The notes below the pieces were generated by a model, which had not been told where the DNA came from, made no database searches, and saw only the letters and a program-made list of their open reading frames with translations. The position numbers were made by a program, and so were the translations under genes. This document shows positions 1 through 64,000 of a DNA stretch of 64,000 bases, in pieces. The stretch comes from Streptomyces sp. CNQ085 (GTDB lineage Bacteria; Actinomycetota; Actinomycetes; Streptomycetales; Streptomycetaceae), in contig NZ_JAJFAU010000001.1 in NCBI RefSeq assembly GCF_022614595.1, positions 17,797-81,796 on the forward strand, given 5' to 3'. Each line of letters starts with the position of its first letter. The stretch's first letter is position 1.

Positions 1-59
1 CCGGTGCTCCGCGCACCGGCGGCCCCGCTGTTCCGTGTGCTGCCCCGTTCCGGCCCGCC

Positions 60-254
60 CTATCGCGGCCGGTCCTCCTCGTCGCCGTAGGAACGGCGTA
101 CTGAGTCGGCGGCCTTGTCGGTCTGGGTGTCGTACTTGTTGCCGGTGCGCTCGTCGATCGTCTGCTCGGCGCGGCCGACGCCCTTGTCCGCCTGGTCGGG
201 GTGGCGCTTGGCCATCTTCTTGGCCTTGTTCGCCATATCGCCCAGCTTGCCCAT
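60..254 (-). CDS. MT0933/Rv0909-type antitoxin-like small protein
   Basis: A 64-residue, highly charged soluble protein beginning MGKLGDMANKAKKMAKRHPD and containing the stretch DERTGNKYDTQTDKA. That layout (basic amphipathic start, then a D-G-x-x-K-Y-D segment) is typical of the short MT0933/Rv0909 antitoxin-like family of actinobacteria. The ATG follows a good ribosome site (GAGGAGG on the minus strand). No toxin partner is visible beside it, so a real toxin-antitoxin role is not shown. Many Streptomyces carry orphan copies of unknown function. The family call rests on sequence pattern only. Confidence 0.75.
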   Translation of the reverse strand: MGKLGDMANKAKKMAKRHPDQADKGVGRAEQTIDERTGNKYDTQTDKAADSVRRSYGDEEDRPR

Positions 255-640
255 AACGGCCTCCTCGCGGTGGTGTCGTACCGTCTTGCTGCATATCGCC
301 TAACCACTGGCAAATGGCGGAAACATGCTGTTGTCCGGCGGGCAGCGGGCTGGAACGGCCGGAGGACGCCGTGGCACGCCTGGGCGCGGCGGTCCGCCGT
401 CGAGCCGAGCCGGGCCCGCAGGAGGCGGCCGGCATCCTCACCGCCTTGCGCGAGGACCGCGAGGAAACGGCTTCCCGCCGACCGGGGAACACTTGCCGCC
501 GTCGGGCGGTGGCCGCCCTCCGGTGCACCCCCTCACAGGCCCTGTGAGCTGTGCGAACACCCTCCCGGCCGGCCACCCGCCGTCACTCGACCGGCCCCGT
601 TGGCCGCGAGATCCGCGGCGAGCGGGGGCAGGGTAGGCGC
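255..640. other. intergenic region, no convincing gene
   Basis: About 385 bases between two divergent genes. One open frame at 314-547 on the plus strand gives a Cys- and Arg-rich peptide with an alanine-rich middle, but it has no ribosome site and no family resemblance. It must carry the promoters of both neighbours. I see no clear operator. Confidence 0.5.
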
Positions 641-1378
641 ATGTGGTACCCACGACTTGTGCTGGGCGCCGCCCTTCTGCCGCTGGCGCTGCTGGCGGCG
701 CGGGACGTTCCCGCCCACCTCCTCGAACCCCCGGGACCGGAGACCACCGGTCCCGCCACCGCCTACACCGCGCCACGGCCCGCGGTCGTCAGCCGGAAGG
801 CCTGGCGCGCCGACGAGAGCATGGTCAGGGAGGAGGCCAGCTACACGGGCCCGGTGAGCGCCGTCTTCGTCCACCACACCGGCCACCCCAACGGCTACGA
901 CTGCTCGGAGGTCCCGGAGCTGCTGCGGGCCCTGGAGACGGACCACGTCGAGGGCCAGGGGTGGGACGACATCGGATACAACTTCGTCGTGGACAAGTGC
1001 GGGACCATCTACGAGGGGCGGGGCGGCGGCATCGGACGTCCGGTGTACGGCGCGCACACCAAGGGCTTCAACCGCAACAGCGTCGGTGTGGCGGCGCTGG
1101 GCACCTTCGGGGCGGGGCAGGAGGTGCCGCGCGCGGTGATCGACGCGATCGCCGAGGTCGCGGCATGGAAGCTGCGGCCCGGTGCCGATCCGGAAGGCAG
1201 GGTGCGGCTGGTCTCGACGAATGACGAGAGCCGCTACGACAAGGGCGAGGCGGCGGTGTTCGACGTCATCGCGGGCCACCGGGACAGCCACCAGACCGAC
1301 TGTCCCGGCCAGGCGCTGCACGACCGGCTGCCGGAGATCCGCGCGGAGGCCACCCGCCTGCGCGCCCTCGACCCCTGA
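641..1378 (+). CDS. Secreted PGRP/amidase_2-type N-acetylmuramoyl-L-alanine amidase
   Basis: A 245-residue protein that probably cuts the bond between muramic acid and the stem peptide of peptidoglycan outside the cell. Residues 5-20 form a hydrophobic signal segment after a short basic start. The amidase fold covers about 47-235. The zinc-ligand pattern of the family is visible: VFVHHTG (His78/79), GHRDSHQTDC (His213 and Cys221, eight residues apart), and the conserved YNFVVDKCGTIYEGR block. The ATG at 641 is chosen because GGGGCAGGG lies just upstream and it puts the signal peptide at the N-terminus; the in-frame ATG at 551 would add 30 Arg-rich residues. Lacks any separate cell-wall-binding domain. 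The gene stands alone with a hairpin behind it. Confidence 0.88.
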   Translation: MWYPRLVLGAALLPLALLAARDVPAHLLEPPGPETTGPATAYTAPRPAVVSRKAWRADESMVREEASYTGPVSAVFVHHTGHPNGYDCSEVPELLRALETDHVEGQGWDDIGYNFVVDKCGTIYEGRGGGIGRPVYGAHTKGFNRNSVGVAALGTFGAGQEVPRAVIDAIAEVAAWKLRPGADPEGRVRLVSTNDESRYDKGEAAVFDVIAGHRDSHQTDCPGQALHDRLPEIRAEATRLRALDP

Positions 1379-1389
1379 CGGCGCCGGCG

Positions 1390-1420
1390 GCCCCCGGCGC
1401 GGCCGCGGGGCGCCGGGGGC
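1390..1420. terminator. Bidirectional GC hairpin
   Basis: An 11-bp perfect stem (GCCCCCGGCGC / GCGCCGGGGGC) with a 9-nt loop lies between the converging amidase and slipin genes, where it can end transcription from both sides. Confidence 0.65.
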
Positions 1421-1425
1421 GCGCC

Positions 1426-2319
1426 TCACTCCTTCCCGGTCCTCTGCCCGTCGCTTCCCGGATCCGCCGCCGGCGTCCGGGCGGAGGAAGCCGCCGCGTA
1501 CGGGGCCTGCGGGGGCGGGACCGCGGTCTGGGCGGAGGGTGCCACACCCGGCTGCGGGCCCTGCTGTGCCTTCTCCAGGAACCGCAGCAGTTCGACGGGG
1601 AAGGGCAGGACCAGAGTGGAGTTCTTCTCGGCGGCGACCGCCACCACCGTCTGCAGAAGCCGCAGCTGCAGCGCGGAGGGCGTGTCGGCCATCTGCTGCG
1701 CGGCCTCCGCCAGCTTCTTCGACGCCTCGAACTCCGCGTCGGCGTTGATGACGCGGGCCCGCCGGTCGCGGGCGGCCTCGGCCTGGCGGGCCATCGACCG
1801 CTTCATCGTCTCCGGCAGGGAGACATCCTTGATCTCCACCCGGTCGACGTGGACGCCCCAGCCCACGGCAGGGCTGTCGATCATCAGCTCCAGGCCCTGG
1901 TTGAGTTTCTCCCGGTTGGACAGCAGGTCGTCCAGATCGCTCTTGCCGATGATGGAGCGCAGCGAGGTCTGCGCCATCTGGGAGACCGCGAAGCGGTAGT
2001 CCTCCACCCGTACGACCGCGTCGACGGGGTCGACCACCTTGAAGTACACGACCGCGTCGACCCGGACGGTCACGTTGTCCCTGCTGATGCCCTCCTGCGC
2101 GGGCACCGGCAAGGTCACGATCTGCAGGTTGACCTTGCGCATCCGGTCGACGAACGGAACGATCACGGTGAAGCCCGGCGGACGTACGTCCTTCATGACC
2201 CGCCCGAGCCGGAAGACCACCCCGCGTTCGTACTGTTTGACCACGCGGGCCGCCAGTGCGACGTAGACGGCGCAGACGCAGAGCAGAACGATCCCCGCCG
2301 TCGCGAGTCCCTGGAGCAT
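1426..2319 (-). CDS. Slipin (SPFH/Band 7 membrane protein)
   Basis: A stomatin-like protein of 297 residues. One membrane segment lies near residues 5-22, followed by the SPFH domain with the conserved blocks EYERGVVFRLGR-like (here QYERGVVFRLGR), PPGFTVIVPFVD and RSIIGKSDLDDLLSNRE. A helical coiled region EASKKLAEAAQQMADTPSALQLR comes before a Pro/Ala-rich tail. Such proteins oligomerise on the inner face of the membrane and organise membrane domains. No NfeD partner is next to it, which is usual for many slipins. The ATG at 2319 has TAGGTG upstream; a GTG at 2328 is also possible. A -10-like TATGGT lies near 2380 on the minus strand. Confidence 0.9.
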   Translation of the reverse strand: MLQGLATAGIVLLCVCAVYVALAARVVKQYERGVVFRLGRVMKDVRPPGFTVIVPFVDRMRKVNLQIVTLPVPAQEGISRDNVTVRVDAVVYFKVVDPVDAVVRVEDYRFAVSQMAQTSLRSIIGKSDLDDLLSNREKLNQGLELMIDSPAVGWGVHVDRVEIKDVSLPETMKRSMARQAEAARDRRARVINADAEFEASKKLAEAAQQMADTPSALQLRLLQTVVAVAAEKNSTLVLPFPVELLRFLEKAQQGPQPGVAPSAQTAVPPPQAPYAAASSARTPAADPGSDGQRTGKE

Positions 2320-2835
2320 CGCAGACACCTACTGTCCATGGGTTGGGCTGTTTCCTCTGTCCGATTTGCCTGATAATTACCATAGCTCCGTGCGGGTGAC
2401 AGAGGGAGTCCCGCCCAGCGGGTGCCGACCGTGCCGGACACGGTGTCGCCGTCGGAGGAGGGCGGGTGGTCGACGAACCTCCGCTCCACCTCGGCCCGCA
2501 CCAGCCCGACGGCGAGGTACAGCGCCAGCGAGGTGAGGACCGGCAGGCCGACGCTGACGGTCTGGCTCGCGCCCTCCACGCCCCGGTGGCCGCCTGTCCG
2601 GAGGGCATCGGGCCGCCCCGGCGGCCTCAGCCGAATTCGTCGAACACGGCCAGCAGCGCCTGCTCGTCGGCCTCCCCCGGCCCGGGTCCGCCCCGGCCGG
2701 AGTGCGGCACCTGTTCGGCCCACACCGTCTCGGGTGTGCTCCCGCGATCGGCGCCGGCGGTGTGTGATGCTGGCGGGACCATGCCGGTCGGACGGTGTGA
2801 GACGACCTGCAGCGATGTGCCGAGGAGTGCCACCC
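2320..2835 (-). other. Gap with possible gene remnants
   Basis: About 515 bases without an intact gene. On the minus strand, 2377-2579 reads from a GTG as a plausible membrane-protein tail (LPVLTSLALYLAVGLVRAEV), and another frame at 2627-2848 ends in an acidic, protein-like tail (ADEQALLAVFDEFG). Neither has a matching upstream part in frame. They look like eroded pieces of a lost leftward gene, but composition alone can give such frames, so support is weak. The slipin promoter must also lie here. Confidence 0.3.
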
Positions 2836-3255
2836 ATGTCGAAGCCACCGCTTCCCGAAGAGGCCGTGACCATGCTGGAGAAGGCCAATCCGGCCGTCAT
2901 CACCACCCTGCGGTCGGACGGCCAGCCGGTGTCCACCGCCACCTGGTACCTGTGGGACGGGGGTCGTGTGCTGGTCAACATGGACGAGGCCCGCAAACGG
3001 CTGCAGCACGTGCGCAACGATCCCCGTGTCACCCTCACCGTGCTCGATGAGGGCAACTGGTACACACACGTCAGCCTCATCGGCCGTGTCACCGAGATCC
3101 ACGACGATCCGGAACTCGCCGACATCGACCGGCTGGCCCGCCACTATCTGGGCGAACCGTATCCGCGGCGGGACCGCCGCCGCGTCAGCGCCTGGATCGA
3201 GATCGACCGCTGGCACGGCTGGGGCTCCCTGAAGGACAGCGACCAGCCGGGATGA
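2836..3255 (+). CDS. PPOX-class F420-/flavin-dependent oxidoreductase (Rv1155-like)
   Basis: A 139-residue split-barrel protein of the pyridoxamine 5'-phosphate oxidase superfamily. The N-terminal block AVITTLRSDGQPVSTATWYLWDGG is the typical start of the actinobacterial F420-dependent members; VNMDEARKRLQHVRNDPRVTLTVLD follows, then a second strand pair and the end WIEIDRWHGWG. These enzymes use F420H2 or flavin to reduce small substrates; the substrate here cannot be told. The ATG at 2836 has GAGGAG eight bases upstream. The long upstream frame to 2422 is arginine-rich noise. Stand-alone gene. Confidence 0.88.
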   Translation: MSKPPLPEEAVTMLEKANPAVITTLRSDGQPVSTATWYLWDGGRVLVNMDEARKRLQHVRNDPRVTLTVLDEGNWYTHVSLIGRVTEIHDDPELADIDRLARHYLGEPYPRRDRRRVSAWIEIDRWHGWGSLKDSDQPG

Positions 3256-3378
3256 CGCCTCCGTCCGGGCGCCCGCGTCTCGAGGCCCGGCCGAGGCGGC
3301 CGCGAGCAGGCAGGAGTGTCCTTCTCCGCACGGGGCACCGGTCGATGACAGCCCGGTTGGGTTGTTCCAGGAGGCACC

Positions 3379-3471
3379 GTGACGGAAACCGTCGTTCTCA
3401 TCCTCGGCCTGGTGGTCGCGCCCATCGCCGCCCTTGCCCTGCTCACCTGGGGACTGAACGGCGCCGTGTGA
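3379..3471 (+). CDS. 30-residue single-pass membrane peptide
   Basis: A very short gene starting at GTG 3379 with a near-perfect ribosome site AGGAGG at 3369-3374. The product begins MTETVVLILGLVVAPIAALA and ends LLTWGLNGAV; residues 5-25 form one membrane-spanning helix with almost no soluble part. It lies alone between the PPOX gene and a small hypothetical gene. The strong ribosome site, hydrophobic composition and acidic N-terminus argue for a real microprotein. No function can be assigned. Expression is not shown. Confidence 0.6.
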   Translation: MTETVVLILGLVVAPIAALALLTWGLNGAV

Positions 3472-3661
3472 CTGCTGGGCCGCTTCGCCGGCCGGAGGCG
3501 GCCGGCGGCGCGGACCGTGCGGTGGCGGGCGCCGCAGACGGACCCGGGCGGCGTCGGCACCCTTCCCCGCTGACTCTCCGCCGGTCCCCGCGCTGACCCT
3601 GCCGGGGCATGGACGGGCGAATCGGGCATGGCATCCGGCCCGGCCGGTCACACGTCGGAAC

Positions 3662-3976
3662 ATGAACGACTCACCGAGCACACCCCTCGCCGGCGACCCG
3701 GCGGACGAGCAGACGGTCCGGCGTCTGGTACCGGTCTGGCTGGAGGAGTCCGCCGGCCATGACGCGGAGAGGGCCGGGCGGGCCCGGCAGGAGTGGGACC
3801 AGGACCGCCTGTCCTCCGACGCCGCCAGGGAGTTGGCCGACTGGGTTACGGCCCGGGTCACCGACACCGGGTTCAACCAGGACGAGGGGCCTTCCAGGCC
3901 GGGGCCCGCGCACGTCAGCGTGGCCGACAAGGCCGCGGTCCACCGGTGGCTCGCCGCCCGGGGGCACGACGTGTGA
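3662..3976 (+). CDS. Small acidic hypothetical protein
   Basis: A 104-residue soluble protein, not recognised. It is rich in Asp, Glu, Ala and Arg, with helical heptad-like stretches (RRLVPVWLEESAGHDAERAG, ARELADWVTARVTDTG) and an ending VADKAAVHRWLAARGHDV. Third-position GC bias fits a real gene. The ATG at 3662 lacks a strong ribosome site. It has no operon partners. Confidence 0.55.
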   Translation: MNDSPSTPLAGDPADEQTVRRLVPVWLEESAGHDAERAGRARQEWDQDRLSSDAARELADWVTARVTDTGFNQDEGPSRPGPAHVSVADKAAVHRWLAARGHDV

Positions 3977-4024
3977 GGCCACGGCGCGTGAGGCGGCGCA
4001 GGGCTCCCGGAGCGGGGCGGCGGC

Positions 4025-4255
4025 TCAGGTCCAGGTGTACTTGTCCCCGCCCACCCATCGCACGGTGGCCGGGTCGTCCAGGTCCACCGGACTCAGCCCC
4101 GCGGCGTACGCCAGCCGGACCACGTCGGTGATGTCGTGGGCGAGACCGACCGTCCCGTCACCGAGCTGGACCGTGCGGAACGGCCGGTCCCCGTGTGTCA
4201 CGCCCCAGACGATGATCGGGGGCTGCGACGGCTTCTCGTCGGTCACGCCTTCCAT
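4025..4255 (-). CDS. Small hypothetical protein
   Basis: A 76-residue protein, not assigned to a family. The segment IVWGVTHGDRPFRTVQLGDGTVGLAHDITDVVRLAYAAGL and the C-terminal VRWVGGDKYTW look like a compact mixed alpha/beta domain. This type of short protein is common in Streptomyces but has no known role. The ATG at 4255 is preferred over the upstream ATG at 4282, which would add arginine-rich residues. It precedes the Nudix gene on the same strand but the 84-base gap gives no proof of an operon. Confidence 0.55.
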   Translation of the reverse strand: MEGVTDEKPSQPPIIVWGVTHGDRPFRTVQLGDGTVGLAHDITDVVRLAYAAGLSPVDLDDPATVRWVGGDKYTWT

Positions 4256-4339
4256 CGTGGACCGGCGCGGCCTTTCCCGCACCCCGGCCCCGGACCGCAG
4301 GCGGGTCCGGGATGCGGGACGCGGTGCGGGACGGCCGGA

Positions 4340-4789
4340 TCAGCCGGACCGGCTTCTGATCAGTGACCGGTGGGACTCCTGCAGGCCCTCGGGCAGCTCT
4401 CCGGGCGCGAACCACCTCGCCTCCAGGACCTCGAAAGGATCGACCTCGAGGGCGCCGCCGGCGAGCCGGGCCTCGTAGGCGACCTCCGCCCGCAGCCGGT
4501 ACCCGCTGGTGAGACGGACGAGTTCGCCGACGCGCACGTCCAGTCCGGTCTCCTCGCGCACCTCGCGGACGACCGTCTCCTGGAAGGTCTCGCCCTTCTT
4601 CGCGTAGCCCGTCGGCAGGCCCCACGGACGGTCCTCCCGCCACATGCGGTGCCGCAGCAGGAGCACGTTGCCGTCCGCGTCGCGTACGACGCCGGTGACG
4701 CCCACCATGAACTTCGGGTTGGCCAGCCACAGCAGGCGCCACTGCAGCGGACCACCGATGCGGTGCCAGATCCGGGCGACGGTCCTCAT
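4340..4789 (-). CDS. Nudix hydrolase
   Basis: A 149-residue pyrophosphohydrolase acting on nucleoside-diphosphate-linked compounds. The full Nudix box is present at residues 61-83: G61, E67, R75-E76, E79-E80 and G82 fit G-x5-E-x7-R-E-U-x-E-E-x-G-U. The N-terminal RIWHRIGGPLQWRLLWLANPKFMVGV segment, with the hydrophobic WLANPKF run, is found in a Streptomyces subfamily. The ATG at 4789 follows AAGGAGAAGAGG; the longer frame to 5086 is not supported. The exact substrate cannot be told. Confidence 0.88.
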   Translation of the reverse strand: MRTVARIWHRIGGPLQWRLLWLANPKFMVGVTGVVRDADGNVLLLRHRMWREDRPWGLPTGYAKKGETFQETVVREVREETGLDVRVGELVRLTSGYRLRAEVAYEARLAGGALEVDPFEVLEARWFAPGELPEGLQESHRSLIRSRSG

Positions 4790-4935
4790 CACGGCCTCTT
4801 CTCCTTGGGCAGGTGCGGCGCGGAGGGCGCCGCCGCCCACGATGGCGCATCCGCCGTCCCCGCGCGGGAGGAACCCGGGACGGGCCGGTGCGAGGGAGGG
4901 CGGCGGGACGGGCCGTCCGTCGGCCGTCCGTCGTG

Positions 4936-7456
<2,521 letters not shown>

Positions 7457-7579
7457 GCCGACCACCTTGATAGCCAAAAAGTTCACTAGGTGCGTTGGAG
7501 AGTAAATCCTGGCGGGGAGTCTGTCCACACCGGGCCGAAACCGCGCCCACCTGCGCGGAAACCGGCAGGAGCAGTCGAT

Positions 7580-7610
7580 TTGTCGGCAGGTCGCCCCCGT
7601 GCTCCAATAC
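7580..7610 (+). promoter_or_regulatory. Possible promoter giving a leaderless padR mRNA
   Basis: TTGTCG (7580-7585) and CAATAC (7605-7610) are spaced 19 bases. The -10 element ends only four bases before the ATG at 7615, so transcription would begin at or next to the start codon. No ribosome site is present, which fits a leaderless message. Confidence 0.35.
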
Positions 7611-7614
7611 GGGG

Positions 7615-8232
7615 ATGGCTCTGCGCAACGCGGTGATGGCAGCCCTACTGGAAGGCGAGGCATCGGGCTGGGACCTGGCCAAGGGGTTCGACTCCTCGGT
7701 CGCCGACTTCTGGACGGCCACACCCCAGCAGCTCTACCGTGAACTCGAGCGCATGGAGCGGGAAGGGCTCGTCGCCGCCCGTGTCGTCCAGCAGGAACGC
7801 CGGCCCAACAAACGGCTGTTCTCCCTGACCGAGGCGGGACACGCCGCACTGCGCGACTACACCGCGGCCCCCCTCGCCCGGCCCACCGTCATCCGCGACG
7901 AACTGCTGGTGAAGGTCCAGAGCGCCGACGCGGGCGACATCGAGGGCGTCCGGGCCGCCGTGGAGACGCAACTGGAGTGGTCGACGGCCAAACTCGCCCG
8001 CTACGAGCGGGGGCGCGCCAAGCTGCTGGACGGACGCACGGAGGAGGAGTACTTCGCACGGGCCAGGCGCGTGGGCCCCTACCTCACACTGCTGCGCGGT
8101 ATCGCCTTCGAACGCGAGAACCTGCAGTGGTGCGAGACCGCCCTGAGGGTCCTGCGGCGGCGCGGTGCCGTCGCGTCCGCCGGCGCCGACGAGCGCGGGG
8201 ACGCGGTGGAGGCGTCCGGCCGCCGGCGGTGA
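7615..8232 (+). CDS. PadR-family transcriptional regulator
   Basis: A 205-residue DNA-binding repressor. The N-terminal winged helix is typical of PadR: ALLEGEASGWDLAKGFDSSVADFW, then QQLYRELERMEREGLVAARV and the wing RRPNKRLFSLTEAGHAALRDY. The C-terminal half (about residues 95-185) is the helical dimer domain with a long helix VETQLEWSTAKLARYERGRAKLL. It stands divergent from the NTF2-like gene, the common arrangement for a ligand-responsive repressor of its neighbour and itself. The ligand is unknown. The in-frame ATG at 7495 is rejected because the extra 40 residues have no PadR resemblance. Confidence 0.87.
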   Translation: MALRNAVMAALLEGEASGWDLAKGFDSSVADFWTATPQQLYRELERMEREGLVAARVVQQERRPNKRLFSLTEAGHAALRDYTAAPLARPTVIRDELLVKVQSADAGDIEGVRAAVETQLEWSTAKLARYERGRAKLLDGRTEEEYFARARRVGPYLTLLRGIAFERENLQWCETALRVLRRRGAVASAGADERGDAVEASGRRR

Positions 8233-8263
8233 GCGGCCCCGCGCCCGCCGGCCGGGGCCCGGA

Positions 8264-8635
8264 CTACGTTTCCGAGCCCGCCGCACCGCCGGGCACCAGA
8301 TCCGGGCGCGCCTCCAGCAACCGCTCGGGAGCCGCCTGCCGCCACGAGTCGACGAGGACGTCCCGCAGCTCGGCGATGTCCTCCAAGGCGGCCAGCCGGA
8401 CCCGCACCCATGCCGAGGACGCCTCGTGGGGCGGTACCCAGAACTTCTCCGGCTCGGCCGCGATCAGTTCGGTGCGCTCCAGGCGCGGGCAGCGCACGGC
8501 GACGGAGGTCTCGTCGTCGGGGACGGTGATGTACATCTTCCCGGCCACCCGGAAGGTGGGCATGCTCCACGCCTCCTTCTCCACGGTCTCCGGAAGGGAC
8601 AGCGCGATACGCCGGACATCGTCTGAATCGATCAC
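8264..8635 (-). CDS. MmcQ/YjbR-family protein
   Basis: A 123-residue small protein of the YjbR fold. Recognisable parts are DDVRRIALSLPETVEKEAWSMPTFRVAGKMYIT near the N-terminus and WVPPHEASSAWVRVRLAALEDIAELRDVLVDSWRQAAPERLL at the end, which matches the family's conserved tail. It is called DNA-binding by fold but its cellular job is unknown. A GTG at 8635 is taken as start since the family begins just before the DDVRRIAL segment. Converges with padR. Confidence 0.82.
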   Translation of the reverse strand: MIDSDDVRRIALSLPETVEKEAWSMPTFRVAGKMYITVPDDETSVAVRCPRLERTELIAAEPEKFWVPPHEASSAWVRVRLAALEDIAELRDVLVDSWRQAAPERLLEARPDLVPGGAAGSET

Positions 8636-8693
8636 GGCGACACCGTAGCCGCGCCCACCGACACGGCGGGACCGTACCCGGCGCCCCGCCCTC

Positions 8694-9323
8694 TCAGGAG
8701 CACCGGGGCGCGGCCCGGGAGAGGAAGGCATCCCGGTCGAGGAAGACCAGCCGGGCCCGCTTGTGCGGAAGTTCGATCCCGGGACCGAGGACGAAACCGG
8801 CCCGCAGCAGCCGGGAGACCGCCTTCTCGTTGCGGGTGTCGGGTTCGGCGACGATCCGCCTGCGGCCGGGGTTCTCGGCCAGCAGATGGGTCAGGAAGAC
8901 GGCCAGCAGGGTACCGGTGAAGCCCGGCCGCGCCCCGCCGTCCGCCGGACCGACCATCAGATGGAGGCCGAAGTCCCCCGGCCGCACCTCGTAGTACTCG
9001 CCGACCGGGTCGGCGCCCGGCTCGTAGGTCTGGAAGAGGGCGACCGGCCGGTCGTCGAGATGGACCAGGAAGGCGTGGTGCGTGGACAGGGAGTCCAGGT
9101 ACTCGTAGGTTTCCAGGACCTGCTCGCGGGTGTGGCCGAGCATCCCCCAGAAGCGGGCCCGCTCCCGGGTCACCCAGTCGTGCAGCAGGTCGATGTCGCG
9201 CGCGGGGGCCACGGGGACGACGCGGACCGTGCCGAAGCCCTCGACGCGGGCCTCGTGCACTGCTTCGCGACGCCGGGGAGCCGAGGGCGTGGAGGGGGCG
9301 GGGGGCGCGGCCGGGTCGGTCAC
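8694..9323 (-). CDS. GNAT acyltransferase of the siderophore operon (DesH-like)
   Basis: A 209-residue acyl-CoA-dependent N-acyltransferase of the IucB/RhbD/DesC type (Acetyltransf_8). The core runs from about residue 30: DIDLLHDWVTRERARFWGM, FLVHLDDRPVALFQTYEP, GLHLMVGP and RIVAEPDTRNEKAVSRLLRAGF, the last being the acyl-CoA/product block also seen in DesC. Its GTG overlaps the acylase stop by four bases and follows GAGGAGAG, so it is the last gene of the des operon. From memory, a penicillin-amidase and acyltransferase pair beside some Streptomyces des clusters was named desG/desH and linked to aryl-acylated desferrioxamines. Attaching a different acyl chain to N-hydroxycadaverine is an inference. 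Confidence 0.82.
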   Translation of the reverse strand: MTDPAAPPAPSTPSAPRRREAVHEARVEGFGTVRVVPVAPARDIDLLHDWVTRERARFWGMLGHTREQVLETYEYLDSLSTHHAFLVHLDDRPVALFQTYEPGADPVGEYYEVRPGDFGLHLMVGPADGGARPGFTGTLLAVFLTHLLAENPGRRRIVAEPDTRNEKAVSRLLRAGFVLGPGIELPHKRARLVFLDRDAFLSRAAPRCS

Positions 9324-11524
9324 TTCTCTCCTCGGTCGGAGTCTGCGGACGGTACGGATGGTACCGGTGGCGCGGCGGACTCCTCGGTGAGCTCGTCCCA
9401 GTCGGTGACCACCGGGACGAGCTCGCAGCGCGCCCACAGCGGGAGCTGGTCGCGGTGGTGCGGGTCCCCGGGCACGCCCGAGGCACCCAGTGGCACCACC
9501 CAGGCGCTGTCCTCGCGGCGGGCGAGGTCCCACACGTAGCGGGCGGCGGAGGCGCGGGTGCTGAGGTCGGTGACCCCGGGCACGCTGGAGGTGGCCAGCA
9601 CGCAGTCGTGGTCGCCGTCCAGGGCCGGCCAGGGCTCACCGGGATCGGCCGGCAGCGCCTGCCAGGGCGCGAGCCGGTGGGTGTCGCCCCACCGCGCCGG
9701 CGGGCCCTGTGGGGCGGTGGGGCGCGCCGCCACCTCCTCGACTGCGGCCCGTACGGCCCCGGCCCGGTCCGCGAGCGGCAGACGGTCCGTGGTCAGCAGG
9801 TGCTCCAGGGCGTATCCGACGCGGGGCAGGAGCGCGAGCCAGGGCCGGAGGACCTCCGGGGCGGGCGGCGGGTCCGCCAGCGGCCGCAGCAGCGGATGCT
9901 CCGCCAGCAGCCGCACCGTCGCGGTGCGGACGGCGGCGAATGCGGCGGCACCGGCGCTGTCGGCGTCCATCCGGCGGTCCCAGCCCAGCAGCCGTTCCCG
10001 CAGCCGCCGGGCGTCAGGCCCCAGTTCCCCGGGGCCGGTGCGCGCCAGCAGGTCCAGCAGGGGCGCGGCCGAGGCCAGCAGGGTGTCGCGGTGAACGGCC
10101 GCCATGTCCCGGGCGGACCACACGGCCCGCTCCGCCAGCAGCTCCCGGATGCGCTCGGCCCGGTGCGGCGGCGCGAACTCCACACCGAAAGGCCCGGCGA
10201 TCCCCCGCTGGTTGGCCATGACCGCGACGCCCTCGACGCGTTCGCGCGGCATCGGCCCGCGCCGGGCCCGCCAGGCGTACCGGGGCTCCCAGGCGGGCAC
10301 TACCCTCGTGCGGTTGTCCGGATGGCGCACGGGGACGGTGCCCGCCACCCGGTGCAGCGTCCCGCCCGCGGTGTCGGCGGCCAGGACGACGTTGACCGGC
10401 TCCACCCAGCCGTCCAGGGCCCGGTCGATGTCGGCGACGTTCCGGGCCCGCAACAGGGCGGGAAGCACGCCGAAACCGAGGCCGGCGCCCGCACGCGAGG
10501 GGTGGCGCAGGGAGAGCGCGCCGAAGGCGTCCGGGGCGGAGAAGCCCCGGACCGTGGCGTCCGGGGCGTGGGAGCCCGAACCCGCCCAGGCCGCCGCCTC
10601 GTCGCCGTCGGCGATGACGGGACCGCGTTCGGTCTCGATCACCTCGACCGCCACGGGCTCGCCGCCTGCCACCTCGATCGTCTCGATACGGCGCTCGGCG
10701 GGCCGCCATCCGTCCGGGCCCAGCGCCTCCACCCGCTCCCCGCCCGGCCCGGTGCGCCGCAGCCGCTCGCGGTAGAGGTCCTGGTAGTCGGCCATGGCGT
10801 TGGTGATGGCCCAGGCCACATGGCCGGCGTGGCCGAAGTGGGCGATGCCGGGGACGCCGGGGACGGCGAGGCCGACGACGTCGAACTCCGGGCAGGCCAG
10901 CCGGATCTGCTGGTAGACGCCCGGGGCCTCGACGAACCGGTGGGGGTCGCCCGCGACGATCGCCGAGCCCGTGGCGGTGCGCTCCGCCGGGACGAGCCAG
11001 CCGTTGCTGCCGGAGGTGCCGGGCCCGTCGGTGGCGAACACCCCGACCCACCCGGGTCCCAGGCGGCGGGCGACGGCGTCGCGCCAGAGCTTGGCCGGGA
11101 AACCCGCGAACAGGATGTGCGCCGACAGCCAGACGCCCATCGGCGTCCACGGCCGCCAGCGGCCGGGGAGGAGGCCGGTGGCGGCGAACTCCGGTGCCCG
11201 GGCGGCCCCTTCCGCCAGCCCGTCGTTGACTCCGCCGACGTAGGAGCGGACCCAGGCGGCGGTGCCGGGATTCTCGCGCTCCAGGGCTTCCATGCACCGC
11301 CGGGCGGTGTCGTCCAGCCGCACCCGCCGCGCGAACCGGTCCCAGGAGACGGCCTCCGCGCCGAGGAACGAAGCGGTGGTGCCCTGCGAGCGGTGCCGCT
11401 CGACCTCGAGCTGCCAGGCGCGGTCCGCCGCCGCGTTGCGGCCCTGGGCGTACGCCAGCTCCTGCGCGCCGTCCGCGCGCAGGTGCGGCACGCCCCAGGC
11501 GTCCCGATAGACCTTCACGGCCAT
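9320..11524 (-). CDS. Penicillin-acylase-family Ntn hydrolase (DesG-like), no signal peptide
   Basis: A 734-residue hydrolase of the penicillin acylase family, which cleave amide bonds after self-cutting into alpha and beta chains. The new beta-chain N-terminus is expected at Ser173 in the GSNGW motif (residues 172-176), giving chains of about 172 and 562 residues. The N-terminal VYRDAWGVPHLRA and AYAQGRNAAADRAWQLE blocks are standard. Unlike typical members it starts directly with MAVKVYRD and has no signal peptide or spacer, so it should act in the cytoplasm. Four-base overlap with the downstream GNAT and three bases from the MFS gene place it in the des operon. A role making or trimming aryl- or acyl-amide siderophore variants is inferred. 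Confidence 0.85.
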   Translation of the reverse strand: MAVKVYRDAWGVPHLRADGAQELAYAQGRNAAADRAWQLEVERHRSQGTTASFLGAEAVSWDRFARRVRLDDTARRCMEALERENPGTAAWVRSYVGGVNDGLAEGAARAPEFAATGLLPGRWRPWTPMGVWLSAHILFAGFPAKLWRDAVARRLGPGWVGVFATDGPGTSGSNGWLVPAERTATGSAIVAGDPHRFVEAPGVYQQIRLACPEFDVVGLAVPGVPGIAHFGHAGHVAWAITNAMADYQDLYRERLRRTGPGGERVEALGPDGWRPAERRIETIEVAGGEPVAVEVIETERGPVIADGDEAAAWAGSGSHAPDATVRGFSAPDAFGALSLRHPSRAGAGLGFGVLPALLRARNVADIDRALDGWVEPVNVVLAADTAGGTLHRVAGTVPVRHPDNRTRVVPAWEPRYAWRARRGPMPRERVEGVAVMANQRGIAGPFGVEFAPPHRAERIRELLAERAVWSARDMAAVHRDTLLASAAPLLDLLARTGPGELGPDARRLRERLLGWDRRMDADSAGAAAFAAVRTATVRLLAEHPLLRPLADPPPAPEVLRPWLALLPRVGYALEHLLTTDRLPLADRAGAVRAAVEEVAARPTAPQGPPARWGDTHRLAPWQALPADPGEPWPALDGDHDCVLATSSVPGVTDLSTRASAARYVWDLARREDSAWVVPLGASGVPGDPHHRDQLPLWARCELVPVVTDWDELTEESAAPPVPSVPSADSDRGEK

Positions 11525-11527
11525 GTG

Positions 11528-13120
11528 TCAGCTCTCCTTCCCGTGGGAGGGACGCGGCTTTGCCGCCGTACCCCGTACGGCGGGCCGCCCGGCGCGGCCC
11601 AGCAGCAGGCCGGCCGCGCAGCCGCCGGCGAGGACCGCCGCGGCGCCGGCCAGCTGCCCGGTCCGCAGGCCGGAGGCGAACGCCTCGGCGACCGCGGCCA
11701 GATCGGCCTCCCCGGAGACCCGGGCCAGCGCGGCGGGCAGCGACTCGGCGTCGCCCGCCGAGTCCGGCAGCAGGATCGCGAACCGGGAGGCCAGGACGGC
11801 ACCCAGGACGGCGACGCCCAGACCGGCGCCCATCTCGGTGAGGGTGCCGTTGACACCGGCCCCCGCGCCCGCCTTCTCCTTGGGGATCGAGCTCATGACG
11901 GCCTCGGCGATGGCCGGGTTGGCACAGCCGCAGCCCGCCCCCATCAGCACCAGGCCGATCAGGATCCCCCCGTAGCCTCCGCCGCCGACAAGGGCGACGA
12001 CCGCGAGACCGGCCGCCATCACGGCCATGCCCGAGGCGATCATCACCGGCAGGCCGAAGCGCGCGATCAGCCGCGCGGAGACGCCGGTGAAGTTCACCAG
12101 CACCACCGTCAGCGCGAAGGGCGCCACGGCCAGACCCGCCTGGAGCGGGCTGTCGCCGCGGACGAACTGGAACTGCTGCGTGAGCAGGTACAGGGCGCCG
12201 CCGCTGCCGAAGGTGATCAGCATGACACCCGTCACCGCCCCGGTGAAGCGGCGGCTGCGGAACAGGGCCGGATCCAGCATCGGGTGCTCGGTGCGCCGCT
12301 CCCAGTGCAGGAAGGCCGCCAGCACGGCTGCTCCCAGCACGGCCGGCACCAGGATCCGCGGAGAGGCCCAGCCCTCCTCCGGGCCGGTGATGACGGCGTG
12401 GACCACGCAGGTCATGCCGGTGACCGAGAGCACCAGGCCCGGCAGGTCCAGGCGGCCGCCGCGCGGGTCGCGGCTCTCGGGGACGAGGACCGCGACGGCG
12501 ACCAGCCCGAGAAGCACCACCGGGATGTTGATCAGGAAGACCGCGCCCCACCAGAAGTGGCTGAGCACCAGACCGCCGACCACCGGACCGGAGGCGAAGC
12601 CGAGGGCGTTGACGGCGCCCCACAGGCCGATGGCCTTCGGCCGCTCGCTCGCGTCGAAGACCTGCATGACGACGGCGAGGGTGGTCGTCAGCAGCAGGGC
12701 CGCGCCCACGCCCATGCCCGCGCGGGCCGCGATGAGCTGGGCGGAGGAGGAGGCCAGCCCCGCGGCCAGCGAACCGGCCCCGAACAGGGCCAGCCCGGTC
12801 AGCAGCATCCGCTTGCGTCCGTAGCGGTCGGCGGCGTTGCCCGCCGCGAGCAGCAGACCCGCCTGCACCAGGGCGTAGGCGTTGATCATCCACTGCACGT
12901 CCGCGGTGGACGCGTCCAGCTCACCGGTCAGCGACGGGATCGCCACGTTGAGCACGGTGTTGTCGAGCACCACGACGAGTTCGGCCAGGCAGACCACGGT
13001 CAGGATCGCCCAGCGGGCGGGGTGCCCGCCGGACGGTCCGGTCTCCGCCGTGCCGGGTTCCTGGCCGGGTTCCTGGCCGGGCGCCGGGCCGGCGCCGGCG
13101 GCCGGGTCGGTGGTCACCAC
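11528..13120 (-). CDS. MFS DHA2 (EmrB/QacA-type) exporter, probable siderophore exporter
   Basis: A 530-residue drug:proton antiporter with about 14 membrane segments. Motif C-like and motif A features are present: LDNTVLNVAIPSLTGEL in the first helix, NAADRYGRKRMLLTG in the loop between helices 2 and 3, and GPVVGGLV. A 35-residue Pro/Gly-rich N-terminal tail precedes helix 1. It starts seven bases after the desD stop codon with GGGGAGGG inside desD, and is followed at once by the acylase gene, so it is cotranscribed with the siderophore synthesis genes. Export of the finished hydroxamate is the natural role by context. S. coelicolor desABCD, as I recall it, has no exporter in this position. 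Confidence 0.88.
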   Translation of the reverse strand: MVTTDPAAGAGPAPGQEPGQEPGTAETGPSGGHPARWAILTVVCLAELVVVLDNTVLNVAIPSLTGELDASTADVQWMINAYALVQAGLLLAAGNAADRYGRKRMLLTGLALFGAGSLAAGLASSSAQLIAARAGMGVGAALLLTTTLAVVMQVFDASERPKAIGLWGAVNALGFASGPVVGGLVLSHFWWGAVFLINIPVVLLGLVAVAVLVPESRDPRGGRLDLPGLVLSVTGMTCVVHAVITGPEEGWASPRILVPAVLGAAVLAAFLHWERRTEHPMLDPALFRSRRFTGAVTGVMLITFGSGGALYLLTQQFQFVRGDSPLQAGLAVAPFALTVVLVNFTGVSARLIARFGLPVMIASGMAVMAAGLAVVALVGGGGYGGILIGLVLMGAGCGCANPAIAEAVMSSIPKEKAGAGAGVNGTLTEMGAGLGVAVLGAVLASRFAILLPDSAGDAESLPAALARVSGEADLAAVAEAFASGLRTGQLAGAAAVLAGGCAAGLLLGRAGRPAVRGTAAKPRPSHGKES

Positions 13121-13126
13121 GGTGTG

Positions 13127-14986
13127 TCAGGCCCTCCCCGGGGCGTAGGGGGCGATGGGGTTCTTCAGGCTGCCGACGAGCTGGAGCGCTCCGGAGGGGT
13201 CCGCCAGGTCCACCATCTGCCGGTTGTCGCGCAACTGGAGCCGGTTGAGGCAGGACAGCGCGAACTCGTCGGCGAAGATGTCGTACCGCTCGAACCGTCC
13301 GGCCAGCTCCGGCACGGACTCCTGGTAGCGGATCACCGCTTCGGCGACCGTGCGCCAGAAGGCGTCCTCGGTCAGTACGCCCCGGTCGGCGAGGATCGCG
13401 CCGAGGTGGCGCAGGAAGCAGTCGAAGACGTCGGTGAGGATGGCCAGCAGCCGCATGTCCTCGGGCGTCTCGGCGCGGACGCGCTCGACCTCGGGGGGCA
13501 GTTCCACGCCGGAGTCCATCACGACGATCTCCTCGGCGATGTCCTTGAACACCGCCCGCGCCACCGCGTCGTCCTCCAGGACGAGGATGACGTTCTCGCC
13601 GTGCGGCATGTACGCCAGGTCGTAGGCGTAGAAGCTGTGGAGCAGCGGGACGAGGTAGGCGTCCAGGTAGCGGCCCAGCCAGGCCTCGGGGGTGAGACCG
13701 GAGCGCTCGATCAGCGCGGCGGCCAGCGAGCCCCCTGCCGCGTCGGTGTGGAGCAGGGAGGCCATGGTGGCCAGGCGCTGCCCTTCCTCCAGGGTGGGGA
13801 CGGGGCTCTCACGCCACAGGGCCGCGAGCATCTTGCGGTAGGGCGAGTAGCGGTCGGTGGCGGCCTCGTAGCCGGGGTGGCGGTAGCCGACGGCAGCGCG
13901 CTCGCGGATGATCTCCAGTCCGGTGGCACGCAGGACGGGGTCCTTGGCGACCAGGTCGGCCAGCCAGTCGTTGATGGCGGGGGTGGCCTCCATGTAGGCC
14001 GCCGACAGGCCCCGCATGAAACCCATGTTGAGCACGGACAGGGCCGTCTTGACGTAGTGCTTGTCCGGCGCGGAGATGTTGAAGAAGGTGCGGATGGACT
14101 GCTGCGCCAGGTACTCGTCCTCGCCCTCGCCCACCAGCACGATGCGGCGCTGGGCGACCTCGGCGGAGAAGGTCACGGCGAGCTTGTTCCACCACTGCCA
14201 GGGGTGGACGGGGATCAGCAGGTAGTCCGCCGGGTCCAGGTCCTGACCGCGCAGGACGGAGTCGAACCGGTCGAGGGCGGCCTGCCCGAGCTCGGCGCGC
14301 ACCAGCGCGTGGTAGTCGGTGTCGGCCGAGCACGTGAAGGTGGTGTGGTCACGGTGGGCGGCCACCCACAGCAGCCGCACCGGGGCCGCGGCCTCGGGCG
14401 CGTAGGCCAGGTACTCGTGGATCCCGAAGCCGAGGCGGCCGTTGTTGGCGACGAAGCAAGGATGCCCCTCGGTCATACCGGTCTCGATCGCCTGGAAGCC
14501 GGCGCCGGCCAGCTCGGCGGCGGTGACCGGCTCCTTCGCCAGTTTGTACGCGGTGCTCGCCAGGGTGGAGCTGATCTCCTCCAGGTAGACGGGCAGTATC
14601 TCGTCGCTCAGGCCCAGGGCGCCGCGGAACTCGGTGAAGAACGCGAAGGCGTCCAGGGACAGTTCGGCGCCGCCGCGGTGGCGGGTGATGCTGTCGGCGT
14701 CGATCTGCCAGTGGTCGAGCGCCATCAGGCGGGCCGTGAAGCGGTACTCGGTCCCCTCCCGGCCGTTCCCGTCCTCGCCGCCGGTGACGGCGTAGCGCCC
14801 GCCGCCCAGCTCGGCGGGGGCCAGCAGACGCTCGTGGGAGAACTCCGACAGGGCCTTGCGCAGCAGCAGCCGTACGGCGGTGTCCCAGTTGCCGGGGGTC
14901 AGATGGGCCACGGCCCGCTGTGGACCGGACTGCGGGCCGGGATACGGGCCGGGGTGCGGTGCGGCGCGGGGGGAGTCGGTGGTCAC
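13127..14986 (-). CDS. desD: Desferrioxamine synthetase DesD (NIS synthetase, type C)
   Basis: A 619-residue IucA/IucC-family ATP-dependent ligase that joins and cyclises N-hydroxy-N-succinylcadaverine units into desferrioxamines. Family blocks include EGHPCFVANNGRLGFG, YLLIPVHPWQWWN, SIRTFFNISAPDKHYVKTAL and LVPLLHSFYAYDLAYMPHGENV, where His and Asn residues bind ATP and metal. The end GSLKNPIAPYAP is the usual DesD C-terminus. The N-terminal 25 residues are a Pro/Gly-repeat tail. GTG 14986 overlaps the desC stop by four bases, a translational-coupling arrangement. Closest in layout to S. coelicolor DesD; the exact product ring or chain size cannot be read from sequence. Confidence 0.93.
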   Translation of the reverse strand: MTTDSPRAAPHPGPYPGPQSGPQRAVAHLTPGNWDTAVRLLLRKALSEFSHERLLAPAELGGGRYAVTGGEDGNGREGTEYRFTARLMALDHWQIDADSITRHRGGAELSLDAFAFFTEFRGALGLSDEILPVYLEEISSTLASTAYKLAKEPVTAAELAGAGFQAIETGMTEGHPCFVANNGRLGFGIHEYLAYAPEAAAPVRLLWVAAHRDHTTFTCSADTDYHALVRAELGQAALDRFDSVLRGQDLDPADYLLIPVHPWQWWNKLAVTFSAEVAQRRIVLVGEGEDEYLAQQSIRTFFNISAPDKHYVKTALSVLNMGFMRGLSAAYMEATPAINDWLADLVAKDPVLRATGLEIIRERAAVGYRHPGYEAATDRYSPYRKMLAALWRESPVPTLEEGQRLATMASLLHTDAAGGSLAAALIERSGLTPEAWLGRYLDAYLVPLLHSFYAYDLAYMPHGENVILVLEDDAVARAVFKDIAEEIVVMDSGVELPPEVERVRAETPEDMRLLAILTDVFDCFLRHLGAILADRGVLTEDAFWRTVAEAVIRYQESVPELAGRFERYDIFADEFALSCLNRLQLRDNRQMVDLADPSGALQLVGSLKNPIAPYAPGRA

Positions 14987-15555
14987 AGGGCGGCTCCTCG
15001 CATGGCGGCCTCGAAGCTCTCGCGGGTGCAGAAGCTCAGCAGGGCCTCCTTCTCCGGTTTGGCGATCGTGGCGGCGACCTCGAAACCGACGGCGGCGTTG
15101 AGGGCGTGCACGGCGGTGTTGCGGGCGTCGGGCTCGACGACCACACGGCGGGTGGCCGGGTCGTCGAAGAGCATCTCCATCACCGTGGTGATGACGGCGA
15201 GGGTGAATCCGTGGACCGGGGCGTCGGACGGCGCGGTGAGGAAGTGCATCCCGACATCGCCCGTCCGGTGGTCGTACAGCCCGGCCAGCTCCACGTGGGC
15301 GGGGTCGTAGCGCTCGACGAGGAAGGCGGGACTGCCGCGGTGCAGGCCCAGGAAGGCATCGTGGTGCGGGTGTTCGGCGATCCGCCGGTACTCGTCGGCC
15401 ACCTGCCGCTCGTCGGCGTCCTGCATCATCCAGTACACGGCCTTGGGGTGGGTCACCCAGGAGCGCAGCAGGGGCGCGTCGGCGGTGGGGTCGAGGGTGA
15501 CCACGGAGAGTCCCCCCAGTCCGGGATCCTCGCGGTGGAAGAGGATCTCGCTCAC
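14983..15555 (-). CDS. desC: N-hydroxycadaverine acyltransferase DesC
   Basis: A 190-residue GNAT enzyme that transfers succinyl or acetyl (and in some strains longer acyl) groups from CoA to N-hydroxycadaverine. Visible parts are [60 protein letters not shown] and [22 protein letters not shown], the family's conserved ending. It overlaps both desB and desD by four bases. A second GNAT with the same fold closes the operon at 8694-9323, so two acylation specificities may be used. Confidence 0.92.
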
Positions 15556-16889
15556 ACGATGCTCCCCTCGGGGGCGCCGAAGTCCTGGAAGGTGATGGAC
15601 TTCTCGACGGGGTAGACCTCGCGGCCGAGGATCTCGCGGATGATCCAGGAGTTGCGGTACGGGCCCATGCCCAGGTCCGGCGAGGTGACGCTGTGGGCGT
15701 GGACGGCGCCGTTCTGCAGGAAGACACCGCGGCCGGTGACATCGACGCTGTAGTTGCGGGCGACGTCGAAGCGGCCCGAGGAGTCGAAGCGGATGCGGTC
15801 GCCGATGCCGTCCAGGAAGGCGGGGACGCGGTGGCGGTAGCCGGTGGCCAGGACCAGTCCTTCGGTGGTGAGGGTGAACTCCTCGTCCTGCTCGACCTGG
15901 TGCAGCCCGAGGGTGTAGGAGTCGCTCGCCTCGTCGTGGGAGGCGGAGGTCAGCGCTGTGTTGGTCAGCAGCCGGGTGGGGACGGGACCGGCGGCGCTCT
16001 TGGCGTACAGCAGGTCGAAGATGTCGTTGATCAGGGCCTCGTTGATGCCCTTGAACAGACCCTTCTGCTCGCCCTCCAGCCGGTGCCGGGTGGTCTCGGG
16101 CAGGGCGTGGAAGTAGTCGATGTAGTCGGGGGAGGTCATCTCCAGGGTCAGCTTGGTGTACTCCAGCGGGAAGAACCGCGGGGAGCGGGTGACCCAGTTC
16201 AGGCGGTAGCCGTGGGTGTCGATCTCCGAGAGCAGGTCGTGGTAGATCTCGGCGGCGCTCTGCCCGCTGCCCACGACCGTGATGCTCTTCTTGGCCTGGA
16301 GCGCCTTCCTGTGCTCCAGGTAGCGGGAGTTGTGGATCACATCGCCGCCCAGCCCCTCGCAGGACTCGGGAACGTACGGCGGGGTGCCGGTGCCCAGCAC
16401 CAGGTGGCGGGCGCGGTGTTCGCCGAGTTCGCCGGTGGAGGTGTCGCGGGCGGTGACGGTGTACAGGCCCTCGGTCTCGTCGTGGGAGACGGCTGTGACC
16501 TCGCGGCCGAAGCGGACGCAGGACAGCCGGCCGGCGGCCCAGCGGCAGTAGGCGTTGTACTCGGCGCGCAGCGGATAGAAGCTCTCGCGGATGTAGAACT
16601 GGTACAGGCGCCCGGACTGCTTGAGGTAGTTGAGGAAGGAGTAGGGGGAGGTGGGGTCGGCCATGGTCACCAGGTCGGCCATGAAGGGCGTCTGCAGGGT
16701 GACGCCGTCCAGCAGCATGCCGGGGTGCCAGTCGAACTCCGGGCGGCTCTCCAGGAAGAGCCCGTCGAGGTCGTCGACCGGTTCCGTCAGACAGGCCAGC
16801 CCCAGGTTGAAGGGGCCCAGTCCGATGGCTATGAAGTCGTGAGGGGTGGACACGTCGTCTCCGTGGGTCTGGTGGATCCGGTGGTTCAT
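15552..16889 (-). CDS. desB: Cadaverine N-monooxygenase DesB
   Basis: A 445-residue flavoprotein of the lysine/ornithine N-hydroxylase family that forms N-hydroxycadaverine using FAD, NADPH and oxygen. The FAD site is [13 protein letters not shown] near residue 20, the NADPH site is [16 protein letters not shown], and the ATGYRH motif near the C-terminus is present. [36 protein letters not shown] is the diagnostic family block. ATG 16889 overlaps the desA stop by four bases; an alternative GTG at 16853 has GGAG upstream. Confidence 0.93.
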
Positions 16890-18469
16890 GCGGCCGGTGA
16901 GCCGTCCGGGCGGGCGGCGGAGGAGGCCAGGTGTTCCTGGGCGTGTCCGGCGATCAGATCGAGGACGGCGCGGATGTCGTCCGTCGTCGTCTCCGGGTTG
17001 AGCAGGGTGAACTTCAGGTGGTGGCGGCCGTCGACCACCGTTCCGGCGACCACGGCCTCGCCGGAGGCGGCCAGGGCCTCGCGGGCGTGCAGGTTGGCCA
17101 GGTCCACGGCCGTCTCGTCGGCGCGGCCCGCGCCTGCGCCGGTGTCCGCGCAGGGGGTGTAGCGGAAGACCAGGGTGGAGAGCGTCGGCCTGGTGACGAC
17201 GGTGAAGCGGGGGTCGTCCTCCAGGATCCGCCAGGTGTCGGCGGCCAGGTCCACCACCTGGTCGAAGAGCGCGCCGACGGTGTCGGCGCCCATGATGCGC
17301 AGGGTCAGCCACAGCTTGAGCGCGTCGAAGCGCCGGGTCGTCTGGAGGGACTTGTCGACCTGGTTGGGGATGAGCTTCTCGGCGCTGCGGACCGGGTTCA
17401 GGTAGTCGGCGTGGTACGTGGCGTGCCGCAGGGCGGCGCCGTCGCGGACGAGGACGGCGCTGGAACTGACCGGCTGGAAGAAGGACTTGTGGTAGTCGAC
17501 GGTGACCGAGTCGGCCCGCTCGATGCCGCTCAGCAGATGGCGGCGCGTGGGCGAGGCCAGCAGTCCGCAGCCGTAGGCGGCGTCGACGTGGAACCAGGTC
17601 CCGGCCTCCCGGCACAGCTCGGCGATCTCGGGCAGGGGGTCGATGGAGCCGAAGTCGGTGGTGCCGGCGGTGGCGGAGACAGCCATCACCGTCAGGCCCT
17701 CCTCCCGGCAGCGGCGCAGCTCGCGGGCGAGGACGTCGGTACGCATCCGGCGGTCGCCGTCGCAGGGGACACAGATGACCGACTCCGGCTCCAGGCCGAG
17801 GAGTTTGGCGGCCTTTAGCACGGAGAAGTGGCCGGCCTCGGAGGTCAGGACGCGCAGTTTCGGCAGCATCCGGGAGACCGGCGGCGGGGTGGAGGAGTTC
17901 TTCCGCAGCAGCCGGAGGGCCTCCTCGCGGGCCAGCAGCAGCGCCTGGAGGTTGGACTGGGTGCCGCCGCTGGTGAAGATGCCGTCGGCGGCGCGGCCCA
18001 GGCCGATGCGGTCGGCGGTCCAGTCGATGAGCCGGCGCTCCATCAGAGTGCCGCCGGCGCTCTGGTCCCAGGTGTCCAGGGAGGAGTTGACGGCGGAGAG
18101 GACGGCCTCGCCGAGGAGGGCGGGAAGCACCACCGGGCAGTTGAGGTGGGCGAGGTAGCGGGGGTGGTGGAAGTAGACCGCGTCGCGGAGGTAGACGCGC
18201 TCCAGTTCGTCGAGGGCGGCGGCCGGGTCGCCCAGGGGGCTGTCGAGGTCGATGCCGTCCACCACCGAGGCCAGTTCGCCGGGGGTGACGCCGGTGAACG
18301 GCCGGCTGGTTCCGGCGACCGTCCGGGCGACCCGCGCCACGCCGTCGGAGACCAGCCGCCGGTAGTACTCGGCGGTGGAGCCGTTCAGCAGATGGGAACG
18401 GGGGTCGCCGCCGACGGGGCCGGCCGTGTCGACAGGAGCGAGAGGGGAGGCGGATCCCTGGGGGCTCAC
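16886..18469 (-). CDS. desA: PLP-dependent lysine decarboxylase DesA
   Basis: A 527-residue group II decarboxylase converting lysine to cadaverine, the committed step of desferrioxamine synthesis. GGTQSN at 168-173 binds phosphate of PLP, the HVDAAYG Asp296 holds the pyridine nitrogen, and Lys328 in DYHKSFFQP forms the Schiff base. The start is GTG 18469 next to GGAGG-free sequence, so initiation may be modest. It is the first gene of the seven-gene operon desA-B-C-D-MFS-acylase-GNAT. An iron box sits 34 bases upstream of the start, so repression by DmdR1/IdeR with Fe(II) is expected. Confidence 0.93.
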
Positions 18470-18502
18470 GCGCGGGTCCTCCGAATCGGGGGAGCAGGAA
18501 AC

Positions 18503-18521
18503 TTAAGTAAGGCTATCCTAA
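18503..18521. promoter_or_regulatory. Iron box in front of desA
   Basis: TTAAGTAAGGCTATCCTAA is an imperfect 19-bp palindrome. Read on the minus strand it matches the DtxR/DmdR1 consensus TTAGGTTAGCCTAACCTAA at 16 of 19 positions. It lies between desF (ends 18595) and desA (starts 18469), in desA promoter position, and should shut the operon when iron is plentiful. Confidence 0.88.
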
Positions 18522-18594
18522 CTTACTTTGATCATGCGGGAGTCCACCGTGCCGCGGGTGGTACGTGGGGCTCTGTGCGGGTTCGCCCCCCGTG

Positions 18595-19524
18595 TCAGGC
18601 GGCGTCGGTGAGCGCCTCGGCGCGCAGATCCTCCTCCGAGGCGCCCATTCGCCAGTACCCGGAGAAGGCCACCCGGCCGCGGTCCAAGCCTCGTTCGGAC
18701 ACCAGGTGGCGGCGCAGTGCACGCACCGCGGCGGCCTCGCCCGCCAGCCACGCGTACGCGCCGCCCCACGCCTCCTCGGGCAGTACGGCCTCGCGTACGG
18801 CGTCCACCACCACGCCGTGCCGCCGGAAGTCCTCCCGGACCAGCCAGGTGACCTCCGCGTCGGCCGCGGTGGGCAGCGGCCGTACGTCCCCCGCCCGGGG
18901 CACCTCGACCCACGCCCGCGCCCGGACGCCGGCGGGCAGCCAGGCCAGGATCCCGGCGAGGGCGGGCAGCGCCGTCTCGTCGGCGGCGAGCAGCACCCGG
19001 TCCGTGCCGGCGGGAGGACGGAAGCCGACGCTCCTGTTCTCCGCGACGACCGGGCCCAGCAGGCGGACCCGGTCACCGGGCCGGGCGCGCCGGGCCCAGC
19101 GGGTCGCGGGACCGGTGTCGCCGTGCAGGACGAAGTCGACGTCCACCTCGCCCGCCTTCGGCCGCTGCGCGGCCACGGTGTAGGAGCGCATGATCGCGCG
19201 CACCGCCGGATCCATCACCCGCCAGGCCGCGAACCAGCCGTCGCCCAGCTCCACCGGGACGACGGGCTCCCTCTGGCCGGGCTGAGGCAGGAAGAGCGAG
19301 AAGCTCTGGTCCCTCCCGCCGCCCGCGAACCGCCCGAGCCTCTCCCCCCTGAAGGTGATCCGGACCAGGGACGGTCCCAGTCGCGCGGTGCGCACGACCG
19401 AGGCATCGAAGAAGCCGAACGGCGAGGCCCGCCGGGTGGCGGGAGCGCGGTGGGGCGCCGGCGGCCGGTGAGCCGCGGCAGAGGCGGCGGGAGGGGTGAC
19501 GGGGGTGGCGGTGCGCGGTGTCAT
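18595..19524 (-). CDS. desF: Siderophore-interacting protein (ferric-siderophore reductase, DesF-like)
   Basis: A 309-residue FAD-binding 9/SIP-family enzyme thought to reduce Fe(III) in imported ferrioxamine and so release iron in the cytoplasm. RSYTVAAQRPKAGEVDVDFVLHGDTGPATRWA carries the FAD-binding RxYT motif, LLAADETALPALAGILAWLP is the NAD(P)H part, and FSGYWRMGASEEDL is the usual SIP C-terminus. A 30-residue Pro/Ala-rich start is variable. ATG 19524 has AAGGAGAG upstream. It follows desE by 67 bases on the same strand, and so shares the promoter with the iron box at 20697. Confidence 0.92.
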   Translation of the reverse strand: MTPRTATPVTPPAASAAAHRPPAPHRAPATRRASPFGFFDASVVRTARLGPSLVRITFRGERLGRFAGGGRDQSFSLFLPQPGQREPVVPVELGDGWFAAWRVMDPAVRAIMRSYTVAAQRPKAGEVDVDFVLHGDTGPATRWARRARPGDRVRLLGPVVAENRSVGFRPPAGTDRVLLAADETALPALAGILAWLPAGVRARAWVEVPRAGDVRPLPTAADAEVTWLVREDFRRHGVVVDAVREAVLPEEAWGGAYAWLAGEAAAVRALRRHLVSERGLDRGRVAFSGYWRMGASEEDLRAEALTDAA

Positions 19525-19591
19525 CTGCGGGCTCTCCTTCTCGGAGGTTGCTGTCCTGCGCGGTCTGGGGGCGGCACGACCCGGCCCCGGC

Positions 19592-20632
19592 TCAGCCGAG
19601 CTTCCTGGCCTTGGTGATGGCGTCGGCGAGGTTCTCCATCAGCGGGGCGGCGCCCTGGTAGGAGAAGCGCGGCACCGGGTCCCACTCGGCGACCTGGCCG
19701 GCCTTCACCGCCGGGAGCGCCTCCCAGGTGGGCTTGGACTTCAGGTCCTTCGGCTGCAGGGCGGTGCTGCGGTTGTCCAGGATGATGAGGTCGGCCTCGT
19801 ACTGCCCGGCGTTCTCCCAGCTGAGGCTCTCGAAGTAGCCGCCGCTGGCCTCGACGTCGTCGGGGATGACGAAGTTGACGCCCAGTTCGGCGAAGTACTT
19901 CAAGCCGGCCGCGGGCGCGGGGGTGGAGACGTAGAAGTAGTCGGCGCTGCCGGAGGCGGCCAGCACCCGCAGCCCGCCGCCGGCCTTGGCGGCCTTGCGG
20001 AGCTTCTCGGCCGCCGCCTCGAAGCGAGCCTTGCCGTCGGCGACCTGCTCGGACTTCAGGTCGGCGCCCAGGGACTCGGCCAGGGCGGCGTAGCGCTGGA
20101 TCGGCTTGAGCAGGGAGACCTCGGCGGTCTGGACGGCGACGCTGGGGGCCAGCTTGAGGATCTTGTCCGCACTCTCCTCCGGTACGTACCACAGCGAGCT
20201 GGGGTCGTACTGGTGCGTGACCAGCAGCTCGGGGCTGAGCGCGGCGTACTTCTCGATGTCGAACTCGCCCCAGGCGTTGCCGATGACCTCGATCTTCTTG
20301 ACGTCCAGGCCGCCGGCCTGCGGGTGGGCCGAGCCGTCCTCCAGAACCGTCTCGCCGAAGACGCCGACGATCCGGTCCTTCAGGCCGAAGTCGGCCAGGG
20401 CGGCGGCGGTGCCGGTGAAGGCGACGATGCGCTCGGGGGTCCTGTCGGCGGTGACCTTCTTCTTGCGGTCGTCGGTGAACGACCAGGGGCCGCCGTCCTT
20501 CTCCGAGGTCTTGCCCGACGTCTGCGAACCGCCGTCGTCCCCGCAGGCCGCGAGCAGGGCACCCAGACCGAGGGCGCCTCCCGCCGTGAGGATGCCCCGG
20601 CGGGAGAGGTTGGCGGTTCTTGCGTAGGACAT
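19592..20632 (-). CDS. desE: Ferric-siderophore-binding lipoprotein (DesE-like)
   Basis: A 346-residue cluster-type solute-binding protein that captures ferric hydroxamate outside the membrane. The signal peptide has both a twin-arginine (SRRGIL, Arg11-Arg12) and a lipobox ending at Cys30 (ALLAAC), so it is probably a Tat-exported lipoprotein. The body has the two-lobe FhuD/FecB layout, with TPERIVAFTGTAAALADFGL in the first lobe and ENAGQYEADLIILDNR in the second. It is divergent from two FecCD permeases and an ATPase, its natural partners, across an iron-box promoter. Confidence 0.93.
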   Translation of the reverse strand: MSYARTANLSRRGILTAGGALGLGALLAACGDDGGSQTSGKTSEKDGGPWSFTDDRKKKVTADRTPERIVAFTGTAAALADFGLKDRIVGVFGETVLEDGSAHPQAGGLDVKKIEVIGNAWGEFDIEKYAALSPELLVTHQYDPSSLWYVPEESADKILKLAPSVAVQTAEVSLLKPIQRYAALAESLGADLKSEQVADGKARFEAAAEKLRKAAKAGGGLRVLAASGSADYFYVSTPAPAAGLKYFAELGVNFVIPDDVEASGGYFESLSWENAGQYEADLIILDNRSTALQPKDLKSKPTWEALPAVKAGQVAEWDPVPRFSYQGAAPLMENLADAITKARKLG

Positions 20633-20696
20633 GACTGGCGCCTTTCTGGCAAACGCACGGGTATGCGACGGGTGTTCTACTGCCCGGCCGCGGCTG

Positions 20697-20715
20697 TTAG
20701 GTTAACCTAACCAAA
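20697..20715. promoter_or_regulatory. Iron box in the desE/permease divergent promoter
   Basis: TTAGGTTAACCTAACCAAA matches the 19-bp DtxR/DmdR1 consensus at 17 of 19 positions. Its core GTTAGGTTAACCTAAC (20696-20711) is a perfect 16-bp palindrome. It lies 65 bases from the desE start and 54 bases from the first permease start, so one site can control import in both directions. Confidence 0.92.
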
Positions 20716-20768
20716 GTTCGAGCCCAAGGGGGTGGTCCCGATCTCCCCCGGCACACCGGAGTCCGCAC

Positions 20769-21836
20769 GTGTCACTCATCAAACCGAGCCCCACGCGGGA
20801 GAGAACGGGGCCGCCGCCCCCCGCCGTCGAGGAGCCGCCGACGCGAACCCGTACCGCCCTGCGCTCCGCCGGGCTGGCGGGCGCCGCGGCCCTCCTGCTC
20901 GTCCTGCTGGTGCTGAGCCTCGGCTTCGGCGCCCGGCCGCTGTCGGCGGGCGAGGTCTGGTCCGGGCTCTTCGACAGCGGCTCCGAGGCCTGGAGCGTGG
21001 TGCGCGAGATGCGGTTGCCGCGCACCCTGCTCGGACTGCTCGTCGGTCTCGCCCTCGGGCTGGCCGGCGCGGTGATGCAGGCGCTGACCCGCAACCCGCT
21101 GGCGGATCCCGGACTGCTGGGCATCAACGCCGGCGCTTCGGCCGCGGTGGTCACCTCCATCGCCTTCCTCGGGGTGACCGGCTTCACCGGCTACGTGTGG
21201 TTCGCCCTGGCCGGCGCCGCGGTCGTCTCCGTTGTCGTCTACGCCGTCGGCGGCGGGCGCGGGGCGACCCCGGCGCGGCTGGCCCTGGCCGGCGCGGCGC
21301 TCAACGCCGCCCTGTACTCCTACGTCAGCGCCGCGATGATCCTGGACGCCGCGGCGCTGGAGCGGATGCGTTTTTGGACCGTCGGTTCGCTGGCTTCGGC
21401 CCGGATGGACGCCGTGGTGCAGGTGCTGCCGTTCATCGCCACCGGCACCCTGGCCGCCCTCGCCCTCGCCCGGCCGCTCAACGCCCTCACGCTCGGCGAC
21501 GACCAGGCCCGCGCCCTGGGCGCCCGGCCGGAGAGGGTCCGCGCGGCCTGCGTCGTCGCCATCACCCTGCTGTGCGGCGCGGCCACCGCCGCCGCCGGCC
21601 CCATCGTCTTCGTCGGGCTGATGGTGCCGCACCTGGTCCGCGCGATCACCGGCCCCGACCTGCGCTGGGTGCTGCCGTACTGCGCGGTGCTCGCCCCCGT
21701 GCTGCTGCTCGGCTCCGATGTGCTCGGCCGGTTGCTGGGCCGCCCGGGCGAGCTCCAGGTCGGCGTCGTCACCGCCGTCCTCGGCGGCCCCGTCTTCCTC
21801 TACGTCCTGCGACGGCGGAAGGTGGCCGCCGCATGA
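20769..21836 (+). CDS. FecCD-family siderophore ABC permease 1
   Basis: A 355-residue membrane protein with about nine to ten helices, one half of the channel for ferric siderophore import. Conserved FecCD blocks are REMRLPRTLLGLLVGLALGLAGAVMQALTRNPLADPGLLGINAGAS, LGDDQARALGARPERVR (the coupling segment that meets the ATPase) and GPIVFVGLMVPHLVRAITGPD. GTG start at 20769. Its stop overlaps the start of the second permease by four bases, so the three importer genes form one operon. Confidence 0.92.
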   Translation: MSLIKPSPTRERTGPPPPAVEEPPTRTRTALRSAGLAGAAALLLVLLVLSLGFGARPLSAGEVWSGLFDSGSEAWSVVREMRLPRTLLGLLVGLALGLAGAVMQALTRNPLADPGLLGINAGASAAVVTSIAFLGVTGFTGYVWFALAGAAVVSVVVYAVGGGRGATPARLALAGAALNAALYSYVSAAMILDAAALERMRFWTVGSLASARMDAVVQVLPFIATGTLAALALARPLNALTLGDDQARALGARPERVRAACVVAITLLCGAATAAAGPIVFVGLMVPHLVRAITGPDLRWVLPYCAVLAPVLLLGSDVLGRLLGRPGELQVGVVTAVLGGPVFLYVLRRRKVAAA

Positions 21837-22897
21837 GGACCGACACGGGAAACGACATGAGGGCCGGTGTGAGGACCTTCCGCGCCGGACCGGCGCTCAG
21901 CCTCCGCTTCCGCCCCCGCGCCCTGATCGCCGCCGCCGTCTGCCTGCTCGTGGCCCTGGCCGCCGGTGTCGTCACCATCGGCAGCGGCGACTACCCCATG
22001 AGCCCCGCCGAGGTGCTGACCACCCTCACCGGCGGCGGCACCCCCGCCCAGGACTTCATCGTCAACGAACTGCGGCTGCCCCGGGTGCTCGCAGCCCTCC
22101 TCGTCGGCGCCTCCCTCGGCCTGGCCGGAGCCGTCTTCCAGTCCGTGGTGCGCAACCCGCTGGGCAGCCCCGACATGCTCGGCCTCACCCAGGGAGCCTC
22201 CACCGGCGCCCTCCTCGTCGTCCTCGCCGGCGGCAGCAGCGCGGCCCTGGCCGGCGGAGCCATCGCCGGAGGACTCCTGACCGGACTGCTCATCTACGCC
22301 CTCGCCTGGCGCCAGGGAGTGCACGGCTACCGGCTGGTGCTCACCGGCATCGGCGTCCTGGCGATGCTCACCGGCGTCAACGGCTACCTGCTCACCCGCG
22401 GCAAGCTGATGGAGGCTTCCCGCGCGATCCTGTGGATCACCGGCAGCCTCGACGGCCGCGGCTGGCCCGAGCTCACCCCGCTGCTGATCGCCCTGGCGGT
22501 ACTGGGCCCGGTCACCGTCCTGGGCTGCGGGCGGGCCCTGCGGATGACGGAGATGGGCGACGACGCGGCCCACGCCCTCGGCGTGAGCGTCGAACGTGCC
22601 CGCACCGCCGCGCTGGGCTCCGCCGTCGTCCTGGTCTCCTTCGCCGCGGCCTGTGCCGGGCCGGTCTCCTTCGTCGCGCTCACCGCGCCCCAGCTCGCCA
22701 AGCGCCTCACCCGCGCGCCGGGCCCCAACCTGCTGCCCGCCGGCTGCATGGGCGCGGCCGTACTGGTGACCGCCGACTGGGCCGCCCAGAACCTCTTCAC
22801 CGGACGGCAGATCCCCGTGGGCGTCCTCACCGGTCTCCTCGGCGGCTGCTACCTGGTGTGGTTGCTGGCCACTCAGCGGAAGGCAGGACGGATATGA
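21833..22897 (+). CDS. FecCD-family siderophore ABC permease 2
   Basis: The 354-residue second half of the permease pair. It has NELRLPRVLAALLVGASLGLAGAVFQSVVRNPLGSPDMLGLTQGAS, the coupling segment MGDDAAHALGVSVERAR, and GPVSFVALTAPQLAKRLTRAPG. ATG 21833 overlaps the previous stop, and its own stop overlaps the ATPase start by four bases. The two permeases differ enough to form a heterodimer, as in FepD/FepG. Confidence 0.92.
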   Translation: MRTDTGNDMRAGVRTFRAGPALSLRFRPRALIAAAVCLLVALAAGVVTIGSGDYPMSPAEVLTTLTGGGTPAQDFIVNELRLPRVLAALLVGASLGLAGAVFQSVVRNPLGSPDMLGLTQGASTGALLVVLAGGSSAALAGGAIAGGLLTGLLIYALAWRQGVHGYRLVLTGIGVLAMLTGVNGYLLTRGKLMEASRAILWITGSLDGRGWPELTPLLIALAVLGPVTVLGCGRALRMTEMGDDAAHALGVSVERARTAALGSAVVLVSFAAACAGPVSFVALTAPQLAKRLTRAPGPNLLPAGCMGAAVLVTADWAAQNLFTGRQIPVGVLTGLLGGCYLVWLLATQRKAGRI

Positions 22898-23826
22898 GCA
22901 TCCTCGCGGAATCCCGGGCTCCCGAAGGCCCGGCCGGACAACCCCAGGACGGAGCAGAACGGATGACGCAGGGCAACCACCGCGACCACGGAGCCCCGGC
23001 CGCCGGGGGGACGAGGCTGAGCGGCCAGGGTCTGACCCTCGCCTACGACCGGCGCACGATCGCCGAGGATCTCACGGTCGCGATACCGGACCGCTCCTTC
23101 ACCGTCGTCATAGGTCCCAACGCCTGCGGCAAGTCCACCCTGCTGCGCGCCCTGTCGCGGATGCTGAAGCCGGCCGCCGGAACGGTCCTCCTGGACGGCA
23201 GGGACATCTCCTCCACAGGCGCCAAGCAGGTGGCCCGCACCCTCGGCCTGCTGCCGCAGTCCTCCGTCGCCCCCGAGGGCATCTCCGTCTCCGAACTGGT
23301 CTCCCGTGGCCGCTACCCGCACCAGAGCCTGCTGCGCCAGTGGTCGGCGGAGGACGAGCGTGTCGTTGTGGAGGCGATGGCCTCCACCGGCGTCGCCGAG
23401 CTCGCCGACCGCTCGGTGGACGAACTGTCCGGTGGGCAGCGGCAGCGGGTGTGGATCGCCATGGCGCTGGCCCAGCAGACCCCCCTGCTGCTGCTGGACG
23501 AGCCGACCACCTACCTCGACCTCGCCCACCAGATCGACATCCTGGACCTGTGCGCCCGCCTCCACCAGGAGGAGGGCCGCACCCTGGTCGCCGTCCTCCA
23601 CGACCTCAACCACGCCGCCCGGTACGCCACCCACCTGATCGCCATGCGCGAGGGGCGGGTGATGGCCTCCGGACCGCCGGAGGAGATCGTGACCGCCGAA
23701 CTGGTCGAGGAGGTCTTCGGCCTGCCCTGCCGGGTCATCGACGACCCGGAGACCGGGACCCCCCTGGTGGTGCCCGCGGCGCGGCGCCGCGCCCGCAGGC
23801 CGCAGGCGGCCGGACGGCTCCCCTGA
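22894..23826 (+). CDS. Siderophore ABC transporter ATPase (FepC-like)
   Basis: A 310-residue ATP-binding subunit powering ferric siderophore uptake. After a 40-residue variable start come Walker A GPNACGKST, the Q-loop LGLLPQS, signature LSGGQRQR, Walker B LLLLDEPTTYLD and the switch His in VLHDLNHAARY. The C-terminal tail is arginine-rich. Last gene of the importer operon, followed by a hairpin. With desE it makes a complete importer beside the synthesis genes. Confidence 0.94.
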   Translation: MSILAESRAPEGPAGQPQDGAERMTQGNHRDHGAPAAGGTRLSGQGLTLAYDRRTIAEDLTVAIPDRSFTVVIGPNACGKSTLLRALSRMLKPAAGTVLLDGRDISSTGAKQVARTLGLLPQSSVAPEGISVSELVSRGRYPHQSLLRQWSAEDERVVVEAMASTGVAELADRSVDELSGGQRQRVWIAMALAQQTPLLLLDEPTTYLDLAHQIDILDLCARLHQEEGRTLVAVLHDLNHAARYATHLIAMREGRVMASGPPEEIVTAELVEEVFGLPCRVIDDPETGTPLVVPAARRRARRPQAAGRLP

Positions 23827-23832
23827 TTCGCC

Positions 23833-23855
23833 CTCCGGCACCGGCCCGGCCGGAG
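23833..23855. terminator. Hairpin between converging ATPase and MBL genes
   Basis: Seven-base arms CTCCGGC and GCCGGAG with a nine-base loop, directly after the importer operon and before the end of the converging hydrolase gene. Short but well placed. Confidence 0.5.
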
Positions 23856-23861
23856 AAGGGA

Positions 23862-24611
23862 TCAGCCGACCTGTTCGCGCGCGTGCTCCACCGCGGCACC
23901 GACCGGGCCGCGGTGCACCGGCCCGTGGCCGGGGAGCAGGACCTCCGCCCCGGTGGCCGCCAGGGTGGAGAGCGAGTCCAGCGCGCGGCCGCGGTCGTGG
24001 TGGAACATACGGGGCAGCAGTTGGGGCCCCCGGCGGCCGGAGGTGGGGTGCCCGCTGACGAGGGCGTCGCCGGTGACCAGGATCCCCCTGTCCGGCAGGT
24101 GATAGGCGCAGTGGCCGTCGGTGTGGCCCGGAGTGTGGACGGGCACCGGGCGCCCGGGCACATCGAGCGGGCCGCCGGACGGGAACTCCCGCGGCTCGGC
24201 GACCGGGGTCTCCTTCTTCCCGCCGGACCGCAGCGCGTGCACGGCCCAGGGCAGGACGCCGGGACGCCATCCGTTGGCGGCGATCTGCCCCACGGAGACC
24301 TGCTGGAGGAAGTCCCGGCGGGCGTGGGGCACTTCCTCCCGGTGGGCCAGGACGGGGACCTCGTACTCCGTGCGCAGGTACTCGGCCGAGCCGATGTGGT
24401 CGCTGTGGGCGTGCGTGACCAGTACCGCCGTCACCGCCGACGGCTCGGCGCCGACGGCGCGGAGCGAGGCGAGCACCAGCTCGCGGTCCCCGGGATACCC
24501 GGTGTCCACCAGCGTCACCGCGTCGCCGTCCTGGACGATCACCCAGTTGGTGTTGCTGCCCGTGACCAGGTGGACGCCCGTCTCGACCTGGAACATCTCC
24601 GGTGTGCGCAT
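23862..24611 (-). CDS. MBL-fold metallo-hydrolase
   Basis: A 249-residue metallo-beta-lactamase-fold enzyme. The metal-binding motif THAHSDHIGSAEYL is near residue 65, with later ligands in HTPGHTDGHC, TGDALVSG and LLPGHGPVH. The overall pattern fits hydroxyacylglutathione-hydrolase or lactonase-like members; the first two histidines plus DH are intact, so it should bind two metals. Substrate unknown. Stand-alone gene on the minus strand. Confidence 0.88.
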   Translation of the reverse strand: MRTPEMFQVETGVHLVTGSNTNWVIVQDGDAVTLVDTGYPGDRELVLASLRAVGAEPSAVTAVLVTHAHSDHIGSAEYLRTEYEVPVLAHREEVPHARRDFLQQVSVGQIAANGWRPGVLPWAVHALRSGGKKETPVAEPREFPSGGPLDVPGRPVPVHTPGHTDGHCAYHLPDRGILVTGDALVSGHPTSGRRGPQLLPRMFHHDRGRALDSLSTLAATGAEVLLPGHGPVHRGPVGAAVEHAREQVG

Positions 24612-24709
24612 CGCTTCTCCTCCCGACTCCCCGGCAGGGTACGACGTGATCGGGAGGAGGGTCCGGGCCGGTGACCGCGACCGCGGCGGGAGGATGGCAG
24701 GATCACAGG

Positions 24710-25420
24710 GTGGTGGAACGGATCATCGCCGCATGCGACGGCGCGTCGAAGGGAAACCCCGGGCCCGCGGCCTGGGCATGGGTCATCGCCGGTACGGACG
24801 GCGACGCTGAACGCTGGGAGGCCGGTCCGCTGGGCAGGGCGACCAACAACGTGGCGGAGCTGACCGCGCTGGAGAGACTGCTGGAGGTCCTGGACCCGGC
24901 CGTACCGGCACAGGTGCGGATGGACTCCCAGTACGCGATGAAGGCGGTCACCACCTGGCTGCCGGGCTGGCGACGCAGGGGCTGGAAGACCTCGGCCGGC
25001 ACACCGGTGGCCAACCGGGACCTGGTGGTGCGCATCGACGAACTGCTGGCCGGGCGGGAGGTGGAGTTCGTCCACACCCCGGCCCACCGGGCGGACGGCG
25101 ACCGGCTCAACGACGCCGCCGACCGCGCCGCGAGCCACAGCGCGCGCACCCAGCGGCCGATCGGCTCCGCGGCGGGGGACGACCTGCCCCCGCCCGAACC
25201 CGCCACCGCCCCCGCCGGTGGACGCCCCCCCCGCCGGGAGGGGGCGAAGCCGGCGCGGAAGGCCGGGGCACCGGACCGCTCCTCCGGGAGGCCGCTCAAG
25301 GCACGCTTCCCGGGCCGTTGCCGCTGCGGCCGGCCGTACGCGAAGGGCGAGACGATCGCGAAGAACCCCGACGGCTGGGGCCACCCCTCCTGCGCCGCCA
25401 CCGGATCAGGCGGGGCGTGA
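24710..25420 (+). CDS. Ribonuclease H-like protein with C-terminal Cys motif
   Basis: A 236-residue protein. Residues 1-140 form an RNase HI fold: ACDGASKGNPGPAAWAWV supplies the first catalytic Asp, ATNNVAELTALERLLEVL the Glu, VRMDSQYAMKAVTTW the second Asp, and ADGDRLNDAADRAA the final Asp. It should cut RNA in RNA:DNA hybrids. After a Pro/Arg-rich linker the C-terminus has RCRCGRPYAKGETIAKNPDG and HPSC, resembling a small zinc-binding end. GTG 24710 is preferred: CAGGAT (24698-24703) sits six bases before it, as for a leaderless message. A GTG at 24713 is the alternative. Confidence 0.85.
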   Translation: MVERIIAACDGASKGNPGPAAWAWVIAGTDGDAERWEAGPLGRATNNVAELTALERLLEVLDPAVPAQVRMDSQYAMKAVTTWLPGWRRRGWKTSAGTPVANRDLVVRIDELLAGREVEFVHTPAHRADGDRLNDAADRAASHSARTQRPIGSAAGDDLPPPEPATAPAGGRPPRREGAKPARKAGAPDRSSGRPLKARFPGRCRCGRPYAKGETIAKNPDGWGHPSCAATGSGGA

Positions 25421-25549
25421 CGCCGAGGGGACGGCGAGGAAGACGGTAGCGGGCCGCGCCGGGGCGGCGGCAGGCGGAGAAGCCTGTTTACGGTGCAACC
25501 ATCAGGTTCCGTCGCAAGTCCTTCACGCGCGGCGCGAATTCCGCACGAC

Positions 25550-25711
25550 GTGGAGGAGGAAACTCCCCTGCGTAAGCGCCCGGTCATAGCCGTGGCCGCC
25601 GCAGTCGGCACCCTGGCGTCCTCACCGCAGTTCCGGCCCGGGCCGCCGGGTACCGCTCGGCGCTGAAGGTCCGCGGTGTCCGGTACGACGCGCCCGGCCG
25701 GGACTCCAACA
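25550..25711 (+). pseudogene. Decayed lamin-tail-domain secreted protein
   Basis: The reading frame from 25568 (CTG) gives RKRPVIAVAAAVGTLA, the hydrophobic first part of a signal peptide, then loses sense. One frame over, from 25618, the sequence continues as VLTAVPARAAGYRSALKVRG then VRYDAPGRDSN. Joining the two needs one missing base near 25617 and gives a clean Ala-x-Ala signal peptide followed by the first strand of a lamin tail domain (the Y-D-x-P-G-x-D motif). The rest of the domain is absent. GGAGGAGG at 25551-25558 is an intact ribosome site, but the expected ATG reads CTG. So start-codon change, frameshift and truncation are all visible. Confidence 0.68.
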
Positions 25712-25794
25712 GATGCTCCCTTCTCCGGGGCGGGGGCGGCCCACGGACCCGCACCGCCCGACAGGGCGGGTCAGGGGCCCCGGTACGGCCCGCC

Positions 25795-26469
25795 CTATCG
25801 GGCCGTACCGAAGGCCTGGGTCCAGTAGTGGCCGGGCTGGGCCAGGCCGACGCCGATCTCCTCGAACGAGCAGTTGAGGATGTTGCGCCTGTGGCCGGGG
25901 CTGGACATCCAGCCGTCCATCACGCTCTCGGGGGTCTGGTAGCCGTGGGCGACGTTCTCGCCGTAGGCCCGCCACTGGTAGCCGGCCCGCTCGATCCGGT
26001 CTCCGGGGCCGGAGCCGTCGGAGCCGGTGTGGGACATGTTCCGGTGGCCGGCCATGTCCTTGCTGTGCGCCCGGGCGGCCTCGGTCAGCTTCTCGTTCAC
26101 CTTCAGGGGTGCGCACCCGGCCTTGGCGCGCTCGCTGTTGACGAGTTCCACGACGCGGGCCGCCGCGTCGTCGGCCGGGGTGGGTGTGGTGGGAGCGGAA
26201 GGCGCGGCCGGGGCGGAGGTGTCGGGGGCCGGGGAGGCGCTCGGGGGAGTGGCGGGCGTCCGGGTCCTCTCCGCCACGGGCCGCGAGGTCGGCCTGGAGG
26301 CCGGCGACCGGTCCTCGTAGGATCGGTTCTGCCACGAGTAGGAGCGGCCGTCGGCCGTCGCCGGCCGGTCCACGCAGGCAAGGGCCACGGTGGGCACTCC
26401 CAGGGCGGTCACGGCGAGGGCCGCGACGGATATCTTCCGGTAGCGCCTCGTTCTGCGGTGCTTGTTCAT
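25795..26469 (-). CDS. Secreted CAP-domain (SCP/PR1-like) protein
   Basis: A 224-residue exported protein. A basic start and hydrophobic core to about residue 31 form the signal peptide, followed by a Ser/Thr/Pro-rich spacer of about 70 residues, then the CAP domain (RVVELVNSERAKAGCAPLKV, AARAHSKDMAGHRNMSHTGS, AGYQWRAYGENVAHGYQTPE, GWMSSPGHRRNILN). The His and Glu residues of the CAP cavity are present. Streptomyces have several such proteins of unknown role. ATG 26469 is chosen over 26523 as it begins a proper signal peptide. Faces the broken lamin-tail gene. Confidence 0.87.
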   Translation of the reverse strand: MNKHRRTRRYRKISVAALAVTALGVPTVALACVDRPATADGRSYSWQNRSYEDRSPASRPTSRPVAERTRTPATPPSASPAPDTSAPAAPSAPTTPTPADDAAARVVELVNSERAKAGCAPLKVNEKLTEAARAHSKDMAGHRNMSHTGSDGSGPGDRIERAGYQWRAYGENVAHGYQTPESVMDGWMSSPGHRRNILNCSFEEIGVGLAQPGHYWTQAFGTAR

Positions 26470-27220
26470 ATGTGACCCCAATCGTCGGATCGCGGATCCC
26501 CCCGGGATGTGGACGACCCGCACAGCGCCCGCGTCCGGGCCGCGGGAACGCGGTGCGGGCCGTCATTGTCGGGACGGCCCGACGAGCGGGGCAACGAGCC
26601 TCGGTACTATGCCGGGTCGTAGGTCCCCGCGTCCCTTGCGAGCGGCACGGAGCCATGCCGGGGCGGGTGCCGGGGCGCGCGGCGGCGCCGTGTCGCCCCG
26701 TCAGGAGCCCCCCCCGTGCGGCCGTGTGCGGAGGAGCGCTCGAGGCGGGGCGGGGCCCGTCGAACCGGGCGTGCGGTATGACCGTTTCGAGTGGGACGGG
26801 TCCTCTATGTCCTTCGGGCGTCGTCTACTACCCGGCAGACGTAGTACCGATATGCGCTGTGATGTATGTCATGGAGCTGGCGGGCGTCCGGCGTGTTCGC
26901 GCACTCCGCCGGCCGGCCCGTCGGCGGTCTGCGGGCGGTGGCGGGGAAGGGGTGGCCGGGGCGGTCCGCGAGGCCCTGTGTACCGCGGTTCGCGGTCCGT
27001 GCGTCCGACAGCGCTCCGCTCGGGTGCGGTGGCCGCCCATCGGATGAGGGGCCGCGACCGCCGTCTGGTCGACGCCCGCGGCCAGGCCGCGATCGGCCGG
27101 GCGGAGGTGACCCTCGGGCTGCGGACCGGCCGGCCGCGGGAGAAGCTGGCAACCGTCCCCGAACCGGTGGCGGCGGCCGCCGACGGCTTCCGCGCTGAAG
27201 CCCGCCCGCTCCGGTGGGCG
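26470..27220. other. Long gap without a clear gene
   Basis: About 750 bases. Open frames here are arginine- and proline-rich and shift frame often. A plus-strand frame from ATG 27044 (MRGRDRRLVDARGQAAIGRA) looks slightly more protein-like but soon runs antisense into the dehydrogenase gene. Near 26822-26845 there is an inverted pair CTACTAC / GTAGTA around CCGGCAGAC. This may be the remains of a lost gene plus the promoter of the CAP protein. I cannot name anything in it. Confidence 0.4.
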
Positions 27221-28111
27221 TCAGGAGGCGGGCCGCCGGCCGTGGTCGGTCCTGGCCTCGAGGGCGTGCAGGACGGCCACCATGTCGCGGTCGCCGTGCC
27301 CCAGGGCGACCGTCTCGCCGAAGAGGGCGTGGCAGACGTCCAGCAGGGGAGAGGCCAGACAGGCCTCGCGGGCGGCCTCGAAGATCAGCCGGTTGTTCCT
27401 CAGGACGTCCAGGGCGGCGGCCTGGACGCCGAAGTCGCGCGCCAGCAGTTTGGGCGCCTTCATGCGGGAGACGCCGCTGGCCATCGGGCCGGCGTCGAGC
27501 ACCTCCAGGAACAGCCGCCGGTCCAGGCCGTGGCGGTCGGCGAAGTGGAACGCCTCGGTGAACCCGGTGACCATGGTGATCAGGAACAGGTTCACCGAGA
27601 GCTTCATCAGCAGCGCGTTCGGAGCTGGCCCGCACACGAACACCTCCCGGCACATCGGCCGCAGCAGCGGGCGCACCGACTCCACGGCCGCCGGCTCCCC
27701 GGCCGCCATCGCCACCAACTGCCCCGACTCGGCGGGCACCCGGGAGCCGGAGACGGGGGCCTCGACGTAACCGCCGCCGGCCGCGCGGACATCGGCCTCC
27801 AGCCCCCGCGAGTAGTGGGGTGAGGTCGTGCCCATGTGCACGACCGTGCGTCCGGCGACGTGCTGGGCGAAGTCCGGTTCGCCGCGGCCCAGTACGGCGT
27901 CGGTCGCCGCCTCGTCGGCCAGCATCAGGAAGACGGTGCCGGCGCGCTCGAAGACCTCGCGGGGGTTCGCGGCCACCTCCGCCCCGGCCGCACGCAGCGG
28001 CTCGCTCCTGGCCGCGGTGCGGTTCCAGACGGTCGGCGCCATGCCGGCGCGGGCCAGGTTGAGGGCCATGGGCTGCCCCATGACGCCGAGGCCGATGAAA
28101 CCCACGTCCAC
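27221..28111 (-). CDS. NAD(P)-dependent beta-hydroxyacid dehydrogenase-like protein
   Basis: A 296-residue member of the 3-hydroxyisobutyrate/6-phosphogluconate dehydrogenase family. The Rossmann motif [20 protein letters not shown] opens the protein, [18 protein letters not shown] is the substrate-binding region (usually DxSTxxP), and [21 protein letters not shown] carries the catalytic Lys equivalent. The substrate motif is slightly altered (MGTTSP). It is divergent from a TetR gene across a palindromic operator at 28206-28221, so the two are probably a regulator-target pair. Substrate unknown. Confidence 0.87.
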
Positions 28112-28180
28112 GCTGTGCCGCCCTTCCGGCCGGAGGCCCCCGGCCTCCGGCCCGGCGGGTTCCGCCGGGCCCGCTGCTTG

Positions 28181-28221
28181 TGACGGTCGTCATAGTAGCG
28201 GCCGTTATGACGTGTGTCATA
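28181..28221. promoter_or_regulatory. Probable TetR operator region
   Basis: A cluster of repeated half-sites between the divergent dehydrogenase and tetR genes. TATGAC-GTGT-GTCATA (28206-28221) is a perfect-armed 16-bp palindrome. A further GTCATAG at 28188-28194 faces TTATGAC, and TGACG-GT-CGTCA (28181-28192) adds a third inverted pair. Two dimers of the adjacent TetR protein could bind side by side. Confidence 0.7.
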
Positions 28222-28353
28222 GTGCGGGCGCGGCCGGGGCGGAGGGCGCGGGTCCCTCCCCGTACCGGCGGCGTTCGGGGCGACGCCGATAAGCTGGTCG
28301 GACCGGCGGGGCGAGGGTCGCCCACCCGGTTCGCCAGGGGGCGGAGGTCGGCG

Positions 28354-28950
28354 ATGACGGTTTCCCGGCGGGGTCCGCGCGAGCGGATGGTCTTCAGCGC
28401 GGCCCAGCTCATCCGGCGCGACGGAGTCGCCGCGACCGGCCTGCGCGACATCGTCGCGCACGCGCGGGCCCCGAGGGGGTCGCTGCGGCACTACTTCCCG
28501 GACGGCAAGGAGCAGCTCGTCAACGAGGCCGTGGGATGGGCGGGCCGTTACGCGGCCAAGCGCGTGGCCCGGTTCCTGGGCGAGACGCCCGAGCCGTCGC
28601 CGAGCCGTCTGTTCGAGGCGATGGTGCGCCAGTGGACCGACGAGTACCGGTCGGCCGGGTTCGCCACGGGCTGCCCCGTCGTCGCCGCCACGGTGGACCG
28701 TGCCGGCTCAGCCGAGTCCACCAGGCAGGCGGCCGCCGCCGCGTTCGCCGCCTGGAACCGCCCGGTGGCGCAGGCGCTGACGGATATGGGTGTGCCGGCC
28801 GACCGGGCGGCCTCGCTGGCGACGCTGATGATCAGTGCCCTGGAGGGGGCGATCGTGATCGCCAGGGCCGAGCGCGACACGCGGGCTCTCGAGACCGTGG
28901 CACGGGAACTCGGCCCCCTCCTCGACGCGGGTGTCGCTCCGCGGAACTGA
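28354..28950 (+). CDS. TetR/AcrR-family regulator (LmrA/YxaF-like)
   Basis: A 198-residue repressor. The helix-turn-helix is at residues 10-55: RMVFSAAQLIRRDGVAATGLRDIVAHARAPRGSLRHYFPDGKEQL, in which RGSLRHYFPDGKEQL is characteristic of the LmrA/YxaF subgroup. The C-terminal ligand domain has the family's GCPVVA segment near residue 110. ATG 28354 has GGAGG at 28342. It very likely binds the operator at 28181-28221 and controls the divergent dehydrogenase and itself. Confidence 0.88.
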   Translation: MTVSRRGPRERMVFSAAQLIRRDGVAATGLRDIVAHARAPRGSLRHYFPDGKEQLVNEAVGWAGRYAAKRVARFLGETPEPSPSRLFEAMVRQWTDEYRSAGFATGCPVVAATVDRAGSAESTRQAAAAAFAAWNRPVAQALTDMGVPADRAASLATLMISALEGAIVIARAERDTRALETVARELGPLLDAGVAPRN

Positions 28951-29058
28951 CGCCCGCGGCGGCGCCGAGGGGACCAGCGGCGGCGATAGCGGGGCATAAC
29001 GTGGGCATACGGAGACCGGGGCCGGCGTGTGCCCGGTACGGCGAAGGGAGCTCACACC

Positions 29059-30462
29059 ATGGCGACCGCGCAGCGCATGGTGGTCATCGGAGGCAACGCG
29101 GCGGGTATGTCGGCCGCCTCACAGGCACGCAGGCTGAAGCGGCCCGGGGAACTGGAGATCGTCGCCCTCGAACGGGGTGGCTACGCGTCCTACTCCGCCT
29201 GCGGCATCCCCTACTGGGTGGGCGGTGACGTCGCGTCCGCCGGCGAGCTGATCGCACGGACTCCCGAGGAGCACCGCGAGCGGGGCATTGACCTGCGGCT
29301 GCACACCGAGGTCACCGAGCTCGACCCGGACGGCTGCCGCGTCCGGGTCCGCGACGGCGGCGACGGCGGCGGTCCCGGGAAGTGGCTGGGCTACGACCAC
29401 CTGGTCATCGCCACCGGGGCCCGCCCCCTGCGCCCCGCCCTGCCGGGCATCGACGCGCCGGGTGTGCACGGTGTGCAGACCATGGACGACGGCAGAGCCC
29501 TGCTGGAGGCCCTGGAGAAGGCCGAGGCGGCACGCGCACCGCGGCGCGCGGTGGTGGTCGGCGCCGGCTACATCGGCGTGGAGATGGCCGAGGCGCTGGT
29601 CCGCCGTGGTTACCGGGTCACGGTGCTGGACCGGGCCGAGGAGCCAATGACCACACTGGACCCCGACATGGGGCGGCTGGTGCGCGAGGCGATGTGCCGC
29701 ATGGGCATCGAGACGGTCACCGAGGCCGCCGTCACCGCCGTCCGCACCGGTGAGGACGGCCGGGTGCGAGCGGTCGCCACCGAGGAGGCCGAGTACGAGG
29801 CCGAGCTGGTGATCCTCGGGCTGGGCGTGCGGCCCGAGACCGGGCTCGCAGGCGGGGCGGGACTGCCGCTGGGCGGGTCCGGCGGCCTGCTCACCGACCT
29901 GGCGATGCGGGTGCGGGGGCGGGAGAACGTCTGGGCGGGCGGCGACTGCGTCGAGGTCCTCGACCTCGTCTCCGGCCGCGACCGTCACATCGCGCTGGGC
30001 ACGCACGCCAACAAGCACGGCCAGGTCATCGGCACCAACGTGGGCGGCGGTTACGCCACCTTCCCCGGAGTCGTCGGCACGGCCGTCAGCAGGATCTGCG
30101 ACCTGGAGATCGCCCGCACCGGCCTGCTGGAGAGCCAGGCCCGGTCCGCGGGGCTGCGGTTCGTGACCGTGACGATCGAGTCGACCAGCCGCGCCGGCTA
30201 CTACCCGGGCGCCGCGCCGATGCGTGTGAAGATGCTCGCCGAACACCGCACGGGCCGTCTGCTGGGCGTGCAGATCGTCGGACGCGAGGGCGCGGGCAAA
30301 CGCGTGGACGTGGCAGCGGTCGCCCTGTCCGCGTCGATGACGGTCGAGCAGATGACCTTCCTGGACCTGGGCTACGCCCCGCCGTTCTCCCCGCTGTGGG
30401 ATCCGGTGCTGGTGGCGGCCCGGAAGGCGACCGCGGCAGTGCGCCGGGCCGGTACGCACTGA
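29059..30462 (+). CDS. CoA-disulfide reductase/NADH oxidase-family flavoprotein
   Basis: A 467-residue FAD- and NAD(P)H-dependent disulfide reductase-fold enzyme. VVIGGNAAGMSAASQARR binds FAD and AVVVGAGYIGVEMAEALVRR binds NAD(P)H. The single redox Cys48 in YSACGIPYWVGG is the hallmark of the CoA-disulfide reductase/Nox/Npx group. The C-terminal dimer domain (YYPGAAPMRVKML, QIVGREGAGKRVDVAAVAL, DLGYAPPFSPLWDPV) is complete, and no rhodanese domain is fused. Streptomyces use mycothiol, so the physiological substrate is open. ATG 29059 with GAAGGGAG upstream. Confidence 0.88.
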   Translation: MATAQRMVVIGGNAAGMSAASQARRLKRPGELEIVALERGGYASYSACGIPYWVGGDVASAGELIARTPEEHRERGIDLRLHTEVTELDPDGCRVRVRDGGDGGGPGKWLGYDHLVIATGARPLRPALPGIDAPGVHGVQTMDDGRALLEALEKAEAARAPRRAVVVGAGYIGVEMAEALVRRGYRVTVLDRAEEPMTTLDPDMGRLVREAMCRMGIETVTEAAVTAVRTGEDGRVRAVATEEAEYEAELVILGLGVRPETGLAGGAGLPLGGSGGLLTDLAMRVRGRENVWAGGDCVEVLDLVSGRDRHIALGTHANKHGQVIGTNVGGGYATFPGVVGTAVSRICDLEIARTGLLESQARSAGLRFVTVTIESTSRAGYYPGAAPMRVKMLAEHRTGRLLGVQIVGREGAGKRVDVAAVALSASMTVEQMTFLDLGYAPPFSPLWDPVLVAARKATAAVRRAGTH

Positions 30463-30484
30463 CGGGCCGGAGCCGGTGCGACGG

Positions 30485-30709
30485 TCAGGCCGGTTGCCGT
30501 GCGAAGAGTTCCGGATGGCCGCACTTCGGACAGCGGTAGGCGTCGATCTGCCGCCGGGGGCGGCCCATGCGCTTGGCGCCACCGAACACGCCGCGCTCCA
30601 GCGGCCCGGCGATCCAGCGGGCGTATCCCCGGGAGTTGTCCCCCGAGTCCTCGACGAATCCCGGCTCCAGGCCGGTCGTGCCGCACTGGGTGCACTTCGC
30701 GGTGTCCAC
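30485..30709 (-). CDS. Small zinc-ribbon protein
   Basis: A 74-residue protein with two CxxC pairs, CTQC at residues 6-9 and CPKC near 60-63, that can bind one zinc. Between them is GFVEDSGDNSRGYARWIAGPLERG, and the end is GHPELFARQPA. PF20097-like bacterial zinc ribbons have this look, but I cannot name a function. The GTG at 30709 has no ribosome site; TAGACT lies six bases before it, as for a leaderless transcript. Confidence 0.7.
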   Translation of the reverse strand: MDTAKCTQCGTTGLEPGFVEDSGDNSRGYARWIAGPLERGVFGGAKRMGRPRRQIDAYRCPKCGHPELFARQPA

Positions 30710-30799
30710 GGCAGGAGTCTATCGAGCCGTTGTGGAGTCCGGCCGGCCCCGCCGCCGGCGGGCTTCCGCTCCTGCCGGGGAGTCCTCTGTGTACGCGCT

Positions 30800-30868
30800 T
30801 GTCATGACAGCGACATAAGATGCACGCGCCGTTCATGAATTTTCCCAGAGGATGTACATGTCATGACA
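30800..30868. promoter_or_regulatory. Pair of identical 10-bp palindromes TGTCATGACA
   Basis: TGTCATGACA occurs at 30800-30809 and again at 30859-30868. The second copy contains the ATG start codon (30863) of the septum-formation lipoprotein gene. Two perfect identical palindromes, starts 59 bases apart, flanking a promoter-sized interval suggest an operator pair. No dedicated regulator is adjacent. A near copy TGTCATGAGCA is at 31907, upstream of the snapalysin gene. Confidence 0.4.
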
Positions 30869-31747
30869 ACCTGTGCGTCGTTCCGCTCCCGCCGCGGCAT
30901 ATCCGCCGCCGTCGCCCTGCTCGCGATCGGGGCCGCGGGGTGCTCCGACATCGTCGACAGTGCCGAGAACGGTGCGACGAAGGTGGCCCGTCAGCGGTCG
31001 GTTTTCTCGCTGTCCACCGGAGACTGCTACAACCCCAACAGCGAGAAGACCGAGGGCGAGGCGCTCGCCGTCGAGCTCGTGCCGTGCGACGAACCGCACC
31101 GGGGCCAGGTCGTCGGCGAGTTCGACATCGAGGAGAAGGGGGAGTTCCCCGGCGACGAGGCGGTCACGTCGGTCGCCGACGAGCGCTGCCCGGCCGAGGC
31201 GGGTGAGTTCGCCCCGGACGCCTGGGCGCTGCCCGAGGGGGTCGGTCTCTCCTACTACACGCCCACCGCGGAGAGCTGGGCCACCGGCGACCGCGCCGTG
31301 AGCTGCACCTACACCAAGGAGTCGGGTGAGTTCACCGGCTCGCTGAAGGCCGGCGCCAAGTCGCTGAAACCGGGTCAGAAGACCTATCTCGACGGTGCGA
31401 ACGCCGTCTACGACGCCCTGTGGGCGAACCAGCCCACCGCGGAAAGTGTCGAGGAGGACCTCGAGGGCTACAAGGCGCAGGCGGACGCCGTCGCCACCGC
31501 CCTCGACGCGCACCTGGACGGTCTGCGGGGCATGGAGGGCACGGAGACCGGCAGGCTCCGGGCCCGGCTGGAGAAGGCCGCCGGTCACTGGAGGGGCGCC
31601 GCGAAGGCGGGTGACGCCGACGCGTTCTACACCTCCTACGACCCCGCCTTCACCGGTCTGGACCCCAGCGGCACGGTCGCCGCCCGCAAGGAGCTCGGTC
31701 TGGCCACCACCGTCCCGGCCGAGGACGCGGAGGTCTGGGCGAGCTGA
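30863..31747 (+). CDS. Septum-formation-domain lipoprotein
   Basis: A 294-residue exported protein. The lipobox ends at Cys27 (AIGAAGC) after a basic start, so it should be anchored to the outer face of the membrane. The region FSLSTGDCYNPNSEKTEGEALAVELVPCDEPHRGQVVGEF followed by SCTYTKESGEFTGSLK matches the actinobacterial Septum_form domain, with paired Cys residues probably in disulfides. The C-terminal 120 residues are a helical, Ala/Glu-rich segment. The direct biochemical role is unknown. It is a single gene with an unusual palindrome over its start. Confidence 0.8.
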   Translation: MTTCASFRSRRGISAAVALLAIGAAGCSDIVDSAENGATKVARQRSVFSLSTGDCYNPNSEKTEGEALAVELVPCDEPHRGQVVGEFDIEEKGEFPGDEAVTSVADERCPAEAGEFAPDAWALPEGVGLSYYTPTAESWATGDRAVSCTYTKESGEFTGSLKAGAKSLKPGQKTYLDGANAVYDALWANQPTAESVEEDLEGYKAQADAVATALDAHLDGLRGMEGTETGRLRARLEKAAGHWRGAAKAGDADAFYTSYDPAFTGLDPSGTVAARKELGLATTVPAEDAEVWAS

Positions 31748-31945
31748 CCCCCCGCCGGCCCCGCACGCCCGGGTGGTGGCGCCGGTCACGGCGGCCGGCC
31801 CGCCATCCGGACGGGCGGGGGTTCTGCGGGCGCCGGCCCGGGGAGGGGGCGATCACGCCGATTGACGGATTGGGGTGCGCCGCGGCTGGGCAGGGAGCTT
31901 GCAGCGTGTCATGAGCACGCTCAACCCCCCACAAGGAGGACGACC

Positions 31946-32515
31946 ATGCACGTCCGCACACTCGCCCGCGGCCTCACCGCGGCCCTGGCGGCCACCTTCG
32001 CGCTGGCCGGCGGCCCGGCCGCCGCCGCGCCGGCCGCTCCCGCCGCCGAGGACCGTGCCCTCGCCCCGCGGATCATCACCTACGACGCCGGTGGGGCGGC
32101 GGAGTTCAAAGCCGCGGTCGACCGCGGCGCGGCGATCTGGAACGAGAGTGTCGACGCCGTCGAGCTGCGGCCGGTGGCGGCCGGACAGCGTGCCAACATC
32201 CGGGTCCTCGCCGACAACGGCTGGCCCCGCGCCTACACCTACTCGCTGGGCAACGGTGTCGTGTACATCGGCCGGCAGGCCGTCGACCAGGGCTACAACA
32301 CCGTTCGCATCTCCTCCCACGAGCTGGGCCACATCCTGGGACTGCCGGACCGCAAGCCCGGTCCCTGCTCGAGCCTGATGTCCGGTTCGAGCGCCGGGAC
32401 CGGGTGCACGAACCCCTACCCGAACGCGGCGGAGAGGGCGGAGGTCGAGAGTGACTTCGGCGGTGCGTTCACCCGGCAGGCCGGGGCGCCGCTCAGTGTG
32501 GTGACCGTGGACTGA
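31946..32515 (+). CDS. Snapalysin-family secreted zinc metalloprotease
   Basis: A 189-residue small neutral protease (M7 family). Residues 1-28 form a signal peptide ending in AAAA. The zinc motif HELGHILGLPD has His125, Glu126, His129 and Asp135, the HExxHxxGxxD form specific to snapalysin, where Asp rather than a third His binds zinc. Cys141 and Cys154 can form the single disulfide. The short or absent propeptide is typical. AAGGAGGA lies just upstream of ATG 31946. The usual divergent LysR activator of snp genes is missing here, so control must lie elsewhere. Confidence 0.92.
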   Translation: MHVRTLARGLTAALAATFALAGGPAAAAPAAPAAEDRALAPRIITYDAGGAAEFKAAVDRGAAIWNESVDAVELRPVAAGQRANIRVLADNGWPRAYTYSLGNGVVYIGRQAVDQGYNTVRISSHELGHILGLPDRKPGPCSSLMSGSSAGTGCTNPYPNAAERAEVESDFGGAFTRQAGAPLSVVTVD

Positions 32516-32528
32516 CGCACGGCGCAGG

Positions 32529-32633
32529 GGCGCCCCGCCCCGGCGCCGTCGCGGTCGGGAGGGTCCCGGAGCGCGGCCGTGAACGCCCGCTCCGGGACCC
32601 TCCGTCCCCACCGGTGCGCCGGGGCGGGGCGCC
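32529..32633. terminator. Nested double hairpin between converging genes
   Basis: Outer arms GGCGCCCCGCCCCGGCGC (32529-32546) and their exact complement (32616-32633) are 18 bp. Inside lies a second perfect 16-bp stem, GGAGGGTCCCGGAGCG (32558-32573) with 32588-32603, around a 14-base loop. It lies between the snapalysin stop and the end of the converging gene. It should act as a strong two-way terminator. Confidence 0.8.
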
Positions 32634-32641
32634 GTGCCCGG

Positions 32642-32956
32642 TCAGCGGTCGCCGTGGCGGATCAGGGAGCGGACCATGCGGCAGGTCGCCCCGGAGGGCG
32701 GGTGGACGCCGATCCGCTCAGCCGTGGCGCGGATCCTGCGGTCGGTGGCCTGCTCCGGGCGGTGGACGCCGGTGTCGAGCAGGGCTATGGCCAGTCGCAT
32801 GGCCTTCAGGCGGCGGTTGTGCGAGACGTACCACTCGCGGGGTCGGCCGGCCGGGAGCGGTTTCTTCGGCAGGGTGGTCAGGGTCGTCAGCGCAGTGGTG
32901 GCGGGTGGGATCGGAGCCTTCGAACGGTGCTTGGCGGCGAGCGCGGCAGAGGCCAT
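32642..32956 (-). CDS. Basic hypothetical protein upstream of the recA region
   Basis: A 104-residue, strongly basic protein, not recognised. The N-terminus ASAALAAKHRSKAPIPPATT is Ala/Lys-rich and flexible; the C-terminal half REWYVSHNRRLKAMRLAIALLDTGVHR followed by RRIRATAERIGVHPPSGATCRMVRSLI is helical and may bind nucleic acid. The ATG at 32956 has a strong AGGAGGAAG upstream and is preferred over 33025. Divergent from the SOS-controlled phage-type ATPase. The 359 bases between them hold the SOS promoter and otherwise no gene that I can see. Confidence 0.65.
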   Translation of the reverse strand: MASAALAAKHRSKAPIPPATTALTTLTTLPKKPLPAGRPREWYVSHNRRLKAMRLAIALLDTGVHRPEQATDRRIRATAERIGVHPPSGATCRMVRSLIRHGDR

Positions 32957-33191
32957 CGGCTTCCTCCTGAGGTGGTCGTCCGGCCGTCTCGATCTACCTT
33001 CGATTTTACCGTGATCCGCTGACAAAAGACCTGGTCAATGGGGGAGCGGTGGGCTCCGGAGCGCCGTGTTCGCGGGCCGCGCGGCACCCTGCGGGGCGGT
33101 GGTGGCCCGGGCTTCGGAGCGAGCGGGCCCCTCGTTCGATAAGTGTTGATTTGTCGACAATGCGCGCCCGTCCTGTGAGTCAGGACAAGTT

Positions 33192-33207
33192 TCGAACGTG
33201 GATTCGA
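33192..33207. promoter_or_regulatory. LexA (SOS) box
   Basis: TCGAACGTGGATTCGA fits the actinobacterial LexA consensus TCGAAC-N4-GTTCGA with one mismatch. The form GAAC-N4-ATTC is, as I recall, the same as in the known Streptomyces recA promoter box. It lies 109 bases before the GTG of the phage-type ATPase (33316) and 1.5 kb before recA. I found no second box in the 112 bases directly in front of recA. Confidence 0.8.
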
Positions 33208-33315
33208 ACTCAAGCTTCGGCCGCGCGGGTGCACGTCCCGTCGGGCCGGGACCGCGTCCCGCCACCCGGCGAGCCCACCCCGAACCGCCGTCGAACGCGC
33301 CAGAGGAGAAACGGC

Positions 33316-34254
33316 GTGAACACCCTCGTCTTCACCCCAGCCACCAAGGAACAGGCCAAGGCCCGCATCGCGCTCACCGGGCCGACCGGATCGGGCAAGA
33401 CCTACACCGCACTCGTCACCGGCACCGCGATCGGTGAGCGGGTGGCCCTCGTCGACACCGAGCACGGCAGCGCCTCCAAGTACGCCGACGAGTTCGCCTT
33501 CGACACCCTCCAGCTCACCTCGTTCGAGCCCACCGGGCTCATCGACGTCCTCGCGGTCGCCGCCCATGAGGGCTACGACACCGTGATCGTCGACTCGCTC
33601 TCGCACTTCTGGTCCGGCGCGGGCGGCGTGCTCGAACAGGTCGACAACGCCGCCAAGCGCTACGGGACGGGCAGCAGCTTCGCCGCCTGGAAGGAGACCC
33701 GCCCGATGGAGCGGGCGATGATCGACGCCCTGCTCGCCTACCCCGGACACCTCATCGTCACCATGCGCACCAAGACCGAGTACGTGGTGGAGACCGACGA
33801 CCGCGGGCGCAAGGTGCCGCGCAAGGTCGGGCTCAAGCCCGAGCAGCGGGAGGGCATCGAGTACGAGTTCGACGTGGTCGGCGACCTCGACCACGAGAAC
33901 ACCCTGGTGATCTCCAAATCCCGGGCGAAGTCACTGTCCGGACTGGTGATCCGCAAACCGGGCACGGAGTTCGCCGACTCCGTCCTCGACTGGCTCAACG
34001 CGGGCAGGCCCACCCCGAGCGCGTCGGACTACCGCGCCACCGCCACCGCCCCGGACACCATCTACGAGGACCTCCGTGCCCTCTACGAGGAGGCCCGCCG
34101 GCACAACCTGCTCGCCGCCGCCGTCCTGGACCCGGCGGGGAAGCCCACCACACTGGGCGACCTCATCGTGCGCCGCGGGACCGGGGCGAGGAGGGAGGCC
34201 GGGAGGACCGGGGAGGCCCGGAAGGAGACCGAGCGGAAAGCCGTGGCGGCATGA
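33316..34254 (+). CDS. Phage-type RecA-fold ATPase (AAA_24/Sak4-like)
   Basis: A 312-residue ATPase like those of phage recombination modules. Walker A GPTGSGKTYT is at 22-31, VALVDTEHGSASKYADEF follows, and Walker B is DTVIVDSLSHFWSGAGGVLEQVD (88-110). LIVTMRTKTEYVVETDDRGRKVPRK and GIEYEFDVVGDLDHENTLVISKSR are the usual later blocks; the last matches the Sak4/phage nucleotide-binding protein pattern. These proteins help load single-strand annealing or SSB proteins on DNA. The N-terminal 10 residues are short; the C-terminus is a basic Arg/Glu tail. GTG 33316 has GAGGAGAA upstream. LexA box in front; overlaps the next (broken) gene by four bases. Confidence 0.85.
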   Translation: MNTLVFTPATKEQAKARIALTGPTGSGKTYTALVTGTAIGERVALVDTEHGSASKYADEFAFDTLQLTSFEPTGLIDVLAVAAHEGYDTVIVDSLSHFWSGAGGVLEQVDNAAKRYGTGSSFAAWKETRPMERAMIDALLAYPGHLIVTMRTKTEYVVETDDRGRKVPRKVGLKPEQREGIEYEFDVVGDLDHENTLVISKSRAKSLSGLVIRKPGTEFADSVLDWLNAGRPTPSASDYRATATAPDTIYEDLRALYEEARRHNLLAAAVLDPAGKPTTLGDLIVRRGTGARREAGRTGEARKETERKAVAA

Positions 34255-34597
34255 ACCTCAAGGAGCACGCGACCAGGGTCGCCGTCCTCAAGGCGCTGCG
34301 CGACGCGGTGGAGGAGCAGTACCAGGCCACCCGCCGCGAGTCCTCGACGAACTGCGCGCGGCCCGTGAGGAGTACGCGCTGAAGTCGATGCGGGTGACCC
34401 TGCGGGACGGCACGCCCATCGCCACCATCACGCTCATCGATCCCAGACCGGAGGTCGTGGTCGCCGACGAGGACGCCCTGCGGTTCGCCAGTGCGGCGGT
34501 CGCCAGGGGCCCGCGTACGGGCGTCCCCGCCGGCGGCCCGCCCGGCCGGGAGAACGACGAGCGGCACCCACCCAGGGAGAGCGAACTCCCCTTCTGA
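34251..34597 (+). pseudogene. Frameshifted, truncated phage protein gene
   Basis: ATG 34251 overlaps the ATPase stop (ATGA). The frame reads MNLKEHATRVAVLKALRDAV EEQYQATRRE-like and then stops at 34382. One frame over, the sequence continues as [20 protein letters not shown] and [20 protein letters not shown] up to 34597. A single lost base near 34340 explains the break. The intact fused product resembles a phage protein that I recall lying after such ATPases in Streptomyces phages, but those are about twice as long, so the C-terminal half is also gone. Its original function is unknown. Confidence 0.72.
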
Positions 34598-34709
34598 CCG
34601 CGGCGGTCTATCGCGAGACCGCGCACCAGGCGCCGGTCGGCGGACGGCCGCGGCCGGCGTACCGAGCCGTCCGCCGCGTCGGCGCGACCCGACCCACCGA
34701 GGTGGACCA

Positions 34710-35837
<1,128 letters not shown>

Positions 35838-35840
35838 GCC

Positions 35841-36371
35841 GTGGCGGGACGTCAGGGGGAGCCGTCGGCAGACCCGGAGGAGCGGGCGAGGGCGATCTGC
35901 CTGCGCCTGCTCACCGGAACGCCGCGCACTCGCGGGCAGCTCGCCGACGCACTGCGCAAGCGGGAGATCCCCGATGACATCGCCGAGTCGGTGCTCTCCC
36001 GGCTGGAGGAGGTCGGGCTGATCGACGACGCGGCGTTCGCCGACGCCTGGGTGGAGTCCCGTCACCATGGCCGGGGCCTCGCCCGCCGGGCCCTCGCCCG
36101 GGAACTGCGGCACAAGGGCGTGGAAACCGAGCTGATCGGCCACGCGGTGGAGCAGCTGGACCAGGAGCAGGAGGAGCGGACCGCCCGAGCCCTGGTGGAG
36201 CGCAAGCTCCGTGCCACCAAAGGCCTGGAGCGCGACAGGCGGCTGCGTCGGCTCGCCGGGATGCTGGCACGCAAGGGCTACCCCGAAGGACTCGCCCTCA
36301 GGGTCGTGAGGGAGGCGCTGGAAGCGGAAGGGGAGGACGTGGAGGAGTATCCGCTGTACGGCGCGGACTGA
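35841..36371 (+). CDS. recX: RecX regulatory protein
   Basis: A 176-residue helical protein that binds RecA filaments and limits their activity. Three tandem helical repeats are visible: ICLRLLTGTPRTRGQLADAL then LSRLEEVGLIDDAAFADAWV (the conserved L-x-x-x-G-x-x-D-D-x-x-F-A motif), LARRALARELRHKGVETELI, and RRLAGMLARKGYPEGLALRV. GTG 35841 begins three bases after the recA stop, the usual tight coupling that keeps RecX lower than RecA. Confidence 0.96.
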   Translation: MAGRQGEPSADPEERARAICLRLLTGTPRTRGQLADALRKREIPDDIAESVLSRLEEVGLIDDAAFADAWVESRHHGRGLARRALARELRHKGVETELIGHAVEQLDQEQEERTARALVERKLRATKGLERDRRLRRLAGMLARKGYPEGLALRVVREALEAEGEDVEEYPLYGAD

Positions 36372-36444
36372 AGCAGGCTCTCGGGGCGGCACCCGCGGAC
36401 CCGCTTCGGGAGGGAACCGGGCGGCAGGGGAGGACGGCGCCGTT

Positions 36445-37033
36445 TCAGGGAGCGGCCACCGGGGCCGAGACGGATCCGGTTCCATCGGGCGCGCCCGTCA
36501 GATCGGCGGAGCGCCCCGGTGCCAGCAGCTCGACGGCGGCCAGGGCGGTCCCCGCCGCCGCGGCGCTCAACAACACACGGCGGACCAGGGAATTGCCCGC
36601 TCCCAGCCGCAGACCGCCCAGCACGGTGGTCGGCACGTTCCGCACCACCTCCCGTGTCGACGTACCAGGCCTCGGCGGGGCCACTGGCCAGCGCGCGACC
36701 CGCCCCCCCCATCAGGACCACGGCCAGGGCGAGGGCCCACACGGCGGTGCCCAGCGCCAGCAATGTCATGGCAGCTGTGTTGAGCACCCCCGCGGCCGCC
36801 AGCACGGTGCGGCGGCCGATGACGTCGGACAGGCCGCCGGTGGGGAGCTCCAGCGCGGTGACGGTCAGCGAGTGCAGGGCGAAGAGTCCGGCGACGGCGG
36901 TCAGGCTCATGCCGCGCTCGCCCAGCAGCAGCACCTGAGCGGGCAGGACGAGACCGACGGGGAGCCAGAAGAGAAAGGTGACGGTGGTGAAGCGGCGCCG
37001 TGCGGTTCCGGGATCCGGGAGCAGGGTCACCAC
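36445..37033 (-). pseudogene. MFS transporter gene with internal deletion
   Basis: The first 126 codons from 37033 give a normal MFS start with four membrane segments and motif A (LPTGGLSDVIGRRTVLAAAG) and end at AEAWYVDT. The next part is in another frame: REVVRNVPTTVLGGLRLGAG then RVLLSAAAAGTALAAVELL, which belongs to the middle of the same family, about one to two helices further on. So there is an out-of-frame deletion at about 36660. The rest of the second half is missing before recX. A Gram-positive DHA1 exporter is the likely ancestor. Confidence 0.8.
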
Positions 37034-37143
37034 GCACCGCCCGGTTCCCGGAGCCGCCGCCGAACCGGGCAGCAGGAGGGCGCCCTCGTATCCGGTGCCG
37101 GTGGTCCGGGCGCCGCGGTGGCGGGCGGGGAAGCGGCGCCGGC

Positions 37144-38718
37144 TCAGTCGCGGTCCACCGCACCGGCGGCGTCCCCGGCCAGGAGGGCGCCGCGCACCCC
37201 GTCCACACAGGCGCGCAACTCACCGGTCCGGGCGCCGGGCAGCGCGGTCACCAGATGCCCGTCCGGGCGGATCACCAGGGCGGTATGGGCGACCGCGCCC
37301 GGATAGCCCTCGGCCACCAGCAGCTCCGCGGGCACTGGCAGCCGCTCCACCACGGCGGCCAGCTCCGGCATCAGCCCGGCCGACAGCCAGTGGCGGCTGT
37401 CCCACACACGGGTGCCGGGCGCGACCAGCAGTACCAGCAGATCACCGCCCAGCCGCTCCCACAGCCGCCCCCGCGTCCCGTCCAGAGCCGTCACCGGCAC
37501 GTCCCGCACGGGCGATCCCGGCTCGGTCCCGACCGCGAGTGCTCCGGGAACGGCGTCCTGCCCGGGCGCCAGCGGCGAATACCCGTAGCACGGGGGCGCG
37601 CCCAGCGGCCCCTGCCCCAGATGCCCGTCCGTCAGCAGCTCCAGGTGCCCCCGTGAGGCGCCGGACAGCAGGGTGCGCAGCCCCCCGCCCCCGCGTACCA
37701 GAGGCAGCGCCTGGTCGAGGGCGCGCAGCCGGGCCCTCATCGCGCCGCGGCGCTCGGCCTCGTAGCTGTCGAGCAGCTCCGCAGGCGCCTGGCCGCGCAG
37801 GCACAGCGCCAGCTTCCAGGCCAGATTGGCCGCGTCCCGCAGTCCCTCGTCGACCGGCTGGCTGCCCAGTGCCCCCAGCAGGTGCGCCGCGTCCCCGGCC
37901 AGGAAGGCCCGGCCAGAGCGCCAGTGCCTTGCCAGCCGCTGGTGGGCGATGTGCACGCCGGTGTCCAGCAGTTCGTAGGGGGGCGGGGTGTCCTCGCACC
38001 ATGCGGCCAGGGTGTCGCGTATCCGGGCCAGCAGCGCGTCAGGGGTGACCAGGTCGCCGCGCGGCGGCAGCAGCCAGTCCAGGCGCCACACACCGTTGGG
38101 CAGCGGACGCGCCACCACCTCGCTCTCACCGCCGGGCACATCGCGGTGCAGCAGCGCCTCGCCGTCCCAGGGCAGTTCCACGCGCAGGGCCGCCACCGCG
38201 TGCCGCTCGACGGAGGTACGTCCGGGGAAGCGGATCTCCAGCAGCTTGCGCACCGTGGAGCGGGCGCCGTCGCAGCCCACCAGATAACTGCCGCGCCACC
38301 GCACACCGGGGGAGCCGGGAGCGCCGCGGGTGTGCGCCGACACCCCGCGCTCGTCCTGCTCCAGCTCGTCCAGGCGGGCCCCGGTGACGATCTCGGCCAG
38401 CGGATCGCGTTCCAGCGCGGCCCGCATGCCCCGTTCCAGCGCGTACTGCTGTATGTGCACCGGCGAGGTCCGGACGTCCAACTCGACCCGCCGCACCGGC
38501 TGCCGCCGCCGCTCGGTGCGCCACGCCGCCCACCGGGCGCCGCCCAGCGCCGCCGCGTACGCCGCCGTGTCCTGCCGCAGGACACAGGTACGCGCCGTGC
38601 GCTGCTCCACCTCGCCGTCACCGCCGTCCAGCACCACCGACGGCACACCGTGGCGCGAGAGCGCCAGCGCCAGCGCCAGCCCGACAGGCCCCGCGCCGAC
38701 AACGATCACCGGGTCCAC
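37144..38718 (-). CDS. FAD-dependent aromatic monooxygenase-like protein
   Basis: A 524-residue class A flavin hydroxylase of the PheA/TfdB and polyketide hydroxylase type. VIVVGAGPVGLALALALSRHG binds the FAD ADP part; LVGCDGARSTVRKLLEI is the DG motif; FLAGDAAHLLGALGSQPVDEGLRDAANLAWKLA is the GD motif with the usual P-x-x-x-x-G-L-N-x-x-x-x-D-A region slightly changed (SQPVDEGLRDA). The C-terminal 130 residues are the thioredoxin-like domain. It may hydroxylate a phenolic compound, but no pathway is nearby. GTG start at 38718. Confidence 0.88.
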   Translation of the reverse strand: MDPVIVVGAGPVGLALALALSRHGVPSVVLDGGDGEVEQRTARTCVLRQDTAAYAAALGGARWAAWRTERRRQPVRRVELDVRTSPVHIQQYALERGMRAALERDPLAEIVTGARLDELEQDERGVSAHTRGAPGSPGVRWRGSYLVGCDGARSTVRKLLEIRFPGRTSVERHAVAALRVELPWDGEALLHRDVPGGESEVVARPLPNGVWRLDWLLPPRGDLVTPDALLARIRDTLAAWCEDTPPPYELLDTGVHIAHQRLARHWRSGRAFLAGDAAHLLGALGSQPVDEGLRDAANLAWKLALCLRGQAPAELLDSYEAERRGAMRARLRALDQALPLVRGGGGLRTLLSGASRGHLELLTDGHLGQGPLGAPPCYGYSPLAPGQDAVPGALAVGTEPGSPVRDVPVTALDGTRGRLWERLGGDLLVLLVAPGTRVWDSRHWLSAGLMPELAAVVERLPVPAELLVAEGYPGAVAHTALVIRPDGHLVTALPGARTGELRACVDGVRGALLAGDAAGAVDRD

Positions 38719-38826
38719 GACGGGCGGCCCTCGCAGTTCTCACGGTCCGGGCGGTTGTCGCGGTCGGGGGAGGGAAGGGGGGGTGGAGCCGATGGAGCCC
38801 GGTACACGATCACACGTCGTATGCAA

Positions 38827-38872
38827 CCCACTGCCCGTGCCCCCGTCAAGCGACGGGGGCACGGGCAGTGGG
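38827..38872. terminator. Perfect 20-bp hairpin at the end of gluABCD
   Basis: The 20-base arm CCCACTGCCCGTGCCCCCGT (38827-38846) is exactly complementary to 38853-38872, with a six-base loop CAAGCG. It lies 32 bases after the gluD stop and before the monooxygenase start, so it should end the leftward transporter operon and insulate the next gene. Confidence 0.88.
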
Positions 38873-38903
38873 CGTACGGCGAGTGCGGAAGGAGCCCGCG
38901 CGG

Positions 38904-39809
38904 CTACTTCCGGGCGTGTGGCCCGACGTGGGGTTCGTCGAACTCCATCTCCGTGTCGTCGCCGTGCAGTACGGCCCCGGTGGACCGCTTGCCGCGCCGC
39001 AGCCGCGCCTCGAGCCGGTTCGCGAAGCTGGTGAGGAGGAAGTTCAGCGCGATGAAGATCAGCGCGATCACGGTGAAGGCCGCGATGGTGTTGGCGCCGT
39101 AGTTGGCGGTGATCACCCGCACTTGGCTGAGCAGTTCCATGTAGCCCAGCAGCGCGCCGCCCAGCGCGGTGTCCTTGACGATCACCACGAGCTGGCTGAC
39201 CAGCGCCGGCAGCATCGCCGTGACGGCCTGCGGCAGCAGCACGTAGAACATGATCTGGCCCTTGCGCATGCCGATGGCCTTGGCCGCGTCCGTCTGACCC
39301 GAGGGCAGCGACAGGATGCCCGCCCGCACGATCTCCGCGATGACCGAGGCGTTGTAGAGCACCAGGCCCGTCACCACCGCGTACAGCGGGCGCACATCGG
39401 AGGAGAGGTCGGTGAACTGCGCGTACGCCGCGTTGGCGAAGAACATCATCAGCAGCACCGGGATGGCGCGGAAGAACTCCACCACGGCGCCGGCGGAGAC
39501 ACGGACCCACCGGTGGTCCGACAGCCGGGCCAGGCCGAACAGCGCACCCAGCGGGAGCGCGATGACGATCGACAGGGCCGCGGCCTTGAGGGTGTTGAGC
39601 AGGCCGGGAATCAGATACGTCGTCCACACCCGGCCGTCGGCGACGAACGGCTTCCACTTCGCCGCCTCGAGCTGGTTCTTGTCGGCCATGGTGTCCAGCA
39701 CCCACCACAGGGCGAGGGCGAGGAGGAGCAGGAACACCACGGAGTAGAGGATGTTGCGCGCCTTGGCCCGCGGGCCCGGGGCGTCGTACAGAACGGAGAG
39801 GTTGCTCAT
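38904..39809 (-). CDS. gluD: Glutamate ABC transporter permease GluD
   Basis: A 301-residue His/Glu/Gln/Arg/opine-family permease, one of two channel subunits for glutamate uptake. Helix 1 is VVFLLLLALALWWVLD, and the coupling region is DAAKAIGMRKGQIMFYVLLPQAVTAMLPALVSQLVVIVKDTALGG, the standard EAA loop. A charged tail of about 40 residues ends the protein. ATG 39809 overlaps the gluC stop by four bases. It is the last gene of the gluA-gluB-gluC-gluD unit. Confidence 0.95.
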   Translation of the reverse strand: MSNLSVLYDAPGPRAKARNILYSVVFLLLLALALWWVLDTMADKNQLEAAKWKPFVADGRVWTTYLIPGLLNTLKAAALSIVIALPLGALFGLARLSDHRWVRVSAGAVVEFFRAIPVLLMMFFANAAYAQFTDLSSDVRPLYAVVTGLVLYNASVIAEIVRAGILSLPSGQTDAAKAIGMRKGQIMFYVLLPQAVTAMLPALVSQLVVIVKDTALGGALLGYMELLSQVRVITANYGANTIAAFTVIALIFIALNFLLTSFANRLEARLRRGKRSTGAVLHGDDTEMEFDEPHVGPHARK

Positions 39810-40483
39810 CGCTTCACCGCCACGCGCTTGCTGACCCAGCCCAGCAGCATGCCGGTCGGGAGTGTCAGGACAACGAACCCGAAGGCGAACATCGCGGAGA
39901 CCAGGAAGATGGCGTCGCTCTCGTACTCGATCATCGTCTTCATCAGCGCCGCGGCCTCCGCCACACCGATGGCGGCCGCCACCGTGGTGTTCTTGGTCAG
40001 GGCGATCAGGACGTTCGCCAGGGGCGCCACGACGGCGCGGAACGCCTGCGGGAGGATGATGAGGAACAGCACCTGGAAGAAGCTCAGCCCCAGGGCGCGC
40101 GCTGCCTCGGCCTGTCCGACGGGCACCGTGTTGATGCCCGAGCGCAGCGCCTCGCACACGAAGGTTGCGTGGTAGGCGATCAGTCCGAGCACGGCGAGCC
40201 TGAAGCCGATCGTCTCGAAGTCGCTGCCGCCGGCGAGCGTGATGCCCAGTGTCTGGAACAACCCCAGCGAGGCGGCCAGGATGATGACCGTCAGCGGGGT
40301 GTTCCGCACGACATTGATGTAGGCGGTACCGAAGGCGCGCATCAGCGGCACCGGGCTGACCCGCATGGCGGCCAGGATCGTTCCCCACACCAGGGATCCG
40401 ATCGCCGAATAAACGGTGAGCTGCACCGTCACCCAGAAGGCTCCGAGCACGTCGTACTGCCCGGAATCAAGAAAGTCGAACAC
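39806..40483 (-). CDS. gluC: Glutamate ABC transporter permease GluC
   Basis: A 225-residue permease with five helices. VTVQLTVYSAIGSLVWGTILAAMRVSP begins the membrane part, NVVRNTPLTVIIL is conserved, and the EAA loop is EAARALGLSFFQVLFLIILPQAFRAVVAPLANVLIALTKNTTVA. GTG 40483 (VFDFLDSGQYDVLGAFW) is chosen because it has GGGAG upstream and matches the length of known GluC; the frame runs back to GTG 40528 without a ribosome site. Confidence 0.93.
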   Translation of the reverse strand: MFDFLDSGQYDVLGAFWVTVQLTVYSAIGSLVWGTILAAMRVSPVPLMRAFGTAYINVVRNTPLTVIILAASLGLFQTLGITLAGGSDFETIGFRLAVLGLIAYHATFVCEALRSGINTVPVGQAEAARALGLSFFQVLFLIILPQAFRAVVAPLANVLIALTKNTTVAAAIGVAEAAALMKTMIEYESDAIFLVSAMFAFGFVVLTLPTGMLLGWVSKRVAVKR

Positions 40484-40585
40484 GTTCTCCCGCGCTCTCG
40501 CCTCGTCGGATGGCGTCTCGTCGGACACCGTCGGAGGTGCGGTGTGCCGCCGCCCGCGGACGGCCGCGGCACACCGCGGACGGCG

Positions 40586-41416
40586 TCAGTTCGTCTCGGT
40601 GATCTCCGGTGCGGGCTCGTACTCGTAGTTGGCCGGGCCGAAGTGCTTCTTGGCGGCCTCTTCCCAGGCGCCCTCGTCGACCATCTTCTTGAGGGCGTCG
40701 TTGATCTTCTCCTGCAGCTCGGTGTCGCCCTTCTTCAGGCCGATGCCGTACGGCTCGTCGCTGAGGCTGAGGCCGGCGAGCTTGAACTTGCCCTGGTGCT
40801 CCTCCTGCGCCGCGTAACCGGCCAGGATGGAGTCGTCGGTGGTCAGGGCGTCGACGGCCTTGTTCTCCAGGCCGGTCAGGCACTCCGAGTAACCGCCGTA
40901 GTTGATCAGGTTGGCCTCCGGGGCGAAGTCCTTCTTGACGTTCTGCGCCGAGGTGGAGCCGGTGACCGAGCAGAGCTTCATCTCGCTGCTGTCGAGGTCC
41001 TCCTCGCCCCGGACGGTGTCGTCGTCGCTCCTCACCAGCAGGTCCTGGTGGGCGAGGAAGTACGGGCCGGCGAAGTCCACCCGCTCCTTGCGCTCGTCGT
41101 TGATCGTGTAGGTGGCGGCGATGAACTTCACATCACCGTTGACGATCATGTTCTCGCGCTCGGCGCTGGGGGCCTGCTTCCAGGTGATGTCCTCCTCGTC
41201 GTAGCCCAGCTCCTTGGCGACGTACTTGGCCACGTCCACGTCGAAGCCGGTGTACTCGCCATCCTGGGTCTTCAGGCCCAGGCCCGGCTGGTCGAACTTG
41301 ATGCCGATGTTGATCTTCTCTTCGTCGGAGCCGCTGGCGTCGCCGCCGCACGCGGTGGCGGTCAGGGCGAGAACGACGGCGGTGGCGGCCACGAGGCCGT
41401 GCTTGCGGAGGGTCAT
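40586..41416 (-). CDS. gluB: Glutamate-binding lipoprotein GluB
   Basis: A 276-residue solute-binding protein (SBP_bac_3). The lipobox ends at Cys23 (LTATAC). Binding-domain blocks are GFDVDVAKYVAKELGY, TYTINDERKERVDFAGPYFLAHQDLLV, GSTSAQNV and DALTTDDSILAGYA. It delivers glutamate, perhaps also aspartate, to GluC/GluD. The ATG at 41416 gives a typical signal peptide; nearby ATG codons at 41425 and 41446 are possible. Lies 53 bases after gluA. Confidence 0.94.
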   Translation of the reverse strand: MTLRKHGLVAATAVVLALTATACGGDASGSDEEKINIGIKFDQPGLGLKTQDGEYTGFDVDVAKYVAKELGYDEEDITWKQAPSAERENMIVNGDVKFIAATYTINDERKERVDFAGPYFLAHQDLLVRSDDDTVRGEEDLDSSEMKLCSVTGSTSAQNVKKDFAPEANLINYGGYSECLTGLENKAVDALTTDDSILAGYAAQEEHQGKFKLAGLSLSDEPYGIGLKKGDTELQEKINDALKKMVDEGAWEEAAKKHFGPANYEYEPAPEITETN

Positions 41417-41469
41417 GGTGAACATCCCTGGAGTCGTATCGTGCAAAAATGCGCTGAGTCGTCGTCGGC

Positions 41470-42246
<777 letters not shown>

Positions 42247-42529
42247 CGGCGTCATTCGCTCCGTCCTCGTCGGTTGAGGGGACCTTAGTGACCACAGTTG
42301 AGCAGCGTCATCCCATCTGAGCTGAACTTGAGCATAACGATCCAGCTGCAAAGGGACTTATCGCCCGAAAGGTTCACCGATCGGCGTATCGGCTGCTTAA
42401 CGTGGGGGTTCGCGTGGAGAAGAGGCCCGCCGGGTCTTGACGCGCCGGGCCGGATCGGAGTGGATGACTGCCACACCCGGAAGGCCCCGGGAAGGCACAC
42501 GGGGGGAGCACCGGGGGAGGAGAGGGGCC

Positions 42530-43291
42530 ATGAGACTGCTGCTCGTCGAGGACGACGACCACGTGGCCGCGGCACTGTCCGCCGTACTCGCCCGGCACGG
42601 CTTCGACGTGGTGCACGCCCGCGGAGGCGAGGAGGCCCTGCGGTGCCTGCTTCCGGACGGCGCCGCGCCCCCCTTCGACGTGGTGCTGCTCGACCTCGGC
42701 CTGCCCGACATCGACGGCTTCGAGGTGTGCGGCCGCATCCGCCGGCTGACCAGCACCCCGGTGATCATGGTCACGGCGCGAGCCGATGTGCGCTCCCGCG
42801 TCCACGGCCTCAACCTCGGCGCCGACGACTACGTGGTCAAGCCGTACGACACCGCCGAGCTCCTCGCCCGGATACACGCGGTCAGCCGCCGCACCGTCCC
42901 CGTCGCCGCCGCGGCTCCGGCCGGTGCGCCGGGCGACCCGGGCGCCGACCGAAGCCCGGGTGCGGAGACCGTGAGCGCTCGGGGAACGGGGGCCGCGGAG
43001 CTGCGCCTGGGGGCGCTGACCGTCGAGACCGAGACCCGCCGGGTCACGGTGCACGGTGAGGCGGTCTCCCTGACCCGCAAGGAGTTCGACCTGCTCGCGC
43101 TGCTCGCCCAGCGCCCCGGCGTCGTCTTCCGCCGCGAGCAGATCATCAGCGAGGTCTGGCGCACCAACTGGGAGGGCACCGGCCGCACCCTGGAGGTGCA
43201 CATCGCCTCGCTCCGGTCCAAGCTGGCCCTGCCCGCCCTGATAGAGACGGTGCGCGGGGTCGGCTACCGGCTCGTCGCCCCCACCGGCTGA
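42530..43291 (+). CDS. OmpR-family response regulator
   Basis: A 253-residue regulator. The receiver domain has the phosphorylated Asp55 (VVLLDLGLPD), acidic pair near Glu7-Asp8, and Lys in DYVVKPYDT. A 45-residue Ala/Gly-rich linker leads to the winged helix (VSLTRKEFDLLALLAQRPGVVFRREQIISEVW, TLEVHIASLRSKL, VRGVGYRL). ATG 42530 follows GGGGGAGGAGAGG. It is divergent from gluABCD and 34 bases upstream of its kinase. Control of glu uptake or of the TAXI protein downstream is suggested by position only. Confidence 0.94.
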   Translation: MRLLLVEDDDHVAAALSAVLARHGFDVVHARGGEEALRCLLPDGAAPPFDVVLLDLGLPDIDGFEVCGRIRRLTSTPVIMVTARADVRSRVHGLNLGADDYVVKPYDTAELLARIHAVSRRTVPVAAAAPAGAPGDPGADRSPGAETVSARGTGAAELRLGALTVETETRRVTVHGEAVSLTRKEFDLLALLAQRPGVVFRREQIISEVWRTNWEGTGRTLEVHIASLRSKLALPALIETVRGVGYRLVAPTG

Positions 43292-43325
43292 GACCGGGAC
43301 CGGGACGAAAGCGGAACGGCCCGTC

Positions 43326-44753
43326 GTGCGCACACGCCTCCTCGCCCTCCTCATCGCCCTGATGGCCGGTGTCCTGCTGGCCCTCGGCTTCCCACTCGCC
43401 GCGAGCATGGCCGCCGCCGAACAGCAGCAGGTCGTCATCGACCGCATCGACGACACCGCGCGCTTCGCCTCCCTGGCCCAGTACGTCACCACCCGCCCCC
43501 CGGCCCGCAGTCCCACCACCGCCGAGGCCCGCCAGCAGGACGAGCGGCTGGCCACCCTGCGCGACGAACTCAGCCGCTACCACGACCTGTACGGCATCAG
43601 AGCCGGCGTCTTCTACCGCGACCGCAGCGCGATGGCCGCGGCCCCGGCGATCTGGCGCCCGCCGGACGAGGGGGAGGGCGACGCGGCCTTCGACGAGGCC
43701 CTGGCCGGGCGCCGCAGTCACGACCCGCCCCAGGTGTGGCCCTGGCAGGACGGCCGGATTGCGGTCGCCTCACCGGTCGTCCGCGACGGCGACGTCGTCG
43801 CCGTCGTCCTCACCGACTCCCCCACCGGACCGATGCGCTCGCGCATCCTGCACGGATGGCTGCCGCTGGCCGCCGGGGAGGCGGCCGCCATGCTCGTCGC
43901 CGTCGCCCTCGCCGTCCGGCTGACCGGCTGGGTCCTCAAACCGGTGCGGGTCCTGGACCGGGCCAGCCACGACATCGCCACCGGACGGCTGGCCTCCAGA
44001 GTGGCCGCCCTGAGCGGACCGCCGGAACTTCAGCGCCTGGCCCGCTCCTTCAACGAGATGGCCGACCACGTCGAGACCGTTCTGGAACAGCAGCGCACCT
44101 TCGTCGCCGACGCCTCCCACCAACTGCGCAACCCGCTGGCGGCCCTGCTGCTCCGCATCGACCTGCTGGCCCTGGAACTGCCCGGGGGCGACGAGGAGAT
44201 CGCCTCGGTACGGGCCGAGGGTAAACGGCTGGCCCAGGTGCTCGACGGGCTCCTCGGCCTCGCCCTGGCCGAGCACACACCCGCCGACCTGCGGCTGACC
44301 GACATCGCCGCGCTCGCCGCCGAACGCGTCGCCGCCTGGCGCCCGGTCGCCGACCGCGCGGGGGTGGAGCTGCGCGCGGCCGGGCAGGGCGCGGTGACCG
44401 GCTGGGCGGACCCGGTCGCGCTCTCCAGCGCGCTGGACGCGGTCGTGGACAACGCGGTGAAGTTCACCCCCGCCGGGGAGTCGGTCACGCTCTCCGTCAC
44501 GGCCGGAGGCGGGAGGGTGGCCGTCGAGGTCGCCGACCACGGACCCGGACTCATCGAGGACGAGCTGCACCGGATCGGGGACCGCTTCTGGCGCAGCGGC
44601 CGCCACCAGAATGTCTCCGGCTCCGGTCTGGGGCTGTCCATCTCCCGCGCGCTGCTCGCCGCGGGCGGGGCGGAGATCTCCTTCGCCCGTAACGAGCCGC
44701 ACGGGCTGCGCGTGGTGATCAGTCTGCCGCGGTCCGCGCCGGACGCCGGATGA
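43326..44753 (+). CDS. Membrane sensor histidine kinase
   Basis: A 475-residue kinase partner of the OmpR-type regulator. Helix 1 is residues 5-28; an extracellular sensor region of about 150 residues follows; helix 2 is 178-203; then a HAMP domain. The phosphorylated His265 lies in DASHQLRNPLAAL. ATP-binding boxes N (DNAVKFTP), G1 (VADHGPGL) and G2 (GSGLGLSISR) are present. GTG start at 43326. The sensor part has no family that I recognise; the signal may be the ligand of the adjacent TAXI-type binding protein. Confidence 0.93.
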   Translation: MRTRLLALLIALMAGVLLALGFPLAASMAAAEQQQVVIDRIDDTARFASLAQYVTTRPPARSPTTAEARQQDERLATLRDELSRYHDLYGIRAGVFYRDRSAMAAAPAIWRPPDEGEGDAAFDEALAGRRSHDPPQVWPWQDGRIAVASPVVRDGDVVAVVLTDSPTGPMRSRILHGWLPLAAGEAAAMLVAVALAVRLTGWVLKPVRVLDRASHDIATGRLASRVAALSGPPELQRLARSFNEMADHVETVLEQQRTFVADASHQLRNPLAALLLRIDLLALELPGGDEEIASVRAEGKRLAQVLDGLLGLALAEHTPADLRLTDIAALAAERVAAWRPVADRAGVELRAAGQGAVTGWADPVALSSALDAVVDNAVKFTPAGESVTLSVTAGGGRVAVEVADHGPGLIEDELHRIGDRFWRSGRHQNVSGSGLGLSISRALLAAGGAEISFARNEPHGLRVVISLPRSAPDAG

Positions 44754-44813
44754 CAGGGCTGCCCGCTGCGCCCGTGCACGTGGCACCGCGGTCCCCTCGC
44801 CCCGGGCCGCCGC

Positions 44814-45803
44814 TCAGGACTTCACGGAGCGGTAGTAGCGCTCGGCCCCCAGGTGCAGGGGCAGCGGGTGGGTGTAGATGGCCGTGCGCAGATCCACCTT
44901 CTGCGCCGCGTGGACCGCACGGCCGATGCGGTCCCGGCTGTTGATCACCGAGCGGGTGATCCCCTCGGTCAGCGCGGCGTCCGTGCCGTCCATGGTGACC
45001 AGCAGGTTCGCCACCGCGATCGTCTCGACGGCCTTGCCGTCCTGAACGGCGGGATAGGCGTCGGAGGGCATCAGGGCCGCCCGGTAGGAGCGGGTCTGCG
45101 GCTCCTGCGAGTGCAGCACCGGCACCAGGTCGCCCAGCGGGACGAGGCGGATCTCGACGGCCTCCGCGAGTTCCTCGATCGCGCCGGTCGGCAGCCCGCC
45201 CGACCAGAAGAAGGCGTCCAGTTCCTCGCGGATCAGCAGCTCCGGCATCCGGTCGATGCCCTGGAGCACCGGCCGGATGTCCTCGCCCGGGTCCAGGCCG
45301 GCGGCCTTCAGCAGCCGGCCCGCTATCAGGTTGACCCCGGAGCGCCGCTGTCCGAGCCCGACCCGCAGCCCCTTCAGGTCCTCGGCGTCGCGCACCGATG
45401 AGTCGGCCGGGACGACGAGCTGGATGTAGTCGTCGTACAGCCGAGCGCAGGCCCGCAGCCGGTCGGCGTCCTTTCCGCCGGAGTTGACGTACGCGGCGAC
45501 CGCGTCGGCCGCGGCGATGGTGAAGGATGCCTCGCCGGAGATCAGCCGCTCTATGTTCTGCACCGAGCCCTGACTGGGCACGAGGGTCACGTCCACCTCG
45601 GGCAGGTCGCGGCCCAGCTGCTCCTTCAGCAGTTCCCCGTAGCGTTCGTAGACCCCGCCGCGGGCGCCGGTGGTGAAGACGGCCTGACCGCCGGGCGCGG
45701 GGCCGCCGCCGGGCAGCAGCCACCACACCAGCAGCACGAGCACGGCCGCCGCGGCCGTCAGCGGCCGCCGTGCCCACGGGTGTCGTACGTGCTCGGAGAC
45801 CAT
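44814..45803 (-). CDS. TAXI-family (TRAP-type) solute-binding protein
   Basis: A 329-residue protein with one N-terminal membrane or signal segment ([19 protein letters not shown]) and a TAXI periplasmic-binding fold. [50 protein letters not shown] and [28 protein letters not shown] are the family's blocks. No TRAP DctM/DctQ membrane genes are nearby. Position directly after the kinase (converging) suggests it works as a ligand-binding accessory to the sensor; this is inference. Confidence 0.87.
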
Positions 45804-45879
45804 GGCCCCGATCCTGCCAGGACCGGGGCGCGGAGGGGAGAGGCGGGGCGGGACGGGAGCGCGTACTCTGTCGAATGAG

Positions 45880-47367
45880 ATGAGTGCGAAGACTTACCAG
45901 GTGCGCACCTACGGGTGCCAGATGAACGTCCACGACTCCGAGCGCCTGTCGGGCCTGCTGGAGGACGCGGGCTATGTCCGGGCCCCGGGGGACACCGACG
46001 ACGCCGACGTGGTCGTCTTCAACACCTGCGCGGTGCGGGAGAACGCCGACAACAAGCTGTACGGCAACCTCGGCCACCTCGCGCCGAGGAAGGCGTCCCG
46101 GCCGGGCATGCAGATCGCGGTCGGCGGCTGCCTGGCGCAGAAGGACCGCGACACCATCGTGCGGCGCGCACCCTGGGTGGACGTGGTCTTCGGCACCCAC
46201 AACATCGGCAGTCTGCCGGTGCTGCTGGAGCGCGCCCGCGTCGAGCAGGAGGCGCAGGTCGAGATCGCCGAGTCGCTGGAGGCGTTCCCCTCCACGCTGC
46301 CGACCCGGCGCGAGAGCGCGTACGCCGCCTGGGTCTCCATCTCGGTCGGCTGCAACAACACCTGCACGTTCTGCATCGTCCCCGCGCTGCGCGGCAAGGA
46401 GAAGGACCGCCGCCCCGGCGACATCCTCGCCGAGGTCGAGACGCTGGTCGCCGAGGGCGTCACCGAGATCACCCTGCTGGGGCAGAACGTCAACGCCTAC
46501 GGGTCCGACATCGGCGACCGCGAGGCATTCTCCAAGCTGCTGCGCGCCTGCGGGAGGGTCGAGGGTCTGGAGCGGGTCCGCTTCACCTCCCCGCATCCGC
46601 GAGACTTCACCGACGACGTCATCGCCGCCATGGCCGAGACGGAGAACGCGATGCCGCAGCTGCACATGCCGCTGCAGTCCGGATCCGACCGTGTGCTGAG
46701 GGCGATGCGGCGCTCCTACCGGCAGGAGCGCTTCCTGGGCATCATCGAGAAGGTCCGGGCCGCGATTCCCGACGCCGCGATCTCCACCGACATCATCGTG
46801 GGTTTCCCCGGCGAGACCGAGGAGGACTTCGAGCAGACCCTCCACGTCGTCCGTGAGGCCCGTTTCGCGCAGGCGTTCACCTTCCAGTACTCCAAGCGCC
46901 CCGGCACTCCGGCCGCCGAGATGGACGGGCAGATCCCCAAGGAGGTCGTGCAGGCGCGGTACGAGCGACTGGTGGCACTCCAGGAGGAGATCTCCTGGGC
47001 GGAGAACAAGAAGCAGGTCGGGCGGACGCTGGAGGTCATGGTGGCCGAGGGCGAGGGCCGCAAGGACGGCGCCACCCGCCGGCTGTCCGGCCGCGCTCCC
47101 GACAACCGTCTGGTGCACTTCACCCGTCCCGACGCCGATGTGCCGCGCCCGGGGGACATGGTGACCGTCGAGGTCACCTACGCCGCCCCGCATCACCTGC
47201 TGGCCGAGGGCGCGGTGCTGGGAGTGCGGCGCACCCGCGCGGGGGACGCCTGGGAGCGGCGCAACGCCGCGCCCGCGGCGGGGCCCCAGGGGGTGATGCT
47301 CGGGCTGCCGGCGGTCGGCGTTCCCGAGCCGCTGCCCGCGGCGCCGGACGGCTGCACCGCCTGCTGA
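45880..47367 (+). CDS. miaB: tRNA-2-methylthio-N6-dimethylallyladenosine synthase MiaB
   Basis: A 495-residue radical-SAM methylthiotransferase that adds the methylthio group to i6A37 of tRNAs reading UNN codons. Cys13, Cys50 and Cys84 hold one 4Fe-4S cluster in the UPF0004 domain ([33 protein letters not shown]); Cys158, Cys162 and Cys165 (CNNTCTFC) hold the radical-SAM cluster. The TRAM domain is near 375-455. The last 35 residues are an Ala/Pro-rich tail ending in CTAC. ATG 45880 is chosen by family start; the frame open to 45802 is upstream noise. miaA, its functional partner, is 1 kb downstream. Confidence 0.97.
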
Positions 47368-47495
47368 AGCACCCCCGTCTTCCGGTGCGCACGCATTCGG
47401 CCCGGTGCGCCCGGCTCCGGCTGTGCGCCGGGCGTGCGCTGGTCGGACGCGAGCGAGCCCCATGTGCGCCCGACCACGGGGAGGGCGTACGGCGG

Positions 47496-47501
47496 TAGGC
47501 T
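47496..47501 (+). promoter_or_regulatory. -10 element for a leaderless transcript
   Basis: TAGGCT is separated from ATG 47509 by seven bases, the spacing at which transcription begins on the start codon. No ribosome site is visible in front of the ATG, which agrees. Confidence 0.45.
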
Positions 47502-47508
47502 GCGCGCC

Positions 47509-48216
47509 ATGCTTGTCGCCGCCGCCGTATGCCCCTGCCCGCCATTGCTGGTGCCCGAGGTGGCGGGAGGCGCCGCGCACGAGATGGACGAGGCACGAGC
47601 TGCCTGCCACGACGCGATCGCCGTCCTGGCCGCCGCGCGTCCTGACCGGCTCGTCGTCGTCGGAACCGCGGACCCCGCGGGCCGCGGCAGATATCCGCAG
47701 GGTGCCACCGGCTCTCTCCGTCCCTTCGGGGTCGATCTGGAGGTCCGGCTGGGCGAGGGCCCGCCCGCCGGGCATCCGCTGCCGCCGTCCCTGACCGTGG
47801 GCGCCTGGCTGCTGCGGCACACGGACTGGAGTGCGGCGCCCGCGGAGGGGCTCGGCGTGAGGGAGCCGCTGCCGAGGGAGCGCTGCGCGAGGACCGGGCG
47901 GGAGCTGGCCGCCTCGGCGGAGCGCCTCGCGCTGCTGGTGATGGGGGACGGCAGCGCCTGCCGGACGATCAAGGCCCCCGGCTACTTCGACGAGCGTGCA
48001 CCCGCCTTCGACACGGACGCGGCCCGCGCCCTGGGAGCCGCCGATCCCGCAGGGCTGCTGGCCCTCGACGAGGAACTGGCCTACGAGCTGAGGGCGTCCG
48101 GCCGGGCCTGCTGGCAGGTGCTGGCCGGCGCGGCCGAGGACGCGGGGCTCGGGGGACGGCTGCTGTACGACCAGGCGCCCTACGGCGTCGGCTACCTGGT
48201 GGCGAGCTGGTCGTAG
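47509..48216 (+). CDS. Class III extradiol dioxygenase subunit B-like protein
   Basis: A 235-residue protein of the LigB-like fold conserved between miaB and miaA in Streptomyces. It begins MLVAAAVCPCPPLLVPEVAGG; family members bind Fe at a His near residue 12 and a later His, but here the early position reads CPCPPLL with no His, so ring-cleaving activity is doubtful. Later parts are DRLVVVGTADPAG, LVMGDGSACRTIKAPGYFDERAPAFD and LYDQAPYGVGYLVASW. The role is unknown; the genomic place suggests a link to cell or tRNA maintenance, not degradation of aromatics. Confidence 0.8.
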   Translation: MLVAAAVCPCPPLLVPEVAGGAAHEMDEARAACHDAIAVLAAARPDRLVVVGTADPAGRGRYPQGATGSLRPFGVDLEVRLGEGPPAGHPLPPSLTVGAWLLRHTDWSAAPAEGLGVREPLPRERCARTGRELAASAERLALLVMGDGSACRTIKAPGYFDERAPAFDTDAARALGAADPAGLLALDEELAYELRASGRACWQVLAGAAEDAGLGGRLLYDQAPYGVGYLVASWS

Positions 48217-48321
48217 ACCGCCGCGCTCCCGGCCCACCCCGTCACGGTATGGCGCCGGACCGGCGCGGGGCGCCGCGCGACCCGCTCGGAGTCCTCCCGG
48301 TGTGTTTGCGAGACTTGGGCC

Positions 48322-49260
48322 GTGAGCAGTTCGCCCCCCACCCCCCGCGTCATCGCCGTGGTCGGACCCACCGCGGCCGGAAAGTCCGACCTGGGCGTCG
48401 CCCTCGCGCGACATCTCGGCGGCGAGGTGATCAACGCCGACTCCATGCAGCTCTACCGGGACATGGACATCGGCACCGCCAAGCTGACGTGCGAGGAGCG
48501 CCAGGGCGTTGCGCACCGCCTCCTGGACGTCTGGGACGTCACGGTCACCGCCAGCGTCGCCGAGTACCAGCGCCTGGCCCGTGCCGAGATCGACCGCCTG
48601 CTCGCACAGGGGCGCACCCCTGTGCTCGTGGGGGGATCCGGGCTGTACGTGCGCGGCGCCGTCGACGCCCTGGAGTTCCCCGGCACCGACCCGGCCGTGC
48701 GGGCCCGGCTGGAGGAGGAGCTGACCGAGTCCGGCCCCGGGGCGCTCCACGCCCGGCTCGCCGCCGTCGACCCCGAGGCGGCCCGCGCGATCCTGCCCGG
48801 CAACGGCCGCCGGATCGTCCGCGCCCTGGAGGTCGTCGAGATCACCGGTCGTCCCTTCACCGCCAACCTCCCCGGTCCCGACTCCGTCTACGACACCCTC
48901 CAGATCGGAGTCGACGTCGGACGCCCGGAACTCGACGAGCGGATCGCCCGGCGGGTCGACAGGATGTGGGAGGCGGGGCTGGTCGAGGAGGTGCGCGAGC
49001 TGGAGCGTGCCGGGCTGCGCGAGGGCCGCACGGCCTCGCGCGCCCTGGGCTACCAGCAGATTCTGACCGCCCTGGCCGGCGAGTGCACCGAGGACGAGGC
49101 GCGCGCCGAGACCGTACGCGCCACCAAGCGCTTCGCGCGCCGCCAGGACTCCTGGTTCCGCCGCGACCCGCGTGTCCACTGGCTCAGCGGTGCGGCGGAC
49201 GACCGCGGCGAACTCCCCGGGCGGGCCCTGGCCCTCCTCGAACGGGCGGTCACAGCCTGA
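48322..49260 (+). CDS. miaA: tRNA dimethylallyltransferase MiaA
   Basis: A 312-residue enzyme that puts a dimethylallyl group on A37 of tRNAs, the substrate for MiaB. P-loop VVGPTAAGKS is at 13-22; INADSMQLYRDMDIGTAK is the substrate-binding segment, HRLLDVWDV and VLVGGSGLYVRGAVDAL follow, with TASRALGYQQ and TKRFARRQDSWFRRD near the end. GTG start at 48322 without strong ribosome site. In Streptomyces miaA matters for translation of the rare Leu UUA codon through tRNA modification. Confidence 0.97.
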   Translation: MSSSPPTPRVIAVVGPTAAGKSDLGVALARHLGGEVINADSMQLYRDMDIGTAKLTCEERQGVAHRLLDVWDVTVTASVAEYQRLARAEIDRLLAQGRTPVLVGGSGLYVRGAVDALEFPGTDPAVRARLEEELTESGPGALHARLAAVDPEAARAILPGNGRRIVRALEVVEITGRPFTANLPGPDSVYDTLQIGVDVGRPELDERIARRVDRMWEAGLVEEVRELERAGLREGRTASRALGYQQILTALAGECTEDEARAETVRATKRFARRQDSWFRRDPRVHWLSGAADDRGELPGRALALLERAVTA

Positions 49261-49385
49261 TCACGTGATGGCATCGGGACGTCCAGCGGGCGCTGGACGG
49301 CCGCCCTGGCGTGCCATTATCGAGCATCGGCGAGCATCGACCGCCGATCGAGCCGCAGAGCCGGGAGTTGGGAGGGCACGTGGCG

Positions 49386-49877
49386 ATGGAGGCCGGCCCT
49401 CGTAGCAGCGACGAACCGGCCGTCGAGCAGCTCCGCGCCGACGGCGCGGCCGGCGACGGCCCGCAGGACCTGGACGGTGTGGACTCTCTGGAGGACGGCG
49501 ACGGCCTCGGGGCGCTGGAGGAAGCGGCACCCGAGGAGGACGAGTCCTACGGTGAACTCCGCCCGCCCCGGAAGCTGCGGCTGTGGCAGCTCGCCCCCAT
49601 CGTGGGCCTGGGAGCGGCCGGCTCGCTGATGTTCGCCTTCCCGCTCGCCTTCGGGCTCGGCGAGGGCGGTGCGGTGGTCGCCATGCTCGGGCTCCTCCTC
49701 AGCTGCTGTGCCGCCGGCTGGGGCATGATGGCCGCCCGCCGTGTCGGCCTCACCTGGCCGGGCCTGCCGGCGCGAGGCTCCGGCGAGCGTCCCGACTGGC
49801 GTCTGATCGTGCTGTACGCGCTGATCGCCGGCGCTCTCGTGACGCTGGCCGTTTGGCGCGTCGCCCGGCTCCGCTAG
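49386..49877 (+). CDS. Small membrane protein next to dapF
   Basis: A 163-residue protein with an acidic soluble N-terminal part of about 65 residues and about three membrane helices (VGLGAAGSLMFAFPLAFGLG, VVAMLGLLLSCCAAGWGMMA, LIVLYALIAGALVTLAVW). Not assigned to a family; conserved in position between miaA and dapF as I recall. ATG 49386 lies nine bases after GGAGGG; GTG 49380 is closer to it and also possible. Function unknown. Confidence 0.7.
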   Translation: MEAGPRSSDEPAVEQLRADGAAGDGPQDLDGVDSLEDGDGLGALEEAAPEEDESYGELRPPRKLRLWQLAPIVGLGAAGSLMFAFPLAFGLGEGGAVVAMLGLLLSCCAAGWGMMAARRVGLTWPGLPARGSGERPDWRLIVLYALIAGALVTLAVWRVARLR

Positions 49878-49928
49878 ACACCGCCCCGGTCCTCCCGCCG
49901 GCCTGCCCGGCGGCCGGGGCCGGCCCCG

Positions 49929-49934
49929 TACGAT
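49929..49934 (+). promoter_or_regulatory. -10 element for leaderless dapF
   Basis: TACGAT ends seven bases before GTG 49942. The sequence between has no ribosome site. This supports GTG 49942, not ATG 49933, as the real dapF start. Confidence 0.45.
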
Positions 49935-49941
49935 GGGCACC

Positions 49942-50835
49942 GTGAACAGCGCAGCAGGGACCGCAGGCACGTCCGTGCCGTTCCTCAAGGGGCACGGCAC
50001 CGAGAACGACTTCGTGATCATCCCCGACCCGGACGGGGTGCGGGACCTGTCCACTGCGGCCGTGGCCCGACTGTGCGACCGGCGGGCCGGGATCGGTGGG
50101 GACGGCCTGCTGCGGGCGGTGCGCTCCGCGGCCCACCCCGAGGCACGCTCGATGGCCGGCGAGGCCGAGTGGTTCATGGACTACCGCAACTCCGACGGCA
50201 GTGTCGCGGAGATGTGCGGCAACGGCGTACGGGTCTTCGCGCGCTACCTCCGGCGCGCCGGACTGGCCGGTACCGGCGACCTCGCCGTCGCCACCCGGGC
50301 CGGTGTGCGCCGGGTGCGCCTGACCGAGGACGGTGGCGTCACCGTCCACATGGGCGCGGCCAAGCTGCCCGGCGGTACGGAGACGGACGTCACAGTGACG
50401 GCGGGTGAGCACAGTTGGCCCGCGCTCCACGTCGACATGGGCAACCCGCACGCCGTCGCCTTCGTCGACGACCTCGCCCACGCCGGCGACCTGTACACCG
50501 CTCCGGCCGTGGCGCCGGCCGCGGCCTACCCCGAAGGAGTCAACGTCGAGTTCGCCGTCGGCCGGGGGCCGCGCCATGTGGCCCTGCGGGTGCACGAGCG
50601 AGGCTCCGGCGAGACCCGCTCCTGCGGTACGGGCGCCTGCGCGGTCATGGTCGCCGCCGCCCGCCGGGACGGCGCGGACCCGGCCGCGGACGGCACTCCG
50701 GTCACCTACACCGTCGACGTCCCCGGCGGGCGGCTGGTGATCACTGAACATCCGGACGGCGGTGTCGAGATGACCGGACCCGCCGTGATCGTGGCCGAGG
50801 GTACGATCGAGCCGTTCCTGCTCGCCGTTTCCTGA
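49942..50835 (+). CDS. dapF: Diaminopimelate epimerase DapF
   Basis: A 297-residue enzyme turning LL- into meso-diaminopimelate, for lysine. Two catalytic Cys residues are in EMCGNGVRVFARYL and SCGTGACAVMVAAARR. GHGTENDFVI near the start and NPHAVAFVDDL in the middle are standard. Streptomyces peptidoglycan uses LL-DAP, so the enzyme mainly serves lysine synthesis. GTG 49942 is chosen from the leaderless promoter and family alignment; ATG 49933 would add three residues. Confidence 0.96.
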   Translation: MNSAAGTAGTSVPFLKGHGTENDFVIIPDPDGVRDLSTAAVARLCDRRAGIGGDGLLRAVRSAAHPEARSMAGEAEWFMDYRNSDGSVAEMCGNGVRVFARYLRRAGLAGTGDLAVATRAGVRRVRLTEDGGVTVHMGAAKLPGGTETDVTVTAGEHSWPALHVDMGNPHAVAFVDDLAHAGDLYTAPAVAPAAAYPEGVNVEFAVGRGPRHVALRVHERGSGETRSCGTGACAVMVAAARRDGADPAADGTPVTYTVDVPGGRLVITEHPDGGVEMTGPAVIVAEGTIEPFLLAVS

Positions 50836-50940
50836 GGGCGACCGCTCGAACGGGTGATCCCGGCCACTGCGGACAGGAGGCGGCACGCGGGATGTGGCAG
50901 GCTCGGTAGGATCAAGCCCCCCGAGGCAGTGGGAGGTGCC

Positions 50941-53082
50941 ATGAGCGCAGTACGGAGCCTTCGCAAGCTCGGTCGTGCGGCCCTCCTGGGTCCGTCGTCC
51001 CGACACGCCCTCCCCGACGCCATCGAACACGTGGCCAAGGCGCACCGCGCCCACCACCCCGGCGCCGACCTCGACACCCTGCGCCGCGCCTACGTGCTGG
51101 CGGAGTCCTCGCACCGGGGGCAGACGCGCAAGAGCGGCGAGCCCTACATCACCCACCCGCTGGCCGTCACCCTGATCCTGGCCGAACTCGGCGCCGAGAC
51201 CACGACCCTGACGGCCTCCCTGCTCCACGACACCGTCGAGGACACCGATGTGACGCTGGAGCAGGTGCGGGCGGAGTTCGGCGAGGAGGTGGGTTACCTG
51301 GTCGACGGCGTCACCAAACTGGAGAAGGTGGACTACGGCGCCGCCGCCGAGCCGGAGACCTTCCGAAAGATGCTGGTGGCCACCGGCAGCGACGTGCGGG
51401 TGATGTCCATCAAGCTCGCCGACCGGCTGCACAACATGCGCACCCTGGGGGTGATGCGGCCCGAGAAGCAGGCGCGGATCGCCCGCGTCACCCGTGACGT
51501 GCTGATCCCGCTGGCCGAGCGGCTGGGCGTACAGGCGCTCAAGACCGAACTGGAGGACCTGGCCTTCGCCGTGCTCCACCCGGAGGAGTACGACCGCACC
51601 CGGGAGCTGATCCGCGAGCACAACGCCGGCGCCGACCCGCTCGCCGAGATCGCCGAATCGGTGCGTGCCGTACTGCGCGAGGCGGGCATCGCCGCGGAGG
51701 TCCTCATCCGGCCGCGGCACTTCCTCTCCGTCCACCGGGCCCGCGCCAAACGCGGCGAGCTGGGGCCCTGCGACTTCGGGCGGCTGCTGATCCTGGTCGC
51801 CGAGAACGCGGACTGCTACGCCGTCCTGGGAGAGCTGCACACCTGCTTCACGCCGATGATGTCGGAGTTCAAGGACTTCATCGCCGTACCCAAGTTCAAC
51901 CTGTACCAGTCGCTGCACACCGCCGTCGCCGACACCGGGGGGCGGATGGCCGAGGTCCTGGTCCGCACCCGCCGGATGCACCGTGTCGCCGAGGCCGGGG
52001 TGATCGCCCTCGGTGACCCGCACGGGGCCCCCGGCCACTCCTCCGACCCCCACGACGAGGCGGCCGCCGCGGACGACGGCCGCGCCGACCCCACCCGGCC
52101 CGGCTGGCTGGAGAGGCTGCTGGAGTGGCAGAGCCACGCACCCGATCCGGACACTTTCTGGGCCGAGCTGCGAGACGATCTCGCCCAGGACCGCGAGATC
52201 ACCGTCTTCTGCACCGACCCGGGTGGCCCCGGCCGGACAGCGGCCCTCCACCTGCCTGCGGGCGCCACCTGCGTGGACGCCGCCTACGCCCGCTACGGCG
52301 CGGCCGGGCACGCCCTGGTCGGCGCCCGGGTGGACGGACGGCTCGCGGCGCTGGGCACCGTACTGAGCGACGGGGACTCGCTGCAGCTGCTGATGGCTTC
52401 CGAGGGCACCTCCGGCCCCTCCCCGCAGTGGCTCGAACACGCCCGCACCCCCACCGCGCGGATCGCCATCCGCACCTGGCTCGACGCCTGCGCGCAGGGG
52501 GGCGAGCGAGCGGAGGACGCGGACGGGGACACCCGGCCGGGCCCTCCGGCCGGAGCCCGGGCGACCACGCACGCCCCCGCGGCCCCTGCCTCCGCGCCCG
52601 GCGCCCCCGGACGGGCCGCGCGGCCCCGCGAGAGGCCCGCGGCGGTGGCCGGGCTGCCCGGCGCCCCCGTGCGGCTGGCCCGCTGCTGCACACCGGTGCC
52701 GCCCGACGCCGTGGTCGGCTTCGCGGTACGCGGCGGTGCGGTGACCGCCCACCGGGAGGGCTGCCCCACCGTGGCCCGGATGACCGCGGCCGGCCGCGGG
52801 ACCGTGGCCGTGCGGTGGCAGGACTCCGGCGCGGGTTGCCGGGTGACGCTGTACGCCGAGTCACTGAGCCGCCCGCACCTCCTGGCCGACCTGACCGAGG
52901 CCATCGCGGCGGAAGGGGTCGCCGTGGTCTCCGCCGAGGTCGAGCCGCCCAGGGAGCACCGGGTGCGGCACACCTACACCCTGCGCCTGGAGGACGCCGG
53001 TGAGCTGCCCAGGCTGATGCGGGCCATGCGGGAGGTGCCCGGCGTCTACGACGTCGTCCGGGCCACCCGGACCCAGCCCTGA
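50941..53082 (+). CDS. RelA/SpoT-homologue (Rsh) protein with diverged synthetase region
   Basis: A 713-residue long Rsh. The HD hydrolase domain is intact (YVLAESSHRGQTRKSGEPYI, HPLAVTLILAELGAE, LLHDTVEDTDVTLEQV, SIKLADRLHNMRTL). In the synthetase region the usual R-x-K-x-x-Y-S-I is RPRHFLSVHRAR and the following acidic strand is CDFGRLLILVAENADCYAVLG, with the conserved Arg after Asp lost; YQSLHTAV is kept and EVQIRT reads AEVLVRT. TGS and ACT domains follow, with an 80-residue Pro/Ala-rich insert before the C-terminal zinc-finger-like CCTPVPPD. So (p)ppGpp hydrolysis is likely, synthesis weak or lost. S. coelicolor has the orthologue named rshA next to its own relA elsewhere. TAGGAT at 50907 is a -10 candidate. 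Confidence 0.92.
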   Translation: MSAVRSLRKLGRAALLGPSSRHALPDAIEHVAKAHRAHHPGADLDTLRRAYVLAESSHRGQTRKSGEPYITHPLAVTLILAELGAETTTLTASLLHDTVEDTDVTLEQVRAEFGEEVGYLVDGVTKLEKVDYGAAAEPETFRKMLVATGSDVRVMSIKLADRLHNMRTLGVMRPEKQARIARVTRDVLIPLAERLGVQALKTELEDLAFAVLHPEEYDRTRELIREHNAGADPLAEIAESVRAVLREAGIAAEVLIRPRHFLSVHRARAKRGELGPCDFGRLLILVAENADCYAVLGELHTCFTPMMSEFKDFIAVPKFNLYQSLHTAVADTGGRMAEVLVRTRRMHRVAEAGVIALGDPHGAPGHSSDPHDEAAAADDGRADPTRPGWLERLLEWQSHAPDPDTFWAELRDDLAQDREITVFCTDPGGPGRTAALHLPAGATCVDAAYARYGAAGHALVGARVDGRLAALGTVLSDGDSLQLLMASEGTSGPSPQWLEHARTPTARIAIRTWLDACAQGGERAEDADGDTRPGPPAGARATTHAPAAPASAPGAPGRAARPRERPAAVAGLPGAPVRLARCCTPVPPDAVVGFAVRGGAVTAHREGCPTVARMTAAGRGTVAVRWQDSGAGCRVTLYAESLSRPHLLADLTEAIAAEGVAVVSAEVEPPREHRVRHTYTLRLEDAGELPRLMRAMREVPGVYDVVRATRTQP

Positions 53083-53297
53083 GGAACCCGCTCGGGGGAG
53101 CCCGGTCCGCCGGAAGGGCGGGCCGCCGCACAAACCGGGTGACGGCCGGGCCGCGCCGTGCCACCATCTTCATGTCCGGGGCGGGCTGCGGCCCGGATCC
53201 GCCTCCGGGCCCCTGCTCGCACTCGTGCCGACGGGAATGTTCCGGGCGCCGTACACGTTGACCCGGATACCTTCACTCCAACGACGTAAGGACTCAC

Positions 53298-54797
53298 TTG
53301 ACCTTCTCTTCCTCCCTCCCGCAGAACGGCCAGCGCCTCGCCGAGACGTACCGCCGAGCCGACGCCCTGATGGAGGAGGACGTCGCTTGGAGCCACGACA
53401 TCGACGGCGAGCGCGACGGTGACCAGTACGACCGCTCCGAGCGCGCCGCTCTCCGCCGTGTCGCGGGCCTGTCCACCGAACTCCAGGACGTCACGGAGGT
53501 CGAGTACCGGCAGCTGCGCCTGGAGCGCGTGGTGCTCGTGGGCGTGTGGACCTCCGGCACCGCGCAGGACGCCGATAACTCCCTCGCCGAGCTCGCGGCC
53601 CTGGCCGAGACCGCCGGCGCGCTCGTCCTCGACGGGGTGATCCAGCGCCGCGACAAGCCGGACCCGGCCACCTACATCGGCTCGGGCAAGGCGCAGGAGC
53701 TGCGCGACATCGTGGTCGAGACGGCGGCCGATACCGTCGTGTGCGACGGTGAGCTCAGCCCCGGCCAGCTCATCCACCTGGAGGACGTCGTCAAGGTCAA
53801 GGTGGTGGACCGCACCGCCCTGATCCTCGACATCTTCGCCCAGCACGCCAAGTCCCGCGAGGGCAAGGCCCAGGTGGCGCTGGCGCAGATGCAGTACATG
53901 CTGCCCAGGCTGCGCGGCTGGGGCCAGTCTCTGTCCCGGCAGATGGGCGGCGGCGGCTCCGGTTCCTCCGGCGGCGGCATGGCCACCCGTGGTCCCGGTG
54001 AGACCAAGATCGAGACGGACCGGCGGCGGATCCGCGAGAAGATGGCGAAGACGCGCCGGGAGATCGCGGAGATGAAGACCGGCCGCGACGTCAAGCGGCA
54101 GGAGCGGCGCCGCAACAAGGTACCGTCGATCGCCATCGCCGGATACACCAACGCGGGCAAGTCCTCGCTGCTCAACCGCCTCACGGGCGCGGGCGTGCTG
54201 GTGGAGAACGCGCTGTTCGCCACCCTTGATCCGACCGTACGCCGCGCCGAGACCCCCGGCGGGCGCGCGTACACCCTGGCCGACACCGTCGGCTTCGTGC
54301 GCCATCTGCCGCATCACCTCGTCGAGGCGTTCCGCTCCACGATGGAGGAGGTCGCCGACTCCGACCTGATCCTCCACGTGGTGGACGGCTCGCACCCGGC
54401 CCCCGAGGAGCAGCTCGCCGCCGTGCGCGAGGTGATCCGGGACGTCGGCGCGGTGGACGTGCCCGAGATCGTGGTGGTCAACAAGGCGGACGCCGCCGAT
54501 CCGCTGACCCTGGCGCGGCTGCTGCGCGCCGAGAAGCGCGCCCTCGCCGTCTCCGCCCGTACCGGGCAGGGTGTCGACGAGCTGCTGGAGCTGATCGACC
54601 GGGAGCTGCCGCGCCCGGCCGTGGAGCTGACGGTGCTGGTGCCCTACACCCGCGGCGACCTGGTCTCCCGGGCCCACGCCGAGGGGGAGATCATCTCGGA
54701 GGAACACACCGAGGGCGGCACGCTGCTCGCGACCCGTGTTCACGAGGAGCTGGCGGTCGAACTCAGGGCGTACGCCACCGCGGGCACGACGGCCTGA
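53298..54797 (+). CDS. hflX: GTPase HflX
   Basis: A 499-residue ribosome-associated GTPase that splits stalled or heat-damaged ribosomes. The N-terminal HflX domain has DPATYIGSGKAQEL and VCDGELSPGQL; a Gly/Ser-rich stretch GGGGSGSSGGGMATRGPGETKIETDRR precedes the GTPase. G1 GYTNAGKS is at 282-289, G3 DTVGF, G4 NKAD, and a C-terminal domain follows. It starts with TTG at 53298 behind AAGGA, an unusual start that keeps the normal N-terminus. A hairpin terminator follows. Confidence 0.96.
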   Translation: MTFSSSLPQNGQRLAETYRRADALMEEDVAWSHDIDGERDGDQYDRSERAALRRVAGLSTELQDVTEVEYRQLRLERVVLVGVWTSGTAQDADNSLAELAALAETAGALVLDGVIQRRDKPDPATYIGSGKAQELRDIVVETAADTVVCDGELSPGQLIHLEDVVKVKVVDRTALILDIFAQHAKSREGKAQVALAQMQYMLPRLRGWGQSLSRQMGGGGSGSSGGGMATRGPGETKIETDRRRIREKMAKTRREIAEMKTGRDVKRQERRRNKVPSIAIAGYTNAGKSSLLNRLTGAGVLVENALFATLDPTVRRAETPGGRAYTLADTVGFVRHLPHHLVEAFRSTMEEVADSDLILHVVDGSHPAPEEQLAAVREVIRDVGAVDVPEIVVVNKADAADPLTLARLLRAEKRALAVSARTGQGVDELLELIDRELPRPAVELTVLVPYTRGDLVSRAHAEGEIISEEHTEGGTLLATRVHEELAVELRAYATAGTTA

Positions 54798-54833
54798 CCC
54801 CGGCGCCGCACGCGCCTTCCGGCACCGCGCAAC

Positions 54834-54866
54834 CGGGCCCGCCCCCTTCTCCAGGGGGCGGGCCCG
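54834..54866 (+). terminator. hflX terminator
   Basis: A perfect 14-bp stem CGGGCCCGCCCCCT with its complement around a five-base loop TCTCC, 37 bases after the hflX stop. Confidence 0.8.
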
Positions 54867-54907
54867 AGGCTGTGCGGGGCCGGATGCCGTACGGGCATAC
54901 TGATCCC

Positions 54908-55129
54908 ACGATCAAAGTGCTGGTCGCCGAGGACATGCACGTGGTGCGGGCGGACCCGGCGGAGATCCCGGACGGACAACCGGGCATCGAGGTCGCGGGG
55001 CAGGCGGCCGACGGCCTGTCCGCGCTGGAGGCGGCCCTGCGGCACGGGCCCGACATCATGGTCCTCGACATCGATCTGCCCGGTCTGGACGGTATCTCGG
55101 TGGCCGCACGGCTGCGTGAGAGGCTTCCG
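54908..55129 (+). pseudogene. Decayed NarL-type response regulator (receiver fragment)
   Basis: The frame reads [20 protein letters not shown] then [36 protein letters not shown] and [12 protein letters not shown], a clear NarL/FixJ receiver with the Asp of [12 protein letters not shown]. The codon at the expected start is ACG (54908) where ATG would be normal, helix 1 has lost its usual Leu pattern, and after RERLP the rest of the receiver and the whole DNA-binding domain are replaced by sequence without sense. An in-frame ATG at 54887 exists but has no ribosome site. A lost two-component gene. Confidence 0.72.
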
Positions 55130-55358
55130 GTGGCGGTTTCGGCGGCCTGGTGCGCGCTGTCCCCGGTGGTGTGGCCGGTCAGGGGGCGTTATCCGCGGTG
55201 CTGGAGTCCGCGCCGCGGGCCACGGGAGACGGCGGCCGACCGACCGTGATCCGGGTCACGCTCCACCGGGTGGCCGGGGGCGCGGCCGTACGATGGGCGG
55301 GACGGCGCGCATCCTGCCCCGGGAGCGCGACCCTACCCACCTTCGAGGAGTCGGCACC

Positions 55359-55775
55359 GTGCTGCGCACCATGTTCAAGTCGAAGATCCACCGTGCCACG
55401 GTCACCGAGGCGGATCTCCACTACGTGGGGTCCGTCACGATTGACGCGGACCTGATGGAGGCCGCCGACCTGCTGCCCGGAGAGCTGGTCCACATCGTCG
55501 ACATCACCAACGGCGCCCGCCTGGAGACCTATGTCATCGAGGGGCGGCGCGGCTCCGGGGTGATCGGAATCAACGGCGCGGCCGCGCACCTGGTCCACCC
55601 CGGGGACCTGGTGATCCTCATCAGCTACGCGCAGATGGACGACGCCGAGGCCCGCTCCCACCGGCCCGCGGTGGTGCACGTCGACGCCGACAACCGCATC
55701 GTGGAGCTGGGCAGCGACCCCTCCGAGCCGGTGCCCGGCAGCGACATGGTGCGCAGCCCGATGGCCATGGTCTGA
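55359..55775 (+). CDS. panD: Aspartate 1-decarboxylase PanD
   Basis: A 138-residue pyruvoyl enzyme making beta-alanine for pantothenate and CoA. Self-cleavage is expected between Gly24 and Ser25 (YVGSVTID); Lys9 and Tyr22 are conserved, as are [13 protein letters not shown] and [30 protein letters not shown] 55359 has CGAGGAG eight bases upstream and a TACGAT -10 candidate lies near 55288. It sits directly upstream of the second siderophore synthetase locus but has its own terminator. Confidence 0.96.
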
Positions 55776-55804
55776 CCACCGGGCGCCCGCACATCCGTGT
55801 GCAC

Positions 55805-55839
55805 GAGGCCCCGTCGCCCCCTCGGGGCGGCGGGGCCTC
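55805..55839 (+). terminator. panD terminator
   Basis: A 16-bp stem (GAGGCCCCGTCGCCCC with GGGGCGGCGGGGCCTC) with one G-T pair and a three-base loop, 30 bases after the panD stop. Confidence 0.82.
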
Positions 55840-56190
55840 GGTATGCCGCGTCTTCGTTCGGGGCCCGCCGGCGGACTTCCCGCTGACGCCCTCCAGGAGG
55901 CCCTCGGCCTCCATCCGCAGCACGGCGAAGTCCTGCGAGGCGGCCCGGACCGCCCGTCTCGGCACCGTTGGAGATCCAGTGCTCGGCCGTCTGCGGCCCA
56001 GGCCGCCCAGAACACGCCGTGCGGCGCGACCTCGCCCGGGAGGCTGCGATCTCGTCCCCGGCCGTGATCCGGCGGGGGCGCCGTCGTTGGTACGGGCGGA
56101 GGCATGGTGCCGCCTGCGCCGGCAGCGCCGTGCCACGGTAACCGGACGACCACGCACCGGTGCGGTGCCCTCACGCCCAGGGAGACTTCC
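55840..56190. other. Gap before the second NIS synthetase gene
   Basis: About 350 bases with no intact gene. Minus-strand frames hold short protein-like pieces (APHGVFWAAWAADG near 56020 and ASQDFAVLRMEAEGLLEGVS near 55900) in different frames, which may be remains of a small gene. I looked for an iron box in front of the synthetase and found none, unlike the two sites in the des locus. Confidence 0.35.
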
Positions 56191-58134
56191 GTGAACGCAT
56201 GTCCCGCTCCGGACGGGATGACGACGCAGGAGGCGGCGGACCCGGCGGGAGGGCGGCCCACCACACCCGCCGCACCCGCCGCGGATGCCGCACTCGCGGA
56301 GCCCGCCGGGCCCGTCGTACCCCGGCAGTACGCCGGTGAGCGGAGGGCGGGCGACCCGCTGGAACACTCCGACCCGTTCGTGGCCGCCGACGCCGCGGCC
56401 GCCGAGAACCTGCTGCGCTGCTGGGTGCGGGAGAACGACCTGCCCCGGCCCGGCGGGGCCGTCCTCCGCGTCGCGCTGGCCTCCTGCGGTCTGGTGCTGC
56501 GGGTGCCGCTCCACCACTGGTCCGCCGCCGGCTGGCACCGCTTCGGCCCACCCGCCCTGGAGGGCGCCGCGCCCGGCACCGCCCCCCTCGACGCGGTGAC
56601 GCTGGCCGCCCTGCTGGCGAGGGAGGCCGCGCACCGCGGGCCCACGGCCCCGGGAGCCGCCAGGGGAGAGGGCACGGAGCTGGTCGGCCGGGTAGCCGAC
56701 TCCGTGGGCCGTACCGCCGTCTTCCTCGCCGACCGCCGGGCCCGTCCCGACGCACCACCCACCGCCGACCCGTTCCTGGACGGCGAGCAGTCCCTGATCC
56801 TCGGGCACCCGCTGCACCCGGTGCCCAAGAGCCGCGAGGGCGTCACCGGGGCCGAGGCACGCGCCTGGTCCCCGGAACTGCGCGGGGCCTTCCCCCTGCA
56901 CTGGGTGGCCGTCGACCGCTCCGTCCTGGCCTCCGACTCCGCCTGGACCGACCGCGGCCGGATCGTGCCCGCCGAACGGATCGCCGCCGAGCTGGCCGGG
57001 CCCGGGCTGCGTCTGCCCGAGGGGACGGTCCCCCTTCCGCTGCACCCCTGGCAGGCCCGAGAGGTGCGGCACCGCCCCGCCGTCACGGCTCTGCTCGAGG
57101 CCGGTCTGCTGCACGACCTCGGCCCGCACGGCGACCCGTGGCACCCGACCTCCTCCGTGCGCACCGTCCACCGGCCCGGCGTACCCGCCATGCTCAAGCT
57201 CTCGCTGGGCATGCGGATCACCAACTCCCGCCGGGAGAACCTCCGCAAGGAGCTGCGCCGCGGAGTGGAGGTGCACCGGCTGCTGCGCACCGGCCTGGGC
57301 GCGCGCTGGCGGGCCGCCTTCCCCGGCCGTCCGGGTTTCGACATCGTGCGCGACCCCGCCTGGCTGGCCGTCGACGACGGCGCCGGGAAGCCGGTGGCCG
57401 GGCTGGACACCGTCATCCGGCACAACCCCTTCGGGCCCGGCGGCGACGCCGTGTGCCTGGCCGGGCTGACCTCCCCCCGGCCCTGGCCCGGCGATCCCCG
57501 CGGCGCGCTCCGCTCCCGGCTGGCCGATGTCGTCACCCGGCTCGCGGCCCGTACGGGACGGCCGGTGGCCACCGTCGCCGCCGAGTGGTTCCTGCGCTAC
57601 CTCCACACCGTCGTGCACCCCGTGCTGTGGCTGGACGCCGAGGCGGGTATCGCCCTGGAGGCGCACCAGCAGAACACCGTGGTCCTGCTCGACGGCGACG
57701 GCTGGCCGGTTGGCGGCCGCTACCGCGACAACCAGGGCTACTACTTCCGCGAGTCCCACCGGGAGGCGCTCCGGAGGCGCTTGCCGGGCATCGGCGCGGA
57801 CAGCGACACCTTCGTCGCCGACGAGGTCGCCGACGAGCGCTTCGCCTACTACCTGGGCGTCAACAACGTACTGGGTCTGATCGGGGCGTTCGGCTCCCAG
57901 GGGCTGGCCGAGGAGGAACTGCTGCTCGCCGCGCTGCGCCGCTTCCTCACCGACGCCGACCGCCCCGGCGACGGCGCCCCCAGCTCATCGCTGCCCGCCC
58001 TCCTGCTTCACTCCCCGGTCCTGCGGTGCAAGGCCAACCTCCTCACCCGGCTGCACGGGCTGGACGAGCTGGCCGGGCCGGTGGACACCCAGTCCGTCTA
58101 TGTCACCGTCACCAACCCCCTGGTGAAGCCCTGA
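56191..58134 (+). CDS. IucA/IucC-family NIS siderophore synthetase
   Basis: A 647-residue ATP-dependent carboxylate-amine ligase. Type-A-like motif GHPLHPVPKSREGVTGAEA, then PLPLHPWQAREV, WHPTSSVRTVHRPGVPAMLKLSLGMRITNSRRENLRKEL, ALEAHQQNTVVLLDGD and RDNQGYYFRESH; these are the nucleotide- and metal-binding regions. It differs strongly from DesD, so it should condense a citrate- or dicarboxylate-type acid with an amine. GTG 56191 has AGGGAGA upstream. The matching S. coelicolor locus has further genes as I recall (SCO5799-5801); here only this gene and a GNAT remain. The product is unknown. Confidence 0.9.
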   Translation: MNACPAPDGMTTQEAADPAGGRPTTPAAPAADAALAEPAGPVVPRQYAGERRAGDPLEHSDPFVAADAAAAENLLRCWVRENDLPRPGGAVLRVALASCGLVLRVPLHHWSAAGWHRFGPPALEGAAPGTAPLDAVTLAALLAREAAHRGPTAPGAARGEGTELVGRVADSVGRTAVFLADRRARPDAPPTADPFLDGEQSLILGHPLHPVPKSREGVTGAEARAWSPELRGAFPLHWVAVDRSVLASDSAWTDRGRIVPAERIAAELAGPGLRLPEGTVPLPLHPWQAREVRHRPAVTALLEAGLLHDLGPHGDPWHPTSSVRTVHRPGVPAMLKLSLGMRITNSRRENLRKELRRGVEVHRLLRTGLGARWRAAFPGRPGFDIVRDPAWLAVDDGAGKPVAGLDTVIRHNPFGPGGDAVCLAGLTSPRPWPGDPRGALRSRLADVVTRLAARTGRPVATVAAEWFLRYLHTVVHPVLWLDAEAGIALEAHQQNTVVLLDGDGWPVGGRYRDNQGYYFRESHREALRRRLPGIGADSDTFVADEVADERFAYYLGVNNVLGLIGAFGSQGLAEEELLLAALRRFLTDADRPGDGAPSSSLPALLLHSPVLRCKANLLTRLHGLDELAGPVDTQSVYVTVTNPLVKP

Positions 58135-58154
58135 ACCTCACAGGAGATACCACC

Positions 58155-58880
58155 ATGACCACCGGTGTTCCACAGGCCTGCCCCGCTCCCGCCGTGTCCA
58201 CGGTCGCCACCGCGCCCGCTGCCGTACGCGTCCCGTCGGGCGCGGCGGTCCCGCCGATCGCCGCCGCTCCCGGCCCGCGACCGCCCTCCGGGCCGCCCCG
58301 GGCGCGGGCGGGTCTGCTGGACGGCGTCGCCGACTGGGGGCCGGTCATCACGGCCGCCGGTGTCTTCCGGCTCGTTCCCGTCCGCGTCGAACGCGACCTG
58401 CGGCTGATCACCGCCTGGATGAACGACCCCGCGGTGGCGGCCTTCTGGCACCTGGCAGGCCCCGCCGGCACCACCGCCGCGCATCTGCGCGCCCAGACCG
58501 GCGGCGACGGGCGCAGCGTACCGTGTCTGGGGGTGCTCTCCGGCGTCCCCATGAGCTACTGGGAGGTCTACCGCGCCGATCTCGACCCGCTCGCCCGGTA
58601 CCACCCGGTGCGCCCGCACGACACCGGGCTGCATCTGCTGATCGGCAGCGCGGCGGACCGGGGACGCGGGGTCGGCACGGTGCTGCTGCGGGCGGTCTCG
58701 GACCTCGTCCTGGACCGGCGTCCGGCCTGCGGCCGCGTCGTCGCCGAGCCCGACATCCGCAATGCCCCGTCCATCGCGGCCTTCCTGCGGGCGGGCTTCC
58801 GGCTGGCCGCCGAGACCGACCTCCCGGGCAAACGGGCCGCCGTGGTGGTCCGAGACCGGACGCCGCGGCCCCTCCCGTGA
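58155..58880 (+). CDS. GNAT acyltransferase paired with the NIS synthetase
   Basis: A 241-residue siderophore-type N-acyltransferase. A Pro/Ala-rich 65-residue start precedes the Acetyltransf_8 fold: FRLVPVRVERDLRLITAWMNDPAVAAFWHL, MSYWEVYRADLDPLARYHP, GLHLLIGSAADRGRGVGTVLLRAV and RVVAEPDIRNAPSIAAFLRAGF. It resembles IucB and DesC and would acylate an N-hydroxyamine for the adjacent synthetase. CAGGAGA precedes ATG 58155, 21 bases after the synthetase stop, so they form an operon. No N-hydroxylase is next to it. Confidence 0.88.
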   Translation: MTTGVPQACPAPAVSTVATAPAAVRVPSGAAVPPIAAAPGPRPPSGPPRARAGLLDGVADWGPVITAAGVFRLVPVRVERDLRLITAWMNDPAVAAFWHLAGPAGTTAAHLRAQTGGDGRSVPCLGVLSGVPMSYWEVYRADLDPLARYHPVRPHDTGLHLLIGSAADRGRGVGTVLLRAVSDLVLDRRPACGRVVAEPDIRNAPSIAAFLRAGFRLAAETDLPGKRAAVVVRDRTPRPLP

Positions 58881-58947
58881 CTTCCCGGGCGGGCTGTGGG
58901 CCGTACCGGGTACGGCTGTCGGCGCCGCCGCGTAAGGTGGCGGTCCT

Positions 58948-60981
58948 ATGACCAAGCCCGCCCTCACCGACCTCCTCCACGCCGCCGTCGCCGCCGTCGG
59001 AGGCACCGAGCGATCCGGCCAGGTGGCCATGGCCGAAGCCGTGGCCGAGGCCATCGACAGCAACGTCCACCTGCTGGTCCAGGCGGGCACCGGGACCGGC
59101 AAGTCGCTGGGATACCTGGTGCCCGCCCTGGCGCACGGGGAACGCACGGTCATCGCGACCGCGACGCTCGCCCTGCAGCGGCAGCTGGTCGAACGCGACC
59201 TGCCGCGTACGGTCGAGGCCCTCCACCCGCTGCTGCGCCGCCGTCCCGAGTACGCCATGCTCAAAGGACGCTCCAACTACCTGTGCCTGCACCGCCTCCA
59301 CGAGGGGGTGCCGCAGGACGACGAGGACGGTCTGTTCGACCCTTTCGAGGCCGCGGCCCCCACCAGCCGGCTGGGCAAGGACCTGCTGCGGCTGCGGGAC
59401 TGGGCGGACGAGACCGAGACCGGTGACCGCGACGACCTCACCCCGGGCGTCTCCGACCGCGCCTGGTCCCAGGTGTCGGTCTCCTCGCGGGAGTGCCTGG
59501 GCGCCACCCGCTGCGCCTACGGGGCGGAGTGCTTCGCGGAGGCGGCGCGCGAGCGGGCCAAGCTCGCCGAGGTGATCGTCACCAACCACGCGCTGCTGGC
59601 CATCGACGCCATCGAGGGTGCGCCGGTGCTCCCCGGCCATGAGGTCCTGATCGTCGACGAGGCGCACGAACTGGTCTCCCGGGTCACCGGGGTGGCCACC
59701 GGCGAGCTGACGCCGGGCGGGGTCAACCGGGCGGTGCGCCGTGCGGCCAAACTTGTCGACGAGAAGGAGGCCGACCGGCTGCAGACGGCCGCGGAGGGCT
59801 TCGAGCGGCTGATGGAGCTGGCGCTGCCGGGCCGGCTGGAGGAGATCCCCGAGGACCTCGGATACGCCCTGACGGCGCTGCGCGACGCGGCCCGCGCGGT
59901 CATCACCGCTCTGGGCAGCACCCGTGACCGGTCCGTCCAGGACGAGGACGCGGTCCGCCGCCAGGCCCAGGCCTCGGTGGAGAACGTCCACGCGGTCGCC
60001 GAGCGCATCGTGCAGGGCTCGGAGTACGACGTCGTCTGGTACGAGCGCCACGACCGCTACGGAGCCTCGCTGCGGGTCGCACCGCTGGCGGTCTCCGGAC
60101 TGCTGAGGGAGAAGCTGTTCGAGGACCGGTCGGTGGTGCTGGCCTCGGCCACGCTCAAGCTCGGCGGGGACTTCGACGGGGTGGGCGCCTCCCTGGGGCT
60201 GAGCGCCGGGGGACGGATCACGGAGGCCGGCGGCGCGGGTGCCGTCGGCGGGGACGAGGGGAACGGGAGCGACGCGGCGGAGGCGGGCGCCGGGGACCCG
60301 CAGTGGTGGGGACTGGACGTCGGCTCGCCCTTCGACTACCGCAGGCAGGGCATCCTCTACGTCGCCCAGCACCTGTCACCGCCCGGCCGGGAGGGCAGCC
60401 GCGGCGACATGCTGGACGAGCTGACCGAGCTGGTGGAAGCGGCCGGGGGACGCACCCTCGGACTGTTCTCCTCGATGCGGGCCGCCCAGGCGGCGGCCGA
60501 GGAAGTGCGCGGGCGGCTGGACGTACCCGTACTGCTGCAGGGCGAGGAGACCCTGGGCGAGCTGATCCGGCGCTTCGCGGCGGATGCCGAGACCTGCCTG
60601 TTCGGGACATTGTCGCTGTGGCAGGGCGTGGACGTGCCGGGCCCGAACTGCCAGCTGGTGGTGATGGACCGCATCCCGTTCCCGCGCCCCGACGATCCGC
60701 TGATGAGCGCCCGGCAGAAGGCCGTGGAGGAGGCAGGCGGAAACGGCTTCATGGCGGTGGCGGCCACCCACGCCGCGCTGCTGATGGCACAGGGGGCGGG
60801 CCGTCTGGTGCGGGCGACGGGAGACCGGGGCGTGGTCGCGGTACTGGACTCGCGGCTGGCCCGGGCACGCTACGGGAGCTTCCTGCGGGCCTCGATGCCC
60901 GACTTCTGGTACACCACCGACCGCAACCAGGTGCGCCGTTCACTGGCGGCCATCGACGCCGCGGTCAGGGAGAGCGCGTAG
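58948..60981 (+). CDS. DinG/Rad3-type ATP-dependent DNA helicase
   Basis: A 677-residue superfamily 2 helicase. Walker A GTGTGKS is near residue 48, DEAH in VLIVDEAHELVS, and GTLSLWQGVDVPG plus AQGAGRLVRATGDRG are later motifs. The Fe-S cluster Cys set of XPD/DinG is present: NYLC, SSREC, TRC and EC, spaced as in the family. It unwinds damaged or R-loop DNA 5' to 3'. A Gly/Ala-rich insert (about 425-450) is variable. It lies next to lexA (converging), but I see no SOS box in front of it. Confidence 0.92.
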   Translation: MTKPALTDLLHAAVAAVGGTERSGQVAMAEAVAEAIDSNVHLLVQAGTGTGKSLGYLVPALAHGERTVIATATLALQRQLVERDLPRTVEALHPLLRRRPEYAMLKGRSNYLCLHRLHEGVPQDDEDGLFDPFEAAAPTSRLGKDLLRLRDWADETETGDRDDLTPGVSDRAWSQVSVSSRECLGATRCAYGAECFAEAARERAKLAEVIVTNHALLAIDAIEGAPVLPGHEVLIVDEAHELVSRVTGVATGELTPGGVNRAVRRAAKLVDEKEADRLQTAAEGFERLMELALPGRLEEIPEDLGYALTALRDAARAVITALGSTRDRSVQDEDAVRRQAQASVENVHAVAERIVQGSEYDVVWYERHDRYGASLRVAPLAVSGLLREKLFEDRSVVLASATLKLGGDFDGVGASLGLSAGGRITEAGGAGAVGGDEGNGSDAAEAGAGDPQWWGLDVGSPFDYRRQGILYVAQHLSPPGREGSRGDMLDELTELVEAAGGRTLGLFSSMRAAQAAAEEVRGRLDVPVLLQGEETLGELIRRFAADAETCLFGTLSLWQGVDVPGPNCQLVVMDRIPFPRPDDPLMSARQKAVEEAGGNGFMAVAATHAALLMAQGAGRLVRATGDRGVVAVLDSRLARARYGSFLRASMPDFWYTTDRNQVRRSLAAIDAAVRESA

Positions 60982-61172
60982 GGCGGGGCAGCACAGTGGG
61001 GTGACAGGACGGGGCGGCGGGTGGGCAGAGTCCGGCCCCCGACCGCTCCCGGGTTTGTGAACCCCTGCCGGAACACCGGGAGCACGGGGAAGAGCCGGGC
61101 CCCGGGACCGGCGCAGTGATCCCGGGGCGATCCCTTCCGGCCGCCGCGCGGCCGGTGCCGTGCTGTGGCGCG

Positions 61173-61967
61173 TCAGACGCGCCGCAGCACAGCGACGACC
61201 TTGCCGAGAATGGTGGCCTCGTCGCCGGGGATCGGCTGGTAGGCGGCGTTGTGGGGGATCAGCCACACATGCCCGTCCTCGCGCCTGAAGCGCTTGACGG
61301 TCGCCTCGCCGTCCAGCATGGCGGCGACGATGTCGCCGTTCTCGGCGACCGGCTGGCGGCGCACCGTGACCCAGTCGCCGTCGCAGATCGCCGCGTCGAC
61401 CATGGAGTCGCCGATGACCTTGAGCACGAACAGCTCGCCGTCGCCGACGAGCTGGCGGGGCAGCGGGAAGACGTCCTCTACCGACTCCTCGGCGAGGATC
61501 GGGCCTCCGGCGGCGATCCGGCCGACCAGGGGGACGTAGGAGGCGGCGGGCTTGCCGGTGGTGTCGGTGGTCTGGCTGGTGGGCGCGTCCGAGGCGCGCA
61601 CCTCGTAGGCGCGGGGGCGGTGCGGGTCGCGCCGCAGGAAGCCCTTGCGCTCCAGGGCCATCAGCTGGTGGGCCACGGAGGAGGTGGAGGACAGGCCGAC
61701 GGCCTGTCCGATCTCCCGCATCGACGGCGGGTAGCCGCGGCGCTGCACCGAGTCGCGGATCACCTCGATCACCCGGCGCTGCCGGTCAGTCAGCCCGGAG
61801 CTGTCGGCTCGGATTCCCGGTGGGCGGCCGGGCAGGGAGCGGGTGGGCCTGAGAGCCTCCGCACCGTCGTCCGTGCTGTCGGGCGCGCCGGAAACGGCGT
61901 TTGCCTCCCGCACACGGTCGGCCCGGTCCCGTGCGGTGATGGTGCTGCTCTCTGCTGTGGTGGTCAC
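61173..61967 (-). CDS. lexA: SOS repressor LexA
   Basis: A 264-residue repressor of DNA-damage genes. A 55-residue flexible start precedes the winged helix ([40 protein letters not shown]). The self-cleavage site is Ala153-Gly154 (GRIAAGGP); Ser188 (GDSMVDAA) and Lys225 (EATVKRF) are the catalytic pair. GTG 61967 follows GAGAGGGG; the frame extends back to 62057 through the operator, so that start is rejected. Its own SOS box lies at 62030-62045. Confidence 0.97.
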
Positions 61968-62029
61968 GTCGGCCCCTCTCGAGCGGTTCTCCCTGGTTGG
62001 ACAACGGTATGTGCTTTCGAAAGGTTGCG

Positions 62030-62045
62030 CCAAACACACGTTCGA
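62030..62045. promoter_or_regulatory. LexA box of lexA
   Basis: On the minus strand TCGAACGTGTGTTTGG fits CGAAC-R-N-R-Y-GTTYG, 63 bases before the lexA GTG. It gives self-repression. Confidence 0.85.
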
Positions 62046-62182
62046 GTGAAATTCCACAGATTAGCTGACGTGATTGATGAGGCCGGTGTAGGGACTGCGA
62101 ATCGCCTGCGATCGCTACGGTAGCCTCTCGTGCGTTTGCCGCTCCGGCGTTTCCGGCATGCATGGCGTGTTCGTCGGGCAGC

Positions 62183-62230
62183 TACCAGATGTAGTGGTTA
62201 GATATTCGACGGCCACCCAGAAGTTGTGGT
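62183..62230 (+). promoter_or_regulatory. Tandem NrdR boxes upstream of nrdR-nrdJ
   Basis: TACCAGATGTAGTGGT (62183-62198) and ACCCAGAAGTTGTGGT (62215-62230) agree at 12 of 16 positions and start exactly 32 bases apart, about three helical turns. This paired layout is typical for NrdR, which represses ribonucleotide reductase genes. They lie about 150-190 bases before the nrdR ATG. Confidence 0.75.
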
Positions 62231-62374
62231 CCCCTGGTCCTGGAGGGCGGCGGGCATCACCTATGCTGGTGGCCGCTTTCGGGGTCCGCCCACTGGGTAC
62301 CCGAACGTGTGTCCAACGCTGTTCCGCTGCGCCGCTCATGCTGCGCCATCGAGGGTGAAGGAGGGTGGGAAGCG

Positions 62375-62986
62375 ATGCACTGCCCCTTCTGCCGGCACCC
62401 CGACAGCCGCGTCGTCGACAGTCGCACCACCGACGACGGCACCGCGATCCGCCGACGCCGCCAGTGCCCGCACTGCTCGCGCCGCTTCACGACGGTGGAG
62501 AACGCGTCGTTGATGGTCATCAAGCGGAGCGGGGTCACCGAGCCCTTCAGCCGGGACAAGGTGATCGCCGGGGTGCGCAAGGCATGCCAGGGGCGTCCGG
62601 TCACCGAGGACGCGCTCGCCAAGCTGGGCCAGCGGGTCGAGGAGGCGGTGCGCGCCACCGGGAGCGCCGAGCTGTCCACGCACGATGTCGGGCTGGCCAT
62701 ACTCGGTCCGCTGCGCGAACTGGACCTCGTGGCGTACCTGCGCTTCGCCTCCGTGTACCAGGCGTTCGACTCGCTGGAGGACTTCGAGGCCGCGATCGCC
62801 GAGCTGCGCGGGGAACGGACGCCGGCGGGCGGTGACCGTGCCGGCGGAGGCGACGCTGCGCCGGGCAGAACCACGGCCGCGGGAGCCGGGGGCCGCAGCG
62901 GTCCCGGGAGGACCGGAGACGGAAGCGACGGCGGAGGCGGCGAAAGCCCCGCCGCTCCGCCCGCGCCACTGGCCGCCGGAGACTGA
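62375..62986 (+). CDS. nrdR: Ribonucleotide reductase repressor NrdR
   Basis: A 203-residue repressor. Zinc ribbon Cys3, Cys6, Cys31 and Cys34 ([35 protein letters not shown]) binds DNA; the ATP-cone (about 46-136, [25 protein letters not shown]) senses ATP versus dATP. After residue 150 there is a 50-residue Gly/Ala/Arg-rich tail; the usual length is near 150-180, so the tail is long. ATG 62375 has GGAGGG upstream. The frame open to 62309 is not needed. Confidence 0.96.
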
Positions 62987-63043
62987 GCGGCCCCACACGG
63001 ACCGGACCGGAGCGCGTCGTGCTCCGGCCATCGAAACGAACAC

Positions 63044-63068
63044 CACACCCCGGGAAGTGCGGGGTGTG
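63044..63068. repeat. Hairpin between nrdR and nrdJ
   Basis: Nine-base arms CACACCCCG and CGGGGTGTG around a seven-base loop, 58 bases after the nrdR stop and 32 before nrdJ. It may weaken transcription or protect the mRNA end between the two genes. Confidence 0.45.
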
Positions 63069-63099
63069 TCAGGGCGTTATGCCTGTACAGGGAGGCGGA

Positions 63100-64000
63100 A
63101 TGACAGAGACGACGAGCGACCCGGCACGAGGGGCCCGGTCCAAGGGGACCAAGGCCGCCAAGGGTCTGCGGATCGAGCGCATCCACACCACCCCCGGGGT
63201 GCACCCGTACGACGAGGTGGTCTGGGAGCGCCGTGACGTCGTCATGACCAACTGGCGCGACGGCTCGGTCAACTTCGAGCAGCGCGGCGTGGAGTTCCCC
63301 GACTTCTGGTCGGTGAACGCGGTCAACATCGTCACCAGCAAGTACTTCCGCGGCGCGGTCGGTACCCCCCAGCGCGAGACCAGCCTGAAGCAGCTGATCG
63401 ACCGCGTGGTCAAGACCTACCGCGCCGCCGGTGAGAAGCACGGCTACTTCGCCTCCCCGGCCGACGCCGAGATCTTCGAGCACGAGCTGGCCCACGCCGT
63501 GCTCCACCAGGTGTTCTCGTTCAACTCCCCGGTGTGGTTCAACGTCGGCACCGCCCAGCCCCAGCAGGTCTCCGCCTGCTTCATCCTCTCCGTCGACGAC
63601 TCCATGGAGTCGATCCTGGAGTGGTACAAGGAAGAGGGGATGATCTTCAAGGGAGGTTCCGGCGCGGGCCTGAACCTCTCGCGCATCCGCTCCTCCAAGG
63701 AACTGCTCTCCTCCGGCGGCAATGCCTCGGGCCCGGTCTCCTTCATGCGCGGCGCCGACGCCTCCGCCGGGACGATCAAGTCCGGCGGCGCCACCCGCCG
63801 CGCGGCCAAGATGGTCGTCCTGGACGTGGACCACCCCGACGTCGAGGCGTTCATCGAGACCAAGGTCAAGGAGGAGGAGAAGATCCGCGCCCTGCGCGAC
63901 GCGGGCTTCGACATGGACCTGGGCGGCGACGACATCACCTCCGTCCAGTACCAGAACGCCAACAACTCCGTCCGCGTCAACGACGCCTTCATGAAGGCCG
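63100..64000 (+). CDS. nrdJ: Class II (B12-dependent) ribonucleotide reductase NrdJ, 5' part
   Basis: The first 300 codons of a large adenosylcobalamin-dependent ribonucleoside reductase; the gene runs out of the window. VVWERRDVVMTNWRDGSVNFEQRGVEFPDFWS then FNSPVWFNVGTAQPQQVSACFILSVDDSMESIL is the catalytic barrel start, with Cys of SACFIL as the first of the redox pair. GMIFKGGSGAGLNLSRIRSSKELLSSGGNASGPVSFM follows. ATG 63100 follows GGGAGGCGGA. It supplies dNTPs and is co-controlled with nrdR by the boxes at 62183-62230. No B12 riboswitch is visible in front of it. Confidence 0.97.
   Translation, partial: MTETTSDPARGARSKGTKAAKGLRIERIHTTPGVHPYDEVVWERRDVVMTNWRDGSVNFEQRGVEFPDFWSVNAVNIVTSKYFRGAVGTPQRETSLKQLIDRVVKTYRAAGEKHGYFASPADAEIFEHELAHAVLHQVFSFNSPVWFNVGTAQPQQVSACFILSVDDSMESILEWYKEEGMIFKGGSGAGLNLSRIRSSKELLSSGGNASGPVSFMRGADASAGTIKSGGATRRAAKMVVLDVDHPDVEAFIETKVKEEEKIRALRDAGFDMDLGGDDITSVQYQNANNSVRVNDAFMKA

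Follow-up and report, generated by a model that had tools for sequence, protein, structure and literature searches.

A NIS synthetase and acyltransferase gene pair of Streptomyces sp. CNQ085 as the putative core of a reduced schizokinen-type siderophore operon

Introduction

The rhizobactin 1021 operon, rhbABCDEF, comprises in this order genes for an aminotransferase, a decarboxylase, a NIS synthetase, an acyltransferase, a hydroxylase and a second NIS synthetase. In Sinorhizobium meliloti, rhbB is described as the gene of a diaminobutyrate decarboxylase (PMC2848241). For HVO_B0041-46 of Haloferax volcanii, a schizokinen pathway has been proposed that leads from diaminobutyrate through 1,3-diaminopropane, N-hydroxylation and acetylation to two citrate couplings (PMC7407949). 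Schizokinen itself has been reported by LC-MS in S. anulatus RLA103 (PMC11865988) and, tentatively, in S. mutomycini SL02 and Streptomyces sp. SL03 (PMC13136089). In S. coelicolor, SCO5799-SCO5801 are catalogued as genes of a putative siderophore cluster (PMC7324645, PMC3224560). SCO5799/SCO5801 are reported to be up in the aerial and spore stages, in which desA is down (PMC3610822), and over-expression of SCO3201 is reported to lower both SCO5799-5801 and des (PMC7324645).

In this study, we analyzed a 64,000-nucleotide stretch of Streptomyces sp. CNQ085, hereafter the window, which carries a pair of genes corresponding to rhbC-rhbD. Complete operons of a sister family contain the same kinds of genes as rhbABCDEF, whereas the slot of the window has two of the six genes, no iron box and no transporter. 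The chemistry proposed for HVO_B0041-46 matches that which we propose for the pathway of the pair, although the pair has no adjoining aminotransferase, decarboxylase, hydroxylase or second synthetase. SCO5799-SCO5801 presumably occupy the orthologous slot; they combine an aminotransferase with siderophore genes, whereas the aminotransferase has been lost in the clade of the window strain (the window clade).

Results

The preliminary description of this DNA had placed a second, distinct IucA/IucC protein and a GNAT between panD and a helicase gene, and the family assignments agree (Table 1). The synthetase, here termed NISA, has 647 aa, a GTG start and a plausible ribosome site; it matches PF04183 with 211 bits (cut-off 25) and, at its C-terminus, PF06276 with 119.8 bits (cut-off 25.2); among solved structures, IucA is nearest by sequence (E 3.7e-54). 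The GNAT (241 aa) matches PF13523, Acetyltransf_8, with 153.9 bits (cut-off 27), and MbtK is its nearest solved structure (E 1.6e-31). At E <= 0.001, the genome contains four IucA/IucC genes, namely NISA, one gene in the des region and two on contig C114. Since the des region of the window has its own separate IucA/IucC gene, NISA is not DesD. The des operon of the window is likewise of the NIS and hydroxamate type, with its own decarboxylase and hydroxylase and a related GNAT, but its synthetase belongs to another lineage and an iron-box-like site lies upstream of its desA, whereas none lies at the pair.

Table 1. Features of the pair and its surroundings in the window
Feature	Position	Strand	Evidence
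hflX, upstream syntenic anchor	53298..54797	+	TIGR03156 430.6 bits
panD, aspartate 1-decarboxylase; flank, outside pathway	55359..55775	+	TIGR00223 175 bits
Promoter-like element CGTGATC-N12-CGTCGTTGGTACG	56063..56094	+	Exact match in window; 96 nt before NISA start
NIS synthetase NISA, IucA/RhbC-like	56191..58134	+	PF04183 2.6e-62, PF06276 2e-34; best PDB match IucA
GNAT acyltransferase, MbtK/IucB/RhbD-like	58155..58880	+	PF13523 2.8e-45; best PDB match MbtK
DinG/YoaA-type helicase, syntenic anchor	58948..60981	+	NF053712 454.8 bits, below cut-off 680
lexA, syntenic anchor	61173..62057	-	TIGR00498 250 bits
nrdR, syntenic anchor	62309..62986	+	TIGR00244 151.5 bits

Open reading frame lists and tblastn revealed no decarboxylase, hydroxylase or transporter gene in the panD-helicase interval of the window, as the preliminary description had stated. 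Of the rhb/schizokinen-type gene set, the aminotransferase, the decarboxylase, the N-hydroxylase (PF13434) and the second NIS synthetase are all missing from the slot. The diaminobutyrate aminotransferase was also not found at three related loci (L005, L006 and L159), and a tblastn search (E<=10) of the panD-NISA gap for its remnant gave no aminotransferase match in the window and chance-level matches only in L005 and L006. A search of 55700-58960 against Rfam for RNA elements yielded nothing up to E 0.5.

The claimed absence of an iron box was borne out by a scan against TTAGGTTAGGCTCACCTAA. Near the pair, the best sites deviate from it at 10 positions in 55700-56260 and at 9 in 58100-58960, compared with 4 mismatches at position 18503, upstream of desA. 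Among 80 relatives, none has an iron box with <=5 mismatches at the operon; two matches lie elsewhere (L037 and L077). Instead of an iron box, the pair is preceded by a promoter-like element, which in relatives is located upstream of the aminotransferase gene. With <=4 mismatches over its 20 fixed bases, the element occurs in 65/80 homologous loci and 13/19 further stretches of the genus, in addition to the window, and the best match always has a spacing of 12. It is exact in 44/179 loci, where base composition predicts 3e-6 in 2.57 Mb. Read as CGTGAT-N16-CGTTGG, it agrees in 9/12 positions and in spacing with the BldN-type ECF consensus CGTAAC-N16-CGTTGA (PMC2375139), a tentative likeness that we noticed post hoc.

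We counted slot contents per locus in the best 80 relatives of NISA. The GNAT is present in 78/80, following NISA in each, and the second synthetase (NISB) in 51/80, while decarboxylase and hydroxylase are found in 0/80. Upstream of the pair, 69/80 carry a diaminobutyrate-family aminotransferase of class III, in line with the extra gene that the preliminary description ascribed to the matching S. coelicolor locus; the 11 loci lacking it all have the GNAT. The earlier reading of an orphan pair that may need an amine from elsewhere is also supported. NISA of the slot type was detected in 93/101 Streptomyces genomes. In G028, only the synthetase remains; in G067, no GNAT is visible and the aminotransferase is a mere fragment. 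A genome-level count, in which no more than 17 candidates per genome were scored, gave aminotransferase absence in 18/101 genomes, which is an overcount owing to this limit: G017 and G102 lacked the aminotransferase in it, yet have one at the locus (52% and 74%), and three of its matches (G059, G060 and G105) fall by position in C114-type clusters. This count being unreliable, we used the locus-level counts and drew no co-occurrence test from it.

The corresponding slot of the sister family (hflX...helicase-lexA) is occupied by an entire rhb/schizokinen-type operon, usually with an iron box. The full order of aminotransferase, decarboxylase, NISA, GNAT, hydroxylase, NISB and helicase was found in 10/14 stretches, three others being cut by contig ends and one being reduced, and 8/10 complete operons have an iron box with <=4 mismatches. 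The helicase that follows is 57-59% identical to the window helicase, and the frame of hflX, helicase, lexA and nrdR is common to the complete operons and the window, as expected of descent from an operon of this type. Trees separate the lineages, with an unsure root. The sister-operon decarboxylase is 48-59% identical to that of C114. Among family models, the C114 enzyme scores highest with that of the diaminobutyrate decarboxylase RhbB (362 bits, short of the 900-bit cut-off). Given this kinship to an RhbB-like enzyme, the ancestral route probably ran via 1,3-diaminopropane.

Outside the slot, we found a decarboxylase and a hydroxylase as a separate pair, the former immediately before the latter in 9/10 loci read. 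Based on this arrangement, the schizokinen-type pathway of Streptomyces looks split into two distant loci. The separate-type hydroxylase occurs in 89/101 genomes, one of them partial. Its co-occurrence with NISA is weak, with presence/absence in 84/9 genomes that have NISA and in 5/3 without (Fisher p 0.05, uncorrected for kinship), some of the NISA absences probably being contig gaps. In G010 and G012, which have NISA and the GNAT, we saw no separate hydroxylase and no full-length match of DesB grade. Among the titles and abstract openings listed from the open-licence literature, we found no description of such a split pathway. The idea that the slot and the separate loci have the element in common was rejected, since 0/10 of the separate loci have it. 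A different motif, roughly ACCCC-TTTCGGGTT, is found at these loci.

In the window-clade genomes G000, G059, G117 and G118, the separate hydroxylase was not found and a C114-type hydroxylase is present instead. The C114 cluster of the window genome has an iron box, the RhbB-like decarboxylase, a hydroxylase and a second synthetase, and no GNAT of the window-pair family. A need of this cluster for the window GNAT was rejected, because G025 carries a C114-type cluster, yet no GNAT of this family was found there at E <= 1e-10. The genes ectABC were found in G000. Between the C114 enzymes and the pair there is neither a physical tie nor a common regulatory site, the element being found in 0/10 stretches of C114-type contigs.

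Both reading frames of the pair are open in four window-clade species. Of 163 near-invariant NISA columns, the window protein keeps 162 and differs at one only (L264I). Six window-clade pairs give a median dN(NISA)/dN(helicase) of 2.29, and 42 pairs of complete loci give 2.38; the corresponding values for the GNAT are 2.91 and 2.71. Raw dN/dS is higher in the window clade than in complete loci, at 0.28 vs 0.23 for NISA, 0.28 vs 0.19 for the GNAT and 0.14 vs 0.10 for the helicase. By these comparisons, the surviving pair shows no apparent decay.

Discussion

Judged from gene content and synteny, the pair is the apparent remainder of a known siderophore operon, reduced by erosion. We give a probability of about 0.5 to the reading that it represents the kept RhbC-/RhbD-like core of an rhbABCDEF/schizokinen-type operon passed on by vertical descent, with the amine supplied in trans. 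Compared with the complete operon of the sister family, the slot of Streptomyces is without the decarboxylase, the hydroxylase and the iron box. In the window clade, aminotransferase, NISB and the separate hydroxylase are absent as well, and what is left is the element, NISA and the GNAT. Considering that the pair is intact behind a conserved non-iron element, it probably draws on precursors from other parts of the genome. The GNAT would acylate an N-hydroxydiamine, and NISA would adenylate citrate and couple it to the acylated amine, with the chemistry of the full operon; most likely, the pair joins an acylated N-hydroxydiamine, derived from an amine delivered in trans, to citrate. The source of this amine is probably an iron-boxed cluster on another contig. 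Less certainly, the C114 cluster may deliver N-hydroxy-1,3-diaminopropane, EctB may supply diaminobutyrate, and the second synthetase of C114 may complete the molecule. Against this reading stand the missing tie between C114 and the pair, the C114-type cluster of G025 that does without the GNAT, the lack of the element at the separate loci, the weak co-occurrence of the separate hydroxylase with NISA, the state of G010 and G012, and the higher raw dN/dS of the window clade, although the helicase shares this rise.

The pair could instead have been repurposed to make a non-hydroxamate amide of citrate, with diaminobutyrate or some other free amine as a possible partner, for use in development and not in iron uptake. 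The slot of all 80 relatives is devoid of hydroxylase and decarboxylase, there is no iron box, a different conserved element is present, and one study describes S. coelicolor expression opposite to that of desA (PMC3610822). However, a hydroxylase, usually beside a decarboxylase, lies elsewhere in most Streptomyces examined, and residues near-invariant across complete operons and the other slot sequences are almost unchanged in NISA. We consider this repurposing unlikely. On the one hand, the earlier suggestion that the pair answers a different signal gains some support from the conserved non-iron element and from the opposite expression of SCO5799/SCO5801 and desA. On the other hand, the joint fall of SCO5799-5801 and des on SCO3201 over-expression, as reported in PMC7324645, speaks against a simple contrast between the two loci.

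About as improbable, in our view, is that the pair is a fading, productless remnant, of which the promoter and two genes have just escaped deletion so far. The absence of partners in several lineages, including G028 and G067, and the somewhat higher raw dN/dS of the window clade would fit such a state, but the open frames in four species, a helicase-relative dN like that of complete loci, the conservation of the near-invariant NISA columns and the presence of the GNAT in 11/11 aminotransferase-less loci argue against it.

The preliminary description had proposed that the pair borrows N-hydroxycadaverine from des; an amine from elsewhere is supported, while des is a less likely source given the RhbB-like ancestry of the operon. 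A cadaverine-based citrate hydroxamate would be arthrobactin-like. We regard this product as similarly improbable: the window des decarboxylase and hydroxylase are 38.5% and 46.4% identical to their C114-type counterparts and genes of DesB grade (at least 67% identity) occur in 18/25 genus genomes, but the ancestral operon has its own hydroxylase and RhbB-like decarboxylase, the diaminobutyrate-type aminotransferase of most relatives points to 1,3-diaminopropane, the near-invariant NISA residues hardly changed upon partner loss, and a complete operon stands beside des in six sister genomes. Each of these genomes (G026, G027, G029, G030, G031 and G034) combines the complete operon with a gene of DesD grade, so des alone did not make the decarboxylase and hydroxylase dispensable, and we rejected the idea that it rendered them redundant.

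Beyond the reading of a kept core fed in trans, we tentatively suggest a wider and rather speculative picture. In most Streptomyces, the schizokinen-type pathway may have been divided between two distant operons and have escaped the iron repressor, while its synthetase half came under the control of a conserved promoter that is ECF-like and possibly developmental. The window clade may have come down to two genes fed by the hydroxamates of another iron-regulated cluster, and the cells may form the product, a citrate hydroxamate, in aerial or spore stages and not on iron starvation.

In summary, the separate decarboxylase-hydroxylase pair would make the pathway complete on paper, and testable, where a view of a single locus shows just half of it; the apparent S. 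coelicolor counterpart, SCO5799-SCO5801, is termed just a putative siderophore cluster in the sources cited above. The window clade indicates how far such a pathway may be reduced with its core intact, and the non-iron element may offer a handle on the time at which this core is used.

The pair and its genomic setting

An orphan NIS synthetase and acyltransferase pair, without amine-forming genes or an iron box, had been proposed in the preliminary description, and profile matches bear out its coordinates for both genes. By sequence, the nearest solved structure is IucA for the synthetase (E 3.7e-54) and MbtK for the acyltransferase, a GNAT (E 1.6e-31). The pair is flanked upstream by panD, preceded by hflX, and downstream by a DinG/YoaA-like helicase, beyond which lie lexA and then nrdR. 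Amine-forming genes and an iron box are indeed absent from this site (hereafter the slot): in the intergenic stretches of the pair, iron-box-like sites have at best 9-10 mismatches, against 3-4 for those of the window's des region. No iron-box site with five or fewer mismatches was found at the operon in the best 80 relatives; matches in L037 (inside the helicase) and L077 (more than 3 kb upstream), two loci of relatives, are unrelated to the operon.

Features of the window around the pair and in the des region
Feature	Position	Remarks
Iron-box-like site, directly upstream of desA	18503	imperfect, 4 mismatches
Iron-box-like site, des region	20697	3 mismatches
ORF just upstream of panD	54872-55249	resembles, by eye, a truncated response-regulator receiver domain
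Element CGTGATC-N12-CGTCGTTGGTACG	56063-56094	exact match
NIS synthetase, 647 residues	56191-58134	PF04183, PF06276; plausible ribosome site
Acyltransferase (GNAT), 241 residues	58155-58880	PF13523; plausible ribosome site

The assembly (G000; 4.9 Mb, 225 contigs, 94.6% complete), whose closest named relatives are Streptomyces radiopugnans and S. barkulensis, has four IucA/IucC genes: that of the pair, that of the des region and two on C114, another contig with an iron-boxed NIS cluster. A 23-residue stretch at G000:C29:14698-14766, 96% identical to synthetase residues 484-506 and within a 30-aa frame, may be a fragment of a gene or an artefact of the assembly.

Reduction of a complete operon

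In the best 80 of at least 564 matching relatives (78 Streptomyces, 2 Actinacidiphila), the slot order is aminotransferase, synthetase, GNAT, second synthetase, helicase. The diaminobutyrate-type aminotransferase is present in 69 of these loci, the GNAT in 78 (the remaining two are cut by contig ends) and the second, SbnF-like synthetase in 51; a decarboxylase upstream of the synthetase and a hydroxylase downstream of it were found in 0/80. Among the 11 aminotransferase-less loci, L009, L014 and L041 have a contig end just upstream, L073 has 2.7 kb of upstream sequence, and L005, L006, L010, L034, L047, L059 and L067 have 8 kb each.

A full operon occupies this slot in f3, a sister family from the order to which Streptomyces belongs. 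Its genes are, in sequence, aminotransferase, decarboxylase, synthetase, GNAT, hydroxylase and second synthetase; the helicase comes next, and lexA after it where the stretch reaches that far. Of the 14 stretches read, 10 have the operon complete; L132, L136 and L144 are cut by contig ends, and L139 (genome G028) has a lone NIS synthetase (L139:9404-11224) between hflX and the helicase without a GNAT, an independent case in which this operon has shrunk even further. An iron box (four or fewer mismatches) is found in eight of the ten complete operons, not in L137 and L138. The gene kinds of the complete operons are those of rhizobactin 1021 synthesis, in which rhbB is the diaminobutyrate decarboxylase (PMC2848241), and of schizokinen synthesis (PMC7407949).

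Decarboxylase and hydroxylase genes outside the slot

A DesB search turned up a further hydroxylase in 20 of 24 other genus genomes; it shares 42-46% identity with DesB, lies outside the slot and belongs to neither the C114 nor the L128 type. This separate hydroxylase is present in 89 of 101 genus genomes (the G057 copy is partial), a count that leaves out G000 and G059, where the sole matches are ~55% identical and C114-type. Ten loci were read, two of them from G005, and a decarboxylase directly precedes the hydroxylase in nine and is missing in L155. In L149 the two genes lie between pepN and 5'-nucleotidase plus pyruvate kinase, and the best NCBIfam models are diaminobutyrate decarboxylase RhbB (277 bits, cut-off 900) and histamine N-monooxygenase (392 bits, cut-off 700); substrates read from these below-cut-off models are putative. 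Trees of the synthetase and hydroxylase set apart the slot lineage, f3, the C114 type and the separate-pair lineage, with the root among the four not resolved and some branches long; L171 (slot), L128 (labelled C114; both trees) and L131 (labelled C114; hydroxylase) do not group cleanly.

The simplest reading is that Streptomyces has a schizokinen-type pathway divided between two loci. Schizokinen is reported, on LC-MS evidence, from S. anulatus (PMC11865988) and tentatively from S. mutomycini and Streptomyces sp. SL03 (PMC13136089). The four-gene slot is present in L022, which comes from an S. mutomycini strain; the cluster numbers of these papers could not be assigned to it.

A dyad-like conserved motif, about ACCCC-TTTCGGGTT, lies upstream of the decarboxylase in L147-L154 and L156, ~150-300 nt before the decarboxylase core, and scores >20 in seven of nine separate-pair loci. 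L151 (G005) has a second, more divergent decarboxylase-hydroxylase pair, adjoining methionine synthase and an ETF gene, with an iron-box-like site in front (4 mismatches).

The window clade

In the synthetase tree, G000, G117 (S. barkulensis), G118 (S. radiopugnans) and G059 (99% complete) form one clade (SH-aLRT 99). All four share the gene order panD, synthetase, GNAT, helicase; the aminotransferase and second synthetase are absent from their slots, and no separate hydroxylase was seen in these genomes. Each of them, and G120, has a C114-type hydroxylase (53-55%), and the separate hydroxylase is kept in G119, G121, G122, G123 and G124, which have aminotransferase-less loci. The C114-type cluster of the clade comprises an iron box, a PF02784 decarboxylase, an RhbB-like decarboxylase, a synthetase (~50% identical to that of the window), hydroxylase, second synthetase and glutamine-synthetase-like gene; in G059 it also contains an aminotransferase. 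No PF13523 GNAT was found in this cluster, nor, at E <= 1e-10, in G025, where a C114-type cluster is present. The glutamine-synthetase-like ligase may make an amide or hydroxamate instead of the GNAT. Its gene forms the end of the C114-type clusters L123 (14590-15948; contig C114), L127, L131, L160, L162, L175, L176 and L177, in which no PF13523 GNAT was seen. G000 also has ectABC, which makes diaminobutyrate.

A conserved promoter-like element and expression

Motif search upstream of the aminotransferase (~73 stretches) gave GCGTCGTTGGTACGTACG, which is not in every stretch. With its upstream half it forms the element listed in the table. Allowing four mismatches over 20 fixed bases, 65 of 80 slot loci carry this element, as do 13 of 19 further genus stretches and the window; in all 79 the best match has a spacing of 12. 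It was found in 0/10 stretches of C114-type contigs and 0/10 separate-pair stretches; 2/14 f3 stretches have a four-mismatch match with spacing 13, the chance rate at this threshold. The exact element also occurs in L005, L006, L159 and the aminotransferase-less L010 and L067. The loss of the aminotransferase thus removed it from the stretch that separates the element and the synthetase gene. The element resembles the BldN promoter, CGTAAC-N16-CGTTGA (PMC2375139), at 9 of 12 positions with equal spacing; this likeness, noticed after the fact, is no more than a lead.

Between panD and the synthetase there are 419 bases in the window (cf. 55776-56062) but ~1.6 kb in L005 (6490-7938) and L006; in L005 this gap contains a divergent trypsin-like gene. 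A CACTATGCCGGTG element occurs in L005, L006, L159 and several relatives and is missing in the window.

We infer, in part from the presumed SCO numbers of the neighbouring genes, that SCO5799-5801 is the slot operon of S. coelicolor. In PMC3610822, SCO5799 (aminotransferase) and SCO5801 are up in the second mycelium at 48 h/72 h (log2 1.3/1.8 and 1.8/1.3) and desA is down (-3.7/-3.2). Two further reports describe SCO5799-5801 and des as both down on SCO3201 over-expression (PMC7324645), and SCO5799 and SCO5800 as down with several des genes up in copper-perturbed cultures (PMC6414726).

Constraint on the retained genes

Both genes keep an open reading frame in each of the four species of the window clade. 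Pairwise NG86 dN/dS is 0.27-0.40 for the synthetase and 0.29-0.50 for the GNAT, whereas the helicase has 0.11-0.15 and C114 genes 0.23-0.62; these comparisons are limited by non-independent pairs and by the crudeness of NG86 at 72% GC. With the helicase as yardstick over aligned cores, median relative dN of the synthetase is 2.29 for the 6 pairs of the clade and 2.38 for the 42 pairs of complete loci, and that of the GNAT 2.91 and 2.71; the values for synthetase and GNAT are 4.67 and 4.24 in loci with the aminotransferase but without the second synthetase (4 pairs), and 2.84 and 2.19 in the 16 remaining pairs. The raw medians of dN/dS for the clade (synthetase 0.28, GNAT 0.28, helicase 0.14) lie somewhat above those for complete loci (0.23, 0.19, 0.10), and therefore mild general relaxation or bias is possible. 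Judged by these comparisons, the two genes appear not to be decaying, and a fading remnant is the less probable account.

Near-invariant columns were those at which 12 f3 and 26 other slot rows agree with at most one exception. The window trio deviates at one of 163 synthetase columns (L264I), with L005 deviating at one more (K353R), and at two of 46 GNAT columns (Y150H, L230V), with L159 deviating at one. Since these columns are almost all kept, the chemistry is probably unchanged; we likewise give a lower probability to a repurposed pair with a non-hydroxamate product.

Proposed role of the pair

Each enzyme and the parent operon are of known kinds. In the titles, abstract starts and passages covered by our literature search, no description was found of the split pathway, of the eroded two-gene form with an intact core or of the conserved non-iron element. 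The sequences show the descent of the pair, its gene losses, kept residues and conserved element. On the proposed reading, the GNAT would acylate an N-hydroxydiamine, and the synthetase would couple the product to citrate. With less certainty, the C114 enzymes may supply N-hydroxy-1,3-diaminopropane, a source that we hold more probable than borrowing from des; against this supply, C114 shares no regulatory site with the pair and is not physically linked to it, and neither a separate hydroxylase nor a full DesB-grade one was seen in G010 and G012.
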